Of a stretch of 64,000 bases of DNA, positions 1 through 64,000 are shown piece after piece. The notes under the pieces are model-generated. The model searched no databases, was not told the origin of the DNA, and saw only the letters and a list, made by a program, of their open reading frames with translations. The translations under genes were made by a program, and so were the position numbers. This DNA is from Bradyrhizobium sp. 186. GTDB taxonomy: Bacteria > Pseudomonadota > Alphaproteobacteria > Rhizobiales > Xanthobacteraceae. Numbering within the stretch: the first letter of the stretch is position 1; each line of letters begins with the position of its first letter. Location: positions 9,765,001 to 9,829,000 of the forward strand of contig NZ_CP082164.1 of NCBI RefSeq assembly GCF_023101685.1, read 5' to 3'.

Positions 1-1025
1 TTCACAAGCACTGCCAAACTGTCTGGCCTGAACAAGGCGTCCAACTCACGGACATCGTCAATGGAAGCTCGGATGGTTTCGAGAAAGGCGTTCAACCGAC
101 GAAAAACGCCTTTGAATGTGTGAGCAAACGTATGCCTCCGCTCTCGGTGCAGTGTATCTTTCCGCCCTTCGTAAGCCGCTGCATTGAGCGTTGCTCCGTT
201 GATTTCCGAGACAAGGCCTTCAAAGCCAGCGAGTACGTCTGCAAGCCGTTGATGCGGCAGGGGGTCATCGGAGAAAAAATTGGCTGCACGCACCGTCATG
301 ACCGGCTTGGGGATGACCTTGAACATCGGTAGCTGGGGAGGTTGCGGTGCCCTATCGCCATGATGGCGTTTGCGGTACTTGCGTTCCGCTGGCGTGAGTT
401 CATCCCACTCCTTCTTCTCACGCTCATACCGTTCGACAGCTCGGTTCTCGCTCTCGAAGTCCCGCAACCGCTCATCGACACTGAGGACACCCTTGTCCCT
501 CAGGAGTGCCACCGCGACCGCACCGAACAGCCTTGGCAACTGGCCTCGGAATGCGCTCTTAGTGTCCCTGTAGGTCCGCACAGCAGAGCAACACTGAAGC
601 TCCGCAAGCCACTCAAGGAAACTGGGGAGAACCGCTTGTAGGTTGCGCCAGCGGCGAAGGTTGGAGGCGTAGTCGCGAGCTTCGTCATAGTCGCTTCGTA
701 GGATTTCGAAGTCGGCACCATAGAGCTTGTCCCCGCACTCGTGGCCGACCAAGAAGCGTTGACCCTCAGTTGTCCTGATGACATATCCGGCGAGATGATT
801 GTGGTAGCGACAATGCACGCACCGAAGCCGCTCCCGCTTGGCGCCTCGGAAGTCGTACCAAAGCTCAACGAACGGCAGTTCGTCGGTGGCAGGTACGTCC
901 TCGGTCAGCCCCTTCAAACTCTCTGGGTCATTGGTGGTAAAGGCAGTACGGAGAAGTTGCTCCTCCGTTAGGGTACTCCAGTAGCTCGCGCCGACCTTAC
1001 GGGACGGCTTCGATTGCACGTTCAT
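1..1025 (-). CDS. Zinc-finger-like hypothetical protein, partial (3' end beyond window)
   Basis: An open frame of 341 codons runs leftward from ATG at 1025 and leaves the window without a stop. A GGAG ribosome-binding site lies five bases before the ATG, and codon use is coherent throughout. Residues C69, C72, H95 and C97 form a CxxC...HxC pattern in which the second half reads VGHECGDKLYG; similar pairs bind zinc in uncharacterised phage and plasmid proteins. A charged, probably coiled-coil stretch follows at about residues 205-235. I recognise no family and assign no function. It lies in the tRNA-Arg island, divergent from the serine recombinase. That it is coding is fairly sure; the zinc site is inference. 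Confidence 0.72.
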   Translation of the reverse strand, partial: MNVQSKPSRKVGASYWSTLTEEQLLRTAFTTNDPESLKGLTEDVPATDELPFVELWYDFRGAKRERLRCVHCRYHNHLAGYVIRTTEGQRFLVGHECGDKLYGADFEILRSDYDEARDYASNLRRWRNLQAVLPSFLEWLAELQCCSAVRTYRDTKSAFRGQLPRLFGAVAVALLRDKGVLSVDERLRDFESENRAVERYEREKKEWDELTPAERKYRKRHHGDRAPQPPQLPMFKVIPKPVMTVRAANFFSDDPLPHQRLADVLAGFEGLVSEINGATLNAAAYEGRKDTLHRERRHTFAHTFKGVFRRLNAFLETIRASIDDVRELDALFRPDSLAVLV

Positions 1026-1152
1026 GCTTTCTCCAGCGACTCGCCATGGTTGCACTCATTGTACCATGCGCGAGTTCCACGGCCTCGTTTTGTTCCTACC
1101 TCCTCCACCATCTTCTCGCTTTTCCCCAAGGTCTCGCATGGGTCTACCCCCG

Positions 1153-1247
1153 TGAGACGCGCGGGCGAGACATAAATTGTGTCTCAATAGGATTGACTTC
1201 TGTATTTTGAGACGCCATTGTCTCAAGGTCTAAACCCTAACGAGACA
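1153..1247. promoter_or_regulatory. Array of GAGAC inverted repeats upstream of the serine recombinase
   Basis: Two inverted repeats are visible: GAGACA at 1167-1172 with TGTCTC at 1180-1185, and TTGAGAC at 1207-1213 with GTCTCAA at 1220-1226. Single GAGAC copies lie at 1154-1158 and 1242-1246. Resolvases of the Tn3 type bind several imperfect inverted repeats just upstream of their own gene (the res site), which both serve recombination and repress the gene. Position and repetition suggest such a role here; a binding site for another repressor is equally possible. Confidence 0.5.
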
Positions 1248-1258
1248 AGAGCGGCACA

Positions 1259-1813
1259 ATGACCGTTATCGGGTACGCCCGGGTGAGCACCACCGACCAG
1301 AACCTCGACGTCCAAGAGAATGCATTGCGAACGGCAGGCTGCGACCTGATCCGCTCTGAGAAGCGCAGCGGCACCACCACCGCTGGCCGAGAGGAGCTTC
1401 GCACCGTGCTCGACTTCCTCCGCACTGGGGACGTGCTGATGGTGACGCGCATCGACCGGCTGGCGCGCAGCATCGGCGACCTGCAGGACATCGTGCGCAC
1501 AGTCAGGGCGCGCGGTGCTTCCCTAAGGGCCACAGAGCAGCCCATCGACACCAGCACGGCGGCCGGCAAGTGCTTCCTAGATATGCTCGGTGTGTTTGCC
1601 GAGTTCGAGACCAACCTCCGTAGAGAGCGGCAGCTGGAGGGTATTGCGGAGGCCAAGGCTCGCGGGGTCTACAAGGGCCGCAGGGCTTCCATTGACGCTG
1701 CGAAGGTCAGGGAGCTGCACTTGAAGGGCATGGGTGCGTCCGCCATTGCAAAGGCGCTGGGAATTGGTCGCGCTTCGGTCTACCGCGCTCTGGCACAGTC
1801 GGAGCCCTTCTAG
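1259..1813 (+). CDS. Serine recombinase (resolvase/invertase family)
   Basis: This 184-residue protein has the full length and order of Tn3-type resolvases. The N-terminal catalytic domain begins GYARVST with the nucleophile Ser10, continues with the arginine-rich VTRIDRLARS segment and the long E helix (about residues 100-135), and ends in a helix-turn-helix (about residues 150-180: GASAIAKALGIGRASVYRAL). It would catalyse site-specific strand exchange through a 5'-phosphoserine link. ATG at 1259 follows the GAGAC repeat array that may be its target and operator. Its stop codon overlaps by four bases the stop of the convergent 145-aa gene. Confidence 0.92.
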   Translation: MTVIGYARVSTTDQNLDVQENALRTAGCDLIRSEKRSGTTTAGREELRTVLDFLRTGDVLMVTRIDRLARSIGDLQDIVRTVRARGASLRATEQPIDTSTAAGKCFLDMLGVFAEFETNLRRERQLEGIAEAKARGVYKGRRASIDAAKVRELHLKGMGASAIAKALGIGRASVYRALAQSEPF

Positions 1814-2247
1814 GGAGTTCTTCCCTTCATCACGCTGATCTTCCACGTGATCTTGAACTGCTCGCCGGGCTGCTCATGCAGTTGAAAGGCGCAGTGCATA
1901 TTCGCGTGGCTGATCAGATCGCCATAGGTGCCGTCATCGAGCCTCGTTGTGAACACCCTCCACAACATAGCGATGGTCTGGATGTTGTTCCCCGTACTAT
2001 CCGACGACATGCCTTCATCGTGGATGCTCGCAATAAGGCCGTCCGCGAACGTCCCCAGCTCCACGCCCGGCATCATCTTATCTCGCATTCTCGGGAGCAT
2101 CTCTAGGACGCCGTCCCGCTGAGAAGCTGTTCCGTGCCAGTTGAGCGCAAGCTTATCATCCACCGTGGCGGTGACGTTGCCGGTGTTAGTTGCGCCTGCC
2201 GTGAATGCCTCGCGCACGTAGTTCAGTTTGCGTCCCAGCCCGAACAT
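1810..2247 (-). CDS. Hypothetical protein of the island (145 aa)
   Basis: I do not recognise this protein. I chose ATG at 2247 (MFGLGRKLNYVREAFTAGA) because AAGGGG lies a few bases upstream and the product looks well formed; the frame stays open to an ATG at 2328, which would add 27 residues of low-complexity, Arg/Ser-rich sequence. The product appears soluble, with no signal peptide or membrane segment. It has a Gly/Thr/Asn-rich N-terminal part and a mixed alpha/beta C-terminal half (WRVFTTRLDDGTYGDL). It is convergent with the serine recombinase and overlaps its stop by four bases. Codon use suggests it is real. Confidence 0.55.
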   Translation of the reverse strand: MFGLGRKLNYVREAFTAGATNTGNVTATVDDKLALNWHGTASQRDGVLEMLPRMRDKMMPGVELGTFADGLIASIHDEGMSSDSTGNNIQTIAMLWRVFTTRLDDGTYGDLISHANMHCAFQLHEQPGEQFKITWKISVMKGRTP

Positions 2248-2377
2248 AACGCCCCTTCCCCCTTCAGCACGTCGCTGACCCATCGCTGGTTGACTAGAAC
2301 GCCTCGGGGTCGCGAGGACGAATGCCATGAACTTCTTCAGCTCTGCGTTGGACTGCCGCAGCCGCTCCCGATGTTAA

Positions 2378-2926
2378 GTCGCTCAGGCTTGTTGTGAACA
2401 GGCCTCAATCTCGAAGAAGTGCAACATCCATTGCCGAGGCAAGCCGCCTGAGGCAAGAGCTGAGGCGCTTGCGGGTCCCATCTGCTCCACCGGGCCCCTT
2501 TCTGAACGCCCCGGCCCCCCGGCTTCCAAATGCTCGGGCTTCAAGGGCGACCGCCACCGGGCCGACAGCAGTCGTGCGTGGTTCAGAGACAATCACTTAA
2601 ATGGCCAATGCCGCCGAAACATAGAGAAGCTCTGGTCGCAACTGTACCGCCTCAAGCCCAATGAGGCCTCCAAGGGCACCGATGATTGCCCCGGTGCCAA
2701 AGGCGGGCGCGCTGCGTCGATTGTCAGGCATGGGCCCACGAGAGGATGTGGCGCAGGTGCGCCTTGGCTGGCGGCCCGTGTCCCGTCGTGGCGGTCTGCT
2801 GTACGAGCAGCTTACGGCGACCGTGGGGTCCTCAACGATCCCAGATGGGCCTTTGGTGTCGAGGAGCTAAATCCCTCTGGTGGGCTGGCGGGGGTCTTCG
2901 GAGGCGGCCTCGGTATCTGGATATAA
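2378..2926 (+). other. Startless 182-codon open frame, possibly a decayed gene
   Basis: Between the TAA at 2375-2377 and the TAA at 2924-2926 one plus-strand frame stays open for 182 codons, but contains no ATG, GTG or TTG. The middle reads like protein, for example AWFRDNHLNGQCRRNIEKLW near 2560-2620, with several Cys residues in the N-terminal half and G/C-ending codons. The last third is less convincing. It could be the rest of a phage-type gene whose start was lost by deletion or frameshift, or chance in GC-rich DNA. The same 2.25-3.1 kb gap holds no other convincing gene. Confidence 0.3.
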
Positions 2927-3100
2927 ACTGGTCCCATTGTACCTGTGCCCCCCTGTGCCGTCTCTCTCCTCCTCTCCCCTCTATCTGCCTGTCTTCCCTA
3001 TATAATTCATCTACTACCCCCCTCCCCTAAGCTCCCCCCTATGCTCCTCTAGTTCCTCTGTGGCCCTCCTGTCCCCCCTCTCTGTATCTGGTTATGAACT
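2913..3100. repeat. Polypyrimidine tract bracketed by 17-bp direct repeats
   Basis: From about 2938 to 3110 the plus strand is almost entirely C and T, with runs such as CTCTCTCCTCCTCTCCCC. It is bracketed by GTATCTGGATATAAACT (2913-2929) and GTATCTGGTTATGAACT (3084-3100), two mismatches in 17. It lies immediately downstream of the polymerase-like gene; its transcript would be purine-rich here. Strong strand asymmetry plus flanking repeats is unusual in this genome. A replication, priming or termination signal of the element is possible; nothing proves a function. Confidence 0.5.
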
Positions 3101-3115
3101 TCTCTCTTGGAGCCT

Positions 3116-4465
3116 CTATCCAACGTCGGATAGTGGCCCGTTGAACTTCAACCTTGGGACTACCTTCTGTTGGGACTGAAACCTGCTCCTCAGCGCCTCT
3201 TCTGCCACCTCGGCCTTAGAGACCGGAACAATCAGGCTGTCGTGGACACTCAGGCTCGGAGTTGAGTGATGGTGCATCAAATCCAGCATGGCTGAAAACA
3301 TCACCGAGCTTTCCAGCCACATCAAGTCGGCCCAGCTATAGACCCGACCATTGAGGGGCTCGCCCCAACTCTTCAGCACCGGATACTTGGTGAAAACAGC
3401 TTTCGTGATTTCGGCAGGACGATACTCGCTGAGGCCGGGATCACCATCCAGCATGTCCTTGGGCCATCTCTTGATCGGCTTGCTGTTACCGAACGTCCCC
3501 ACGAACCATTGCTTCACGGCTCCTCGGTGCTCCAATCCAAGGCCCGGCAGTAAGTACGGGTCCTCGGTTAAGTCCAACTGGAGCCCGTGGAGCGACAGGA
3601 AAATGGTCAGGTAACTTCCGCTGAGGTCGATTTCCGCCACCGGCTCGCCATTGATCGTCATCTTCCGCCGCGCCTCAGAAGACATCACTTGGTAGCTCTC
3701 GGTGAAGTGTTGGCTATACAGCCGGCCTCCCTTGTTCCAATCGAAGTGAGGATCGTCACCGTTCTGGAAGATGCGGACGTAGCCATGATGCTGGCCTCCG
3801 CGCAGTATCTGTTTTGCGAAGAACTCATTCATCTCGGAGATGACATGCTCCATCCCCCCGAGCGCTGGTGTCCTCTCGAACTCCATGGGCTTTCCGGGGA
3901 TGTCCGAGCTTCTGAAGAAGTTCTTGAGCTTGCGCTTCCGCAGCTCCACCGGATGCTTGGGAAGGTCGTACTCGAACTCAAAGTGGTCGAGCACAGCGCT
4001 GGGAGGCACCCCCTGCTCAGTGCAGAACGTCAGCAGCTCCGGTGTCGCACGGAAACGAGCGGCGTACTTCCCCATGTCGGAATGTTCGCCTGAGACCTTG
4101 TGTCCCGGTACGTGCTGTAAGAAGCCCAACCCTTCAAGACCGTTGTATAGCTGATCAAACGCGTGACGGCCCACCGAGGCCCCTGTGAAGGACGTCTTGT
4201 TCAACGACTTATAGACCCAACCGTTGGGCTCCTCCGCATCGTACGGACGCAAGAGGTCAGCCAAGAATGCTCCCGTGGCGTACTCCAGCTTACCCGCCGT
4301 ATCCTTCCGCTTCTTTTGACGTAACCCGGCACGGAGAGTGTGTTCCTCCACCATCGACGCGAGCTTCGCGACAAGAGCTATGGCTTGCTCGGAGGTTGGG
4401 TGTGCTCGTAGCGAGGCGTATTTTGCTGCTTGCAGGAGTTCTTTGTCGATGTGGATAGGCGTCAT
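3116..4465 (-). CDS. Family A-like polymerase palm protein (TV-Pol type) of a mobile element
   Basis: The 449-residue protein carries the core motifs of superfamily A polymerases in its C-terminal half. Motif A is VAEIDLSGSY with Asp280. A motif B-like helix has R314, K318 and F325-G326. Motif C is SVHDSLIVPV with His408-Asp409. Compare VSADYSQIEL, RAKAINFGIIYG and QVHDELIFEV in the window's own PolA. The 5' nuclease and 3'-5' exonuclease domains are absent, and residues 1-240 resemble nothing I know. Size, motifs and position beside a tyrosine integrase fit the TV-Pol group of transposon and virus polymerases, proposed to act as primase-polymerases. Its ATG overlaps the integrase stop (ATGA), implying coupled translation. 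Motifs are seen directly; activity is inferred. Confidence 0.68.
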   Translation of the reverse strand: MTPIHIDKELLQAAKYASLRAHPTSEQAIALVAKLASMVEEHTLRAGLRQKKRKDTAGKLEYATGAFLADLLRPYDAEEPNGWVYKSLNKTSFTGASVGRHAFDQLYNGLEGLGFLQHVPGHKVSGEHSDMGKYAARFRATPELLTFCTEQGVPPSAVLDHFEFEYDLPKHPVELRKRKLKNFFRSSDIPGKPMEFERTPALGGMEHVISEMNEFFAKQILRGGQHHGYVRIFQNGDDPHFDWNKGGRLYSQHFTESYQVMSSEARRKMTINGEPVAEIDLSGSYLTIFLSLHGLQLDLTEDPYLLPGLGLEHRGAVKQWFVGTFGNSKPIKRWPKDMLDGDPGLSEYRPAEITKAVFTKYPVLKSWGEPLNGRVYSWADLMWLESSVMFSAMLDLMHHHSTPSLSVHDSLIVPVSKAEVAEEALRSRFQSQQKVVPRLKFNGPLSDVG

Positions 4466-6330
4466 TTTCTTCCGTTGGCGCGAGTAAGAGTTGGTTTGTC
4501 CAGCGGACGAACACGCGACAGGTCAAGGCCGGGATAGGAAATGCGGTTTACGGCGTCCGACAGTGCGGCAGCACCGAACCGCGACAACATGGCGTTAGCG
4601 CCGTAGCCCCAGCTCACCGAGGATGCCTGAGCGTGACCGATCAGAGCTTCGCGCATCTCATGATCCGCCCTGCCTCTGCGCAGCGCGTCCTTTACGGTGT
4701 GTTTGAAGCTGTGGAATACCTTGGCTTTATCCGTGACCCCTGCGGCCCGGAGATAACGGCCAAACCATTGGGACCACGCGGGCACGCCAGCGCGGCCCCG
4801 GTCGGGAGATACCGAGGGGAACAGCCACGCATCCGCGCCATCCGCCTTCCGACGCTCCTCGACATAGCTGAGGAAGCCCAAGCGGATCACTTCGGGATGT
4901 ACGGGTACGACACGCTCGGATGCGTCTGTCTTGACCCGCTTGCCTCGTGCTCGCTCAGTCACGAAGTATAGCAAGGGCACTCGCGTTTCAGCGTCTACCT
5001 GCACATTAGCAGCGGTGAGGCTTCCCAATTCCGCCTGCCGTGCGCCAGAGAAGAGCGCAAGCACAGGCAACCAAAAACCAGCCGCCCCTGCTCCTAGCGC
5101 GAACTTGTGTTCTGTGAATACCGCCGCATTAAACAGCGATTGAAGCTCCGCAATCTCAAACGACGTGCGCTCGGAGCGTTCCTCTGGAAGCCTGAGTTTG
5201 CTGAATGGGTCGGTCCACTGCACCTCCTCTGGCACGAGGCCGTTATCGTTCGCCCAGATGCAAACGGACTGAACCGCACCCAGTTGCTTGTTGATGGTGG
5301 CCGCGGTGATCCTCGGCTCTTCCGGGTGCTCGCGTCCCCACTCGGCTTGCGCTGGAAGCGTTGCACGCAGCAGATCACCTTGCCTCAACCGAGGTACGTC
5401 CTGAAGCGCCTTGCGGTATTCCAGCGCGTGCTTCTTCTTGATCGCCGCTACAGGCATGTTGCCGTGAAGCTGCACAAACATGTCCACGCTGCGGCTAAAC
5501 TCATCCACTGTTCGTTTGGGTCGCGCTCGGTGTCGCTTCCAACCCTCCAACGCGTCTTTCAGCGTCCCTCCGTCTGCTGTTGTCGCCGCAGCACCCGGCA
5601 ACGCGAGCGGAGGGGTCTCAACTGTAATGCCCTCGTCGCGCTTCCTGATGTCCTCAAGGGCTCGCAGGTACGAATGCAGGCACGCCGTGCTTAGCCTGAT
5701 GTAAGCCGGGCTGTGCTCGTCCAGCTCGATGTTGAAGGCCCACATGGCTTCCAACACATGATCCTGAACAGCGGAGATGTCGCCCATAGCAGCGGCCTCG
5801 CGCATCTCGCGCAACGTATCGATCAGTTCACCACGGTTCTCCTCGAACACCCGGCGCGGCATCCCATACTGCGGCCACTCCTCATGCGGGATTAGCGGCG
5901 GCTCCGCAGCCCCCTCAAGGCGAATGATTTCCGCCTCAATGCGCTTCCTCCCATCGCGACCACCGAAGCGAAAACGTTCATCATCCGCCATCGCCTTGGC
6001 ATACACGTACTCGGACATGCGCTTGATTTCGGTGTCGTTCAGGCTGGTGCGCTTGGCCCGTGGGGCTGTGGTCGTCGCTAGGCGCGCCTTTGCCTTGGCG
6101 ATGATGCGGTCAAATTCCGCCAACACAGGCTTGGCCCGTATGTTGGCCTCGCGGGGGTCCTTGGTCCCCAGTGAGCGCTTCAAGTGCTTCTGCACCGGCT
6201 TGCCGTTGTTCAGCTCACGCGCAACCGCCGCCTGAAGCCCCTTGGGTTTCTCTGGCACCGTCTTCCGGGCACAGTACGTCCCGTGTCTATCTTTGATTAC
6301 ACCCATCAATACGCGCACGATTAGCACCAC
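4462..6330 (-). CDS. Tyrosine recombinase / integrase
   Basis: This is the integrase of the tRNA-Arg island. The N-terminal part (GTYCARKTVPEKPKG) resembles the short N-terminal domain of phage-type integrases. A core-binding region spans about residues 255-375, followed by the catalytic domain. Counting from GTG at 6330, the active-site set is R431 (SGARQAELG), H540-x-x-K543 (HSFKHT, where most relatives have Arg), H566 (LIGHA) and the nucleophile Y576 (SWGYGAN). ATG at 6306 is an equally plausible start, since the conserved part begins just after it; neither has a clear ribosome-binding site. The gene reads away from the tRNA and is translationally coupled to the polymerase gene. Confidence 0.93.
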   Translation of the reverse strand: MVLIVRVLMGVIKDRHGTYCARKTVPEKPKGLQAAVARELNNGKPVQKHLKRSLGTKDPREANIRAKPVLAEFDRIIAKAKARLATTTAPRAKRTSLNDTEIKRMSEYVYAKAMADDERFRFGGRDGRKRIEAEIIRLEGAAEPPLIPHEEWPQYGMPRRVFEENRGELIDTLREMREAAAMGDISAVQDHVLEAMWAFNIELDEHSPAYIRLSTACLHSYLRALEDIRKRDEGITVETPPLALPGAAATTADGGTLKDALEGWKRHRARPKRTVDEFSRSVDMFVQLHGNMPVAAIKKKHALEYRKALQDVPRLRQGDLLRATLPAQAEWGREHPEEPRITAATINKQLGAVQSVCIWANDNGLVPEEVQWTDPFSKLRLPEERSERTSFEIAELQSLFNAAVFTEHKFALGAGAAGFWLPVLALFSGARQAELGSLTAANVQVDAETRVPLLYFVTERARGKRVKTDASERVVPVHPEVIRLGFLSYVEERRKADGADAWLFPSVSPDRGRAGVPAWSQWFGRYLRAAGVTDKAKVFHSFKHTVKDALRRGRADHEMREALIGHAQASSVSWGYGANAMLSRFGAAALSDAVNRISYPGLDLSRVRPLDKPTLTRANGRK

Positions 6331-6406
6331 CGCTTGTGACCACCACGCGGCAGCTAAGCGCTTGTATCTGCGTTAGTTATTGATTTCCAATGGGAACTTG
6401 TGCGAC

Positions 6407-6483
6407 TGGCGCGCCCGGAACGATTCGAACGTCCGACCCTCAGATTCGTAGTCTGATGCTCTATCCAGCTGAGCTACGGGCGC
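6407..6483 (-). tRNA. tRNA-Arg (anticodon ACG)
   Basis: Read on the minus strand, the 7-bp acceptor stem GCGCCCG pairs with CGGGCGC, followed by G and an encoded CCA. The D arm contains GCTCAGCTGGATAGAGC, the anticodon arm TCAGA-CTACGAA-TCTGA gives anticodon ACG, and the T arm contains GTTCGAATC. It reads CGU codons, with A34 normally deaminated to inosine. Its 3' end faces the integrase and is the probable attachment site of the island. Confidence 0.97.
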
Positions 6484-6631
6484 GTGTTTCGCAAACAGCG
6501 ATTGCGGGCATGACCCACATGCAGCCCCCGGCGGAGCCGGAGGGGTGCGAAAGAGCGCTTTGACTAACCGCTCTTGTCCCGGTTGGCAAGGTCCGGAGTG
6601 GCGGTATTTTGGGGCATTTCCGCTTCCCAAC

Positions 6632-6731
6632 CGTCATTCCGGGGCGCGACGGAGTCGCGAGCCCGGAATCCATAACCACCAGTCGGGGTTATGGATTCCG
6701 GGCCTGGCCCTTCGGGCCATCCCGGAATGAC
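6632..6731. repeat. RUP-like palindrome (CGTCATTCCGG family)
   Basis: A large imperfect palindrome begins CGTCATTCCGGGGCGCG and ends CCATCCCGGAATGAC, with an inner GGATTCCGGGC / GCCCGGAATCC pair. Related units occur at 54568 and 58651. It lies between tRNA-Arg and the sensor kinase stop. Confidence 0.8.
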
Positions 6732-6734
6732 AAG

Positions 6735-6774
6735 AATCAAAGGTGCGCGGCACTAATCAAAGGTGCGCGGCACT
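6735..6774. repeat. Two tandem copies of a 20-bp unit
   Basis: AATCAAAGGTGCGCGGCACT is repeated exactly twice head to tail, just after the palindrome and 18 bases from the sensor kinase stop codon. It looks like a recent slippage duplication. Confidence 0.9.
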
Positions 6775-6791
6775 CGGCCTCTGGAGGCCGA

Positions 6792-8318
6792 CTACGCCCG
6801 CGCCCGCTCGTTGCGAATGGAGAGCAGTTCCACGGGGCGGTCGGGGATGACGATCCGGAAGGTGGCGCCGATGGTGCCTTCGACCAGATGGATGTCGCCG
6901 CCATGGGCGCGGACGAGCTCGGCGGCAATCGCCAGTCCAAGGCCGCTGCCGCCGGGGCGGCCGGAGGTCTGGAACGCCTCGAACAGGTGCTCCCGGGTCC
7001 TCTCGGGCACGCCCGGGCCGGTGTCGGAGACCTCGAGAATGGCGACGGCGCCCTCGCGCTTGCCGGTAATCCGGATCTGCTGGACCCCGCCGCTCTCGCC
7101 GGATGAATGGCTTTCCAGCGCCTGGGCGGCGTTGCGGACGAGGTTGAGCAGCACGCGGAAGAGCTGATCGGGATCGGCATCGACCGCAAGCCCGCGCTCG
7201 ATCGCGGCGACCCAGGCGATCGAGGCGTCGCTGGCGAGGCCCGCGGTCTCGCGCACCTCCAGCACCACCGGCTCGATCAGGAGCATGCGGCGGTCGGGCG
7301 CAGCCTCCTGAGCGCGGCCGTAGGACAGCGTCGACTGGCAGAAGGCGATGGCGCGCTCCAGCGAGCGCACGAGCTTTGGCGCGAATCGCTGCACCCGCGG
7401 GTCCGGCACGCTGGCGAGCTGGTCCGACAGCAGCTGCGCCGAGGCCAGCAGATTGCGCAAATCGTGGTTGATCTTGGAGACGGCGAGGCCGAGCGCTGCG
7501 AGCCGGCTCTTCTGATTGAGCATCGACATCAGGTCGCGCTGCATGTCCGACAATTCGCGTTCGGCGACCCCGATCTCGTCGCTGCGCTGGCTCGGCACGA
7601 TGATCCGCGCCGAGCTTTCAGGGTTTTCGTGGAAGCCGACCAGGCTCGCGGTGAGCCGCCGCATCGGTCGCACGAACAGGTAATGCAGCGCGAGGTAGAC
7701 CAGGCCCGCGGTCAGCACCGCGATGATCAGCGCGACCACCACGACGTTGCGGGAGAAGCGGTACATCGACTGCCGCAGTGGCAGCTCGTCGGTGACGATC
7801 TCGATGAACTGGGCACTGCCGACGCCGGGCCCGACGATGCGGATGGCCTGGTTGCCGGTCTCCAGCATCATCCGGAATGAGCCGGTGATCGCCTCCCAGG
7901 CTGTCATGTCGCGCAGGTCGATGTCGTGCTCGATGGCAGCCGGCAAATTGTCGCTGGCGAGCAGCCGGCGCTGCTGCCCCATCTTGATCGCAACCGCGCG
8001 CGCGTTGATGCTTTTCAGGATCTGGCGCGACAGCGAATCGGGGACCATGCCGAGCGGCGCCGCATCGAGCACCAGCGCCGCCGTGTTGGCCGCCGCCACG
8101 CGGTCGTTCAGCCGATTGACCCAGAAGTTGGCGATCGCAGGCACGTAGAGCAGGATCGCCGCGATCATCACCAGTGGAACGGTCAGCAGCAGCAGCTTGC
8201 CGGACAGGCCGAGCCCGCGCGGCCCGCGCAGCCGCGTCACCGGCTGGTCCGGCTGATCCAGAGCTCGATCCAGAGCTCGATCCAGATCTTGGGTCGGCTG
8301 GAGGTCTGTCGCTACCAC
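6792..8318 (-). CDS. Membrane sensor histidine kinase
   Basis: The protein (508 aa) would autophosphorylate on His and pass the phosphate to a response regulator. Two membrane segments (about residues 38-66 and 190-214) enclose a periplasmic sensor region of roughly 120 residues, then a HAMP-like linker. The H box is KINHDLRNLL with His285, followed by the N box (LVRNAAQAL), G1 (DTGPGVP) and G2 (GSGLGLAI). No response regulator gene is adjacent, so the partner is unknown. The start is a GTG at 8318 and is uncertain. Codons near residues 12-20 contain a 12-bp unit repeated at 8258-8281, giving RALD-RALD; being in frame it changes only length. Confidence 0.88.
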   Translation of the reverse strand: MVATDLQPTQDLDRALDRALDQPDQPVTRLRGPRGLGLSGKLLLLTVPLVMIAAILLYVPAIANFWVNRLNDRVAAANTAALVLDAAPLGMVPDSLSRQILKSINARAVAIKMGQQRRLLASDNLPAAIEHDIDLRDMTAWEAITGSFRMMLETGNQAIRIVGPGVGSAQFIEIVTDELPLRQSMYRFSRNVVVVALIIAVLTAGLVYLALHYLFVRPMRRLTASLVGFHENPESSARIIVPSQRSDEIGVAERELSDMQRDLMSMLNQKSRLAALGLAVSKINHDLRNLLASAQLLSDQLASVPDPRVQRFAPKLVRSLERAIAFCQSTLSYGRAQEAAPDRRMLLIEPVVLEVRETAGLASDASIAWVAAIERGLAVDADPDQLFRVLLNLVRNAAQALESHSSGESGGVQQIRITGKREGAVAILEVSDTGPGVPERTREHLFEAFQTSGRPGGSGLGLAIAAELVRAHGGDIHLVEGTIGATFRIVIPDRPVELLSIRNERARA

Positions 8319-8510
8319 GAGTTTCGCCCCTGCTGGCCTTGGCTGACGAAGGATGCGACCCGCCCCGGGGTCCGGTCAAATTACGGATCGCTAATCTCCC
8401 GAGGTCGGATGTAGGCGCTGATACGGCGAGTCGCTACCTCAGGGGTTTAAAACCCCGCCGAAACAGTGATATTCAAGTGATATTCCATTCGCCTGCGCGG
8501 TCCTGCGGCG

Positions 8511-8539
8511 TTGACGACAAGGGGACGCTCCCTTATAAG
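8511..8539 (+). promoter_or_regulatory. Sigma70-type promoter for rpmH-rnpA-yidC
   Basis: TTGACG (8511-8516) and TATAAG (8534-8539) are separated by exactly 17 bases, a near-consensus housekeeping promoter. It lies 141 bases before rpmH. A tandem GTGATATTC pair lies just upstream (8467-8485), and the leader holds a GC-rich hairpin near 8594-8618. The rest of the 8319-8510 gap shows only a short GGGGTTTAAAACCCC palindrome. Confidence 0.75.
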
Positions 8540-8679
8540 CCGGCCAAATTGTCCGCGATGACCCGGTGCGACACCGGGAGCGGCTCTCTTAGGGCCGGAA
8601 AAGGGCCCTTTTGGGCCGTAACTTCCGGACTTTATCATCAATTCTACAGGCAAATTGCCCGGTCAGCGGAGAAAAACCC

Positions 8680-8814
8680 GTGAAGCGGACTTATCAACCC
8701 AGCAAACTGGTGCGCAAGCGCCGTCACGGCTTCCGTGCCCGCCTCGCCACTGCCGGCGGCCGCAAGGTTCTCGCCGCCCGCCGCGCCCGCGGCCGCAAGC
8801 GTCTGAGCGCCTGA
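8680..8814 (+). CDS. rpmH: 50S ribosomal protein L34
   Basis: The 44-residue, very basic product [20 protein letters not shown]... is a textbook L34, a component of the large ribosomal subunit. GTG at 8680 is the start because it yields the universal N terminus MKRTYQPS; a GGAG lies 10 bases upstream. It is followed after 27 bases by rnpA, the usual arrangement. A near-consensus promoter lies upstream, as expected for a highly expressed gene. Confidence 0.98.
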
Positions 8815-8841
8815 CCCGGCCCCCCTTTTTGGGATTTCATC

Positions 8842-9255
8842 ATGGATCGGCTGAGGCAGCGGGCGGATTTCCTCGCCGTTGCCAATGGCGCGCGGGTGAA
8901 TAGTCCCGCGTTCGTCCTGCAAAGCCGCAGCCGCGATGACAGCGGCCCGATCCGGATCGGCTTTACCGTTACCAAAAAGAACGGCAACGCTCCCGAGCGC
9001 AATCGCATCCGGCGCCGGCTTCGCGAATTGGTGAAGCGGCTCGATCCGGTGTCGATGCAGCCCCATCATGATTATGTGCTGGTTGGCCGAAGGGACGCGC
9101 TGTCGCGTGACTTCGCGACCATGCTCGACGACCTCCGCACGGCGTTCAGGAAGCCCGCGCGGCAGGCGCCCAAGGGAACGTCGAAGGGACGCGGTCCAAG
9201 AACCGACCGCACTCGGCCCAGCCCCGCTCCCGCAGCCAGCCGCAACCCGGATTGA
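8842..9255 (+). CDS. rnpA: Ribonuclease P protein component
   Basis: This is the protein subunit of RNase P, which helps the catalytic RNA bind and cleave pre-tRNA 5' leaders. The 137-aa product has the family signature ERNRIRRRLREL (residues about 53-65), preceded by RIGFTVTKKNGNA. The C-terminal 30 residues are a Pro/Arg/Ser-rich tail longer than in enterobacteria. It is followed 14 bases later by yidC. The yidD gene that often sits between rnpA and yidC is absent. Confidence 0.97.
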   Translation: MDRLRQRADFLAVANGARVNSPAFVLQSRSRDDSGPIRIGFTVTKKNGNAPERNRIRRRLRELVKRLDPVSMQPHHDYVLVGRRDALSRDFATMLDDLRTAFRKPARQAPKGTSKGRGPRTDRTRPSPAPAASRNPD

Positions 9256-9269
9256 TGACGAGACATTAG

Positions 9270-11126
9270 ATGATGACCGACAATCGCAACACCATCCTCG
9301 CCGTCATCCTGTCGGGCCTCGTCCTGATCGCCTGGCAGTATTTCTACAACGTGCCGCAGATGGAGAAGCAGCGCGCCCAGCAGACGCAGGCCGAGCTCCA
9401 GAAGGGCGCACCGCAGCCGACCGCGTCCGCAACGCCGGGCGCGGCGCCGCAGCCCGGCAGTGCGGCGCAGCCGTCAACGACGCCGGCTGTGAACCAGCAG
9501 GCCCAGCCGGTCGTCAGCCGCGACACCGCAATTGCCGCGGCGCCACGCGTGAAGATCGAGACGCCGCGGCTTGCCGGCAGCATCTCGCTGAAGGGCGGCC
9601 GCATCGACGACCTTGCGCTGGTGCAATACCGCGAAACGGTCAATCCGAGCTCGCCGCCGATCGTCCTCTATTCGCCCTCGGGCACCGCGGAGCCCTATTA
9701 CGCCGAGTTCGGCTGGGTGCCCGCGACGGGCGTGTCGGCCAAGCTGCCGGACGCCCAGACCACCTGGCAGCAGGACGGCAGCGGCAACCTGACGCCGTCG
9801 ACGCCGGTGGCGCTGAAATGGGACAATGGCGAGGGCCTGACCTTCCGCCGCACCATCGCGGTCGACGACCATTATCTCTTCACAGTCAAGGACGAGGTGA
9901 GCAATGTCGGCAACGCGCCGGTCACGCTCTATCCTTTCGCACTGATCTCGCGCCACGGCACGCCGCAGGTCTCGGGCTATTACATCCTGCATGAAGGCCT
10001 GATCGGCTATCTTGGCGACCAGGGCTTGCAGGAATACGCCTACAAGAAAATCGACGAAGCCAGGCAGGTGAGCTTCAAGGCCACCAACGGCTGGCTCGGC
10101 ATGACCGACAAATACTGGGCCTCGGCGCTGCTGCCCGACACCAATGCCCAGCTTCAGGCGCGTTTCTCGTCGAACCCAACCGGCAACGTCCACACCTACC
10201 AGACCGACTATCTGCTCGATCCCGTCACCGTCGCGATCGGCGGCACCGCAACGGCGAACGCGCGGCTGTTCGCCGGCGCCAAGGAAGCCGGCGTGGTCGG
10301 CATCAACTTTCCGCTCGCCGGCCTCGGCGGCTACACCAAGGAGCTCGGCCTCAACCACTTCGATCTCTTGATCGACTGGGGCTGGTTCTACTTCATCACC
10401 AAGCCGATGTTCCTGGGGCTCGACTTCTTCTACCGCTTCTTCGGCAATTTCGGCATCTCGATCCTGCTCGTGACCGTGATCGTGAAGCTCTTGTTCTTCC
10501 CGCTGGCGAACAAGTCCTACGCCTCGATGGCGAAGATGAAGTCGATCCAGCCGCAGCTTCAGGGGCTGAAAGAGCGCTATCCCGACGACAAGGTGAAGCA
10601 GCAGCAGGAGATGATGGAGATCTACCGCAAGGAGAAGATCAATCCGGTCGCCGGCTGTCTTCCCGTGGTGATCCAGATCCCCGTGTTCTTCTCGCTCTAC
10701 AAGGTGCTGTTCGTCACCATCGAGATGCGGCACGCGCCCTTCTACGGCTGGATCAAGGATCTCTCCGCGCCCGATCCGACCAATCTGTTCACCCTGTTCG
10801 GGCTGATCCCGTTCGACCCGACCACGCTCCCGCTGTTCGGCCATTACCTCGCGCTCGGCATCTGGCCGATCATCATGGGCATCACGATGTGGTTCCAGAT
10901 GAAGCTGAACCCGACGCCGCCGGATCCGACCCAGCAGATGATCTTCAACTGGATGCCGCTGATCTTCACCTTCATGCTGGCGGGCTTCCCGGCGGGTCTC
11001 GTGATCTACTGGGCGTGGAACAATACGCTCTCGGTGCTCCAGCAGAGCTTCATCATGCGCCGCAACGGTGTGAAGGTGGAGCTGTTCGACAATCTCAAGG
11101 CGACGTTCGCGAAGAAGGCGACGTAG
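9270..11126 (+). CDS. yidC: Membrane protein insertase YidC
   Basis: The product inserts and folds inner-membrane proteins, alone or with SecYEG. At 618 aa it has the Gram-negative layout: an N-terminal membrane anchor (TILAVILSGLVLIAWQYF), a Pro/Ala/Gln-rich linker (about 40-85), a large periplasmic beta domain (about 90-365) and the conserved five-helix OxaA/YidC core at the C terminus (FGNFGISILLVTVIVKLLFF, then NPVAGCLPVVIQIPVFFSLY). Two adjacent ATGs (9270, 9273) are possible starts. It follows rnpA in one transcription unit and ends before a RUP. Confidence 0.98.
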   Translation: MMTDNRNTILAVILSGLVLIAWQYFYNVPQMEKQRAQQTQAELQKGAPQPTASATPGAAPQPGSAAQPSTTPAVNQQAQPVVSRDTAIAAAPRVKIETPRLAGSISLKGGRIDDLALVQYRETVNPSSPPIVLYSPSGTAEPYYAEFGWVPATGVSAKLPDAQTTWQQDGSGNLTPSTPVALKWDNGEGLTFRRTIAVDDHYLFTVKDEVSNVGNAPVTLYPFALISRHGTPQVSGYYILHEGLIGYLGDQGLQEYAYKKIDEARQVSFKATNGWLGMTDKYWASALLPDTNAQLQARFSSNPTGNVHTYQTDYLLDPVTVAIGGTATANARLFAGAKEAGVVGINFPLAGLGGYTKELGLNHFDLLIDWGWFYFITKPMFLGLDFFYRFFGNFGISILLVTVIVKLLFFPLANKSYASMAKMKSIQPQLQGLKERYPDDKVKQQQEMMEIYRKEKINPVAGCLPVVIQIPVFFSLYKVLFVTIEMRHAPFYGWIKDLSAPDPTNLFTLFGLIPFDPTTLPLFGHYLALGIWPIIMGITMWFQMKLNPTPPDPTQQMIFNWMPLIFTFMLAGFPAGLVIYWAWNNTLSVLQQSFIMRRNGVKVELFDNLKATFAKKAT

Positions 11127-11161
11127 TATTCCGGCGTTGCCGGGCGCAACTGCCTCCACAT

Positions 11162-11251
11162 CGTCATGCCCGGGCTTGTCCCGGGCATCCACGTCTTGGA
11201 AGCGGGCTCCGTGGCGAGACGTGGATGGCCGGGACAAGCCCGGCCATGACG
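11162..11251. repeat. RUP palindrome (CATCCACG family)
   Basis: The left half CGTCATGCCCGGGCTTGTCC continues to CATCCACG. After a loop of about 26 bases the right half CGTGGATGGCCGGGACAAGC continues to GCCATGACG. It is a complete, uninterrupted copy of the family that is interrupted at 17.7 kb and 43.2 kb. Confidence 0.9.
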
Positions 11252-11269
11252 AGAGGTAGAGGCCTTCGC

Positions 11270-11923
11270 ATGACCGACGACACCGATGCGAAGCTGATCG
11301 AAACCGGGCGAAAGCTGTTCGCCCGCGACTGGCAGTTCATCTGGGCTTCGCCCTCGATTGCGACGCTGCCGCCGATGGCGGGGCTCGAGATCGCCTTTGC
11401 CGGCCGCTCCAATGTCGGCAAGTCGAGCCTGATCAACGCGCTGACCGGCCGCAACGCGCTCGCGCGCACCTCGCACACGCCGGGCCGCACCCAGGAGCTG
11501 ATCTTCTTCGAGGTCCCCGGCAAGACCGACCTGCGGCTCGTCGACATGCCCGGCTATGGCTATGCCAAGGCACCCAAGACCCAGGTCGCATCCTGGACCG
11601 ACCTGATTCACAAATTCCTGCTGGGCCGCGCCTCGCTCGCGCGCGTCTACCTGCTGATCGACGCCCGCCATGGGCTGAAGGACGTCGATCATGAAATCCT
11701 GGGAACGCTCGACCGCTCGGCCGTCAGCTATCAGATCGTGCTCACCAAGGCCGACCAGGTGAAGGCATCGGAGCTTGAATCCCGCATCGCCGAGACCGGC
11801 GTTGCGCTCGCCAAGCATCCCGCCGCGTTTCCGGATGTGCTGACGACGTCATCGCGCTCCGGGGCCGGAATGGCCGAGCTGCGCGCCGCGATGGCACGGC
11901 TGCTGGAAGAGCGGAGCTCTTGA
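11270..11923 (+). CDS. engB: Ribosome biogenesis GTP-binding protein EngB (YihA/YsxC)
   Basis: A TRAFAC-class GTPase needed for assembly of the large ribosomal subunit. G motifs are in order: G1 GRSNVGKSS, G2 region RTSHTPGRTQ, G3 DMPGYGYA, G4 TKAD and G5 TSSRSG. ATG at 11270 follows GAGGTAGAGG and gives a 217-aa protein; upstream sequence in the same frame belongs to the RUP. The stop TGA overlaps the ATG of the following DUF423 gene (TGATG), so the two are probably co-translated. Confidence 0.97.
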   Translation: MTDDTDAKLIETGRKLFARDWQFIWASPSIATLPPMAGLEIAFAGRSNVGKSSLINALTGRNALARTSHTPGRTQELIFFEVPGKTDLRLVDMPGYGYAKAPKTQVASWTDLIHKFLLGRASLARVYLLIDARHGLKDVDHEILGTLDRSAVSYQIVLTKADQVKASELESRIAETGVALAKHPAAFPDVLTTSSRSGAGMAELRAAMARLLEERSS

Positions 11924-12282
11924 TGTTGCGGCCGTTGGTCGCCCTGGCCGGCCTGATGGGCGCCGCCGGCGTCGCGCTGGCGGCAGCCTCCGCCCATGGC
12001 GGCGATGCGAGCAGGCTCGCATCCGCAAGCGCCATGCTGCTGTTTCATGCAACTGCCATCCTCGCGGCGGTCGCGCTGATCGAACGCGGACTTCTGCACG
12101 GCGGAATTGGCCTTGCGGCTGGCTTCGGCTTCGCGATCGCTGCGGCGCTGTTCGCGGGCGACCTCACCTTGCGGCAGTATGCCGGACACGCGCTATTTCC
12201 CTACGCCGCGCCGACCGGCGGAACGCTGATGATTTTGAGCTGGCTGGCGGTGACGGCAGCGGCGGTGTGGCCCAAGAGCTGA
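11923..12282 (+). CDS. DUF423 inner-membrane protein
   Basis: The 119-aa product has about four hydrophobic segments (residues 4-20, 34-55, 60-78, 95-115) and the DUF423 hallmark order: GLMGAAGVALAAASAHG near the N terminus and ALFAGDLTLRQ before the last segments. The biochemical function of DUF423 proteins (YwdK/YgdD relatives) is unknown; they are small inner-membrane proteins. The ATG overlaps the engB stop, which sets the start and indicates one operon. Confidence 0.88.
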   Translation: MLRPLVALAGLMGAAGVALAAASAHGGDASRLASASAMLLFHATAILAAVALIERGLLHGGIGLAAGFGFAIAAALFAGDLTLRQYAGHALFPYAAPTGGTLMILSWLAVTAAAVWPKS

Positions 12283-12285
12283 GCC

Positions 12286-12371
12286 GTAGCCCGGATGGAG
12301 CGAAGCGCAATCCGGGACCACCGGCGCTTTTGGCACGAGACCCGGATTTCGCTTCGCTCCATTCGGGCTAC
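12286..12371. repeat. Palindrome of the GTAGCCCGGATGGAGCGAAG family
   Basis: The arms GTAGCCCGGATGGAGCGAAG and CTTCGCTCCATTCGGGCTAC face each other around a 40-odd-base loop. A second member lies at 15433-15518. It separates the DUF423 gene from argB. Confidence 0.88.
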
Positions 12372-12456
12372 ATGGCGGCATGCCAGCAACGCTTTGCGCC
12401 TCGCCCGCCAATCGGATAGAACGCGGCCCGACAGTCCCGCCAGCGAGATCCGCCTC

Positions 12457-13344
12457 ATGACCGAAATCTCACCGCTCGACCAGGCCCGCATCCTGTCCGA
12501 AGCGCTGCCGCACATGCAGCAGTATGACGAAGAAACCATCGTCATCAAATATGGCGGCCATGCCATGGGCGACGAGGAGACGGCGAAGAACTTTGCCCGC
12601 GACATCGTGCTGCTCGAGCAGACCGCGATCAACCCGGTGGTCGTGCATGGCGGCGGGCCGCAGATCGCGACCATGCTCAAGCGCCTCGGCATCGTCTCGG
12701 AGTTCGCCGCCGGCCTGCGTATCACCGACGCCGCGACCATCGAGATCGTCGAGATGGTGCTCGCCGGCTCCATCAACAAGTCGCTGGTCGGCTACATCAA
12801 CGAAGCCGGCGGCAAGGCGGTCGGCCTCTGCGGCAAGGACGGCAACATGGTCACCGCGTCGAAGGCGACGCGGACCATGGTCGACCCGGACTCTCATATC
12901 GAGAAGGTGGTCGATCTCGGCTTCGTCGGCGAGCCGGAGAAGGTCGATCTGACGCTGCTCAACCAGCTGATCGGCTACGAGCTGATCCCGGTGCTGGCGC
13001 CGCTTGCGACTTCGAAGACGGGGCAGACCTTCAACGTCAATGCCGACACCTTCGCCGGCGCCGTCGCCGGCGCGCTGAAAGCAAAACGCCTGCTGCTGCT
13101 CACCGACGTGCCGGGCGTGCTCGACAAGTCGAAGAAGCTGATCCCGCAGCTCTCGGTGAAGGACGCGCGAAAGCTGATCGCCGACGGCACCATTTCCGGC
13201 GGCATGATTCCGAAGGTCGAGACCTGCATCTACGCGCTCGAACAGGGCGTGCAGGGCGTCGTCATCATCGACGGCAAGATGCAGCACGCCGTGCTGCTCG
13301 AGCTCTTCACCAACCAGGGCACGGGGACGCTGATCCACAAGTGA
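12457..13344 (+). CDS. argB: Acetylglutamate kinase
   Basis: The second step of arginine biosynthesis: phosphorylation of N-acetylglutamate by ATP in the cytoplasm. The 295-aa protein has the amino-acid kinase fold: [10 protein letters not shown] (phosphate-binding Lys and Gly pair), VHGGGPQI, the substrate loop [12 protein letters not shown] and the C-terminal [12 protein letters not shown] at 12457 gives the family N terminus ([20 protein letters not shown]); the frame upstream is repeat-derived. The long N-terminal helix is typical of arginine-sensitive hexameric enzymes. It is not next to other arg genes here. Confidence 0.97.
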
Positions 13345-13366
13345 TGAAGAGCGGGCCAAAGAAAGC

Positions 13367-13509
13367 CGTCATGGCCGGGCAAGAGCGCGAAGCGCGTCTT
13401 CGCGAAGATGTCCCGGGCATCCACGTTCTTTCTTCAACGCCGAAACAAGGCGTGGATGGCCGGGAGCTTTCCGTCGGGACGCGCTTCGCGCTTTTGCCCG
13501 GCCATGACG
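13367..13509. repeat. RUP palindrome (CATCCACG family, long-armed variant)
   Basis: The arms begin CGTCATGGCCGGGCAAGAGC and end GCCCGGCCATGACG, with an extra inner GCGCGAAGCGCGTCTT / CGCGCTTCGCGC segment. It lies between argB and the DUF1036 gene, so in-frame ATGs within it should not be used as starts for the latter. Confidence 0.85.
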
Positions 13510-13517
13510 AACCGAGA

Positions 13518-14543
13518 ATGTGGCCGCGCCGCCGCTCGACCTCGACTCGCTTCCTGATGGCGCTGCCCGCCGCCGCGGTCTCGTTCTTCTTCTCCTCCGC
13601 ACCAGCGTTCGCCGACCTCAAGATCTGCAACCGCATGTCCTATGTCGTGGAGGCCGCCATCGGCATCGATGACAAGGCGGCGACCGCTACGCGCGGCTGG
13701 TTCAGGATCGATCCCGCCACCTGCCGCGTGGTGGTGCAGGGCACGCTGTCCGCCGACCGCATCCTGCTCAACGCCCGCGCGCTCGGCGTCTATGGCGCCT
13801 CCCCGATCCCGCAGAACGGCAGCGACATGCTCTGCGTGGCGCAGGATAATTTCGTCATCGCCGCCGCGCGGCAGTGCCGCAGCGGCCAGACCCAGGCCGC
13901 CTTCACCCAGATCACGCCGACGCAGGGCGACGACGGCAACTTCACCGCTTACCTCGCCGAAGATTCCGAATATGACGACGAGCAGGCACGGCTCGCCGGC
14001 ATCCAGCGGCTCCTGGTGATCGCCGGCTATGACGCCGCCCCAATCGACGGCGTCGACGGGCCGAAGACGCAGGCAGCGCTCGCAGCCTTCCTGAAGAGCC
14101 GCGGGTTGCCGTTGGACACCATGCAGTCGCCCAATCTCTTCAAGACAATGGTCGACGCGGTGCAGACGCCGTCGGCGAGCGGCCTGACCTGGTGCAACGA
14201 CACGCCGCACAAGGTGATGGCGGCGGTCGCCACCGACGACGGCAAGTCGGTGACAAGCCGCGGCTGGTATCGCATCGATCCCAAGACGTGCCTGCACCCC
14301 GACGTGACCGGGCAGCCGAAGCAGATCTTCAGCTTCGCGGAAGCTATCGATGCCGACAACCGCGTTATCAAGCAGAAGGACCGGCCGCTGAACTGGGGCG
14401 GCGACAAGCAGCTTTGCACACGCGAGACCAAGTTCGAGACCAACGAGCAGACCGATTGCCCCGCGCGCGGATTTGCGGCGACGGGTTTTGGGGTGGTGGA
14501 TATGTCGAGCGGCGGCAAGACGCTGCGGTTCGCGATGCCGTGA
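13518..14543 (+). CDS. Periplasmic protein with two DUF1036 domains around a peptidoglycan-binding domain
   Basis: ATG at 13518 gives MWPRRRSTSTRFLMALPAAA, an n-region of arginines followed by a hydrophobic stretch and a cleavage motif (APAFA|DLK); earlier ATGs fall in a RUP. The first DUF1036 module (LKICNRMSYVVEAAIG... GWFRIDPATCRVV) spans about residues 33-130. A PG_binding_1-like segment follows at about 155-200 (LLVIAGYDAAPIDGVDGPKT). A second DUF1036 copy follows (TWCNDTPHKVMAAVA... GWYRIDPKTCLHP) from about 217. Paired Cys residues suggest disulfides. DUF1036 function is unknown; the middle module suggests contact with the cell wall. Confidence 0.85.
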   Translation: MWPRRRSTSTRFLMALPAAAVSFFFSSAPAFADLKICNRMSYVVEAAIGIDDKAATATRGWFRIDPATCRVVVQGTLSADRILLNARALGVYGASPIPQNGSDMLCVAQDNFVIAAARQCRSGQTQAAFTQITPTQGDDGNFTAYLAEDSEYDDEQARLAGIQRLLVIAGYDAAPIDGVDGPKTQAALAAFLKSRGLPLDTMQSPNLFKTMVDAVQTPSASGLTWCNDTPHKVMAAVATDDGKSVTSRGWYRIDPKTCLHPDVTGQPKQIFSFAEAIDADNRVIKQKDRPLNWGGDKQLCTRETKFETNEQTDCPARGFAATGFGVVDMSSGGKTLRFAMP

Positions 14544-14573
14544 TTGCTTTTGTGATGACGCAACAAACACCAT

Positions 14574-14692
14574 CGTCGTCCCGGCGAAGGCCGGGACCCA
14601 TAACCACAGGATTGGGTTTTGCGAAGAACGACGACCAGCGTGCCCCATTGATAGATCACGCGGTATGGGTCCCGGCCTTCGCCGGGACGACG
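14574..14692. repeat. RUP palindrome (CGTCGTCCCGG...CCCATA family)
   Basis: The arms CGTCGTCCCGGCGAAGGCCG (then GGACCCATAACC) and TATGGGTCCC followed by GGCCTTCGCCGGGACGACG enclose about 50 bases. The inner ends differ (CCCATAACCACAGG versus CCCATACCGCGTG), the normal state of gene-less copies of this family. Others lie at 34304, 47792 and 55182. Confidence 0.88.
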
Positions 14693-14736
14693 GCGGAAAG
14701 TTGGGGGGCCACTCCGATAACGAATAGAGAGCCGCA

Positions 14737-15426
14737 ATGACCTCCCCTCGCACCTTCGCCCGCATCGACACCTGGGTGTTCGACCTCGACAACACGCTCT
14801 ATCCGCATCACGTCAATCTGTGGCAGCAGGTCGATGCGCGGATCGGGGAGTTCGTTTGCAATTGGCTCAACGTGACGCCTGCGGAAGCGCGCAAGATCCA
14901 GAAGGATTACTATCTGCGCTTCGGCACCACCATGCGCGGCATGATGACCCTGCATGGCGTGCGCGCCGACGACTACCTCGCCTATGTGCACAAGATCGAT
15001 CATTCGCCGCTGGCGCCGAACCAGGCGCTTGGCGAAGCCATCGCAAAGCTGCCCGGGCGCAAGCTGATCCTGACCAACGGTTCGGTCGACCATGTCGATG
15101 CGGTGCTGTCGCGGCTCGGCCTCACCACGCATTTCGACGGCGTATTCGACATCATCGCGGCGGAGTTCGAACCTAAGCCGGCGCCGCAGACCTACCGGAA
15201 ATTTCTCGGCGATCATACGGTCGATCCGACCCGGGCCGCGATGTTCGAGGACCTCGCCCGCAACCTCACCGTCCCGCACGAGCTCGGCATGACCACGGTG
15301 CTGGTGGTGCCCGATGGCACGAAGGAAGTGGTGCGTGAGGACTGGGAACTGGAGGGCCGGGATGCGGCCCATGTCGACCACGTCACGGATGATCTGACGG
15401 GGTTTTTGGCGGGGCTGTCGCGTTAG
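14737..15426 (+). CDS. HAD-family pyrimidine 5'-nucleotidase
   Basis: This 229-aa HAD hydrolase removes the phosphate of nucleotide monophosphates or similar substrates. Motif I is [11 protein letters not shown] (nucleophile and acid/base Asp), motif II LILTNGS, motif III a conserved Lys near [10 protein letters not shown] and motif [10 protein letters not shown]. The helical cap with FGTTMRGMM matches the Pyr-5-nucleotidase (SDT1/YjjG-like) subgroup found beside dapD in alphaproteobacteria. Substrate is inferred from subgroup only. ATG at 14737 directly precedes the conserved N terminus. Confidence 0.88.
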
Positions 15427-15432
15427 GCCACC

Positions 15433-15518
15433 GTAGCCCGGATGGAGCGAAGCGTAATCCGGGGCAACTCACCGCAGGGGAGACTTTCCCGGATTACGCT
15501 TCGCTCCATCCGGGCTAC
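15433..15518. repeat. Palindrome of the GTAGCCCGGATGGAGCGAAG family
   Basis: The arms GTAGCCCGGATGGAGCGAAG and CTTCGCTCCATCCGGGCTAC enclose about 45 bases. It is the second copy of the unit at 12286 and lies just after the nucleotidase stop. Confidence 0.88.
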
Positions 15519-15638
15519 TACCTTCCCCGCTTCGCGCGCCCCGGGACGACGGTGGAGTATGCCTTGACTCCGTCCCCTCAAATCCCGAAAAAGTCCCCCA
15601 ATCCGCTACAAATCCTGCCTTCCCGAGAGGAAATGCCG

Positions 15639-16484
<846 letters not shown>

Positions 16485-16495
16485 TCTTCTCCGTC

Positions 16496-17662
16496 ATGAC
16501 CGATGCCCTGTCCATTGCCCGCGATCTGATCCGCTGCCCTTCGGTAACCCCGGCCGATGCCGGTGCGCTGGGCGTGCTTGAAAAAGCCCTGAACGCAGCT
16601 GGCTTCACCTGCCACCGCGTGACGTTCTCCGAACCCGGCACCGCCGACGTCGACAATCTCTATGCGCGGATCGGCAGCGAAGGCCCGCACATCACCTTTG
16701 CCGGCCACACCGACGTGGTGCCGCCCGGCGACGAGAGCGCCTGGAGCGTCGGCGCGTTCTCCGGCGATGTGAAGGACGGCTTTCTGCACGGCCGCGGCGC
16801 GGTCGACATGAAGGGCGGCATCGCCTGCTCGGTTGCCGCGGTGCTGGAGCATCTCGCCACCAATGGCGGCAAGCCGCGCGCGGACGGCAACGGCTCGATC
16901 TCGTTCCTGATCACCGGCGACGAGGAAGACGTTTCCATCAACGGCACGATCAAGCTGCTGCAATGGGCCGCCGAGCGTGGCGAAAAATTCGATCATTGCG
17001 TGCTCGGCGAGCCCTCCAATGTCGAGACGCTCGGCGACACCATCAAGGTCGGCCGCCGCGGCTCGCAATCCGGCACGCTTTTCGTCGACGGCGTACAGGG
17101 TCACGTCGCCTATCCGCACCGCGCCGCCAATCCGGTGCCGGACATCTCGCGGCTGATCGTGGCGATCTCCGACGAGCCGCTCGACCACGGCAGCGCGGCG
17201 TTCCAGGCCTCCAATCTCGAATTCACCTCGGTCGACGTCGGCAACACCGCCAACAATGTCATCCCCGGCCAGGCGCGCGCAAAATTCAACATCCGCTACA
17301 ACGACAACCACACCCAGGCGAGCCTGCGCGAGCTGGTCGAGATGCGGCTGACCCAAGCCTGCGGCAACCGCATCCGCGCCCGCATCGTCTGGGAGCCGTC
17401 CAACTCCAACGTGTTCGTCACCAAGCCGGGCCCGTTCACCGATCTCGCGGTGTCCGCGATCGAGGACGTGACGGGCCGCAAGCCCGAGCTGTCAACCAGC
17501 GGCGGCACCTCGGATGCGCGGTTCATCTCGAGCTATTGCCCGGTGATCGAGTTCGGCCTGGTCGGCCAGACCATGCACCAGATCGACGAGCGCGTGCCGG
17601 TGGTCGATCTGGAGCAGCTGACGAAGGTGTATCGGGGGATATTGGCAAGGTATTTTGCCTGA
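16496..17662 (+). CDS. dapE: Succinyl-diaminopimelate desuccinylase
   Basis: A zinc-dependent M20 peptidase-family hydrolase releasing succinate to give LL-diaminopimelate for lysine and cell wall. Metal and catalytic residues appear in [12 protein letters not shown] (first His and catalytic Asp), [11 protein letters not shown] (bridging Asp), TGDEE (base Glu plus ligand) and the C-terminal GQTMHQIDE His. The dimerisation lid lies at about residues 180-290. At 388 aa it has normal length. ATG at 16496 lies 11 bases after dapD. Confidence 0.97.
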
Positions 17663-17687
17663 ATCGCTACTTTACCAGGCGCTCCGC

Positions 17688-18041
17688 CGTCATGCCCGGG
17701 CTTGTCCCACGGCTGTCCGGTTCAGGCAAAACGGTTGCAACGAGACGCATCGACTCGTAATGAGCGCAAAATTCATTGATATGACTCACGATTTTTGCGC
17801 TCTCGTTTTAGCCGAGCGACCCGCAGCGGAGTATGCTGAGGTCCGCAATGAAGAAAATTTGCGGTGTTCTCGCGAACAACAAGTCTTCGCAGCTATGCCC
17901 CGACGCCATTAATTGACTCTAGCGACTCGCTTTTTGACGCCGAAGCCTGAACCGGACAGCCGTGGGCTTGTCCCGGGCATCCACGTTCTTTGCGCCGGCA
18001 AAGGAAGAACGTGGATGGCCGGGACAAGCCCGGCCATGACG
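17688..18041. repeat. RUP palindrome (CATCCACG family) interrupted by a 255-bp insertion
   Basis: CGTCATGCCCGGGCTTGTCC (plus one C) at 17688-17708 and the continuation GGGCTTGTCCCGGGCATCCA from 17964 to the end of the right half at 18041 form one normal RUP once 17709-17963 and one 11-bp duplicate are removed. The loop TTCTTTGCGCCGGCAAAGGA is present. Confidence 0.88.
17709..17963. mobile_element. Putative 255-bp MITE with 19-bp terminal inverted repeats
   Basis: The ends are perfect inverted repeats ACGGCTGTCCGGTTCAGGC (17709-17727) and its complement (17945-17963). The flanks carry an 11-bp direct repeat GGGCTTGTCCC (17698-17708 and 17964-17974), explained as a target duplication because the intact RUP sequence has it once. 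Inside, GAGCGCAAAA (17762-17771) and TTTTGCGCTC (17793-17802) form a second hairpin. No transposase is encoded; a 50-codon open frame (17760-17912) resembles nothing I know. I cannot name the parent transposon. Confidence 0.7.
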
Positions 18042-18065
18042 TTGTGGTGAGAGCCCGCGCACGTC

Positions 18066-18357
18066 TCACTGGGTGATCGTGTCGTAGAGGTCCTTCCACT
18101 CGGGATTGTCTCTGAGTATCAGCCGCACCTTCCACTTACGCGGCCAGTGCTTGATGTTGTGCTCGCGCTGGATGGCGGTTTGGATTTCCTCGTAGCGCTC
18201 GAAATAGACAAGACGCTTCACGGCGTACTTCTTGGTAAAGCCTGCTACCAAGCCCCTCGCGATGCTCATATGTTCGCCGCACGAGATCATTCGTGACGCC
18301 GACATACAAAATGCCATTTGGCGCGCTCGCCAGGATGTACACCCATCCGCCTTGCAT
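18066..18357 (-). pseudogene. GIY-YIG nuclease gene, frameshifted (RUP-associated)
   Basis: From ATG at 18357 one frame gives MQGGWVYILASAPNGILYVG...TYEHREGL, the N-terminal half of a single-domain GIY-YIG protein. The other half (AGFTKKYAVKRLVYFERYEE... to NPEWKDLYDTITQ) lies in the next frame. The frames join near 18245-18252; the span is 292 bases, one more than 97 codons, so a single-base insertion is the simplest cause. Two intact relatives lie at 22286 and 55246. The gene lies between RUP sequences at 18010-18041 and 18375-18406. A sequencing error cannot be excluded. Confidence 0.82.
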
Positions 18358-18374
18358 GGTCGCATGTTGACGCA

Positions 18375-18406
18375 CGTGGATGGCCGGGACAAGCCCGGCC
18401 ATGACG
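18375..18406. repeat. Solitary RUP half upstream of the broken GIY-YIG gene
   Basis: CGTGGATGGCCGGGACAAGC continuing to GGCCATGACG is one half of the CATCCACG-family palindrome, without its partner. It begins 18 bases upstream of the GIY-YIG start codon. Confidence 0.85.
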
Positions 18407-18425
18407 CCGGGGTCGGCCTCTCGCC

Positions 18426-19163
18426 TCAATAATCCACCTTCACCAGATACAGCCCGTCCGGCGGGGCGACGATGCCGCAGGCGGCGCGGTTGCGGGCCTG
18501 CAAGGCTGCGGAGAGATCGTCCGAGGTCCAGCGGCCTTCACCGACCCAGACCAGCGAACCGACCATTGAGCGGACCTGGCTGTGCAGGAACGAGCGCGCG
18601 GAGGTGAGGATCGTCACCTCGCGGCCGTCGCGCAGCACGTCGAGCTGATCGAGCGTCTTCTCCGCCGATTTGGCCTGGCACTCGGTATCGCGGAACGTCG
18701 TGAAATCGTGCTTGCCGAGCAGGCGCTGGGCGGCGGCATGCATCGCTTCCGCATCGAGCCGGCGCGGCACGCGCCAGGCGTGGCCGATGTCGAGCGCGAG
18801 ATTGGCCCGGGTGTTGACGATGCGGTAGCGATAGTGGCGTTTGACCGCCGAGAACCGCGCCTCGAAGGCATCCGGCACGATCTCGGCTTCGAGCACCGCG
18901 ACCGGATGCGGGCGCAAATGCGCGTTCAACCCGTCGCGAAAACGGCCCGGCGGAAACTGCTTCTCGATGTCGACATGCGCGACCTGGCCGATCGCGTGCA
19001 CGCCGGCGTCGGTGCGGCCGGCGCCATGCACGCGCACATCCGCGCCGGTCATCGCTTTCACCGCAGCTTCCAACGCGCCCTGCACAGAAGGCAGCGTCTC
19101 CTGCACCTGCCAGCCGAAGAACGGCGCGCCGTCATATTCGATGATGAGCTTGTAGCGGGGCAT
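18426..19163 (-). CDS. truA: tRNA pseudouridine(38-40) synthase TruA
   Basis: Converts uridines 38-40 of the tRNA anticodon stem-loop to pseudouridine. The 245-aa protein starts [19 protein letters not shown] and contains the catalytic motif [11 protein letters not shown] with the essential Asp, then [13 protein letters not shown] near the C terminus. Its ATG overlaps by one base the TGA of fmt (TGATG), so it is the last gene of def-fmt-truA. Length and N terminus match the family. Confidence 0.97.
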
Positions 19164-20098
19164 CAGGCCAGCCGCATCGGCGGCTTCAGCGGCACGCCGC
19201 GCAGGAAATCCGCCGCCTGCATCCGCGCCTTGCCTTCGCGCTGGAGCTCGAGAATGCGGATCGCGCCGTCGCCGCAGGCGATGGTGAGCTGGTCGTCGAG
19301 CACCTCGCCCGGCGCGCCGGAGCCCTTCACCAGCTCACAGCGCAGGATTTTGACACGTGCATTCTCGCTCGCGCCGGCAAGCTCGGCCCAGGCCCCGGGA
19401 AACGGCGACAGACCATGGATGTGGCGCAGCACGTCGCGCGCGGGCTTGGTCCAGTCGACGCGCGCCTCGCTCTTGTCGATCTTGGCCGCATAGGTGACAC
19501 CCTGCTCGCTCTGCTTCTTGAGCTGGAGCCCGCCGCGCCCAAGCGCCGCCATCGCGCGCACCATCAAATCGGCGCCGAGCCGGGACAGGCGATCGTGCAG
19601 GTCGGCAGCAGTCATTGTGTCGGATAGCGCCAGCCGTTCGGCCATGGCGACGTCGCCGGTATCCAGGCCGACATCCATCTTCATCACCATCACGCCGCTC
19701 TCGGCATCACCGGCCATGATGGCGCGGTTGATCGGCGCAGCACCGCGCCAGCGCGGCAACAGCGAGGCGTGCAGATTGTAGCAGCCGAGCTTTGGCGCAT
19801 CGAGAATAGCCTGCGGCAGGATCATGCCGTAGGCGACGACGACCGCTGCATCCGCGTTAAACGCGCGAAACTCGTCGAGCGCTTCCGGTGACTTCAGCGT
19901 CTTCGGCGTCAGCACGGGAACGCCGAGTTTTCGCGCGGCCTCTTCTACCGGCGTCGGCTGCAATTGCAGGCCGCGCCGCCCGCCCGGCTTCGGCGCGCGG
20001 GTGTAGACGGCCACGATCTCGTGGCCGTGCGCGACGAGTTCGAGCAGTGTCGGCACGGAGAAATCGGGCGTGCCCATGAAGATGAGGCGGAGGGGCAT
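19163..20098 (-). CDS. fmt: Methionyl-tRNA formyltransferase
   Basis: Formylates initiator Met-tRNA using 10-formyl-tetrahydrofolate. The 311-aa protein begins [20 protein letters not shown] (ATG at 20098). Catalytic residues lie in the formyltransferase domain: N in [17 protein letters not shown] with its His, and Asp in [10 protein letters not shown]. The C-terminal OB-fold domain starts at about residue 208. def lies upstream on the same strand with a RUP between them; truA overlaps its stop. Confidence 0.97.
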
Positions 20099-20111
20099 CA
20101 ACAGCACTCAC

Positions 20112-20274
20112 TGCGTTCCCTCCCCCCTTGCGGGGGAGGGCTAGGGAGGGGGGTGCCACACGGCGCGCTCTCTCCATTTGGACGTTCGCGGCGCGCATTC
20201 TTTCTCGACGAGGGATAGACCTTTTCCTGGGCTACCCCCCTCCCCTGCCCTCCCCCGCAAGGGGGGAGGGAGTC
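20112..20274. repeat. Palindrome of the CTCCCCCCTTGCGGGGGAGG family between def and fmt
   Basis: CTCCCCCCTTGCGGGGGAGG at the left is mirrored by CCTCCCCCGCAAGGGGGGAG at the right, with inner GGCTAGGGAGGGGGGT and ACCCCCCTCCCCTGCCC strands. A folded transcript here might separate def from fmt expression; that is inference. Confidence 0.85.
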
Positions 20275-20308
20275 TACTGAGCAAGCGGCGACATGATGCA
20301 CTCTATAA

Positions 20309-20836
20309 TCACTCCTCCGCGCGTTTGGCGGCTTTCTCGAACTTCTTCAGAACGCGGTCGCGCTTGAGCTTTGACAGATAGTCGACGAACAGCACGCCGT
20401 TGAGATGGTCGATCTCGTGCTGGATGCAGGTGGCATAGATGCCTTCGGCGTCCTCCTCGTGCACCTTGCCGTCGAGATCGGTGAAGCGCACGCGCACCTT
20501 GGCGGGACGTTCGACCTCCTCGTAATATTCGGGGATCGAGAGGCAGCCTTCCTCGTAGACCGACAGCTCCTCGGACGAGGCGATGATCTCCGGATTGATG
20601 AACACGCGCGGCTCCGGCGTGGTCTCGCCGTTCTCGTCGCGCTTGGCGAGGTCCATGGTGATGAGCCGCAGCGGCTGCGCGACCTGGATCGCCGCCAGCC
20701 CGATGCCGGGCGCGTCGTACATGGTCTCGAACATGTCGTCGGCAAGCCTGCGGATCTCCGGCGTGACCTTCTCGATCGGCTTGGAGACCAGACGCAGCTG
20801 CCTGTCGGGCAGGATGATGATTTCTCTGAGGGCCAT
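20309..20836 (-). CDS. def: Peptide deformylase
   Basis: Removes the formyl group from nascent proteins using Fe2+ or Zn2+. All three family motifs are present in the 175-aa product: [16 protein letters not shown] (metal Cys) and QHEIDHLNG (two metal His and the catalytic Glu). The N terminus ([16 protein letters not shown]) is standard. It is the first gene of a def-fmt-truA unit. The 171-bp gap to rmuC is AT-rich and probably holds both divergent promoters. Confidence 0.98.
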
Positions 20837-20888
20837 GGCGGCGATTTAAGCCGCGCGCCGGATGCGGTCAATGCGGCCAGGAACTCCG

Positions 20889-20960
20889 TTAACGATCCGC
20901 TAACCATAAAACTTTGGGTTTCGTTAACCATAAAAATTAATGGGGCATTTACCATAAATG
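20889..20960. promoter_or_regulatory. AT-rich divergent control region with three TAACCATAAA repeats and a CtrA-like site
   Basis: TAACCATAAAA occurs at 20901 and 20925, and the variant TTACCATAAAT at 20949, that is at 24-base spacing. Overlapping the first is TTAA-N7-CTAA (20889-20903), one base away from the TTAA-N7-TTAA box of the cell-cycle regulator CtrA. The region lies between def and rmuC, both transcribed away from it. Repeats are seen; the factor is a guess. Confidence 0.45.
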
Positions 20961-21007
20961 TTCGCTATTCGTTCGTGCGGACACGCGAATCGGCTAGAAG
21001 AACGAGC

Positions 21008-22207
21008 ATGAACGAGATCATTTTCTTGGCTGGCGACTGGCCGGTGCGCACGGTGGACGCGCTGATCGGCTTCGGCGCGCTGGTCCTCATCCTGCTGCTG
21101 GTGATCGCCGTCGTGATCGCGCGCTCAGGGCGGCGCGGGGCGGAACTGGCGATGGCCAATGCGATCCGTGCGGACGAGCTCGAGGAGCGCCTGAGCCAGG
21201 TGCTGCACGTCCAGAGCGAGGCTTCTGGCCGGGTCGACGCCATGACCCAGACGCTCGCCGGCCGCCAGGCCGACATGGCGCGCGCGGTCAACGAGCGGCT
21301 GGATTCGGTGACCCACCGCGTCGGCCAGTCCATGGAGCACACCACCCGCAACACCATGGAGAGCCTGCGCGCGCTGCACGAGCGGCTCGGCATCATTGAC
21401 AGCGCGCACAAGAACCTCACCGACCTCACCACGCAGGTCACCACCTTGCGCGACGTGCTCGCCAACAAGCAGTCGCGCGGCGCCTTCGGTCAGGCGCGGA
21501 TGGAGGCGATCGTCCAGGACGGATTGCCGAAGGGCGCCTACGCGTTCCAGTTCACGCTCTCGACCGGAAAGCGGCCGGACTGCGTGGTGTTCCTGCCCGA
21601 CCAGCGGCCGCTCTGCATCGACGCAAAGTTTCCGCTCGAAGCGATGACTGCGCTGCACGACGCGCGTAGCGACGAGGAGCGGCGCATTGCCACGCAACGC
21701 CTGCGCAGCGACGTGATGAAGCATGTCAGCGACATCGCCGACAAATATCTCGTCACGGGCGAGACCCAGGAGATGGCGCTGATGTTCGTGCCGTCGGAAT
21801 CCGTCTACGCCGAGATCCACGACGGTTTCGACGACGTGATCCAGAAGGCCTATCGCGCCCGTGTCGTGCTGGTGTCGCCCTCGCTGCTGATGCTCGCAAT
21901 CCAGGTGATGCAGCAGATCATGAAGGACGCGCGCATGCGCGACGCCGCCGACCAGATCCGCACCGAGGTGATCAAGCTCGGAGACGACCTCGGCCGCCTC
22001 AGGGACCGCGTGCTGAAACTCCAGAAGCATTTTGCCGACGCGAACGAGGACGTGCGGCAGGTGCTGATCTCCGCCGACAAGATCGAAAAACGAGCGGGAC
22101 GGATCGAGGAGCTGGATTTCAGCAAGACCGACGCGCCCGAAGGCCCGCACCTGGTGGCGACCGGTGCCGCCGAGCTGTTCCCGCGCAAGCTCCAGGCGGG
22201 GGAGTAA
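21008..22207 (+). CDS. rmuC: DNA recombination protein RmuC
   Basis: RmuC proteins are membrane-anchored, coiled-coil proteins with a restriction-endonuclease-like core; loss raises inversion between short inverted repeats in Escherichia coli. ATG at 21008 gives 399 aa with an N-terminal membrane segment (residues about 18-40), a coiled coil (about 50-160) and the RmuC domain (GAFGQARMEAIVQDGLPKGA, then RPLCIDAKFPLEAM with nuclease-like Asp and Lys). The frame stays open far upstream through the antisense of def, which I reject as non-coding. A repeat-rich AT region precedes it. Confidence 0.9.
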   Translation: MNEIIFLAGDWPVRTVDALIGFGALVLILLLVIAVVIARSGRRGAELAMANAIRADELEERLSQVLHVQSEASGRVDAMTQTLAGRQADMARAVNERLDSVTHRVGQSMEHTTRNTMESLRALHERLGIIDSAHKNLTDLTTQVTTLRDVLANKQSRGAFGQARMEAIVQDGLPKGAYAFQFTLSTGKRPDCVVFLPDQRPLCIDAKFPLEAMTALHDARSDEERRIATQRLRSDVMKHVSDIADKYLVTGETQEMALMFVPSESVYAEIHDGFDDVIQKAYRARVVLVSPSLLMLAIQVMQQIMKDARMRDAADQIRTEVIKLGDDLGRLRDRVLKLQKHFADANEDVRQVLISADKIEKRAGRIEELDFSKTDAPEGPHLVATGAAELFPRKLQAGE

Positions 22208-22237
22208 CCTGTTCGAGACTGCCGCCACAACCTCGGC

Positions 22238-22636
22238 TGTCGTCGCCCGGCTTGACCGGGCGACCCAGTATCCCAGAGACGCCAAATGGGAACGCGCAGC
22301 TACTACGTCTACATACTCGCTAGCAAGATCGGCGGCACCCTCTACATCGGCGTGACCAATGATCTCATCCGCCGGGTAGCGGAACACAAATCAAAGCTGA
22401 TTGAGAGCTTCACAGAGCAGTACGACGTCGTCAGGCTCGTCTACTTCGAGCAGTTCGATGATCCCGAGAACGCGATCAGGCGCGAGAAGCGACTCAAGAA
22501 ATGGAAGCCAGCGTGGAAGATCGCGCTGATCGAGAAAGAAAATCCGGACTGGAATGATCTTTATCCGGAGATAGCAGGTCCCCCATAACCCCTGCCTCTG
22601 GAATACTGGATCGCCCGGTCAAGCCGGGCGACGACA
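22238..22636. mobile_element. RUP-GIY-YIG unit: nuclease gene inside a RUP palindrome
   Basis: Left arm 22238-22280 starts TGTCGTCGCCCGGCTTGACC and ends CCCAGTATCCCAGAGAC. Right arm 22596-22636 starts CTCTGGAATACTGGATCGCC and ends GGGCGACGACA. They are near-perfect inverted copies over about 40 bases with the GIY-YIG gene between. In gene-less members of the family (26008, 37498) the two inner ends differ: one carries CCAGTATTCCAGAGAC, the other the CCAGTACGCCGCGG type. Confidence 0.8.
22286..22588 (+). CDS. Single-domain GIY-YIG nuclease (RUP-embedded)
   Basis: The 100-aa product is a minimal GIY-YIG domain: SYYVYILAS (GIY strand), TLYIGVTNDLIRR (YIG plus the conserved Arg), DVVRLVYFEQF and the helix ENAIRREKRLKKW with the metal-binding Glu. 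The catalytic set looks complete. ATG at 22286 lies six bases after the left RUP arm; the stop is seven bases before the right arm. Relatives of the UPF0213/YhbQ type are often multicopy in this order and are annotated only as nuclease family proteins. Two more copies lie in this window. That it acts on RUP DNA is my inference. Confidence 0.92.
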   Translation: MGTRSYYVYILASKIGGTLYIGVTNDLIRRVAEHKSKLIESFTEQYDVVRLVYFEQFDDPENAIRREKRLKKWKPAWKIALIEKENPDWNDLYPEIAGPP

Positions 22637-22675
22637 CCTCACTTGTGGCAGCCAGAATCTGCTAACACCTCCCGC

Positions 22676-24040
22676 ATGACCGCACCCGACGCGACCTCCC
22701 CCGCCGGCACCGAGACCCCAACCGCCTCCTGGCGCGACGGCCTTGCCGTGTACCTGCAGCCGCGGGTGCTGATCGTGCTGTTTCTCGGCTTCTCCTCCGG
22801 GCTGCCGCTGGCGCTGTCGGGGTCGACGCTGCTGGTGTGGATGCGCGAGGCCGGCGTCGATCTCGGCACCATCGGGCTGTTTGCGCTGGTCGGCACGCCC
22901 TATACGCTGAAATTCCTGTGGGCGCCGCTGGTGGATGCGCTGCATGTGCCGCTGTTCACGCGCGCGTTCGGACGGCGGCGCGGCTGGCTGCTGTTCTCGC
23001 AATTGCTGCTGATCATCGCGATCCTGCTGCTCGCGCTGACCGATCCGGCGCGCTCGCCTTTCTACGTCGCGCTCGGCGCGCTGCTGGTGGCGGCGATGTC
23101 CTCGACGCAGGACATCGTGGTCGACGCCTTCCGCGTCGAGAGCCTGCCGGAGAGCGAGCAGGCCGCCGGCATGGCCTCTTATGTCGCGGCCTACCGCATC
23201 GGCATGCTGGTCTCGACCGCGGGCGCGCTCTTCATCGTCTCCGGCTTCGAGAGCTCCGGCATTTCCCGCACATCCGCCTGGATGTGGGGCTATGTGGTGA
23301 TGGCGGCGATGGTGCTGATCGGGACGATCACGGCGCTGGCCGCGACCGAGCCCGAGCAATCGGTACGGGCCGAAGCAGCGACGCAAGCCGAGACCGCGTT
23401 CGCACGCGTGTTGCATGCGGCGATCGGCGCTTTCTCGGAATTCCTGTCGCGCAAGGATGCACTCGCCGCGCTGGCCTTCGTGGTGCTGTTCAAGTTCACC
23501 GACGCGTTCTCCGGCACCATGACGGCGCCGTTCGTGATCGACCTCGGCTTCTCCCGCAATGATTATGCGGCGATCGTGAAGGGCGTTGGTCTTGCCGCGA
23601 CGCTGATCGGCGGTTTTGCCGGCGGCTTTGTTGCGCGGCGTTATTCGCTCGCGACCAGCTTGTGGATCGGCGGCGTGGTGCAGGCGGTCGCCAACCTCTC
23701 CTTCTCATGGCTGGCTGTGGCCGGCACCAACCAATGGGCGCTGGCCTTCGCCATCACCTGCGAGAATTTCACCAGCGCCATCGGCACCGTGATCTTCGTC
23801 GCCTATCTCTCGGCGCTATGCCAGAACCCGCTGCACACGGCGACGCAATATGCGCTACTCACGGCGCTCGCTGCGGTCGGGCGCACGTATCTCTCGTCGG
23901 TGGCAGGCTATGTCGCCAAGGCGACCGGCTGGCCGCTGTTCTTCGTGATCTGCGTGCTGGCGGCGATCCCGAGCCTGATGCTGCTCAGTTGGCTCCAGAA
24001 GCGCGGGCATTTCGAGGCGCTGGGGCCGGTGCGGGTTTAG
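22676..24040 (+). CDS. AmpG-like major facilitator permease
   Basis: This 454-aa inner-membrane protein has about 12 hydrophobic segments and the AmpG-type N-terminal pattern: VLIVLFLGFSSGLPLALSGS, TLLVWMREAGVDLGTIGLFA, TLKFLWAPLVDAL and SSTQDIVVDAFRVE. AmpG imports anhydro-muropeptides for cell-wall recycling; by family this is the likely substrate. ATG at 22676 is used because the frame upstream is RUP-derived. The last codons are GTG CGG GTT TAG: the IS1634-like element begins two bases later, and its target duplication TTTAG-C includes the stop, so the coding region is intact. Confidence 0.9.
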   Translation: MTAPDATSPAGTETPTASWRDGLAVYLQPRVLIVLFLGFSSGLPLALSGSTLLVWMREAGVDLGTIGLFALVGTPYTLKFLWAPLVDALHVPLFTRAFGRRRGWLLFSQLLLIIAILLLALTDPARSPFYVALGALLVAAMSSTQDIVVDAFRVESLPESEQAAGMASYVAAYRIGMLVSTAGALFIVSGFESSGISRTSAWMWGYVVMAAMVLIGTITALAATEPEQSVRAEAATQAETAFARVLHAAIGAFSEFLSRKDALAALAFVVLFKFTDAFSGTMTAPFVIDLGFSRNDYAAIVKGVGLAATLIGGFAGGFVARRYSLATSLWIGGVVQAVANLSFSWLAVAGTNQWALAFAITCENFTSAIGTVIFVAYLSALCQNPLHTATQYALLTALAAVGRTYLSSVAGYVAKATGWPLFFVICVLAAIPSLMLLSWLQKRGHFEALGPVRV

Positions 24041-24111
24041 CCCGAAGTTTTCGCTTGGGAAGTGTGCAAGGGATTGATCCGACTCGATAAGTTGACGGTC
24101 GGTGTTTTCAA

Positions 24112-25865
24112 TTACTGGACACGCAGCGGGTCAAGATCGAGCAGCTTGAACGCGGCCTCCTGGACGGAGGTTGGTGTGGAATGGAGCATGAAGCGATGCT
24201 TGGTGTGAAGGGGCACGCGCATCGTGTTTCGGACCAGCGTGCCGAGATGGGCGATGAGCGCATCGAAGCTCATGACGTGATGGCCGTCGGCTGATCGCTT
24301 TGTTGCCTTCTTGGCCTTCGCCGCCTCAGATGGTTCGGTCTTGGCGACGGGAGAGGTCCGTTCTCCCCGGGCGGCCTCAAGGTCGGTGTCGTGGAACAAC
24401 AGCGGCGCCAAGGCTTCTCGCAGGTGCCATTCGACGTGATAGGCCAGCATGCACAGGAAGACATGGGCCCGCACGTGCTGTGCCGTCCAGTGGCGGATCG
24501 GCCGTATTTCGAGATCGATGGTTTTCATGGACCGGAAGCTGCGTTCGACTCGCGACAGGTCCTTGTAGGCCTGAACCGCCTCTGCAGCGTCGAGATGCCC
24601 AGCGGGTATGCTGGTTCGGATGACGTAGATGCCGTCGAGGCGAGCCTCTTCCTCGATCTGCTCGATCCGTCGCTGCCATGAGAGATAGCCATCGGCCACT
24701 TCGACGTCGAAGTGCTTGGCCATCTTCTTGCGGTCCAAAACCGCACCAACCGCGATGCCGATCTGGGCGGAACTGCGCAACGCAGAGTGTTTGCGCTGGA
24801 CCTGCGCTTGAACGCGGGCAAGTTCGTGCTCGGTCGCGGCCAGCAGATCCTCGCGTTTGCGCGCTCGTTCGGCTGCCAGATCGCGATTGCGACAGACGAT
24901 CAGCCGCTCGCCTGGGAACAGGTCAGGGGCGCTGATTTCGGCGAGATCGCGGTCATCGAACAGCGACAGCTGCAGCGGCCCGTTCTCCGCCGCCAAAGCC
25001 TGGATCGCCGGCGCGCGCAGGCAGGTGATCCAATCGACGCCCGCCGGCTTGAGATCATCGCGGATGCGTGCCGAGGTGATCATTCCCCGATCCCCGACCA
25101 ACACCATACGGCTGATCCCGAAGCGATCCTTGATCTTTTGGACTTGAGAACTCAGCGTCTTCGGATCGGCCGTGTTGCCGTCGAAGACTTCAACCGCAAT
25201 CGGCAGCCCCTCACGCGTACAGAGCAGCCCGTAGACAATCTGCGGCCGGTCGCCCCGGTGATCGCGGCTATGGCCATAGCGCGCCAGCGGACAGCAGCGG
25301 CCCTCAAAGTAGGACGAGCTGACGTCGTAGAGCACCAGCACGCCGTCCTGGAGATGTCGCCGCGCCAAGCCGGTCTCGATCCGCGCCTGGCGCTCGACCA
25401 GCCAATCGAGCGCCTCATAGGCCTCGCGCTCCTTCACCTTGCCCAGGCGCAGAACCGATCCGAGGCTGGAGATTGCCGTCTCCTGATCCACCGCCCGTAC
25501 AAAGCCAAGCTTCGAGCGTGGCGCAATCAACCGATCAACGATCATGGCTACCAGTAATGGCGTCGCGATGCCTCATCCTTCGTCGTGCTTAAAATCAGCC
25601 GATCCAGTGCAATTCTGCGGATCGTCCCGAGCGCCGCTGCAACATGGCCGTGAGGCAGTGAGCGCTCGATTTGAATCTCGTCCGGTCCGGTGCCAATCAC
25701 CGTGCCGCCCTTGAGCAGAGCCTTCAGTCCGCCAATCAAATCCACCGGCAGCTTGCTCAGATTGGCCAAGGTCCGCTTCTGCGCGCGGCCATGCTCGTCG
25801 CGATACGCCTCCCGCAACAGCACCGCAGGCGGCGAGCCTCGATTGGGAATCGTCTCGATGAACAT
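24112..25865 (-). pseudogene. IS1634-family transposase, frameshifted
   Basis: From ATG at 25865 (MFIETIPNRGSPPAVLLREA) one frame runs to TAG at 25548-25550; the rest of the protein (AMIVDRLIAPRSKLGFVRAV onward) lies in the next frame to 24112. The join falls near 25551-25556, where loss of one C from a Tyr-Leu codon pair would explain the shift (RRHYLVAMIVDRL expected). The DDE residues remain: LVLYDVSSSYF, VLVGDRGMI and LSRVERSFRSMKT. The intact copy at 43336 guides the reading. Probably inactive unless translation shifts frame. Confidence 0.85.
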
Positions 25866-25901
25866 TCCCAAATCGAATCACATCTCGACTGATTTGGGAA
25901 T
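25864..25901 (-). promoter_or_regulatory. Stem-loop covering the transposase start
   Basis: ATTCCCAAATC (25864-25874) and GATTTGGGAAT (25891-25901) are perfect 11-bp inverted arms with a 16-base loop. In the transcript the second arm contains the GGGA that would serve as ribosome-binding site and ends in the first bases of the ATG. Other insertion sequences use such structures to block transposase translation from outside transcripts. Confidence 0.55.
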
Positions 25902-26007
25902 CCCCGTTACATGGATACAAACTGCAAACTACTCTCCGCCCATCCGCCCGAAAGGATTCGTCTTTCAGGTCAAACCAAGCGCAAACTTCGGTTTAGTCAC
26001 CGCTCGC

Positions 26008-26110
26008 TGTCATGCCCCGCGAAAGCGGGGCATCCAGTATTCCAGAGACAGTTGTGATTTACCGAGAAGCCGCGGCGTACTGGGTCGCCCGGTCGAGCCG
26101 GGCGACGACA
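26008..26110. repeat. RUP palindrome (CCAGTATTCC family), gene-less copy
   Basis: TGTCATGCCCCGCGAAAGCG leads to CCAGTATTCCAGAGAC on the left; the right half reads GCGTACTGGGTCGCCCGGTC and ends GGGCGACGACA. The two inner ends are unlike, in contrast to the GIY-YIG unit at 22238. Confidence 0.85.
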
Positions 26111-26134
26111 CCGAATTAATCTCGCGGCCTCTCC

Positions 26135-26585
26135 CTACTGCTTCTTGATGATGCTCCACTTCGTGATCACGGCTTCGCTCATCTGGCCGGCATCGCTGGC
26201 GCAGGCGACTTCGTCGACCTTGACCGAGATTTCCTTGCCGGCGAACGTCTTCAACTGCGCGGCCTGCGCATCGCCATTGGGGACGAGCTGGGACGAGCTG
26301 GAAGGTCTCGGGGCCGGTCTCGAGATTGCACAGCCCGTTCGGCGGCGGCAGGCGGCGCGGCTCGGAGGTGATCTGGTAGGTCGCAACCCTCTTGCCGCCG
26401 TTCTTGACGTCGCGCACTTTCATCGCGTTCAGCTCGCCCGACAGCACGTCGCCGGTGTTGATCGGCTTGCCGGGCTTGGGCGGCGGCGGAGCCGCCTCGT
26501 CGCCCTGCTGCGCGGAGATGGCCGGTGTTGCCAGCATCGTCACCGTCGCAACCAAAGCCAGTCGAGTGGCGAATCGTTTCGTCAT
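26135..26585 (-). pseudogene. Small secreted protein gene broken by a 10-bp tandem duplication
   Basis: From ATG at 26585 the frame gives a signal peptide (MTKRFATRLALVATVTMLAT...AISA) and a Pro-rich mature start, but shifts at 26281-26300, where GGACGAGCTG occurs twice in tandem. Removing one copy restores a 146-aa protein ending VKVDEVACASDAGQMSEAVI plus TKWSIIKKQ, with its stop at 26135-26137. As it stands the frame continues into unrelated, RUP-derived sequence. I recognise no family; it would be a periplasmic protein with two Cys residues. It lies just downstream of recR. Confidence 0.78.
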
Positions 26586-26615
26586 GTCGTCCGTTCCGTG
26601 GGGTCTGTAGGAGTG

Positions 26616-27218
26616 CTAGAACAGGGTCCGCTGCCGCATCGCGGCCGATAGCGTACCTTCATCGAGATAATCAAGCTCGCCGCCGACCGGCACGCCGTGG
26701 GCGAGCCGCGTGATCTTGACGTTGGCGTCCTGAAGCAGGTCGGTGATGTAATGCGCCGTGGTCTGGCCGTCGACCGTCGCATTCAGCGCCAGGATGACTT
26801 CGAGCACCTGCGCTTCATGCGCGCGCGCGACCAGCGCGTCGATGGTGAGATCCTGCGGGCCGACGCCGTCGAGCGGCGACAACGTCGCGCCGAGCACGTG
26901 GTAACGACCTTGAGTCGCATTGGCCCGCTCCAGCGCCCAGAGATCGGCGACATCGGCGACGACGACGATGATCGAGGGATCCCGTCGCGGATCGGTGCAG
27001 ACCGTGCAGGGACTTTGCGTATCGATATTGCCGCAGGTCTTGCACACCTGCACCTTTTCGAGCGCGACCTGCAAGGCACCCGACAGCGGCATCATCAGCG
27101 CCTCGCGCTTCTTGATCAAATGCAAGGCCGCGCGCCGCGCGGAGCGCGGACCGAGGCCCGGCAGCCGTGCGAGAAGCTGGACCAGCCGCTCGATTTCGGG
27201 ACCTGCAACCGCGCCCAT
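26616..27218 (-). CDS. recR: Recombination protein RecR
   Basis: Part of the RecFOR pathway that loads RecA at gaps. The 200-aa product has the N-terminal helix-hairpin-helix ([18 protein letters not shown]), a four-Cys zinc finger ([16 protein letters not shown]), a Toprim domain beginning [15 protein letters not shown] and a C-terminal Walker B-like segment ([20 protein letters not shown]). It follows ybaB after two bases on the same strand, in the conserved dnaX-ybaB-recR cluster. Confidence 0.97.
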
Positions 27219-27220
27219 TA

Positions 27221-27541
27221 TTACTGGCCGAACAACCCCGGCGGCAGGCTGAGCCCGCCGGTAAGCGCCTGCATCTTTTCCTGCATGGCCGTCTCCGCCT
27301 TGCGGCGGGCGTCACTGAGCGCGGTGACGAGCAGGTCTTCCAGCACCTCGCGCTCTTCCGGCTTCATCAGCGAGGGGTCGATCTTGACGCCCTTCACGTC
27401 CATCTTCGCGGTCATGCGCACCGCGACGAGGCCGCCGCCGGAGGTGCCCTCGACCTCGACATTGCCGAGTTCGTCCTGCATCGCCTGCATCTTGGATTGC
27501 AGTTGCGCCGCCTGCTTCATCATGCCGAGAAAATCAGCCAT
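27221..27541 (-). CDS. ybaB: Nucleoid-associated protein YbaB/EbfC
   Basis: A 106-aa DNA-binding dimer of the YbaB/EbfC family, which coats DNA and is often encoded between dnaX and recR. Visible family features are the N-terminal helix [20 protein letters not shown], the strand [20 protein letters not shown] and the C-terminal helix [20 protein letters not shown]-like palindrome separates it from dnaX. Confidence 0.95.
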
Positions 27542-27612
27542 CGGTGCGTGTCCTTGGAAAGATGGACTCTAAGGCGCCATGAATCGTCATCGCGCCTTAG
27601 CATATTGTTTGC

Positions 27613-27657
27613 GCATGATCTTATCGGAAAACCGCTTCGCACTTTTCCGGATCATGC
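27613..27657. repeat. Short palindrome (GCATGATC family)
   Basis: GCATGATC at 27613 and GATCATGC at 27650 frame a spaced palindrome with inner CGGAAAA / TTTTCCG. This 45-bp unit lies two bases beyond the dnaX stop and may act as a transcript-stabilising or terminating hairpin. Confidence 0.7.
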
Positions 27658-27659
27658 TC

Positions 27660-29498
27660 CTAGAGATCGTCGCCGTCGGAACCGTCGGGCGGATCGTCAC
27701 TGCCATAGTCGGCATTAATATTGGATACCGGCGCCTCGGGGGCAAGTCTGCGGACCTCGACGACCTTCGCCCCGGGGAAGCGCGATAGCACCTCCTGCAC
27801 GCGCGGATCGGCCTCGGCGGTACGCGCATGCTCCTGCTTGGCGGCCTGGTTGACCGAGCGCAGCGTCGGCTGGCCCTGCTCGTTGGAGACGATCACGGTC
27901 CAGCGGCGGCCGGTCCAGAGCTCGAACTTGCGCGCGAGTTCGGTGATCATGGTCTTGGAGGCGTTCGGCTCGAGCGCGACTTCCAGCCGGCCCTCCTCGA
28001 AACGGACGAGGCGCATGTCGCCTTCGAGCGCCGCCTTGGTCATGATATCGCGCTTCTGGCCGGCGAGCGCGACAAGCTGGGTGAAGCTCGTGACGCGCAG
28101 TGCCGGCGCGGCAGTTTGCGGATCTGGCGCGGGCGCCGCCATCTGCGGCCGAGCGCCGCCCCCGAACGATGACGGCGACGAGGTTGGCGCGCGAACAGGC
28201 GCGGCGGAGGCAACCGGCGAAGCCGGCGCGCTGCGCGCTGCACTGCCGCCGCTCACGACCGGCGAACCGCCGCCGTTCTGCTCCAGCATCCTGAGCGCTT
28301 CGTCCGGCGTCGGCAGATCCGCGACATAGGCGATGCGCACCAGCACCATTTCGGCGGCAGCCGCCGGGCGCGTCGCGGCCTGCACCTCGGTGATGCCCTT
28401 GAGCAGCATCTGCCACATCCGCGACAGCACGCGCATCGAGATTTTCGAGGCAAAGTCGCGCGCGCGCAGCCGCTCGGTCTCGCCATAGGCGACGTTGTCG
28501 GCGGTCGCCGGCACGATCTTCACGCGGGTGACGAAGTTGACGAATTCCGCGAGGTCCGAGAGCACGACAATCGGATCGGCGCCGACGTCGTACTGGTCGC
28601 GGAACTCCTTGAATGCGGCGGCGATGTCGCCGCGCGCCAGCGAATCGAACAGATCGATGACGCGGGTGCGGTCGGCGAGCCCGAGCATCTGCCTGACGGC
28701 ATCGGCCTTCACTGTGCCTGCCGCATGCGCGATCGCCTGGTCGAGCAGCGACAGCGAATCGCGCACGGAACCTTCGGCGGCGCGCGCGATGATGCCGAGC
28801 GCTTCCGGCTCGATCTCGACGCTTTCCTTCGCAGCGATATTGGCAAGGTGCTTCATCAGCACGTCGGCCTCGACCCGGCGGAGGTCGAAGCGCTGGCAGC
28901 GCGACAGCACGGTCACCGGAACCTTGCGGATCTCGGTGGTCGCGAACACGAATTTTGCGTGCTCCGGCGGTTCCTCCAGCGTCTTCAGGAAGGCGTTGAA
29001 CGCCGCCGTCGACAGCATGTGGACTTCGTCGATGATGTAGACCTTGTAGCGGGCGCTGGCCGGCGCGTAGCGCACGCTGTCATTGATCTGGCGGACATCG
29101 TCAACGCCGGTATGCGACGCGGCGTCCATCTCCAGCACGTCCATGTGCCGGCTTTCCATGATCGCCTGGCAATGCACGCCCAGTGTCGGCATGTGGACGG
29201 TTGGCCCCTTCACCGAGCCGTCCGGCATCTCGTAGTTGAGCGCACGGGCGAGAATGCGCGCGGTAGTGGTCTTGCCGACTCCGCGGACGCCGGTGAGAAT
29301 CCAAGCCTGCGGAATGCGTCCGGTTTCGAACGCATTGGAGACGGTGCGGACCACGGCCTCCTGGCCGATCAGATCGTCGAAGCTGGAGGGGCGGTATTTG
29401 CGTGCCAGCACCCGGTAGGGTGTGCCCGGCTGGGCGCCGAGCGCAAAACCGGCGTGGCTGGCGCTATCGGAATTGGAAGGGGCGCCAGCGTCGGTCAT
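27660..29498 (-). CDS. dnaX: DNA polymerase III subunits gamma and tau
   Basis: The clamp-loader ATPase of the replicase (612 aa). The N-terminal half has Walker A GVRGVGKTT, the DEVH Walker B (YIIDEVHMLS), sensor 1 ATTEIRKVPVTVLSRCQRF and the lid/collar domains. The usual four-Cys zinc module of the loader is reduced: GVHCQAI is present but most expected Cys are absent. A low-complexity Ala/Pro/Ser linker (about 400-460) leads to the tau C-terminal region. It lies next to the SRP RNA gene, as commonly seen in alphaproteobacteria. Confidence 0.96.
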   Translation of the reverse strand: MTDAGAPSNSDSASHAGFALGAQPGTPYRVLARKYRPSSFDDLIGQEAVVRTVSNAFETGRIPQAWILTGVRGVGKTTTARILARALNYEMPDGSVKGPTVHMPTLGVHCQAIMESRHMDVLEMDAASHTGVDDVRQINDSVRYAPASARYKVYIIDEVHMLSTAAFNAFLKTLEEPPEHAKFVFATTEIRKVPVTVLSRCQRFDLRRVEADVLMKHLANIAAKESVEIEPEALGIIARAAEGSVRDSLSLLDQAIAHAAGTVKADAVRQMLGLADRTRVIDLFDSLARGDIAAAFKEFRDQYDVGADPIVVLSDLAEFVNFVTRVKIVPATADNVAYGETERLRARDFASKISMRVLSRMWQMLLKGITEVQAATRPAAAAEMVLVRIAYVADLPTPDEALRMLEQNGGGSPVVSGGSAARSAPASPVASAAPVRAPTSSPSSFGGGARPQMAAPAPDPQTAAPALRVTSFTQLVALAGQKRDIMTKAALEGDMRLVRFEEGRLEVALEPNASKTMITELARKFELWTGRRWTVIVSNEQGQPTLRSVNQAAKQEHARTAEADPRVQEVLSRFPGAKVVEVRRLAPEAPVSNINADYGSDDPPDGSDGDDL

Positions 29499-29599
29499 CG
29501 GTCGATCCGCAATGGAATGTCTTTCGGCCGGCTTTTGCGGAAAGGGGCGCGCTGGCGGTTTTGCCGCCGGCGCAATTCGCTCGAAAAAACAGGTAGGAG

Positions 29600-29697
29600 A
29601 CTGACGAGCGACCCGATCCTGACCTCGTTAGGGCTGCTTCCTTCCGGACCTGACCCGGTTGGCGAGTGGCTCGTCCACCGCCAATCTCCCGGTCCCT
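29600..29697 (-). ncRNA. ffs: Signal recognition particle RNA (4.5S type)
   Basis: The minus strand contains the invariant SRP RNA domain IV core GGTCAGGTCCGGAAGGAAGC followed by AGCCC. Flanking sequences GACGAGC and GCTCGTC pair to close the long hairpin. The RNA binds Ffh to target nascent membrane proteins. The ends are estimated from pairing (about 98 bases) and may be off by several bases. It lies upstream of dnaX on the same strand. Confidence 0.93.
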
Positions 29698-29882
29698 ATT
29701 TGGGGCCAAAGGGGCCGGAAAGCAAGCGGGTATCACCTTGAACGGGCTGGACTTAGCTCTGGCTTGCCCAGCATCCGGGCAATTCCCGGTCTGCCCAGCC
29801 GATAGGCTGTGCTTTCACTGCCGGGAGTGCCTTGGTATGAACACTGCCGGAACTCCATCCAACAGAAAAGCGATTGATCCCA

Positions 29883-30737
29883 ATGGTTACACGTCGTGAT
29901 GTTGCATCGATTGTCGGACTTGGCGCTATTGGCGCAGCGACCGCGGGCGCGCTGGTGTCCCCGGCCGTGGCCCAAGCGGCCGATCCGAACGAATCGACCT
30001 TTGCCCGCATCCGCCGCACCAAGAAGATGCGGATCGGCGCGGTCGGCGGCGGCGCGCCCTACTACATGAAGGACCTCGCCAGCGGCCAGTGGAAGGGCTT
30101 TTACGTCGACATCGCCAAGGCGCTTGCCGACGACATGGAGGCCGAGCTCGACATCACCGAGACCACTTGGGGCAATTCGGTGCTCGATCTCCAGGCCAAC
30201 AAGATCGACATCTTCTTCGGCCTCAACCCGACCCCGAAACGCGCGCTGGTGGTCGATTTCTCGGTGCCGGTCTTCAACAACGCCTTCGGCATTCTCTGCA
30301 AGAAGGACTTCAAGCCGAAGAGCTGGGCGGAGCTGAACTCGCCCGACGTCAAGATCGCCGTCGACCAGGGTTCGTCCCACGACCAGGTCGTCAGCCGCCT
30401 GACGCCGAAGGCGCAGATCACCCGGCTGAAGAGCGCCGACGACGCCACCGCCGCGCTCCAGACCGGCCGCGTCGACGCACAGTGCCTGATCACCATGCTG
30501 TCGCTGACCGTCCTGAAGAAGAACCCCTCGCTCGGCCAGTTTGTGCTGCCGACGCCGATCTTCGCCACAACGTCGAATGCCGGCTTCCGCCGCGAGACCG
30601 ACAAGACCTGGCGCGACTACGTCAACACCTGGATCGACTTCAACAAGGGCCTCGGTTTCATCCGCAACGCGATCATCACCAATATGGAGCTGGTGGGCGT
30701 GACCGAAGCGGACATTCCGCCGGGCGTGTCGCTGTAA
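29883..30737 (+). CDS. Amino-acid-type ABC transporter periplasmic binding protein
   Basis: A family 3 extracellular solute-binding protein (284 aa). The N terminus MVTRRDVASIVGLGAIGAAT has a twin arginine before the hydrophobic stretch and ends AVAQA|ADP, so it may use Tat export. The mature part shows the class signature KGFYVDIAKALADDMEAELD and NKIDIFFGLNPTPKRALVVD. ATG at 29883 precedes the signal peptide. It heads an operon with a permease, an ATPase, an SDR-like protein and an enolase-superfamily enzyme. The ligand is unknown; the epimerase suggests a dipeptide, D-amino acid or related compound (inference). Confidence 0.9.
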   Translation: MVTRRDVASIVGLGAIGAATAGALVSPAVAQAADPNESTFARIRRTKKMRIGAVGGGAPYYMKDLASGQWKGFYVDIAKALADDMEAELDITETTWGNSVLDLQANKIDIFFGLNPTPKRALVVDFSVPVFNNAFGILCKKDFKPKSWAELNSPDVKIAVDQGSSHDQVVSRLTPKAQITRLKSADDATAALQTGRVDAQCLITMLSLTVLKKNPSLGQFVLPTPIFATTSNAGFRRETDKTWRDYVNTWIDFNKGLGFIRNAIITNMELVGVTEADIPPGVSL

Positions 30738-30782
30738 GGTGTGATGAGTTTGGGTCGAACTCAGTCCGCGCGCTCCGCTCTG

Positions 30783-30911
30783 CTCCCTCTCCCGCCTGCG
30801 GGAGAGGGTTGGGGTGAGGGTAGCTCCGCAGGCGAGGCTCCCCAAGAGGATAAAACCCTCACCCGCATCGCATCTTCGATGCGATACGACCTCCCCCGCA
30901 AGCGGGGGAGG
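30783..30911. repeat. Palindrome of the CTCCC...GGGAG family inside the operon
   Basis: CTCCCTCTCCCGCCTGCGGG and AGGGTTGGGGTGAGGG at the left face CCCTCACCC and CTCCCCCGCAAGCGGGGGAG at the right. It separates the binding-protein gene from the permease gene and could set different transcript levels for them. Confidence 0.8.
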
Positions 30912-30929
30912 TAAAGCAAGAAAGCACGC

Positions 30930-31592
30930 ATGTATCAGTGGGACTTCGGCATCCTCTGGAGCTATCGCTGGCTCTTCCTCAACGGGCTTGGCGTCACCGT
31001 CGGCTTCACCGTGGTCATCGTCGTGCTCGGGCTCGTCTTCGGATTGTTCGGCGCGTTCGGCACCCTGTCGCGCTTTAGAGCGGTGCGCCTGATCGCGCTC
31101 ACCTTCATCGAGGCGTTCCGCTGCACGCCGATCCTGGTGCAGCTGATCTGGTTCTATTACGCGCTGCCGATTCTCGCCGGTGTCGAGATGACTCCGATCA
31201 CGGCGTCGGCGCTGGCGCTCTCGCTCTATGGCGGCTCGTTCTATTCGGAGATCATCCGCGGCGGCATCGTCTCGATCGACAACGGGCAGTCGGAAGCCGG
31301 CGCCGCGCTCGGCATGACGCCGGGCCAGGCCATGCGGCGCATCGTGCTGCCGCAGGCGATCAAGCGCATGATCCCCGCGCTGATGAACCAGTCGATCATC
31401 CAGTTCAAGAACACCTCGCTGGTCTCGGTGCTGGCGGTGCCTGATCTGGTCTATCAGAGCCAGGTCGCCGCCCATGACAGCTACCGGCCGCTCGAAACCT
31501 ACACGGCCGTTGCGGTCGCCTATGCGGCGATCCTGATTCCCCTGACCATCATCGTCCGCCGTGGCGAGAAGCGACTGGCGGGCAGCGAATGA
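30930..31592 (+). CDS. Amino-acid ABC transporter permease
   Basis: A 220-aa inner-membrane permease of the His/Glu/Gln/Arg/opine type. About five hydrophobic segments are visible (from residue 15), with [20 protein letters not shown] at the front and the EAA loop [20 protein letters not shown] that docks on the ATPase. Only one permease gene is present, so it may act as a homodimer. Its stop overlaps the start of the ATPase gene (ATGA). Confidence 0.95.
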
Positions 31593-32383
31593 GCGAGACA
31601 TCCAAGATCGAGATCCGGAGCTTGCGCAAGAGTTTTGGCAGCAACGAGGTCTTGAAGAACATCAGCCTCGACGTCGCCAAGGGCGGCGTGGTGGCGCTGA
31701 TCGGCCCGTCGGGCTCGGGCAAGTCGACGCTGCTTCGCTGCATCAATCTCCTGGTCGTGCCCGACGGCGGCAGTGTCCGGGTCGGCGATACGCGCTTTGC
31801 GTTCGGTGAGGGCGCGAAGCTGCCTGATGTGAAGACGCTGGCAAAATTCCGCGCCACCACCGGCATGGTGTTCCAGCACTTCAACCTGTTCCCACACATG
31901 ACGACGCTGCAGAACGTGATGGAGGGCCCCGTCACGGTGCGGCGCATGGCCAAGGCGGACGCCGAGAAGCTCGCGCGCGCGCAGCTTGCCAAGGTCGGCC
32001 TTGCGGAGAAGGCCGACCAATATCCGGCGACGCTCTCGGGCGGACAGAAGCAGCGCGTCGCGATCGCGCGGGCGCTCGCCATGGAGCCGGACGTGATGCT
32101 GTTCGACGAGGCAACCTCGGCGCTCGATCCCGAGCTGGTCGGAGAGGTGCTTAGCGTCATGCAGCGGTTGGCGTCGGAGGGCATGACGATGGTGATCGTG
32201 ACCCACGAAATCGCCTTCGCCCGCGAGGTCGCCGACCGCCTCATCTTCATGCGCGACGGCGTCGTCGTCGAGGAAGGTCCGGCGCGGCAGGTGATCGACA
32301 ATCCGCAGCAGGCCGCGACGCGCGCCTTCCTCAGCCATTTCCACCGCACCGGCGCACTGCCGCCGGCCAACGCAGCAACGTGA
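31589..32383 (+). CDS. Amino-acid ABC transporter ATP-binding protein
   Basis: The ATPase that powers the import system (264 aa). Walker [11 protein letters not shown] loop [13 protein letters not shown], signature [15 protein letters not shown], Walker [15 protein letters not shown] and switch His (VTHEIAFA) are all intact. ATG at 31589 overlaps the permease stop; its own TGA overlaps the next ATG (TGATG), so the last four genes of the operon are translationally linked. Confidence 0.97.
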
Positions 32384-33138
32384 TGCCTGATATCAACCGT
32401 GCCTATCTCGTCACCGGCGCCGCCAGCGGCATCGGCCGCGCCACCGCAAAATTGCTCGCGGCCCCTGGCACCGCACTCCTGCTGCACACGCGGTCGAACG
32501 CAGCCGGCCTCGATGCCACCGCGGCGGAGGCCGAAGCGCAAGGTGCCGTGGTGGCAAAATGCCTCGGCGATCTCGCCGAGGAGGCCGCAGCCGCCGATGC
32601 CATCGCCGCCGCGCATGTCGCCTTCGGCGGGCTCGATGGATTGATCCTGGTTGGCGGCCATGCCCGCCGAGGCAGTGCGATCGGCACGCCAGCGGACGAA
32701 TTCCGCCGCGCGATGGATGAGTCGGCACTGGCTTTCACACGGCTGGTCGAGGCCGCGCTTCCACTGTTGCGCGCAGGGCATGACGCACGGATCGTCGCGG
32801 TATCGTCCTTCGTGGCGCACGCGATCCGGCCAGAGTTCGCGCCGTTCGCGGCGACGGCAGCGAGCCGTTCCGCGCTCGAAGCGCTGGTGCGCCTCACCGC
32901 GGTCGAACTTGCCAGGGACGGCATCACCGTCAACGCGGTCGCGCCCGGCCTCATCGTCAAGGACAAGCCGAGCGAGAGCAGGCTGTCGCCCGAGCAGATC
33001 GCCGCGACCGAAGCGCTGATCCCGATGAACCGCCGCGGGCGGCCGGAGGAAGTGGCGGAAATCATCGCCTTCCTGGCGTCGCCGAAAGCGTCCTACGTCA
33101 CCGGCCAGGTCTGGCACGTCAATGGAGGCCTGACATGA
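32383..33138 (+). CDS. SDR-fold protein lacking the catalytic Tyr and Lys
   Basis: The 251-aa protein has the Rossmann motif of short-chain dehydrogenases, TGAASGIG (T11-G18), the structural NAG-like region (GGHARRG), the Ser of IVAVSSF (about 141) and the C-terminal PGLIVKDKP and [11 protein letters not shown] segments. Where the active site should read YxxxK, the aligned residues are T158 and R162 ([14 protein letters not shown]). It may be catalytically altered or a binding protein. The gene overlaps its neighbours on both sides (TGATG, ATGA), which ties it to the transport and epimerase genes. Confidence 0.85.
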
Positions 33139-34262
33139 CCGAAGCGACCGTCGAACGTATCAGGCTGTTCCTGATCGAGAGCCCGATCAAGATGGCGCGC
33201 CTCCAGGGCGTCGGCAACGTCAAGGGCACGGTCAAACGCGTGCTGATCGAGCTCACGTCGAGCGACGGCGTGATCGGCTGGGGCGAGGCGGCGCCGTGGG
33301 AGGTCTTTACGGGAACGCCGGAAGCGGCGTTCTCCGCGCTCGACATCTATTTGCGGCCGATCGTGCTCGGCAAACCCGTACGCCGCATTCGCGCGCTGAT
33401 GGCCGAGCTCGACCGCGCGCTGGTCGGACACGCCGAAGCAAAAGTCGCGATCGAGATGGCGCTGCTCGACATCGTCGGGAAGTCGTCGGGGCTTTCGGTT
33501 GCCGATTTGCTCGGCGGCCGCGTGCGCGACACGATCCCACTGTCGTTCTCGATCGCCGATCCCGATTTCGCCGCCGATCTGGAGCGCATGCGGAAGATGG
33601 TTCCGGACGGAAACGTCATCTACAAGGTCAAAACCGGCGTGAAGCCGCATCGCGAGGATCTCGATCACCTCGAAGCGATCCGAAAGGAATTCGGCGACAA
33701 GGTCGACCTTCGCGTCGACTATAACCAGGCCTTAGCGCCGTTCGGCGCCATCAAGATCTTGCGCGAGGTCGAGCAGTTCGCGCCGACCTTCATCGAGCAA
33801 CCGGTGCCGCGCAAATATCTCGATGTCATGGCGCAGCTCACCGCGGCGCTTGAAACGCCCGTGCTCGCCGACGAAAGCTGTTTCGACCGCCGCGACATGA
33901 TGGAGGTGGTGCGCCGCGAGGCGGCGGACGCCGTGTCGATCAAGCTGATGAAGGCCGGCGGCCTGTTCGAGGCGCAGGCGATCATGGCGATCGCCGACAT
34001 CGCCGGCCTGCCCGGCTATGGCGGCACGCTGTGGGAGGGCGGCATTGGCCTTGCCGCCGGCACGCAGCTGATCGCGGCGACGCCGGGCATCTCGCTCGGC
34101 TGCGAATTCTACATGCCGCATCATGTGCTGACCGAGGACGTGCTCGAAGAGCGCGTCGCCAACCGCGGCGGTCATGTCGTGGTGCCCGACGGCCCCGGCC
34201 TCGGCATCCGCGTCAGCGAAGCCTCGATCCGCGCCAATGCGCGCGTGCTGGCGGAGGCGTAA
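33135..34262 (+). CDS. Enolase-superfamily epimerase / cycloisomerase (MLE subgroup)
   Basis: A 375-aa enzyme of the muconate lactonizing subgroup, which includes dipeptide epimerases and N-succinylamino acid racemases. The catalytic pattern is complete: K164-x-K166 (YKVKTG), Mg ligands D195 (VDYNQ), E221 (FIEQPV) and D246 (LADES), and the opposite Lys K270 ([10 protein letters not shown]). The capping domain is N-terminal (1-130). Substrate cannot be read from sequence; the linked amino-acid transporter favours an amino-acid or dipeptide substrate. ATG overlaps the SDR stop. Confidence 0.88.
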
Positions 34263-34303
34263 GACGTGGAAGCGTAGCCGCCAGCAGCGCCACAAACTCA
34301 CTC

Positions 34304-34448
34304 GTCGTCCCGGGCAAGCGTAAGCGCAGACCCGGGACCCATATCCACAGGGAGGAGTTGTCGCGTAAGCGGGTAACCGCGAGTCTTCGCAAAATGTGAT
34401 CCTGTGGCTATGGGTCCCGGATCGGCGCTCCGCTTGTCCGGGACGACG
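34304..34448. repeat. RUP palindrome (CGTCGTCCCGG...CCCATA family)
   Basis: The outer arms CGTCGTCCCGGGCAAGCG and CGCTTGTCCGGGACGACG and the inner CCCATATCCACAGG / CCTGTGGCTATGGG pair enclose about 50 bases of loop. It lies between the epimerase gene and the HIT gene. Confidence 0.83.
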
Positions 34449-34553
34449 ATCGAGTATGCAGCCGCCGCGGAGCCTTATCCTTCCCCTGGCGGACTCGGTG
34501 TCGTATGGTCCGAGCAAACAAGCCCGACCCCATCGGGCCATCCGGAAACCTTC

Positions 34554-34973
34554 ATGCCCGATCCCGTCTGGACGCTGCACTCCCGCCTGAAAGAGGACAC
34601 CATCGACATCGGCGACCTGCCGCTGTCGAAGGTGCTTGTCATCAAGGACGCGCATTATCCGTGGCTGCTGCTGGTGCCGCGGCGCACGGACGCGGTCGAG
34701 ATCATCGATCTCGACGAGGTCCAGCAGGCGCAGTTGATGACCGAGATCTCGCGCGTCTCGCGCGCGCTGAAGGAGATCACCAAATGCGACAAGCTCAATG
34801 TCGCCGCTCTCGGCAATTTGGTGCCGCAGCTTCACGTCCACATCATCGCACGCCGCACCGGTGACGCCGCCTGGCCGCGGCCGGTCTGGGGCGTGATGCA
34901 ACCGCTGGCGCACGATGCCACGGAGGTGCAGAATTTCATCAGCGCGCTTCGCCGCAAGATCTGGTTGGGTTGA
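34554..34973 (+). CDS. HIT domain protein
   Basis: A 139-aa histidine-triad family nucleotide-binding protein, probably a nucleotidyl hydrolase or transferase. The motif reads PQLHVHIIAR: two His are in place (the central one is the nucleophile), while the first of the triad is Gln, a substitution also seen in other branches of the superfamily. ATG at 34554 gives MPDPVWTLHSRLKEDTIDIG. It is followed 11 bases later by nudC, suggesting a shared role in nucleotide clean-up. Confidence 0.85.
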   Translation: MPDPVWTLHSRLKEDTIDIGDLPLSKVLVIKDAHYPWLLLVPRRTDAVEIIDLDEVQQAQLMTEISRVSRALKEITKCDKLNVAALGNLVPQLHVHIIARRTGDAAWPRPVWGVMQPLAHDATEVQNFISALRRKIWLG

Positions 34974-34984
34974 AAGAACAAGAA

Positions 34985-35929
34985 ATGTCAGCATTCGACT
35001 CGTTTCCGCTGGGGCAGCCGGCCTTCGTCACCAGCATCCTCGATCGCGCCGCGCATCTGCGCCGTAACGACGAAAAGCTGTTCGCGATGGAGCAGAACCC
35101 GTCGTCTCGCGCCTATGTCGTCCACCGCGACTCGCTGCTGGTGAAGCACGAGGGCGAGCGCGCACGCGCAATGCTGTCGATCGACGAAGCGCTGAAATGC
35201 GGCGCCAATCCCGGCACGATCTTCCTAGGCTTGCGCGACGGCGCCGCGGTGTTCGGCATGGGCCTGTCGCAGGCTGCCGCCGAGAAGCTGGTCGGTCGCG
35301 AGGACTACAGCCTCACCGAACTGCGCGGCATGGCGATGCAGGGCGCGATCGCGCCGCAGGAGCTCTCGGCGGTCGCGATGGCGAAGTCGATGGTGAGCTG
35401 GCACCAGCGCCACGGCTATTGCGCCAATTGCGGCACCCGCAGCGCGATGAAAGAAGGCGGCTGGAAGCGCGATTGCCCGAGCTGCAAGGCCGAGCACTTT
35501 CCGCGCACCGATCCGGTCGTGATCATGCTGGTCGCTTCGGGCGAGAAGTGCCTGCTCGGCCGCCAGAAGCAATTTCCGCCGGGCATGTATTCGTGCCTCG
35601 CCGGCTTCGTCGAGGCCGCCGAGACGATCGAGGACGCAGTGCGCCGCGAGATCCTCGAAGAGTCCGGCATCCGCTGCACCGACGTGCAGTACTACATGAC
35701 CCAGCCCTGGCCCTATCCGTCGTCGCTGATGATCGGCTGTAGCGCACGCGCGCTGAACGAGGACATCGTCGTCGATCACTCGGAGCTGGAGGATGCGCGC
35801 TGGTTCACGCGCGACGAGGCAGCCCTGATGCTGATGCGGACCCATCCGGATGGGCTCGCCGGCCCGCATCCCTTCGCCATCGCCCATCATCTGCTCGGCC
35901 GCTGGGTGCACGACAAGAACGGCGCTTGA
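34985..35929 (+). CDS. nudC: NAD-capped RNA hydrolase / NADH pyrophosphatase NudC
   Basis: Cleaves NAD(H) or NAD caps on RNA to NMN and AMP. The 314-aa protein has an N-terminal domain, a four-Cys zinc ribbon (YCANCGTRS... CPSCKAEHFPRTDPVVI), the Nudix box beginning GFVEAAETIEDAVRREILEE and the NudC specificity motif QPWPYPSSLM. All features of the family are present. It follows the HIT gene and precedes a PfkB kinase, all on the same strand with short gaps. Confidence 0.95.
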   Translation: MSAFDSFPLGQPAFVTSILDRAAHLRRNDEKLFAMEQNPSSRAYVVHRDSLLVKHEGERARAMLSIDEALKCGANPGTIFLGLRDGAAVFGMGLSQAAAEKLVGREDYSLTELRGMAMQGAIAPQELSAVAMAKSMVSWHQRHGYCANCGTRSAMKEGGWKRDCPSCKAEHFPRTDPVVIMLVASGEKCLLGRQKQFPPGMYSCLAGFVEAAETIEDAVRREILEESGIRCTDVQYYMTQPWPYPSSLMIGCSARALNEDIVVDHSELEDARWFTRDEAALMLMRTHPDGLAGPHPFAIAHHLLGRWVHDKNGA

Positions 35930-35941
35930 GCTGAACCGCCG

Positions 35942-36895
35942 ATGGCTGCGTCAGGGACTGCGCCGCGCATCCTCTGCATCGGCATTCCCGTGCGCGACCT
36001 CACATTTCGCGTCGAGGCCGTGCCTGAACGCGGCAGCAAGGCCAACGCCAGCCATCTGGCGGATATCTGCGGCGGCAATGCGCTCAACGCCGCGATCGCC
36101 ATCGCGCGGCTCGGCGGCCGCGTCTCGTTCGCCGGACCGATGGGCGATACCGGCGAGACATCGAGCGGTTTCCTTCTCGAGCGGATGGCCGCCGAGGGCA
36201 TCGAGACCACGCATATCGTGCGCATGCCTGGTCTGACGACGCCGGTGTCGGCGATCATGATCGAGCCTTCCGGCGAACGGACGCTCACCATCTATCGCGA
36301 TCCGGCTCCATGGAGCGTGAAGCTGCCTGATGCCGACGAACTGCTCACCGATTGCCAGGCAGTGCTCGTCGAGAGCCGTTGTGCTGCGTTCTGCACCGAC
36401 CTCTGCGCCGAAGCACGCCGGCGCGGCGTTCCCGTCGTCGTCGGCGTCGACCGCGCGATGTTATTGCAGGACGGGCTACTCACGGCCGCATCGCATCTGC
36501 TGTTCGCCAGCGAACAGGTGCAGGAGACCGCGGGCGTGGCCGACGATGGAGAGGCATTGAAGCGCCTCGCGACGCTGACGCCGGCCTTCCTGGCCGCCAC
36601 CCGCGGCCCGCGCGGCACGATCTGGCTGAACGAGGCGGGCGAACTGAAGGAGACGCCGGCCTTCCCGATCGAGGCCGTGGATACGCTCGGCGCCGGGGAC
36701 GTTTTCCAAGGCGCCTTTACGCTTTGCCTCGCCGAAGGCAGCGATGTGCAGGAGGCGCTGCAATTCGCCGCGGCTGCGGCAGCGCTGAAATGCACCCGTC
36801 ATGGCGGCGGCATGGCCGCCCCGCAACGCCTTGAAGTTGAAGTGTTTTTGCGAGAACGCCCGCAGCTCAGCCCGAGCCGGTCGCCGAGATTATAG
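35942..36895 (+). CDS. PfkB-family carbohydrate kinase
   Basis: A 317-aa ribokinase-type sugar kinase. The N-terminal glycine motif DICGGNALNAAIAIARLGG and the C-terminal PfkB signature DTLGAGDVFQGAF with the catalytic Asp are intact, and the anion hole is in the latter. The sugar is not evident from sequence. ATG at 35942 lies 12 bases after the nudC stop, so co-transcription is likely. Confidence 0.9.
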   Translation: MAASGTAPRILCIGIPVRDLTFRVEAVPERGSKANASHLADICGGNALNAAIAIARLGGRVSFAGPMGDTGETSSGFLLERMAAEGIETTHIVRMPGLTTPVSAIMIEPSGERTLTIYRDPAPWSVKLPDADELLTDCQAVLVESRCAAFCTDLCAEARRRGVPVVVGVDRAMLLQDGLLTAASHLLFASEQVQETAGVADDGEALKRLATLTPAFLAATRGPRGTIWLNEAGELKETPAFPIEAVDTLGAGDVFQGAFTLCLAEGSDVQEALQFAAAAAALKCTRHGGGMAAPQRLEVEVFLRERPQLSPSRSPRL

Positions 36896-36920
36896 GCTTG
36901 CGATAGAAGATTTTTCTCTA

Positions 36921-36943
36921 TATGAGGGAAACAAGCCCTCATA
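36921..36943. promoter_or_regulatory. Inverted repeat upstream of the Lrp/AsnC gene (possible autoregulatory operator)
   Basis: TATGAGGG (36921-36928) and CCCTCATA (36936-36943) are perfect 8-bp arms with a 7-base spacer, centred about 31 bases before the regulator's ATG. Lrp/AsnC proteins usually bind such palindromes and repress their own gene. Confidence 0.55.
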
Positions 36944-36962
36944 ATGGAACAAAGTTCTTCAA

Positions 36963-37472
36963 ATGACTGACCTCGCCGTCCAGCTCCCCGAGACCAGCCG
37001 CCGCCTCGACGCCATCGATCGCAAGATCCTGATGGTGCTCCAGGACGATGCCTCTCTGTCCGTTGCCGAGATCGGCGACCGGGTCGGACTGTCCTCCACG
37101 CCCTGCTGGAAGCGCATCCAGCGCCTGGAGGCCGACGGCGTGATCCTGAAGCGGGTCGCGCTGGTCGACCAGAACAAGATCGGGCTCGGCATCTCCGTGT
37201 TCGTCTCGGTGGAAAGCTCCGACCATTCCGATGCCTGGCTCAAAAAATTCGCCGAGGCCGTCAGCGCGATGCCGGAGGTGATGGAATTCTATCGCATGGC
37301 CGGCGACGTCGATTACATGCTGCGCGTCGTGGTCGCGGACATGCAGGCCTATGACATCTTCTACAAGAAGCTGATCAGCGCCGTGCCGCTGAAGAACGTC
37401 ACCTCGCGCTTCGCGATGGAGAAGATCAAGTCGGTCACCGCGCTGCCGATCCCGGCGGTGGTGGCGGCTTAA
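36963..37472 (+). CDS. Lrp/AsnC family transcriptional regulator
   Basis: A 169-aa regulator with an N-terminal winged HTH (LDAIDRKILMVLQDDASLSV, then AEIGDRVGLSSTPCWKRIQRL) and the C-terminal RAM effector-binding domain (about 75-155; EVMEFYRMAGDVDYMLRVVV). Such proteins sense amino acids. A palindrome just upstream may be its operator. The regulated genes are not evident; the gene is separated from the kinase by 67 bases. Confidence 0.95.
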   Translation: MTDLAVQLPETSRRLDAIDRKILMVLQDDASLSVAEIGDRVGLSSTPCWKRIQRLEADGVILKRVALVDQNKIGLGISVFVSVESSDHSDAWLKKFAEAVSAMPEVMEFYRMAGDVDYMLRVVVADMQAYDIFYKKLISAVPLKNVTSRFAMEKIKSVTALPIPAVVAA

Positions 37473-37497
37473 GGTTCGCGTCTCGCCACCGAGAAGG

Positions 37498-37595
37498 TGT
37501 CATCGCCCGGCCGGGCGATCCAGTACGCCGCGGCTCCTCCGCTCAATCGCAACCGTCTCTGGAATACTGGATCACCCGCTTTCGCGGGTGATGAC
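37498..37595. repeat. RUP palindrome (CCAGTATTCC family), gene-less copy
   Basis: The left half TGTCATCGCCCGGCCGGGCG leads to CCAGTACGCCGCGG; the right half TCTCTGGAATACTGG leads to ATCACCCGC and GGGTGATGACGG. As in the 26008 copy, the two inner ends are unlike. Confidence 0.83.
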
Positions 37596-37627
37596 GGCGG
37601 TCATGCGGCAAGCACGCGCCCGCCACC

Positions 37628-39127
37628 TCAGATCCTCTGATTGTACTCGCCGACTTGCGGGTGCGTGCGCAGCACGCTGTCCACCATCTCGAACATGTCG
37701 CGCATGCGCTGCTCGGAGACCGGGCTCTCGACGACAACGACGAGCTCGGGCTTGTTGGAGGAGGCGCGCACCAGGCCCCAGCTTCCATCCTCGACCGTGA
37801 CGCGCACACCGTTGACGGTGACGAGATCGCGGATCGATTGTCCGCCGATCATCGCACCCTTCGCCTGCAAGCCTTCAAAGTGCTTCACCACGGCATCGAT
37901 GACGCCGTATTTGACCTCGTCGGCGCAATGCGGCGACATGGTCGGCGACGACCAGGTCTTCGGCAGCGCGTCCTTCAAATCTGCCATCGATTTGCCGGGC
38001 GCGCGGTCGAGCATATCGCAGATCGCGATCGCCGAGACCAGGCCGTCGTCATAGCCGCGGCCGTACGGCTTGTTGAAGAAGAAGTGGCCCGACTTCTCGA
38101 AGCCGGCAAGCGCGCCCATCTCGTTGGTGCGGCGCTTCATGTAGGAATGGCCGGTCTTCCAATAGGCGGTCTTCGCGCCCTGCTTTTGCAGGACGGGATC
38201 GGTGACGAACAGGCCGGTCGACTTCACGTCGACGATGAACTGCGCATCCTTGTGGATCGCCGACATGTCACGCGCCAGCATCACGCCGACCTTGTCGGCA
38301 AAAATCTCCTCGCCGGTGTTGTCGACAACGCCGCAGCGGTCGCCGTCACCGTCGAAGCCCAAGCCCACATCGGCCTTGTGCTGCAGCACGGCGTCGCGGA
38401 TTGCGTGCAGCATCTCCATGTCTTCCGGATTCGGATTGTATTTCGGGAAAGTGTAGTCGAGCTCGGTGTCGAGCGGGATCACTTCGCAGCCGATCGCCTC
38501 CAGCACCTGCGGCGCGAACGCACCGGCCGTGCCGTTGCCGCAGGCCGCGACGACCTTGAGCTTGCGCTTCAGCTTCGGACGGCTGGTGAGATCGGCGATG
38601 TAGCGCGCCGGATAGTTCTCGTGGAATTGGTAGGAGCCGCCTGCCTTGTTCTTGAACTCGGCGTTGAGCACGATCTGCTTCAGCCGCGTCATCTCGTCGG
38701 GGCCGAACGTCAGCGGACGGTTGGCGCCCATCTTCACGCCGGTCCAGCCATTGTCGTTGTGCGAGGCCGTGACCATGGCGCAGCAGGGCACGTCGAGGTC
38801 GAACTGCGCGAAATAGGCCATCGGCGTTACCGCAAGCCCGATGTCGTGTACCTTGCAGCCGGCGGCCATCAGGCCGGAGATCAGCGCATATTTGATCGAG
38901 GCCGAATAGCCGCGGAAATCATGGCCGGTGACGATCTCCTGGCTGACGCCGAGCTCTGTAATCAGCGCGCCCAGCCCCATGCCGAGCGCCTGTATCCCCA
39001 TCAGGTTGATTTCCTTGTTGAAGAGCCAGCGTGCGTCGTATTCGCGAAAGCCGGTCGCCTTCACCATGGGCTCGGATTCGAAGGCATAGGTGTTGGGCAG
39101 CAGTACGGATTTCGGCTTGGGGAACAT
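37628..39127 (-). CDS. Phosphomannomutase/phosphoglucomutase
   Basis: A 499-aa alpha-D-phosphohexomutase interconverting 1- and 6-phosphosugars for nucleotide-sugar and polysaccharide synthesis. The phosphoserine motif is MVTASHNDNGW, the Mg loop GFDGDGDRCG, the sugar-binding GFEKSGHFFF and the phosphate-binding region near the C terminus (EDGSWGLVRASSNKPELVVV). ATG at 39127 (MFPKPKSVLLPNTYAF) is the start; the open frame upstream is non-conserved. Whether glucose or mannose is preferred cannot be told from the sequence. Confidence 0.93.
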   Translation of the reverse strand: MFPKPKSVLLPNTYAFESEPMVKATGFREYDARWLFNKEINLMGIQALGMGLGALITELGVSQEIVTGHDFRGYSASIKYALISGLMAAGCKVHDIGLAVTPMAYFAQFDLDVPCCAMVTASHNDNGWTGVKMGANRPLTFGPDEMTRLKQIVLNAEFKNKAGGSYQFHENYPARYIADLTSRPKLKRKLKVVAACGNGTAGAFAPQVLEAIGCEVIPLDTELDYTFPKYNPNPEDMEMLHAIRDAVLQHKADVGLGFDGDGDRCGVVDNTGEEIFADKVGVMLARDMSAIHKDAQFIVDVKSTGLFVTDPVLQKQGAKTAYWKTGHSYMKRRTNEMGALAGFEKSGHFFFNKPYGRGYDDGLVSAIAICDMLDRAPGKSMADLKDALPKTWSSPTMSPHCADEVKYGVIDAVVKHFEGLQAKGAMIGGQSIRDLVTVNGVRVTVEDGSWGLVRASSNKPELVVVVESPVSEQRMRDMFEMVDSVLRTHPQVGEYNQRI

Positions 39128-39300
39128 TGAGAAGGTCTCGTGAAAAAGAGCCAGGATTTGATGCAGCCTTAGCGAATGCCGGGCCGCAGCGGAAGGCGGG
39201 AATGGCAGCTTATGGATGATAATTGCGGCAGTTTGGCAACGGAGAAACGCTACTGGGGAAAGACCGAGACAGGGCGGCTGAGCAGGCAACCGGGCCTTGC

Positions 39301-39654
39301 CTAGCCGGCTCCTTGGAGACGCGCAATCTCCTCTTCGACGACCGCCCTGAGGGGTGGAAGGGCCTGTCGAACGGTCTCCCACACAAAATGTGCCGCGACA
39401 TCCTCGTAGTTGTGGCGATAGACGTTGCCGGCCGCCGCCATCTGCTTCCACGTGATCGTCGGATGTCTCGCCTTCAAATCGTCCGGAAGACGGCGCGATG
39501 CTTCAGAGATAATCTCAAGGCAGCGTGTAACCGCATAGACGGACCGCAAATCCGCTTTAAAGGCATCGCGGCTGAGGCCTGCGGCGAACTCAGTCGCCAA
39601 ATCGATGTGGTGCAAAATATCCTGAAGCGCCCCGTCTGTACGATCAGAAGGCAT
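39301..39654 (-). CDS. HepT-like (DUF86) toxin of a MntA/HepT pair
   Basis: A 117-aa all-helical HEPN-fold protein. The usual RX4HXY RNase motif is GNVYRHNY here: H81 and Y83 are present but the Arg position is G76 (R80 is adjacent to the His). In HepT/MntA systems the antitoxin MntA adds AMP to the Tyr of this motif. The start overlaps the end of the upstream nucleotidyltransferase gene by 11 bases, so the two form one unit. Activity as a toxin is family inference, weakened by the Arg change. Confidence 0.85.
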   Translation of the reverse strand: MPSDRTDGALQDILHHIDLATEFAAGLSRDAFKADLRSVYAVTRCLEIISEASRRLPDDLKARHPTITWKQMAAAGNVYRHNYEDVAAHFVWETVRQALPPLRAVVEEEIARLQGAG

Positions 39655-39940
39655 AAACGGCGTTTTCCGTCGCAGCAGGGGCGACGTATGATTTCAGGCT
39701 GTCGCGGTTGACGACGTCAACCGGTCCATCGAAAAGATTGGCGATATATTCCTTCAGTTCGACATAGTCGAAGAGCGTAATCTGCGCGTCCGGGTCAACC
39801 TCGATCATGATGTCGATATCGCTGCCGTCGTGGTTTTCATTCCGGGCCACAGAGCCGAACAACGCAGCATGCAAGACGCCCCGCTCGCGCAGGGCAGGCT
39901 CGGACTGTCGCAGGATCGCAATCGCATCGGGGCTGTTCAT
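39644..39940 (-). CDS. MntA-like minimal nucleotidyltransferase (antitoxin)
   Basis: A 98-aa MNT-family protein with the nucleotidyltransferase motif GSVARNENHDGSDIDI (G29-S30, metal ligands D41 and D43). The gene lies directly upstream of the HepT-like gene and overlaps it. In characterised pairs the enzyme AMPylates the toxin and neutralises it. Its ATG at 39940 lies 62 bases from the stop of the downstream protease gene. Confidence 0.88.
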   Translation of the reverse strand: MNSPDAIAILRQSEPALRERGVLHAALFGSVARNENHDGSDIDIMIEVDPDAQITLFDYVELKEYIANLFDGPVDVVNRDSLKSYVAPAATENAVYAF

Positions 39941-40002
39941 CGGCGGACTATAGCATGCCGGCCGCCCCGGCGGGAGGTCTCACCACGCCGCTCCAAAACC
40001 GC

Positions 40003-40515
40003 TTACTGCTCCAGCACCATCTGGCCGTTGGCGTATTCGAAGCGCTTCAGGCGGGACAGGAAGGAGAGGCCGAGCAGGTTCTCCGACAGCGCCTCGTCCG
40101 GCAGCACCATGGCGTCGACATCGCGCACGACAAGGCCGCCGACATCGAGCATGGCGATGCGGGCGCGGGCGGCCTTGATGGTGCCATTGGCGGTCGAGAC
40201 GGTGGCATTGTACTCGCTGCGCGAGGGGCGCAGTCCAAAGCGTGCCGCCGAGGTCTCGTTGAGCGCCACCACGGAGGCACCGGTGTCGATCATGAAGCCG
40301 ATGCGCTGGCCGTCGATCCGGCCTTCGGCCTGGAAATGGCCGCGGCCGTCGCGGGAAATGCTGAGGCTGCGCCCGCCGGCCGGCGCCATCGCCGCGACTG
40401 CGACCGTCGTGCGCGGTGCTAACGTCGCGGAGGCGGAGCTCATCCTGTCCGCCATCTGCGCCATGAAGGTGCCCAGCCCAATCATGATGGCCGCGAAGAT
40501 CATAATGTTACGCAT
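40003..40515 (-). CDS. Membrane-anchored retropepsin-like aspartic protease
   Basis: From ATG at 40515 the product (170 aa) starts with a single membrane segment (MRNIMIFAAIMIGLGTFMAQ). A clan AA domain follows, with the catalytic FMIDTGASVVALNE motif at about 69-82 and the C-terminal flap/dimer region NLLGLSFLSRLKRFEYANGQ. Single-domain retropepsins of this kind (TIGR02281-like) act as dimers; the substrate is unknown. The periplasmic side is likely for the active domain. Confidence 0.88.
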   Translation of the reverse strand: MRNIMIFAAIMIGLGTFMAQMADRMSSASATLAPRTTVAVAAMAPAGGRSLSISRDGRGHFQAEGRIDGQRIGFMIDTGASVVALNETSAARFGLRPSRSEYNATVSTANGTIKAARARIAMLDVGGLVVRDVDAMVLPDEALSENLLGLSFLSRLKRFEYANGQMVLEQ

Positions 40516-40642
40516 CACACCACTCGGAGCCGAAAGCTCGATTTCACCACGCGACGGGCCTGTCCGCGAGCGAAGCCGCGGACAGGCCCGTGTCATTTTG
40601 ACGAAAAGGATGAGCGAACGGTTAATACGCCTTCGTGACTTC

Positions 40643-43120
40643 TCAGGTCCCGCGCGGCTTGACCCGCCGGGTCGGCAGCGCGTTCGCCGGATCCTCCGGC
40701 CAGGGATGGCGCGGGTAGCGGCCGCGCAGGTCGGAGCGAACCGCGCTGTAACTGCCGCGCCAAAAGCCGGGGAGATCGCGCGTCACCTGCACCGGGCGCT
40801 GCGCCGGAGACAGCAGCTCCAGCACCAACGGCACCTTGCCGGCGGCGATCGACGGGTGGCTGTTGAGGCCGAACAATTCCTGCAGCCGCACCGCGATGGT
40901 CGGTCCCTGCTCGGCCTCATAATCGATCGCGAGCATGGTGCCGGTCGGCGCCTCGAAATGGGTCGGCGCCTCGCGCTCGAGCCGCGCGCGCATCTCCCAC
41001 GGCAACAGCACCATCAGCGCATCGGAGAGATCGCCGGCCGAGATATCCTTCAGCGCGATCTTGTCGTAGAGCGCCGGCACCAGCCAATCGTCGCTGCGCG
41101 CGGTCAGCCCGTCGTCCGACAAATCGGGCCAGCCTTCGCCCTCGGCCTTGCGCAAAAACATCACCCGGTCGCGCCATTGCCTGGCCGCTTTCGACCAGGG
41201 CAACCGGTCGAGCCCCACGGCGATCAGGCCGTCGGCGAAGATGCGTGCGGTCTCTTCCGAGGGCGACAGCGCGAGCGTGGCTTCGGACAGCGTGATCGCG
41301 TGCAGCGCGCGCTTTCGCCGCGCGCGCAGCGCCATTGCACCGCAATCGAACGACACCTCGTCGACGGTTTCGATGTGCTCGGCGAAATGCCGCTCGATAT
41401 CGTCCTGCGTGATCGGCGCGGCGAGCAAAATGCGCCCGCTGGCCGCCGTCCCTGTCATCTCACCGATCGCGATGTAGGGCGCGCGGGCGAGCGACGAGGT
41501 CTGTTCGACAGCCGCGCCGCGGCCGTTGGCGAGCACGAAGCTGCCATTGCCGCGATTGCGCGCGACGCGGTCCGGGAAGGCGTAGGCGAGCATCAGGCCG
41601 GTGGAGAGATCGCTCTCCTCGGGCTTTGCCTTCTCAGATGCGGCCACCTGCGAAGCCCAGCGCCGCGCCAGGTCACGCGCACTCGACGCGCGCGGCGAGC
41701 GGTCGCGGCGGAACTGGTCGCGCCTGTGCTCGAGATCGGCGCCGTCGCCGCCGAGCCCGCGCTCGGTGAGGATGGCGGCGATCTCGGCGGCGGCTTCGCC
41801 CGCGCCTGCGCGATGCGAATCCACGATCATGCGCGCAAGCCGTGGCGGCAGCGCCAGTGCGCGCAGGCTCTTGCCCTCCGCGGTGATGCGACCGTCGCCA
41901 TCGAGCGCGTTGAGCTCAGCCAAAAGGCTCTTGGCTTCCTTCCAGGCCGGCTGAGGCGGCGGGTCGAGGAACGACAGCGCCGCCGGATCGGCGACACCCC
42001 ATTGCGCGAGATCGAGCACCAGCGAGGACAGATCGGCGCTGAGGATTTCCGGCTGGGTGTAGGGCGCAAGCGACGCCGTCTGCGGTTCGTCCCAGAGCCG
42101 GTAGCAGATTCCGGGCTCGGTACGTCCGGCGCGGCCGCGACGCTGATCCGCTGCGGCGCGCGAGGCACGGACGGTCTCGAGCCGCGTCAGTCCGATATCC
42201 GGCTCATAGCGCGGCACGCGGGCGAGACCGGAATCGACCACGATGCGCACGCCTTCGATCGTCAGCGAGGTCTCCGCGATCGAGGTTGCCAGCACCACCT
42301 TGCGGATACCCTTCGGGGCCGGCGCGATGGCGCGATCCTGCACGGCGGGATCGAGCGCGCCGAACAACGGCACGATCTCGATGGAAACATCCTGCACGCG
42401 CTCGGCGAGGAAATTCTGGGTACGGCGAATTTCGGTGGCCCCTGGCAGGAACGCCAGCACGGACCCCGCATCGGCGCGCAGGGCCGAGGTGATCGCATCC
42501 GCCATCTGCCGTTCCACCTGCGCGTCCGCCTTGCGGCCGAGATAGCGCGTTTCGACAGGAAACGCGCGACCCTCGCTTTCAACGACAGGCGCCTCGCCGA
42601 GCAGCTTTGCGACGCGCGCGCCATCGAGCGTTGCCGACATCACGAGGATGCGGAGATCCTCGCGCAGGCCCAATTGCGCGTCGCGCGCCAGCGCCAGGCC
42701 GAGATCGGCGTCGAGCGAGCGCTCATGGAACTCGTCGAACAGGACGGCGGCAATGCCCGAGAGCTCGGGATCGTCGAGAATCTGGCGGGTGAAGATGCCT
42801 TCCGTCACCACCTCGATGCGCGTCGCGCGCGATATCTTCGAGCCGAAGCGGACGCGATAGCCGACGGTTTCTCCGGCGCGCTGGCCGAGCGATTTTGCCA
42901 TGCGATCGGCGCTGGCCCGCGCAGCGATGCGCCGCGGCTCCAGCACGATGATCTTTTTGCCGGCAGCCCAAGGCGCATCCAGCAGCGCGAGCGGCACCCG
43001 CGTGGTCTTGCCGGCGCCCGGCGGCGCTACCAGCACTGCGGCATTATGCGCCTCCAGCGTGCGCGAGAGATCGTCGAGCACGGCGTCGATCGGCAGGGGC
43101 GTGTCGAAGCTGCGGGGCAA
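40643..43120 (-). CDS. hrpB: ATP-dependent RNA helicase HrpB
   Basis: A DEAH-box helicase of 825 aa. Motif I APPGAGKTT, Ia LEPRRIAARA, II LFDEFHER, III MSATLDG and VI QRRGRAGRTEPG are all visible, followed by the HA2/ratchet and the HrpB-specific C-terminal domain. The cellular role of HrpB is not established beyond likely RNA metabolism. The N terminus (MPRSFDTPLPIDAVLDDLSR) fits the family. Its start is next to the RUP that carries the intact IS. Confidence 0.93.
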   Translation of the reverse strand: MPRSFDTPLPIDAVLDDLSRTLEAHNAAVLVAPPGAGKTTRVPLALLDAPWAAGKKIIVLEPRRIAARASADRMAKSLGQRAGETVGYRVRFGSKISRATRIEVVTEGIFTRQILDDPELSGIAAVLFDEFHERSLDADLGLALARDAQLGLREDLRILVMSATLDGARVAKLLGEAPVVESEGRAFPVETRYLGRKADAQVERQMADAITSALRADAGSVLAFLPGATEIRRTQNFLAERVQDVSIEIVPLFGALDPAVQDRAIAPAPKGIRKVVLATSIAETSLTIEGVRIVVDSGLARVPRYEPDIGLTRLETVRASRAAADQRRGRAGRTEPGICYRLWDEPQTASLAPYTQPEILSADLSSLVLDLAQWGVADPAALSFLDPPPQPAWKEAKSLLAELNALDGDGRITAEGKSLRALALPPRLARMIVDSHRAGAGEAAAEIAAILTERGLGGDGADLEHRRDQFRRDRSPRASSARDLARRWASQVAASEKAKPEESDLSTGLMLAYAFPDRVARNRGNGSFVLANGRGAAVEQTSSLARAPYIAIGEMTGTAASGRILLAAPITQDDIERHFAEHIETVDEVSFDCGAMALRARRKRALHAITLSEATLALSPSEETARIFADGLIAVGLDRLPWSKAARQWRDRVMFLRKAEGEGWPDLSDDGLTARSDDWLVPALYDKIALKDISAGDLSDALMVLLPWEMRARLEREAPTHFEAPTGTMLAIDYEAEQGPTIAVRLQELFGLNSHPSIAAGKVPLVLELLSPAQRPVQVTRDLPGFWRGSYSAVRSDLRGRYPRHPWPEDPANALPTRRVKPRGT

Positions 43121-43204
43121 GGCCTATCCATTCGTCATGTCCGGGCAAAAGCGCGAAGCGCGTCTTCGCACAAAAGTCCCGGGCATCCACGTCTTTAGAC
43201 TAAA

Positions 43205-45140
43205 CCGAACTTCCCCTCGGGATTTTTGTTAGAGCGTTGAGAGGATTTGAGAAGTTTGGATCGGGCTGATTTTGTAGGCATGTAAATGATGATTTTTGGC
43301 TTGCGAATGGCAGGTTTCCGTGATTCGATTCCGGCATGTTCGTCGCCCGCATTCCCAACCGCAACTCGCCGCCCGCGATCCTGTTGCGCGAGAGCTATCG
43401 CGAGGGCGACAAGATCAAGTCGCGCACGCTGGCCAACCTGTCGCATTGGCCGGATGAGAAGATCGATGCGCTGCGCCGCGTCCTGAAAGGCGAGGAGCTG
43501 GTCTCGCCGGCCGAGCAACTGCGGATCGAGCGCTCGCTGCCGCACGGCCACGTGGCCGCGGTGCTCGGCATGGCGCGCCAGCTCGGACTGCATCGCCTTG
43601 TCCCGGACAAGCCCAGACGGTTGGCCAGGCTGGCTTTGGCCTTGATCGTGGCACGGGTGATCGAACCGGCCGCCAAGCTGGCCACGGCGCGCCAGCTCAG
43701 CGAGGCGACGGCGGCGCATTCGCTGGGCGAACTGCTCGATCTCAGCGCCGTCGACGAGGACGAGCTTTACGAAGCGCTCGACCTGCTCGGCACGGCCCAA
43801 CCGGGGATCGAGGCGACGCTCGCCAAGCGCCATCTGCATGACGGCTCGCTGGTGCTCTACGATCTCACCTCCAGCTATCTGGAGGGGCGACATTGCGAAT
43901 TGGCGCGGCATGGTTACAGCCGCGACGGTCGTTCCGACAAGCTGCAGATCGTGTTCGGCTTGCTGTGCGCCGCCGACGGCTGCCCGGTGGCGGTGGAGGT
44001 GTTCGAAGGTAACACCGCCGACCCGAGCACGCTGGCCGCGCAAGTCGACAAACTGAAGGCCCGCTTCAAGCTGTCGCGTGTGGTACTGGTCGGCGATCGC
44101 GGCATGATCACCAGCGCCCGTATCGAAGCCGATCTGATGCCGGCCGGGCTCGATTGGATCACCGCTCTGCGGGCGCCGGCGATCCGCAAGCTCGCCGAGG
44201 ACGGCGGCCCGCTGCAATTGTCGCTGTTCGACGATCGCGATATGGCCGAGATCACGTCCCCCGACTTCCCCGGCGAGCGCCTGATCGTGTGCCGCAACCC
44301 GGATCTGGCCGACGAGCGTCGGCGCAAGCGCGGCGAGTTGCTGGCGGCGACCGAGAAGGATCTCGCCCGCGTCAAGGCCGCCGTGCAGCGTCAGCGCAAC
44401 CCCTTGCGCGGCGAGGATGAGATCGGTCTGAAGGTCGGCGCCGTGCTGGGCAAGCGTAAGATGGCCAAGCACTTCCACCTCGCCATCACCGACACTTCGT
44501 TCGACTTCAGTCGGATCGAGGATGCCATCGCCAACGAAGCGTCGCTCGACGGCTTCTATGTGCTACGGACCAACGTGCCGGCCGAGAACCTCGACACCGC
44601 CGCCACGGTGCGTGCCTACAAGAGCCTGGCCCAGGTCGAACGCGCCTTCCGCACCATCAAGACCGTCGAACTGGAGGTGCGCCCGATCCACCATCGCCTC
44701 GCTGGCCGCGTGCGCGCCCACGTCTTCCTCTGCATGCTCGCTTATTACATCGTCTGGCACATGCGCCGCGCGCTGGCCCCGATCCTGTTCGACGATCACG
44801 ACCGCGAGGCCGCCGACGCCGCGCGCGTCTCGCCCGTCGCCAAGGCCAGAGTCTCGGCCGCGGCCAGAACCAAGGCTAATCGCAAGCACACCCACGATGG
44901 CCGGCCCGTGCACAGCTTTCGAACGCTGTTGCAGGATCTCGCCACGCTCACACGCAACATCGTTCGCATCGGTCAGGACGCCCCGGCCGCTATGCTCACA
45001 AGTCCAACCCCACTACAACAAGACGTCTTCAATCGGCTCGGCATTCCTATCGCCCCATAATGTAGGCAGACGCGCCGTCACGCCCGCTGGAATTACACGC
45101 CAGCTCAAATGCTTACGTCGCTACTCAAGGGGAAGTTCGG
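43205..45140 (+). mobile_element. IS1634-like insertion sequence, intact
   Basis: Terminal inverted repeats CCGAACTTCCCCT (43205-43217 and, inverted, 45128-45140) bound 1936 bp. The flanks are a perfect 6-bp target duplication ACTAAA (43199-43204, 45141-45146). It holds one transposase gene. Insertion into the loop of a RUP left both halves of that palindrome in place. The perfect duplication and open gene indicate a recent, possibly active copy. Confidence 0.93.
43336..45060 (+). CDS. IS1634-family (IS4 superfamily) transposase
   Basis: A full-length DDE transposase of 574 aa. The catalytic residues lie in LVLYDLTSSYLEG, VVLVGDRGMITSARI and LAQVERAFRTIKTVELEVRP (YREK-type Glu). The N terminus MFVARIPNRNSPPAILLRES matches the start of the broken relative at 25865. 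The protein would catalyse cut-and-paste of the 1936-bp element. A Lys/Arg-rich linker precedes the C-terminal end. Confidence 0.95.
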   Translation: MFVARIPNRNSPPAILLRESYREGDKIKSRTLANLSHWPDEKIDALRRVLKGEELVSPAEQLRIERSLPHGHVAAVLGMARQLGLHRLVPDKPRRLARLALALIVARVIEPAAKLATARQLSEATAAHSLGELLDLSAVDEDELYEALDLLGTAQPGIEATLAKRHLHDGSLVLYDLTSSYLEGRHCELARHGYSRDGRSDKLQIVFGLLCAADGCPVAVEVFEGNTADPSTLAAQVDKLKARFKLSRVVLVGDRGMITSARIEADLMPAGLDWITALRAPAIRKLAEDGGPLQLSLFDDRDMAEITSPDFPGERLIVCRNPDLADERRRKRGELLAATEKDLARVKAAVQRQRNPLRGEDEIGLKVGAVLGKRKMAKHFHLAITDTSFDFSRIEDAIANEASLDGFYVLRTNVPAENLDTAATVRAYKSLAQVERAFRTIKTVELEVRPIHHRLAGRVRAHVFLCMLAYYIVWHMRRALAPILFDDHDREAADAARVSPVAKARVSAAARTKANRKHTHDGRPVHSFRTLLQDLATLTRNIVRIGQDAPAAMLTSPTPLQQDVFNRLGIPIAP

Positions 45141-45213
45141 ACTAAAAAACAGACGTGGATGGCCGGGACAAGCCCGGCCATGACGGTTTCGGTCAACAAC
45201 TAATGTGTGGCGA

Positions 45214-46530
45214 TCAGCCCTGCACCGGCGGCCGGCCGATGCTCTCGTAGACGAAACCGGCGGCAGCCATGTCTTCGGGGCGGTAGATGTTGCGGAGGTC
45301 GACGATGATCGGCTGCGTCATGGTCGCTTTCAGCCGGTCGAGATCGAGCGCGCGGAACTGCACCCATTCGGTAACGATGACCAGCGCATCGGCGCCTTGC
45401 GCGCAGGAATAGGCATCCTCGCAATAGGTGATGCTGGGCAGCTCCTGCTTGGCCTGCTCCATGCCGACCGGATCGAAGGCCTTTACCTTCGCGCCCATGT
45501 CGAGCAGGCCGGTGACCAGCGGAATCGACGGCGCATCGCGCATGTCGTCGGTGTCGGGCTTGAAGGTGAGGCCGAGCACGGCGATGGTCTTGCCGCGTAG
45601 CGAGCCGCCGAGCGCCTGACTCACTTTCCGCGCCATCGCGCGCTTGCGGTTCTCGTTGACCGCCAGCACGGATTCGACGATGCGCAAGCTGACATCATAG
45701 TCCTGCGCGATCTTGATCAGCGCCTTGGTGTCCTTCGGGAAGCAGGAGCCGCCGAAGCCCGGGCCGGCATGCAGGAATTTCGTGCCGATACGGTTGTCGA
45801 GGCCGATGCCGCGCGCGACCTCCTGCACGTTGGCGCCGACTTTCTCGGCAAGGTCGGCGATCTCGTTGATGAAGGTGATCTTGGTCGCGAGGAACGCGTT
45901 CGCGGCGTATTTGATCATCTCGGCGGTGCGGCGCTCCGTGAACATCAGCGGCGCCTGGTTCAGCGACAGCGGCCGATAGACGTCGCCCATCACCTTGCGG
46001 CCGCGCTCGTCGGAGGTGCCGACCACGACACGATCGGGATATTTGAAGTCGCGGATCGCGGCGCCCTCGCGCAGGAATTCGGGATTGGAGGCGACCACGA
46101 CGTCGACTAACGGATTGGTCTCGCGGATGATGCGCTCGACCTCGTCGCCGGTGCCGACCGGAACGGTCGACTTTGTCACCACGACAGTGAAGCCGGACAG
46201 CGATTGCGCGATCTCGCGCGCGGCGGCGTAGACGTAGGAAAGATCGGCGTGACCATCACCACGACGCGACGGCGTACCGACCGCGATGAACACCGCGTCG
46301 GCATCCGCGACCGGCTTGGACAGGTCGGTGGTGAAGTCCAGCCGCTTGGCCTTGACGTTGGTCGCGACCAGCTCGTCGAGCCCGGGCTCGTAGATCGGGA
46401 TCTCGCCGCGATGGAGTGCCGCGATCTTCTTCTCGTCCTTGTCGACGCAGGTGACGTCGTGACCGAAATCCGCAAAGCAGGCTCCGGACACCAGTCCCAC
46501 ATAGCCCGTGCCGATCATTGCGATTCGCAT
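45214..46530 (-). CDS. UDP-glucose 6-dehydrogenase
   Basis: Oxidises UDP-glucose to UDP-glucuronate with two NAD+, feeding polysaccharide synthesis. The 438-aa protein has the NAD-binding MRIAMIGTGYVGLVSGACFA, the catalytic Cys in GPGFGGSCFPKDT, the Lys and Asp nearby, and the C-terminal UDP-binding domain (LGLTFKPDTDDMRDAPS). The start ATG at 46530 lies in a 190-bp divergent gap with the acyltransferase gene, fitting a shared exopolysaccharide context (inference). Confidence 0.96.
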   Translation of the reverse strand: MRIAMIGTGYVGLVSGACFADFGHDVTCVDKDEKKIAALHRGEIPIYEPGLDELVATNVKAKRLDFTTDLSKPVADADAVFIAVGTPSRRGDGHADLSYVYAAAREIAQSLSGFTVVVTKSTVPVGTGDEVERIIRETNPLVDVVVASNPEFLREGAAIRDFKYPDRVVVGTSDERGRKVMGDVYRPLSLNQAPLMFTERRTAEMIKYAANAFLATKITFINEIADLAEKVGANVQEVARGIGLDNRIGTKFLHAGPGFGGSCFPKDTKALIKIAQDYDVSLRIVESVLAVNENRKRAMARKVSQALGGSLRGKTIAVLGLTFKPDTDDMRDAPSIPLVTGLLDMGAKVKAFDPVGMEQAKQELPSITYCEDAYSCAQGADALVIVTEWVQFRALDLDRLKATMTQPIIVDLRNIYRPEDMAAAGFVYESIGRPPVQG

Positions 46531-46722
46531 GAAAAAACCTGTCTGCCTTGGTTAACGAAACCCCAACTCAGGGCGTTTTAGCATTTTCCCGAGGTGAGGG
46601 AACAGTGCGCACGCAAAAACCGGCACAGGAATTGTACCGGTAAAGAAATCGTAAACCGCAAGGCGCCACACTGCCCCACGCCCGGACAGAGCCGGGCGGA
46701 ACACGCCTCGAAAAGAGACACC

Positions 46723-47790
46723 ATGGCACCAATCGGCACAATCGCTGCGAGCGGAGGCATCAAGGCCCCGGCTGCCGCGCGTGTCGACTGGATCGACTAC
46801 GCCAAGGGCATCTGCATCGTCATGGTCGTGATGATGCATTCGGTGCTGGGGGTTGAACTCGCCGCCGGCGAGACCGGTTTCATGCATGTGCTGGTGGCCT
46901 TCGCAAAGCCGTTCCGGATGCCGGATTTCTTCCTGATTTCGGGCCTGTTTCTGCCGTTGGTGATCGACCGCGACTGGCGAACCTATCTCGACCGCAAGGT
47001 GGTGCATTTCGCCTATTTCTATGTCGTCTGGGTGACAATCCAGTTCGGCTTCAAGGCACCCGCATTCGCAGCCGAGACCAGCTGGCGCGACGTCGGCTTG
47101 TTGTATCTGGAATCCTTCGTCGAGCCGTTCGGCACGCTCTGGTTCATCTATCTGCTGCCGATCTTCTTCGTCGTCACAAAACTGACACGGCGAGTCCCGC
47201 CGCTCGCGATCTGGCTCGTCGCCGCAGCGCTGGAGACGGCGCGCATCGCGACCGGCTGGACCGCGATCGACGAGTTCTGCGCGCGCTTCGTCTACTTCTA
47301 TTCGGGCTATTTGTTCGCACCTTACGTGTTCGCGCTGTCGGATCGCGCGCGCAACCATCCGGCGCCTGCGCTCGCGGCGCTTGCAGCGTGGGCGCTCATC
47401 AATGCGAGCGTCGTCGCGCTCGGCGCGAGTGAATGGAAGATCGTGTCGCTCGTCCTCGGCTTCGCCGGCGCTTGCGCCATCGTCACCATGGGCACGCTGC
47501 TCGCGCATGCGCACTGGCTGAACTTCTTCCGTTTCTGCGGCCGGCATTCGATCGTGATCTACCTGGCTTTCTTCCTGCCGATGGCGGCGACACGGACGCT
47601 GCTGCTGCGCACGGGCATCATTCCCGACATCGGCACGGTGTCGCTGATCGTCACCATCGCTGGCGTGATCGGCTCGCTTGCGATCTGGCAGGCCGCACTG
47701 CACCTCAATGCGCACTTCCTGTTCGAGCGGCCGGATGCATACTGGATCGCACCGAAGAAGGCCGGGGCGGTGTTGCAGGCGGCGGAGTGA
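46723..47790 (+). CDS. Acyltransferase 3 family membrane protein
   Basis: The 355-aa protein has about ten hydrophobic segments and the family start RVDWIDYAKGICIVMVVMMH, in which the His is thought catalytic, followed by MPDFFLISGLFLP. Such proteins add acetyl or succinyl groups to surface sugars. ATG at 46723 follows GAAAAGAGAC. It is divergent from the UDP-glucose dehydrogenase gene, which supports a role in polysaccharide decoration, but the acceptor is unknown. Confidence 0.9.
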   Translation: MAPIGTIAASGGIKAPAAARVDWIDYAKGICIVMVVMMHSVLGVELAAGETGFMHVLVAFAKPFRMPDFFLISGLFLPLVIDRDWRTYLDRKVVHFAYFYVVWVTIQFGFKAPAFAAETSWRDVGLLYLESFVEPFGTLWFIYLLPIFFVVTKLTRRVPPLAIWLVAAALETARIATGWTAIDEFCARFVYFYSGYLFAPYVFALSDRARNHPAPALAALAAWALINASVVALGASEWKIVSLVLGFAGACAIVTMGTLLAHAHWLNFFRFCGRHSIVIYLAFFLPMAATRTLLLRTGIIPDIGTVSLIVTIAGVIGSLAIWQAALHLNAHFLFERPDAYWIAPKKAGAVLQAAE

Positions 47791-47791
47791 T

Positions 47792-47934
47792 CGTCGTCCC
47801 GGCGAAGGCCGGGACCCATACCGCGTGATTTATCGATGAAACGCGGTCTCAGTACCGCGGCACGATCGCTTAACTGCCGGTCTTCACAAAATTGCACCCT
47901 GTGGTTATGGGTCCCGGCCTTCGCCGGGACGACG
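47792..47934. repeat. RUP palindrome (CGTCGTCCCGG...CCCATA family), gene-less
   Basis: CGTCGTCCCGGCGAAGGCCG and CGGCCTTCGCCGGGACGACG form the outer arms. The inner ends are unlike: CCCATACCGCGTG on the left, CCCTGTGGTTATGGG on the right. Confidence 0.88.
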
Positions 47935-48007
47935 ATGAGGTGTGGGCTCCGCCAAAAATCGCCCTTCCAAGGCTGTCAAATGCCGCAAAAATTCATACAT
48001 TGCGGCC

Positions 48008-51000
48008 ATGCCCAAAACCTCCCCGAAAGCTGCCGAAAAGCCCGCATCCGCCACGCCCGTTGCCGCGAAGGCGGCCGGCAAGGGCGACCACGTCTTCCTG
48101 GTCGACGGTTCCTCCTACATCTTCCGCGCCTATCACGCGCTGCCGCCGCTGAACCGCAAATCCGACGGTTTGCAGGTCAATGCCGTGCTCGGCTTCTGCA
48201 ACATGTTGTGGAAGCTGCTCCGCGATATGCCCGCGGACAACCGGCCGACCCATCTCGCGATCATCTTCGACAAGTCGGAAGTCACCTTCCGCAACAAGAT
48301 CTATCCCGAATACAAGGCGCACCGACCGCCGGCGCCTGACGATCTGATCCCGCAATTCGCGCTGATCCGCGAAGCCGTGCGCGCCTTCGACCTGCCCTGC
48401 CTGGAACAGGGCGGCTTCGAGGCCGACGATCTGATCGCGACCTATGTGCGCGAGGCCTGCGAGCGCGGCGCGAGCGCGACCATCGTGTCCTCCGACAAGG
48501 ACCTGATGCAGCTCGTGACCGACTGCGTCACCATGTATGACACCATGAAGGACCGCCGCATCGGCATTCCCGAGGTGATTGAAAAGTTCGGCGTGCCGCC
48601 GAACAAGGTGGTGGAGGTGCAGGCGCTGGCCGGCGATTCCACTGACAACGTGCCGGGCGTGCCCGGCATCGGCATCAAGACCGCGGCGCAACTGATCGTC
48701 GAATATGGCGACCTCGAGCAATTGCTGTTCCGCGCCGGCGAGATCAAGCAGCCCAAGCGCCGCGAAGCGCTGATCGAGAATGCCGAGAAGGCGCGGATCT
48801 CGCGGCAGCTCGTGCTGCTCGACGACAAGGTTGAGCTGGAGGTGCCGCTGGACGACCTCGCAGTCCACGAGCCCGACGCACGCAAGCTGATCGCTTTCCT
48901 GAAGGCGATGGAGTTCACGACGCTGACGCGGCGCGTCTCCGACTATTCGCAGATCGATCCAGCGAACGTGGATGCCAATCCCGGCTATGCGAGCGGCGCC
49001 AGCGTATTCTCGCCGCTGCCGCCTTCCGACGTCGTGCCCGCGCCAGGAGCCGGCGCACCGGTGCAAGCTGCGCCGGGTGAGCGCAACAAGTCGGCCGGCA
49101 AGGAGGACAAGGCCGCAAGCCTGAAGGGCGCGCCGATCTCGCTCGCCGCCGCGCGCGAAGAGGCTCTGCGAAAACTTCCGGTCGACCGCGGCAAATATCA
49201 AACGATCAAGAATCTCGCCGAGCTCAACGCTTTCATCGCGCGCATCCACGATACCGGCCATGTCGCGATCGAGATTCGCGCCAACTCCATCAATCCGATG
49301 CAGGCCGATCTTTGCGGCGTCGCGCTGGCGCTGGCGCCGAACGATGCCTGCTATGTGCCATTGGCACACAAGCAGTCCGGCGGCGGCGCGGGCCTGTTCG
49401 ACGCCGGCCTCGCCGTGGATCAGGCCAAGCACGCCGATGCCATCGAAGCGCTGCGGCCGGTGCTGGAATCGGCCGGCATCCTCAAGATCGGCTTCGACGT
49501 AAAATTCACCGCCGTCATGCTGGCGCAGCACGGCATCACCCTGCGCAACACCGACGATGCGCAACTGATTTCCTATGTGCTCGATGCCGGCCGCGGCTCG
49601 CATGCGCTCGAGCAGCTCTCGGAGCGCTGGTTCGGCCACGCCATGCTGAAGGAGAGCGAGCTGCTCGGCAGCGGCAAGGGCAAGATCACATTCGACCAGG
49701 TCCCGACCGACAAGGCCGCGCCGCTGTCGGCGGAAGGCGCCGACGTGACGTTGCGGGTGTGGCGCGTACTGAAGCCGCGCCTCGTCGCCGAGCACATGAC
49801 CGCAGTCTACGAAACGCTGGAACGGCCGCTGGTCTCGGTGCTCGCGCGGATGGAGCGGCGCGGCATCTCGATCGACCGCCAGGTGCTGTCGCGTCTTTCC
49901 GGTGACTTTGCCCAGACCGCGGCCCGCGTCGAAGCCGAAATCCAGCAGATCGCGGGCGAGCCGGTCAATGTCGGCAGCCCCAAGCAGATCGGCGACATCC
50001 TGTTCGGCAAGATGTCATTGCCCGGCGGCACCAAGACCAAGACCGGCGCGTGGTCGACCACCGCGCAGGTGCTCGACGAGCTCGCCGAGCAGGGCCACGA
50101 CTTCCCGAAGAAAATTCTGGAGTGGCGCCAGGTCTCCAAGCTGAAATCGACCTATACCGACGCGCTGCCGACCTACGTCAATCCGCAGACCCATCGTGTG
50201 CACACCACCTACGCGCTGGCCGCGACCACCACGGGCCGGCTGTCGTCGAACGAGCCGAACCTGCAAAACATTCCGGTGCGCACCGAGGACGGCCGCAAGA
50301 TCCGGCGCGCCTTCATCGCGACGCCCGGGCACAAGCTCGTCTCGGCCGACTATTCGCAGATCGAGTTGCGGCTGCTCGCCGAGATCGCCGACATTCCCGT
50401 CCTGAAGCAGGCCTTCCGCGACGGGCTCGACATTCACGCCATGACGGCGTCCGAAATGTTCGGCGTGCCGATCAAGGGCATGCCGAGCGAAATCCGGCGC
50501 CGCGCGAAAGCGATCAATTTCGGCATCATCTACGGCATCTCGGCGTTTGGACTGGCCAACCAGCTCGGCATCGCCCGCGAAGAGGCGTCAGCCTACATCA
50601 AGAAGTATTTCGAGCGCTTTCCCGGCATCCGCGCCTACATGGACGAGACCCGCGATTTCTGCCGGCAGCACGGCTATGTCACGACGCTGTTCGGCCGCAA
50701 GTGCCACTATCCAGACATCAAGGCGTCGAACGCCTCGGTACGCGCCTTTAACGAGCGCGCCGCGATCAACGCCCGGCTCCAGGGCACCGCGGCCGACATC
50801 ATCCGCCGCGCCATGACGCGGGTGGAGGATGCACTCGCCGAGAAGAAGCTGTCGGCGCAGATGCTGCTCCAGGTGCATGACGAACTGATCTTCGAGGTGC
50901 CGGACGCGGAGGTCGAGGCGACGCTTCCGGTTGTACAGCACGTCATGCAGGACGCGCCGTTCCCCGCCGTGCTGCTCTCGGTGCCGCTGCATGTCGACGC

Positions 51001-51034
51001 CCGCGCAGCGACGAATTGGGACGAGGCGCATTGA
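48008..51034 (+). CDS. polA: DNA polymerase I with degenerate 3'-5' exonuclease domain
   Basis: A 1008-aa Pol I for Okazaki fragment processing and repair. The 5' nuclease domain is intact (FLVDGSSYIFRAYHALPPL, GGFEADDLIATY, STDNVPGVPGIGIKTA). Polymerase motifs A (SADYSQIELR), B (RRRAKAINFGIIYG) and C (QVHDELIFEV) are intact. In the middle domain the aligned proofreading residues are changed: Escherichia coli D355, E357, D424, Y497 and D501 correspond to E422, R424, T501, Leu (LSAEG) and Gly. It should therefore lack editing activity. A Pro/Ala-rich linker (about 320-390) separates the first two domains. ATG at 48008 gives a Lys/Ala-rich N terminus. Confidence 0.97.
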   Translation: MPKTSPKAAEKPASATPVAAKAAGKGDHVFLVDGSSYIFRAYHALPPLNRKSDGLQVNAVLGFCNMLWKLLRDMPADNRPTHLAIIFDKSEVTFRNKIYPEYKAHRPPAPDDLIPQFALIREAVRAFDLPCLEQGGFEADDLIATYVREACERGASATIVSSDKDLMQLVTDCVTMYDTMKDRRIGIPEVIEKFGVPPNKVVEVQALAGDSTDNVPGVPGIGIKTAAQLIVEYGDLEQLLFRAGEIKQPKRREALIENAEKARISRQLVLLDDKVELEVPLDDLAVHEPDARKLIAFLKAMEFTTLTRRVSDYSQIDPANVDANPGYASGASVFSPLPPSDVVPAPGAGAPVQAAPGERNKSAGKEDKAASLKGAPISLAAAREEALRKLPVDRGKYQTIKNLAELNAFIARIHDTGHVAIEIRANSINPMQADLCGVALALAPNDACYVPLAHKQSGGGAGLFDAGLAVDQAKHADAIEALRPVLESAGILKIGFDVKFTAVMLAQHGITLRNTDDAQLISYVLDAGRGSHALEQLSERWFGHAMLKESELLGSGKGKITFDQVPTDKAAPLSAEGADVTLRVWRVLKPRLVAEHMTAVYETLERPLVSVLARMERRGISIDRQVLSRLSGDFAQTAARVEAEIQQIAGEPVNVGSPKQIGDILFGKMSLPGGTKTKTGAWSTTAQVLDELAEQGHDFPKKILEWRQVSKLKSTYTDALPTYVNPQTHRVHTTYALAATTTGRLSSNEPNLQNIPVRTEDGRKIRRAFIATPGHKLVSADYSQIELRLLAEIADIPVLKQAFRDGLDIHAMTASEMFGVPIKGMPSEIRRRAKAINFGIIYGISAFGLANQLGIAREEASAYIKKYFERFPGIRAYMDETRDFCRQHGYVTTLFGRKCHYPDIKASNASVRAFNERAAINARLQGTAADIIRRAMTRVEDALAEKKLSAQMLLQVHDELIFEVPDAEVEATLPVVQHVMQDAPFPAVLLSVPLHVDARAATNWDEAH

Positions 51035-51076
51035 CGGCCATCTATGGCGCACCTTCGGGTGCTCGCCCCACGAACT

Positions 51077-51162
51077 CGTCATGCCTGGGCTTGTCCCGGG
51101 CATCCACGTCTCTCCCTGCGCGCGGTGGCGCGTGGATGGCCGGGACAAGCCCGGCCATGACG
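51077..51162. repeat. RUP palindrome (CATCCACG family)
   Basis: CGTCATGCCTGGGCTTGTCC to CATCCACG, then a GC-rich loop, then CGTGGATGGCCGGGACAAGC to GCCATGACG. It lies between polA and the LysE-type gene. The rest of that gap (51163-51303) shows nothing I can name. Confidence 0.9.
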
Positions 51163-51303
51163 ATACGGAAACGTCAGCGCTCGATATCTGCAGAGCCCAT
51201 GTGCGATTACTCCGGACGGTAGAATTGTCCTCCGTGCAATTGCGCGATGGCGGCGCGATCCCGCGCATATTAGAACTGTGGCGTCCCCCGCACCGGTTTA
51301 CCC

Positions 51304-51939
51304 ATGCCCCACACATCCGCCCTGCTCGGCTTCGCCCTCGTCTGCCTCGGTCTCGTGCTCACGCCCGGGCCGAACATGATCTATCTGATCTCGCGCTCGA
51401 TCACGCAGGGGCCGGCGGCCGGCATCGTCTCGCTCGGCGGCGTGGCGCTCGGCTTCGTGTTCTACATGCTGTGCGCGGCGTTCGGCATCACGGCGCTGCT
51501 GCTTGCCATTCCCTTCGCCTATGACGCGTTGCGCTTCGCCGGAGCCGGTTACCTGCTGTGGCTCGCCTGGCAGGCGGTGAAACCAGGTGGCCGCTCGCCG
51601 TTCCAGGTGAAGCAGCTCGCGATCGACAGCCCGCGCAAATTGTTCGCGATGGGGTTCGTCACCAACCTGCTCAATCCGAAGATCGCGATGCTCTATCTCG
51701 CACTGCTGCCGCAGTTCATCGATCCCGCCGCCGGCAGCGTGCTGGCGCAGTCAGTGGTGCTGGGTACGATCCAGATCGCGATCAGCGTCAGCGTCAACGC
51801 CATGATCGCACTCGCTGCCGGATCGATCGCGCTGTTCCTGACCCGCCGGCCGAGTTGGATGCTGGTGCAGCGCTGGCTGATGGGCACGGTGCTCGCCGGG
51901 CTCGCGGTGCGGATGGCGGTTGAGGCGAGGAAGGTGTGA
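51304..51939 (+). CDS. LysE/RhtB-family exporter
   Basis: A 211-aa inner-membrane protein with six hydrophobic segments. The family start ALLGFALVCLGLVLTPGPNM (the TPGPN motif) is clear, followed by GGVALGFVFYML and GFVTNLLNPKIAMLYLALLP. Members export amino acids or related small molecules; the substrate cannot be told. ATG at 51304 begins the conserved region. Confidence 0.93.
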   Translation: MPHTSALLGFALVCLGLVLTPGPNMIYLISRSITQGPAAGIVSLGGVALGFVFYMLCAAFGITALLLAIPFAYDALRFAGAGYLLWLAWQAVKPGGRSPFQVKQLAIDSPRKLFAMGFVTNLLNPKIAMLYLALLPQFIDPAAGSVLAQSVVLGTIQIAISVSVNAMIALAAGSIALFLTRRPSWMLVQRWLMGTVLAGLAVRMAVEARKV

Positions 51940-51947
51940 TGGTTTTC

Positions 51948-52078
51948 ACCTCTCCCCGCTTGCGGAGAGAGGTCGGATCGCTCTTGCGATCCGGGTGAGG
52001 GGGTACAGGTCCTTCGACGATCTCGTGCGTGGAGAGGCCCCTCACCCCAACCCTCTCCCCGTAAGAACGGGGAGAGGG
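51948..52078. repeat. Palindrome of the CTCTCCCCG...CGGGGAGAG family
   Basis: CACCTCTCCCCGCTTGCGGA and the following CGGATCGCTCTTGCGATCCG hairpin lead to GGGTGAGGGG; the other arm reads CCCCTCACCCCAACCCTCTC and ends CGGGGAGAGGG. It lies between the stops of the convergent LysE and GST genes and may help end both transcripts. Confidence 0.8.
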
Positions 52079-52089
52079 AGAAGCGCCCC

Positions 52090-52716
52090 TCAATCCAGTT
52101 TCGCCTCCATCCCCCGCTTCACCCCCGGCCGTGCCATCAGCGCCTCGTACCAGCGCTTGACGTTGGGGAAATCGGCCAGTTCTACCTTGTGGCGAGGATG
52201 GCGCCAGGCCCAGCCCAGGATGGCGAAATCGGCGACCGAGAGATCTCCGGCGACGAAGTCTCGGCCGTCGAGCCGGCGGTCCAGCACGCTGTAGAGCCGG
52301 CGCGTCTCCGCCATGTAGCGCTTCAGGCCATAGGCGCGGTCCTGCTCGTTCTCGAGCGCGATGAAATGATGCACCTGGCCCGGCATCGGCCCGAAACCGC
52401 CCATCTGCCACATCAGCCATTCGTAGACGGGAATGCGGCCAGCCAGCGATTTGGGCAGGAATTTTCCGGTCTTTTCGCCGAGATAGAGCAGGATCGCGCC
52501 GGATTCGAACAGGCTGACGGGCTTGCCGTCCGGGCCCTCGGGGTCGACGATCGCCGGAATCTTGTTGTTCGGGGAGAGCTTGAGGAACTCCGGCGCCATT
52601 TGCTCGCCCTTGCTGATGTTCACCGGGATCACCTTGTAGGGCAGCCCCATTTCCTCCAGCGCGACCGAAATCTTACGGCCGTTTGGCGTGTTCCAGGTGT
52701 GCAGCTCGATGATCAT
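52090..52716 (-). CDS. Glutathione S-transferase (YfcG/Nu-class-like)
   Basis: A 208-aa cytosolic GST. The N-terminal thioredoxin-like domain starts MIIELHTWNTPNGRKISVAL, with the Thr/Asn active-site context typical of the Nu-class disulfide-bond reductases, then KIPAIVDPEG and SLFESGAILLYLGEK. The helical domain has VAGDLSVADFAILGW. The substrate is unknown; glutathione-dependent reduction is the best guess. Confidence 0.93.
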   Translation of the reverse strand: MIIELHTWNTPNGRKISVALEEMGLPYKVIPVNISKGEQMAPEFLKLSPNNKIPAIVDPEGPDGKPVSLFESGAILLYLGEKTGKFLPKSLAGRIPVYEWLMWQMGGFGPMPGQVHHFIALENEQDRAYGLKRYMAETRRLYSVLDRRLDGRDFVAGDLSVADFAILGWAWRHPRHKVELADFPNVKRWYEALMARPGVKRGMEAKLD

Positions 52717-52737
52717 GCCTTATTTCCTTCCCCAAGA

Positions 52738-52789
52738 GGCTTAGGCTCCCGGCTTGAGCTCCCGGCTTGGGCTCTCGGCTTGGGCTCCC
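52738..52789. repeat. Four tandem copies of a 13-bp unit
   Basis: GGCTTAGGCTCCC, GGCTTGAGCTCCC, GGCTTGGGCTCTC and GGCTTGGGCTCCC follow each other without gaps. The array lies 21 bases upstream of the GST start codon, in the divergent gst/pyrE region, where copy number could alter GST leader length. Confidence 0.9.
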
Positions 52790-52939
52790 AACTACTCCAG
52801 AAGGTCGCAGCCCTACAACCGGCGGACCGGGATGGCCGACCGTCGGCCGATCCCTGTTGACTGGACCTGTCCCCTCTGGAATGTCGCGGGCGTCGCGGAT
52901 AAATTCCGCCACTTCCAAAAACGCTCCCGAGGGACCGCC

Positions 52940-53503
52940 GTGTCGAAATCAGCCTCCCGCGCCCGCCTGTTCGAAATCATCCGCCGGCGCTCCTTCGGCC
53001 GCGGCGACGTCACGCTCGCATCGGGCCGCAAGAGCGATTTCTATTTCAACCTCAAGCCGACCATGCTGGATCCGGAGGGCGCGACACTGCTCGCCGAGCT
53101 CACCTATGAGACGCTGAAGGACGACCAGCTCGATTTCATCGGCGGGCTCGAGATGGGCGCGGTGCCGCTTGCCGGAGCGCTTGCGCAGATCTCCTGGATC
53201 AAGGGCCATCCGATCGCGGCGTTCTTCGTGCGCAAGAAGCCGAAGGAGCACGGCGCGAAGCTGGCGATCGAGGGCCTGCCCAAAGGCGAGACGCTCGAGG
53301 GCAAGCGTGTGGTGATCGTCGAGGATGTCACCACCACCGGCGGCTCGGCCATGAAGGCCGTCGAATCCGTGCGCGAGATGGGCGCCGAGGTGGTGCTGGT
53401 GCTGACCATGGTCGACCGCGAGGAAGGCGCCACCGACACGTTCGGCCAGGCCGGCCTGCCGTTCCGCTCGCTGTACAAGGCGTCGGAATTCTTGAAGAGC
53501 TAG
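52940..53503 (+). CDS. pyrE: Orotate phosphoribosyltransferase
   Basis: Adds PRPP-derived ribose phosphate to orotate in pyrimidine synthesis. GTG at 52940, preceded by GAGGGA, gives [20 protein letters not shown] and a 187-aa protein. The PRPP loop is [17 protein letters not shown]; the flexible loop is [18 protein letters not shown]. The 223-bp region upstream holds a strong hairpin (arms GGGATGGCCGAC at 52829 and GTCGGCCGATCCC ending at 52854) that might take part in regulation, but no U tract follows. Confidence 0.96.
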
Positions 53504-53523
53504 GACGACAAAGCACTCTCCGT

Positions 53524-53615
53524 CGTCATGCCCGGGCTTGTCCGGCTTGTCCCGGGCATCCACGTCTTTGCCGCACCAAAGATCGTGGATGGCCGGGACA
53601 AGCCCGGCCATGACG
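53524..53615. repeat. RUP palindrome (CATCCACG family) with an internal duplication
   Basis: CGTCATGCCCGGGCTTGTCC is followed by an extra GGCTTGTCC before GGGCATCCACG; the right half CGTGGATGGCCGGGACAAGC ends GCCATGACG. The extra copy is a small slippage event at the same sequence where the MITE inserted in the 17.7-kb copy. Confidence 0.88.
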
Positions 53616-53737
53616 AGGTCCCCACTTCGTTCGTGAACAGCCCCGCTCAACCCATCGTTTACCATCACGCTTTATGGTGAATCGGAAGCTGAGACGAGTT
53701 GCTCTCGGCGGTCGCGTTGCGTCGGGTGGAGTGAGCG

Positions 53738-54607
53738 TTGCGTACAGTCGTGTCCCATGCGCGCCGGCGGCGTCGCGCGATGCTTGTGGCCGCCACCCTT
53801 GCAGCTCCGCTGCTCGCGGCCCCTGCCCCGGTTTCGGCCGAAGGCCTGTTCGACTTCTTCTTCGGTGGCGCGCAGCAGCAACGCCCGCAGCGCGAGGTGC
53901 CGCAGGCGAACTCCTATGCTGATCCCTTCACCGGCCAGCAGAATGCCGCAACCCCACAATATGTCCCGCCGACACGCTCAGTGGCTGTCGGCGGTTCGGG
54001 CCCGGCCTTCTGCGTGCGCAGCTGTGACGGAAAATATTTTCCGCTGATGCGCGGCGTCGCGTCGCCGGCGCAGATGTGTCAGGCCTTCTGTCCTGCCAGC
54101 GCCACAAAAATCTATTTCGGCTCCAGCATCGACGGCGCCTATGCGCAGACCGGCGAGCGCTACGCCGACAGCGAGAACGCGTTTGCCTATCGCAAGGCGC
54201 TGCGCGCCGACTGCACCTGCAACGGCCGCGAGCCGGCCGGCCTCGCCCCGGTCGATCTCGCGCTGGATTCTTCGCTGAAGGCCGGCGACGTCATCGCGAC
54301 CACCGACGGCCTCGTCGCCTACACCGGCATCCGCGTCGGCAACGACCAGGCCGCGGAGTTCACGCCCGTCGCCTCCTATCCCGGCCTCACCGCGCAGGTC
54401 CGCGCGCGCCTCGGCGAAATGAAAGTAGCCCCGGTGCGCGCAGAGACTGTGGCGGCGGATGCGCCGACGGCAGAGATCGTGCGTGGGGCATTTGCCCGAT
54501 GTGACGGTGCCGAAGTCACAGGCGCAGAAATCGGCGAAGCGGGCGGGTTTGGACTAGCTGCTTGCTCCGTCGTTCCGGGGCATCGCGCAGCGATGAACCC
54601 GGAATGA
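53738..54607 (+). CDS. DUF2865 secreted protein
   Basis: From TTG at 53738 (ATG at 53780 is an alternative start) the product begins with basic residues, a hydrophobic stretch (MLVAATLAAPLLAAPAPVSA) and then a Gln/Pro-rich segment. The DUF2865 core (about residues 85-190) contains FCVRSCDGKYFPL, MCQAFCPASATKIYFGSSID and CTCNG, with paired Cys suggesting disulfides. The function of DUF2865 is unknown. The last 14 residues or so (VVPGHRAAMNPE) are encoded by a RUP-like repeat at 54568, so the original C terminus was probably replaced when that repeat arrived. Confidence 0.82.
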   Translation: MRTVVSHARRRRRAMLVAATLAAPLLAAPAPVSAEGLFDFFFGGAQQQRPQREVPQANSYADPFTGQQNAATPQYVPPTRSVAVGGSGPAFCVRSCDGKYFPLMRGVASPAQMCQAFCPASATKIYFGSSIDGAYAQTGERYADSENAFAYRKALRADCTCNGREPAGLAPVDLALDSSLKAGDVIATTDGLVAYTGIRVGNDQAAEFTPVASYPGLTAQVRARLGEMKVAPVRAETVAADAPTAEIVRGAFARCDGAEVTGAEIGEAGGFGLAACSVVPGHRAAMNPE

Positions 54608-54608
54608 C
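54568..54608. repeat. Short RUP-like palindrome at the 3' end of the DUF2865 gene
   Basis: CGTCGTTCCGGGGCATCGCG and CGATGAACCCGGAATGAC form a compact hairpin of the CGTCATTCCGG family. It contains the stop codon of the DUF2865 gene. Confidence 0.75.
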
Positions 54609-54621
54609 AGCAAGCAAGTCT

Positions 54622-55053
54622 TCACCTCCCGATAATCACCCCGATCACATTCGGCGCCGCCAGATATTTCTCCTCGATCGCCGCGCGCGCCGCGGCACGG
54701 TTGTCCGCCGTCAGCAGGCCGCGCTTCTCGGCCAAAATCATCCAGCAGAAACCCCACCAGTCGGTCAGCATCCCCGCCTCGTCGACGAGGTCATAGCCCT
54801 GCTCGGCCGCGAAGATGCGCGCATGCGCTTCGTCCAGCGTGTCGAGAAACAGATGGTCCTCGGACGCGAACAGATCGTCGCTGACGTCGTCGATGGTGTA
54901 ACCCCAGATCGACTGGCACACCGCGTTGAACTCGCGGTCGAACTGGTCGTCATCGACCGCATAACGCCGCGCCGCCTGATGCAGCCGCGACAGCGAGCGC
55001 GCAAAATCGGCAATCCGGGTGAGGGCAAATTGATCGAAGGCAATGGTGGACAT
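54622..55053 (-). CDS. Conserved hypothetical protein (143 aa)
   Basis: I do not recognise a family. ATG at 55053 gives MSTIAFDQFALTRIADFARS; the frame upstream to 55098 is less protein-like. The product is acidic and predicted mostly helical, with several Trp/Tyr (DWWGFCWMILAEKRG) and no signal peptide or membrane segment. Its convergent neighbour is the DUF2865 gene. It precedes the AT-rich 55.1-kb gap and the third GIY-YIG unit. Confidence 0.7.
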   Translation of the reverse strand: MSTIAFDQFALTRIADFARSLSRLHQAARRYAVDDDQFDREFNAVCQSIWGYTIDDVSDDLFASEDHLFLDTLDEAHARIFAAEQGYDLVDEAGMLTDWWGFCWMILAEKRGLLTADNRAAARAAIEEKYLAAPNVIGVIIGR

Positions 55054-55181
55054 GTGGTCCTCGCGAAGTCTGACAGACCCTAGATATTGTGTCGGCAACG
55101 CACCGAATCACAATGATATATCAAAGACTTGCTAAAGTGTTCTTAATTTGTTCTGATAGGCATCCAAGATTGTTGAGGAAA

Positions 55182-55575
55182 CGTCGTCCTGGCGAAAGCC
55201 AGGACCCATTACCCCGGTCAGCGTTGCTTTTTGCGAGCTGTAGCCATGAGCGCGTGCAACTACTACATCTACAGCCTCGCAAGTCGCCATCACGGGACAA
55301 TCTATATCGGTGTCACCAACGACATCTGTGCGCGGATTGAGCTGCACCGTTCGGTTAGAGGCTCCAAGTTCGTACACAGGTACGATATCTTCCGACTGGT
55401 TCATGTCGAAGTATTTGCGACACCGCAGGAAGCCATTGCGCGCGAGAAGCAGCTCAAGTTCTGGAAGCGTGACTGGAAGATTAAGCTGATCGAGGAAGAG
55501 AATCCCGACTGGAATGACCGGACGGGCCTTCTCTGACAGTTGGGGTAATGGGTCCTGGCTTGGGCCAGGACGACA
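55182..55575. mobile_element. RUP-GIY-YIG unit: nuclease gene inside a second RUP family
   Basis: Left arm CGTCGTCCTGGCGAAAGCCA (55182 on, ending GGACCCATTACCCC) and right arm GGGGTAATGGGTCCTGGC (55542 on, ending GGCCAGGACGACA) are inverted copies over about 33 bases, with the GIY-YIG gene between. The inner ends are identical (CCCATTACCCC), whereas gene-less members of the family at 14574 and 47792 have unlike inner ends. Confidence 0.8.
55246..55536 (+). CDS. Single-domain GIY-YIG nuclease (RUP-embedded)
   Basis: The 96-aa product starts MSACNYYIYSLASRHHGTIY and contains the YIG strand IYIGVTNDICARIELH, FRLVHVEVFATPQEAIAREK with the metal-binding Glu, and the C-terminal DWKIKLIEEENPDWND shared with the 22286 copy. 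The catalytic pattern looks complete. ATG at 55246 is used because the family N terminus begins there. It is as close to its RUP arms as the 22286 copy is, yet those arms belong to a different RUP family. A role in moving or cutting RUP DNA is inference. Confidence 0.92.
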   Translation: MSACNYYIYSLASRHHGTIYIGVTNDICARIELHRSVRGSKFVHRYDIFRLVHVEVFATPQEAIAREKQLKFWKRDWKIKLIEEENPDWNDRTGLL

Positions 55576-55600
55576 CCTTCCTTGTAACGCGAACTTCGGC

Positions 55601-55846
55601 TCAATTCGCCGCCGACATCAGCCTATCCCCGCACGCGCTCGCATAAAATTTGCCGCCGCATTGGCGCTTGATGGCGGCGCAGCGGGCGGCGGGGGACGCA
55701 TTTTGCGGGACGGTAAAGCCGCAGCTCAGGCCGTCGGCGCTGCGGCCTGATTTGCCGGCGGCAAACGCAGCGCTGGAGGCGGTGATGCAGACCAGGAACA
55801 GGGCAGCAGTGGCGATTTCGAGCAGCAGTCGCATCAGCAGTCTCAT
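55601..55846 (-). CDS. Small secreted cysteine-containing protein
   Basis: The 81-aa precursor starts MRLLMRLLLEIATAALFLVC and cleaves near SSAAFA|AGK. GGAGG lies eight bases before ATG at 55846, whereas the ATG two codons earlier is too close to it, so 55846 is the start. The mature part has four Cys (GLSCGFTV, ARCAAIKRQCGG, SACGDRL), probably two disulfides. I recognise no family. The frame upstream is long but not protein-like. Confidence 0.72.
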   Translation of the reverse strand: MRLLMRLLLEIATAALFLVCITASSAAFAAGKSGRSADGLSCGFTVPQNASPAARCAAIKRQCGGKFYASACGDRLMSAAN

Positions 55847-56043
55847 GGGCATTTCCTCCACACTGCTGGCTGAATTGGCCCCTAATCTAGCACTGAATCC
55901 ACGTTTCTCCGTGCTCATCCGGGTTCCCAAACCGGCCCATTCCTTGCATAAATTTACGCCAGCGCAGTGCACGGCCGCGCCGGCGATGGTTTCGGTCCGG
56001 AAGCATGACGCGTAGGGTTTAGTGATGTTCTCGCGACCAGGAA

Positions 56044-58578
<2,535 letters not shown>

Positions 58579-58650
58579 TTTTCCACGACGTGGAATCTGC
58601 GCTACCTTAGAGGTTATTGCACAGTTTGGCAGTGGCTGTGATATGACGAC

Positions 58651-58733
58651 CGTCATTCCGGAGCGGCTCGCAGAGCCGAACCTGGAATCTCGAGCTTCCG
58701 GGTTCGATGCTTCGCATCGCCCTGGAATGACAG
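58651..58733. repeat. RUP-like palindrome (CGTCATTCCGG family)
   Basis: CGTCATTCCGGAGCGGCTCG and the terminal GCATCGCCCTGGAATGACAG pair imperfectly, with an inner GGAATCTCGAGCTTCC. It lies between glgP and the thioesterase gene, 12 bases before the latter's start. Confidence 0.75.
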
Positions 58734-58745
58734 ACGGAAACAAAG

Positions 58746-59561
58746 ATGCACGCCAAACTTCCGCACCCCTTCGACGACGCCACCCGCGTGACCGCCGGCG
58801 ACAGCAGCTGGCAGGGGCAGACCAGCGACGACTACTGGGCCTTTGTCGGTCCGTTCGGCGGCGTGACCGCGGCGACCATCCTGCGCGCGCTGATCGATCA
58901 TCCCCAGGCCGCAGGCGATCCGCTGGCGGTCACCGTCAATTACTGCGCGCCGATCGCGAAGGGACCGTTCGATCTCGACGTGCGGCTGGTGAAGGCCAAC
59001 CGCTCCAGCCAGCATTGGAGCGTCGAACTGTCGCAGGGCGGCGGCGAGGTCGCGACGCTCGCCACCGCCGTGTTCGCCGAGCGCCGGCCATCCTGGGAGC
59101 ACGACGTGGCGAAATATCCGGACGCCACCGCGTTCGAAAAGACGCTTGCGTTCCCCAAGATCGCGGCGTCCTGGGCCAACCAGTATGAATTCCGCTTCGT
59201 CGAGGGCGAGATGCGGATGGGCCCGCCGAAACCCGAGCTTGCCAGCACCTATTCAAAAGTCTGGATCGGCGACCGCGCGCCGCGCAAGCTCGACATGCTG
59301 TCGCTGATGTCGATGTCGGACGCCTTCTTCGGCCGTATCTTCCATGCACGGCGCGAGCTCGTGCCGTTCGGCACGGTGTCGCTGACGACGTATTTCCACA
59401 CCGATGCGGAGGAGCTCGCGGCCGAAGACATCACCCGCGTGCTCGCGATCGCCGACGCAAAGATCTTCCACAAGAGCTACGGCGATCAGAACGCCGAGCT
59501 GTGGTCCCCGAACGGCCGCCTGCTCGCGACCACGACGCAGATCGCGTATTTCAAGGCGTGA
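58746..59561 (+). CDS. Acyl-CoA thioesterase-like double hot-dog protein
   Basis: A 271-aa protein with two hot-dog-like halves: residues about 20-115 (GPFGGVTAATILRALIDHPQ, then VTVNYCAPIAKGPFDLDVRL) and about 165-270 (MSLMSMSDAFFGRI... PFGTVSLTTYFHT). It resembles TesB-type thioesterase family proteins that hydrolyse acyl-CoA. The catalytic triad cannot be assigned by eye, and the substrate is unknown. ATG at 58746 directly follows a RUP-like repeat. Confidence 0.8.
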   Translation: MHAKLPHPFDDATRVTAGDSSWQGQTSDDYWAFVGPFGGVTAATILRALIDHPQAAGDPLAVTVNYCAPIAKGPFDLDVRLVKANRSSQHWSVELSQGGGEVATLATAVFAERRPSWEHDVAKYPDATAFEKTLAFPKIAASWANQYEFRFVEGEMRMGPPKPELASTYSKVWIGDRAPRKLDMLSLMSMSDAFFGRIFHARRELVPFGTVSLTTYFHTDAEELAAEDITRVLAIADAKIFHKSYGDQNAELWSPNGRLLATTTQIAYFKA

Positions 59562-59569
59562 GTTTACTT

Positions 59570-59722
59570 CCCTCTCGTGGGTCCCACAAGGGGAGAGGGT
59601 CGCTTCGCGACGCGAAGCGGGGTGAGGGGTTCTCTCCGCGCGCGAACCTCTATCGATTGAATACGCGGAGAGAACCCCTCATCCGGCGCTTCGCGCCATC
59701 TCCTCCCACAAGGGGAGAAGGG
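59570..59722. repeat. Palindrome of the CCCACAAGGGGAGA family
   Basis: CCCACAAGGGGAGAGGGTCG and the GGGGTGAGGGGTTCTCTCCG arm face CGGAGAGAACCCCTCATCCG, with a second CCCACAAGGGGAGAAGGG at the end. It lies between the convergent thioesterase and pckA genes. Confidence 0.75.
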
Positions 59723-59740
59723 ACAGCGTGCGCACCAAAC

Positions 59741-59770
59741 AAAAAGGGCGGCCTCGCGGCCGCCCTTTTA
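59741..59770. terminator. Bidirectional intrinsic terminator of pckA
   Basis: AAAAGGGCGGCC and GGCCGCCCTTTT form a 12-bp GC-rich stem with a four-base loop; A and T runs sit on both sides. It lies 20 bases after the pckA stop on the minus strand and can also stop transcription from the thioesterase side. Confidence 0.88.
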
Positions 59771-59789
59771 CATTTCAAGCAGAACGAAA

Positions 59790-61406
59790 TTACTCCGCCG
59801 CGAGCTTCACGTCCGGCGCGGCCGCGCGGACCTCGGCGTCGACCTGGGCTTCGAACTTGGCAAAGTTCTTCTGGAACATGCCGACCAGCGCGCGGGCGGT
59901 CTTGTCGAACTCGTCCTTGTCCTTCCAGGTGTTGACCGGATTGAGGATCTCGCTCGGCACCCCCGGCAGCGCGGTCGGGACCGCGAAGCCGAAATATTTG
60001 TCGGTGCGGAATTCGACATTGCGCAAGGATCCGTCGAGCGCCGCGGTGAGCAGCGCGCGCGTCACCTTGATCGGCATGCGCGAGCCTGTGCCGTACTTAC
60101 CGCCGGTCCAGCCGGTGTTGACCAGCCAGCAGTCGACATTGTGCTGGGCGATCAGGTCGCGCAGCATGTTGCCGTAGACGCTGGGGTCGAGCGGCAGGAA
60201 CGGCGAGCCGAAGCAGGTCGAGAATTCCGGCTGCGGCTCGTTGCCGAGACCGCGCTCGGTGCCGGCAACCTTGGCGGTATAGCCGGAGAGGAAGTGATAC
60301 ATCGCCTGCGCCGGCGAAAGCTTTGCGATCGGCGGCAGCACGCCGAAGGCGTCGGCCGCGAGCATCACCACGTTCTTCGGCTGCGGCGCGCGGCCGGTGC
60401 GTGAGGCGTTCGGGATGAAGTCGAGCGGATAGGCCGAGCGCGTGTTCTCGGTCTTGGAGCCGTCGTCGAAATCGACAACGCGGGTGTCTTGGTCGAGCAC
60501 GCAGTTCTCGAGCACCGCGCCGAAGCGCGTCGAGGCGGCGTAGATCTCGGGCTCGGCTTCCTTCGACAGCTTGATGCACTTGGCGTAGCAGCCGCCCTCG
60601 AAATTGAAGACGCCGTTCGGGCCCCAGCCGTGCTCGTCGTCGCCGATCAGCGTGCGGTTGGGATCGGCCGACAGCGTGGTCTTGCCGGTGCCGGACAGGC
60701 CGAAGAAGATCGCGGTGTCGCCCTTGGCGCCGACATTGGCCGAGCAGTGCATCGGCATCACGCCGCGCTCGGGCAGATAGTAGTTCAGCGTGGTGAACAC
60801 CGACTTCTTCATCTCGCCGGCGTAGTAAGAGCCGCCGATCAGCACGATCTTGCGCGCGAAGTCGATCGCGACGACGTTCTCCGACTTGCAGCCATGGCGC
60901 TTCGGATCGGCGCGGAAGCTCGGCATGTCGATGATGGTGAGCTCAGGCGTGAAGCTCGACAGTTCGACCGCCTCGGGGCGAATCAGGAGCGTGCGGATGA
61001 ACAGCGAGTGCCACGCGAGCTCGGTGAAGACGCGGGTCTTGATCCGGTAGGCCGGATCGGCGCCGCCGTAGAGATCCTGCGCGAACAGCGACTTGCCTTC
61101 GGCGTGCTTGAGGAAGTCCTGATAGAGCGTCTCGAACTGCTCTGCGGTGATCGACTGGTTGCCGGCCCACCACATCTTCTTGTCGGTGGTGGCGTCACGC
61201 ACCGTGAACTTGTCCTTCGGGCTGCGGCCGGTGAACTCACCGGTGTCGGCGCAGAGCGCGCCGTCAGCCGACAGCACCGCCTCGCCCGCGGAGAGCGAAT
61301 ATTGGTAAAGCTGCGGTGCGCCGAGATTCCAGTGAACCTGCTTGAGATTCTTTAAGCCGAATTTGTCGGCGCCGAAGGCACCGTTGCGCACACCCGTCTC
61401 TTGCAC
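59790..61406 (-). CDS. pckA: Phosphoenolpyruvate carboxykinase (ATP)
   Basis: Converts oxaloacetate to PEP, the entry step of gluconeogenesis. At 538 aa it has the kinase-1a P loop [14 protein letters not shown], the kinase-2 motif [10 protein letters not shown], the PEPCK signature [15 protein letters not shown], and the [12 protein letters not shown] and [12 protein letters not shown] segments. I choose GTG at 61406 because AGGAGG lies eight bases before it and it gives the usual N terminus; the frame stays open to 61433. A strong terminator follows. The upstream region (61407-61690) shows no other feature I can name. Confidence 0.96.
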
Positions 61407-61690
61407 GAAAAATCCTCCTAGAACCCGCGACACTCAGCGCGATCATGCTTTGGCGCCGCCGCGGTCACCGTGAATAATAGACCGTCCGACCTCGGTTGGG
61501 CGACCTAATACTGATGAACGCTGGCGTTGCCAAGCCGATCCCGTAGGATTTGGTTTATTCAAGGACCGCGCCAAACGTCGCGCATGTCTGCTCTGAGCAG
61601 GCGCATCAAAAAATCATGGATGATCGCGCAACCAAACGCAGGATTCGGCGTTGTCTGGGGTTGTTGCGACGCACAATCCCGGAATCCGTT

Positions 61691-64000
61691 CTATCGTACC
61701 GCACCTTCGCCGATGAGTGCGAACGGCGCCCACATCGCGGGATAGGCGTTGCGCGGTGATGATGCGTCGTCGAGATAAGCCAGCATCGCGCGCCGCAAGG
61801 CCTCGGCTCGACCAATTTTTGGATCGTTTTTGAGCAGATCGAAAGTCGACGTGGTCAAGCGGGTGGCAGCCTCCGAGTCCACTGCCCAATGCGATACCAG
61901 CAGCGCGCGAGCGCCGGCATAGAAGAATGATCGCGCCAGTCCGGACAGCGCTTCGGCGCCGGGCTTGTCGCCGGCGATCGTGTTGCAGGCCGACAGCACC
62001 ACCCAATCCGCGTTGAGCTTGAGCTGGGCGACTTCGCTCGCGGTGAGCAGACCGTCGTCGAGCTCCGAGGGCTGATCCGGAATGGAGAGCGCGAGCGAGG
62101 GCTCGCCCACATCCTTGACGTCGCCGGCAACAAGGCCGTGGGTGGCAAAGTAGATGATGCTGTATTGAGCAAGCGCTGCACGCTTGAGCGTCGTCTCACT
62201 GGCATCGCGGCCGAGATGGATGTCGGCCTCGGCCGCGCCGACATCCCTGGCCACAGCGCTCAGCTCGTCCGCAGTGTCGGGCAGTTGCGGCAGCGCCTGC
62301 GCAAGCCGCGCGCGATCGACGCCGGCGCCGCGCCAGAAGTCAGTATAGGCAATGGTCGCAATGCTGCGCGCGGCGACCTTGCCGCCTGCGGCGCGCCGGT
62401 CTGCGGGTCCTTCTTGCGCAGGATTGAACACGGGATCGCCGAAGCCGGTCATCGGCTTGACGCCTTGGTCCTTGCGCGCGAAGGCGCGCAGCGATTTCAG
62501 GCTGACGACCGATGGCAGCACCGACACGGCCTGACGCCGCAACAGCCAGGTGGCGCTGCGATAGCCTTCGAGCTTGTCCGGAATCGCAGCTTGCGGCTTC
62601 TCCGTGACAAGCAAATGAAACGGCAATGCGGTCAGCGCACCCGACGGCACCACGAGCAGGCTGCGCTTGTCCTTTGTCAGCGCCTCGACCGGGCCGAGCA
62701 GCGCGACATACAATTCGTTGGCAAGCGCAAGGTCGAACAACCCTGATTTGCCCGAGGCATCGCGCGCCTTGCCGACGTCGAGCCCCCTGCGGAAAGCAGA
62801 CACCTTCTGCGCCAGCGCATCCGCGCCAAGCGGAACTTGCTTCCAATCGATGCCCTCGCGCGTGATCGCGATGACGTAGCTTTGCTTGTCGACAACGGAG
62901 TAGAGCACCATTGCCTCGTTGGCTGACAGCAGCGGATGGATGTCTTTCACCGTCAGCGGCAGCGGATTGGAGAGCGAGGCGTAGTCGGGAAACTCGACGG
63001 CGAGCGTCTTCTGCAAGCCCGCGCGCTCGTTCGCGATCGCCGCGATCCGTGCACGGCTGCGCTGTTCGGACGCGACATCACGTTGCGCTGATTGCTTCGA
63101 CACCGCGGTGATGATCGCCTTGTCGAGCGCCTCGGCCTCGGCCGCCAGATCCTGATCTTTGCGCACCAGTTCGGCGAGCCGGTCGCTGCCGGCGGCGAGC
63201 CGCACTGCGAGCTTGTTCACCGCGGATGCTGCGGAGGATTGCGTTCCGCGCTGGATCGCGGCGAGCGCCTCGTCGAACGCCTTGTCATCGGGCAGCAGAT
63301 ATTGCTGTCGCGCGGCGAACAGGACCGGCAGCACGACGCGCAACTGCGCGCGATTGGTGGCAAGCGTCTTTTCCGCGAGCGGCAGCGCGGCCGCGTTCCG
63401 CCCGGACACGTAGAGGAAATAGGCGAGATTGCTGGTCGAGGTCGCGACATCAGGATGATCGGGCCCAAGCGCCCGCTCACGGATGACAAGCGCGCGGCGA
63501 TAGAGCGGCTCGGCGTCGGATAGCGCTGCTGGTGCTCGTAAAGACCGGCGAGATTATTCAGGGAGCGTGCGACGTCGGGATGATCCGGCCCCAACACCTT
63601 CTCGCGGATCGCGAGCGACCGCTTGATCGGCGCTTCGGCCTCCGCATCGCGGTTGAGGTCGCGATCAAGCTGGCCGAGATTGTTCAGGAGCGTCGCGACC
63701 GCCGGATGCTCGGGGCCGCCAACCTTCTGGTAGATCGCAAGCGCGCGCTGAAACAGCGGCTCGGCGTCGGCATAACGCTGCTGCTTCACATAGAACGTGG
63801 CGAGATTGTTGAGGGACTGCCCGACGTCGGGATGTTCGCGCGACAACGCCTTTTCGCGAATGGCGAGCGCGCGCTTGAACAGCGGCTCGGCCTCGGCGTA
63901 ACGGCTCTGCCGCTGATCGAGCGCTGCAAGATTGTTGAGCACGGGCGCGATCTCGACGCTGTCGAGGCCGGTCCCCTTCTCCATCAGCGCGATGGCGCGC
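61691..64000 (-). pseudogene. TPR-CHAT protein gene, frameshifted and cut by the window edge
   Basis: Tetratricopeptide repeats of the type LNNLA..Y..Q.RYAEAEPL, with ALAIREK and HPDV segments, run from the right edge to about 63525. There the expected reading RYSDAEPLYRRAL is broken: one base seems missing in the Tyr-Ser codons near 63520. The next frame continues through SGRNAAALPLAEKTL to the CHAT caspase-like domain, with catalytic His (IYFATHGLVAG) and Cys (VVLSACNT), ending at 61691. TPR-CHAT proteins are proteases or scaffolds in signalling and defence. Either a pseudogene or a sequencing error; if corrected the protein would be intact. Confidence 0.8.

Follow-up and report, generated by a model that had tools for sequence, protein, structure and literature searches.

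Small GIY-YIG nuclease genes inside CGTC-tagged REP pairs of Bradyrhizobium: a probable counterpart of the RAYT/REPIN pairing

REPs are among the most abundant bacterial repeats. The closest described pairing of such repeats with an enzyme is that of the RAYTs, characterized in the relevant sections of Bertels and Rainey (2011, PMC3116915) as single-copy, divergent genes that each lie beside their own repeat family; REPINs, gene-less inverted doublets, are dispersed in the genome, with apparent co-evolution of gene and repeat. CGTC-tagged REPs, as delineated in the corresponding passages of the survey by Di Nocera, De Gregorio and Rocco (2013, PMC3733652), consist of a CGTC, TGTC or CCTC tag, a stem of 8-9 with AT in its first two positions, a loop of 4-5 and a CCA tail, and occur mostly as head-head dimers; Bradyrhizobium, Neisseria (dRS3), Azospirillum lipoferum, Sinorhizobium meliloti and Novosphingobium aromaticivorans are named as carrying them. 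According to these passages, no transposase gene is associated with CGTC repeats, which seemingly lack a dedicated transposase, and the enzyme was surmised to have disappeared or to have been replaced; the main text of the survey contains no mention of GIY.

We analysed a window of 64,000 nucleotides from the genome of Bradyrhizobium sp. 186 (NZ_CP082164.1), in which the gene of a small GIY-YIG nuclease sits between two inverted palindromes (Table 1). PF01541 is the sole Pfam match of its product (E 5.3e-17), and no NCBIfam model matches it. The arms (22238-22278 and 22596-22636) extend over 41 nt, are 95% complementary and lie 317 nt apart, in agreement with the first-pass annotation, which had described near-identical inverted arms of about 40 bases; the stop codon ends seven bases before the right arm, as it had stated, and the start codon lies five rather than six bases after position 22280. 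Each arm is a stem-loop in itself, with an outer TGTC tag and a CCA tail, and both have CCAGTATyCCAGAG as their inner end. The inverted-repeat score of these flanks is 36.5; among random 300-bp intervals of the window, 1.1% reach a score of at least 18 and 0 of 2000 a score of 36. Three of 54 window ORFs have flanking inverted repeats scoring at least 18, and two of these three are the two intact GIY-YIG genes.

Table 1. Coordinates of GIY-YIG units and gene-less dimers in the window.
Feature	Position	Strand	Details
GIY-YIG nuclease gene, 100 aa, subgroup A (subfamily A3)	22286..22588	+	ATG 22286, stop 22586-22588
Left CGTC-type REP	22238..22280	+	tag TGTC 22238-22241, stem GTCGCCCGG 22242-22250, loop CTTGA 22251-22255, stem 22256-22264, CCA 22265-22267, then inner tail GTATCCCAGAGAC
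Right CGTC-type REP, head-head to left one	22596..22636	-	tag TGTC (GACA on +) 22633-22636, stem 22624-22632, loop 22619-22623, stem 22610-22618, CCA (TGG) 22607-22609, inner tail to 22596
Second GIY-YIG gene, 96 aa, subfamily A2	55246..55536	+	own palindrome family
Left arm of second (A2) unit	55183..55215	+	GTCGTCCTGGCGAAAGCCAGGACCCATTACCCC
Right arm of second (A2) unit	55542..55574	-	
Third GIY-YIG copy, subfamily A8, broken	18072..18348	-	split over two overlapping frames
Gene-less head-head dimer, window REP family	26008..26110	.	unlike inner ends, two stem types
Gene-less head-head dimer, window REP family	37498..37596	.	

RUPs are MITEs of Streptococcus pneumoniae, and this name, initially given to the window palindromes, proved to be wrong. 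The palindromes fit instead the CGTC-tagged REPs as delineated in the 2013 survey: a TGTC tag marks the outer end, followed by a 9-bp stem, the 5-nt loop CTTGA and CCA, the deviations being GT/AC in place of AT in the left arm and one mismatch at the stem base in the right arm. They are also arranged head to head and multicopy, the tail pattern occurring 88 times in the genome, compared to 2 occurrences of the reversed pattern.

The genome has five PF01541 matches, one of them uvrC; the flanks of the four others were scored, and all four have inverted arms scoring at least 18. The four arm families are all different, namely that of the window unit, CGTCGTCCTGGCGAAAGCCAGGACCCATTACCCC at the 55-kb gene, GTCATGGCCGGGCTTGTCCCGGCCATCCACG at the broken 18-kb copy (REPs at 18015-18037 and 18380-18402), and a longer palindrome around the fourth gene, which lies outside the window. 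Several gene-less copies of the REP family around the broken copy occur in the window, and another genome (L074) carries an open-frame relative of this copy in the same surroundings. A further palindrome family, CCCTCTCCCC...GGGGAGAGGG, is present at 20118-20270, 30785-30912 and 52051-52078; no GIY-YIG gene was seen alongside these copies. As first annotated, the gene-less dimers at 26008 and 37498 have unlike inner ends, one CCAGTATTCCAGAGAC and the other CCAGTACGCCGCGG, in contrast to the like ends of the gene unit. Counting closely spaced gene-less pairs by eye (n=32, the first places listed in four genomes, a selected sample since the pattern had to match both ends), we found 25 with unlike ends, 7 with two CGCCGCGG-type ends and 0 with two CCAGAG ends. 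The window unit has like ends in a combination that these dimers do not show, and is therefore not simply a dimer with an insert.

Across 49 aligned relatives of the window protein, Y9, Y20, R30, H34 and N86 never vary, and at least 90% have E67. Y9, Y20, R30 and E67, which we take to be catalytic, are all found in the window protein together with N86, in line with the first-pass annotation, in which its catalytic residues looked intact, and the PF01541 match combined with this set of Tyr, Tyr, Arg and Glu places the protein in the GIY-YIG superfamily. A3 genes are under strong purifying selection: the median dN/dS of 18 genes is 0.086 (121 of 153 pairs with defined dS), with many pairs near saturation given a median dS of 1.45, and the value is 0.085 in the 5 pairs with dS below 0.8. 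In a Foldseek comparison, an AlphaFold2 model of the window protein (mean pLDDT 87.6) comes closest to BH0048, a UPF0213 protein (E 2e-4), and to the branched-DNA nuclease Slx1 (best E 4.5e-3, TM about 0.5); these matches are modest, with TM values of about 0.5-0.6.

Our survey of the genus covered 75 loci among the listed PF01541 matches of this genome and 50 other Bradyrhizobium genomes, 40 of them picked from listed matches in genomes with at most 3 contigs and added to 35 others. One locus is uvrC, and the remaining 74 small GIY-YIG proteins fall into four sequence groups, A (the window type), B, C and D. Inverted arms scoring at least 18 within 250 bp flank 38 of 42 group A genes, a count that comprises fewer independent cases because many loci are orthologs of one another in different genomes; the four exceptions are L029, L058, L052, which has an unusual, extended frame, and L071, with a frameshifted C-terminus. 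None of the 26 genes of groups B and C, which likewise encode single-domain GIY-YIG proteins, has such arms, and we therefore rejected the notion that they are a property of all small GIY-YIG genes. A strict CGTC motif on both arms is present in 24 of 42 group A loci, 0 of 26 in groups B and C, and 1 of 1000 random window intervals; two locus sets outside this genus set gave 31 of 77 and 12 of 28. In group D, four of six genes (L003, L060, L064 and L069) have inverted arms scoring at least 18, which read CGTCATCCTGAGG...CCTCGAAGGATGACG in L003, L060 and L064; the arms of this group (CGTCATCCTGAGG...) failed the test for CGTC REPs (strict motif 0/6), and group D perhaps represents a second pairing of GIY-YIG genes with repeats.

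Every group A subfamily goes with a palindrome of its own; at least nine such pairs were read by eye. Exceptions to one gene per family are two A3 genes in each of two genomes (G020 and G037) and two A1 genes in a third (G031). At a locus shared by A2 and A9 (L041, L062), differences between the arms go together with differences between the proteins. Over 91 loci, with orthologous pairs excluded, protein and arm similarity correlate weakly, yet beyond permutation (rho 0.13; 3 of 999 permutations as high).

For two of the at least nine subfamilies, A2 and A3, we compared gene presence with repeat number in 98 genomes of the genus, using repeat patterns designed from the repeats of the window genome and a few relatives, and thresholds for gene presence (E) and identity that were chosen after the scores were known. 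All 14 genomes that possess an A2 gene have A2 repeats, in 5-47 copies; of the 84 genomes lacking the gene, 20 have A2 repeats and 64 have none. Eleven A2-gene-less genomes carry at least five A2 repeats, and six of these eleven have a 63-66% relative of the A2 gene. The median number of A3 repeats is 85 in the 38 genomes with an A3 gene, compared to 44.5 in the 60 without, which include two with gene fragments. In both subfamilies tested, repeat number thus follows the cognate gene (A2 p 8e-10, A3 p 2e-5) and not the other one (A2 gene and A3 repeat p 0.10, A3 gene and A2 repeat p 0.75; 98 genomes), although these p-values overstate the evidence since the genomes share ancestry. Reversed-pattern controls gave 0-3 matches per genome and strand for A3 and 0 for A2. 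A3 repeats are nevertheless abundant without their gene (median 42.5 in 58 genomes, at least 80 copies in 8 of the 58, and 181 in G305), indicating that the gene is not needed for keeping them.

Together with the flanking arms and their specificity, such a cognate link is best explained by an enzyme that acts on REPs, for the gene-less dimers in trans, and we consider it probable that group A proteins are resident REP-associated nucleases which serve the CGTC REPs of their own family, a RAYT/REPIN-like pairing built on an unrelated enzyme. Alternatively, they could be housekeeping structure-specific enzymes that trim or resolve REP cruciforms, while the REPs themselves gather next to the gene by gene conversion or for its regulation. 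The persistence of A3 repeats in many genomes after the gene is gone accords with this, as do the same location of the gene in many genomes, the strong purifying selection and the predicted Slx1/UPF0213-like fold, and the flanking hairpins could act as terminators. A core repair enzyme, however, would need no cognate repeat, let alone a separate family for each subfamily in the genus or a repeat number that tracks its own gene alone in both subfamilies tested; nor would its presence be expected to be as patchy as at the space between rmuC and ampG, where 18 of 50 genomes have an A3 reading frame. We therefore regard the housekeeping role as unlikely.

Turnover is visible at this rmuC-ampG space. 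Besides the genomes with an A3 frame, among which L093 and L099 have a stop inside the aligned range, two (L110 and L113) contain a fragment or broken copy, and the gene was not found in 30 of the 50, the contig ending there in L107, L109 and L115 and ampG being missing from the L106 stretch. Eight of these 30 spaces harbor a gene-less dimer that belongs to a different CGTC family, shortened in L097, and three harbor one of the A3 family; L122 and L124 retain what by eye is left of an A3 unit after its deletion. In place of the single arms of the window genome, L078, L082 and L085 have a full dimer on both sides, L094 and L111 have one on the right side only, and in L123 the A3 unit is inverted. 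These changes of state are unpolarised. Sequence resembling the CCCTCTCCCC...GGGGAGAGGG palindromes was seen at the same spot in L077, L087 and L089. The site of the dimer at 37498 was read in 25 loci (L278-L302), 15 of which keep the same far-side gene; these 15 display an empty state (L288), dimers of other families, inverted dimers and exchange of whole stems, and none has a clean junction. In L280, the dimer at the equivalent spot has collapsed into one hybrid hairpin.

Copying into cut repeats would account for whole-arm exchange more readily than point mutation would. Under the reading that we prefer, the gene would sit inside a head-head CGTC REP pair and work with the gene-less dimers of its family elsewhere in the genome. 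In single-stranded or supercoiled DNA, a REP dimer would extrude hairpins; the small nuclease would recognise its cognate hairpin and tail and nick the hairpin, and repair would then copy another dimer into the cut site or overwrite an existing REP. Binding and cutting by the nuclease, and the copying of REPs, are steps that we infer. The gene itself would stay in place and serve the repeats in trans, much as RAYTs are thought to serve REPINs.

One could also imagine that the entire unit of REP, gene and REP is self-mobile in the manner of a homing element, with REP dimers as the sites that it cuts and into which it is then copied. The gene does lie inside a pair whose ends are the presumed target, the inversion in L123 and the arm exchanges at rmuC-ampG point in the same direction, and in Azospirillum lipoferum 4B (L264, NC_016623.1) a GIY-YIG unit with full dimers on both sides is located between sufB and sufC, in a suf cluster that is otherwise compact. 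However, each subfamily is kept to one or a few loci within Bradyrhizobium, the like ends of the window unit are a combination absent from the listed gene-less dimers, and 69 joined-flank queries (69 dimers) returned neither a precise empty site nor the target duplication that a MITE of a DDE insertion sequence would show there. We hold self-mobility to be very unlikely. Within the genus, the gene is mostly resident, occupying the same place in many genomes rather than travelling with its repeats, and since the gene rarely changes place, no transposition of a whole unit was seen. The first-pass annotation had suggested that the proteins may cut or mobilise the palindromes and that relatives be searched for empty sites; an empty state occurs in L288, but no clean or precise site was found, and with a gene that is mostly resident the idea of cutting or mobilisation stays a conjecture.

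Beyond the genus, a profile built from 12 group A proteins matched 111 of the 240 genomes from the class and 175 of the 299 from the phylum, the weaker matches including other GIY-YIG groups, as they do in the window genome itself. At least 578 candidate stretches across bacteria match the profile, and the best 80 were kept (L126-L205); L206-L263 are the best match per genome, and L166, L170, L190 and L219 were left out as their flanks are too short. Among 106 scorable loci of the named and class sets, the named ones coming from the best 80 of at least 578, 66 score at least 18, a value that 6.2% of mismatched arm pairs reach. With either this score or a CGTC motif in each of the two arms taken as a pass, 101 of the 147 sampled best relatives outside the genus set pass (named 58/77, alphaproteobacterial class 16/28, phylum 19/28, plasmid collection 8/14) and 46 pass neither test, compared to 6 of 216 neighbouring ORFs (loci L126 onward). 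Random intervals, neighbouring ORFs and mismatched arm pairs together rule out chance or repeat-rich surroundings. The proposal of a link would have been refuted by homologues lying mostly away from repeats or by flanks no better than those of random genes, and we observed neither. Named non-alphaproteobacterial records pass in 21 of 30 cases, including Lutibacter, Polaromonas, Desulfobacteraceae, Nitrospinota and Planctomycetes, though many are metagenome bins, such that single assignments may be wrong; in L184, the arms read TGTCATTCCCGCGAAAGCGGGAATCCA on both sides. In Sinorhizobium meliloti pSymB, the inverted arms score 18.0 with the strict CGTC motif on one arm, and on a Novosphingobium aromaticivorans plasmid inverted palindromes lie near the gene and lack the strict motif.

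The plasmid collection contains 35 matching records out of 72,556, and 14 of the 35 were analysed; at least three of the matching records are chromosome-sized (two Neisseria, one Aeromonas). Given these numbers and a single weak phage match, phage or plasmid cargo was rejected as an explanation. One record (L265, NZ_CP119142.1), a 2.17 Mb Neisseria gonorrhoeae sequence filed as a plasmid, looks chromosomal by its size. In Planktothrix (L270, NZ_LR882964.1), a GIY-YIG relative is situated between a type IIL restriction-modification gene and drmA (DISARM), with arms scoring 17.5, slightly below the threshold.

This distribution bears on a further explanation, in which the gene is a passenger that became enclosed by REPs a single time, in an ancestor, with co-inheritance of the pair ever since and an enzyme that has no bearing on the repeats. 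Orthologous residence within the genus is what one would expect of a passenger. However, the layout recurs in several phyla, where neither the loci nor the arm sequences are related, the arms at the A2/A9 locus differ along with the protein, and the cognate copy-number link speaks against such a scenario. The passenger explanation is already weakened by these observations, and we hold it to be very unlikely.

Returning to a cognate nuclease, Neisseria offers a comparison with RAYTs in the same organism. A record of N. gonorrhoeae contains 108 matches to a dRS3 pattern, and its GIY-YIG gene has dRS3 repeats on both sides; as dRS3 tails are CCG or TCTA besides CCA, this gene passes the score test only. 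The RAYT-like gene of the same record has, by eye, GTAG-type repeats on both sides, and no CGTC REP was seen in the stretch inspected at the two Y1 genes of the window genome, which are located elsewhere. On these grounds we rejected a RAYT as the partner of CGTC repeats, with the complication that the RAYT-like gene of N. gonorrhoeae also has a dRS3 dimer close by on one side. Reportedly, later studies of REPINs in Neisseria may ascribe dRS3-like repeats to a RAYT.

Taken more broadly, there is about an even chance that these genes form a cross-phylum class of genetic parasites or symbionts, in which a nuclease of 100 aa, rather than a transposase, spreads and rewrites CGTC palindromes, including the dRS3 of Neisseria, by hairpin cutting and repair copying. 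The family appears to be the partner that a widespread class of repeats in bacteria has long been missing. If so, it would answer the question of the CGTC enzyme as raised in the passages of the 2013 survey cited above. The spread of REPs would become amenable to tests in laboratory bacteria, and a common gene, so far annotated just as 'GIY-YIG nuclease family protein', would gain a function. The parts are known, and their pairing is apparently unreported: among the papers listed in our searches of the open-licence PMC literature, we found none linking GIY-YIG to REPs.

Related proteins set the pairing in relief. UPF0213 and other small GIY-YIG proteins (PDB 1zg2, 1ywl) and Slx1 have the same catalytic fold as that predicted for the window protein, and we know of no repeat partner for any of them; subgroups B and C of the genus are single-domain GIY-YIG proteins too, yet without flanking REPs. 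With RAYTs and REPINs, the window type shares the flanking of the gene by inverted REPs of a dispersed family and the cognate pairing of gene and repeat, usually with one gene per family. The first-pass annotation's idea of an unrelated counterpart of RAYTs is strongly supported as far as the association goes, which is specific to subfamilies, absent in groups B and C, present in other phyla and reflected in the repeat counts of two subfamilies. The enzymes themselves differ: the Y1/HUH tyrosine transposase domain PF01797 was not detected in the window protein, in which PF01541 alone matches. Whereas the CGTC REPs of the 2013 survey, in the passages devoted to them, come without an enzyme gene, here a nuclease gene lies inside head-head pairs; and whereas RAYTs, as described in the sections cited, are Y1/HUH tyrosine transposases that go with GTAG-tagged REPs, the window type comprises GIY-YIG nucleases that go with CGTC-tagged REPs.
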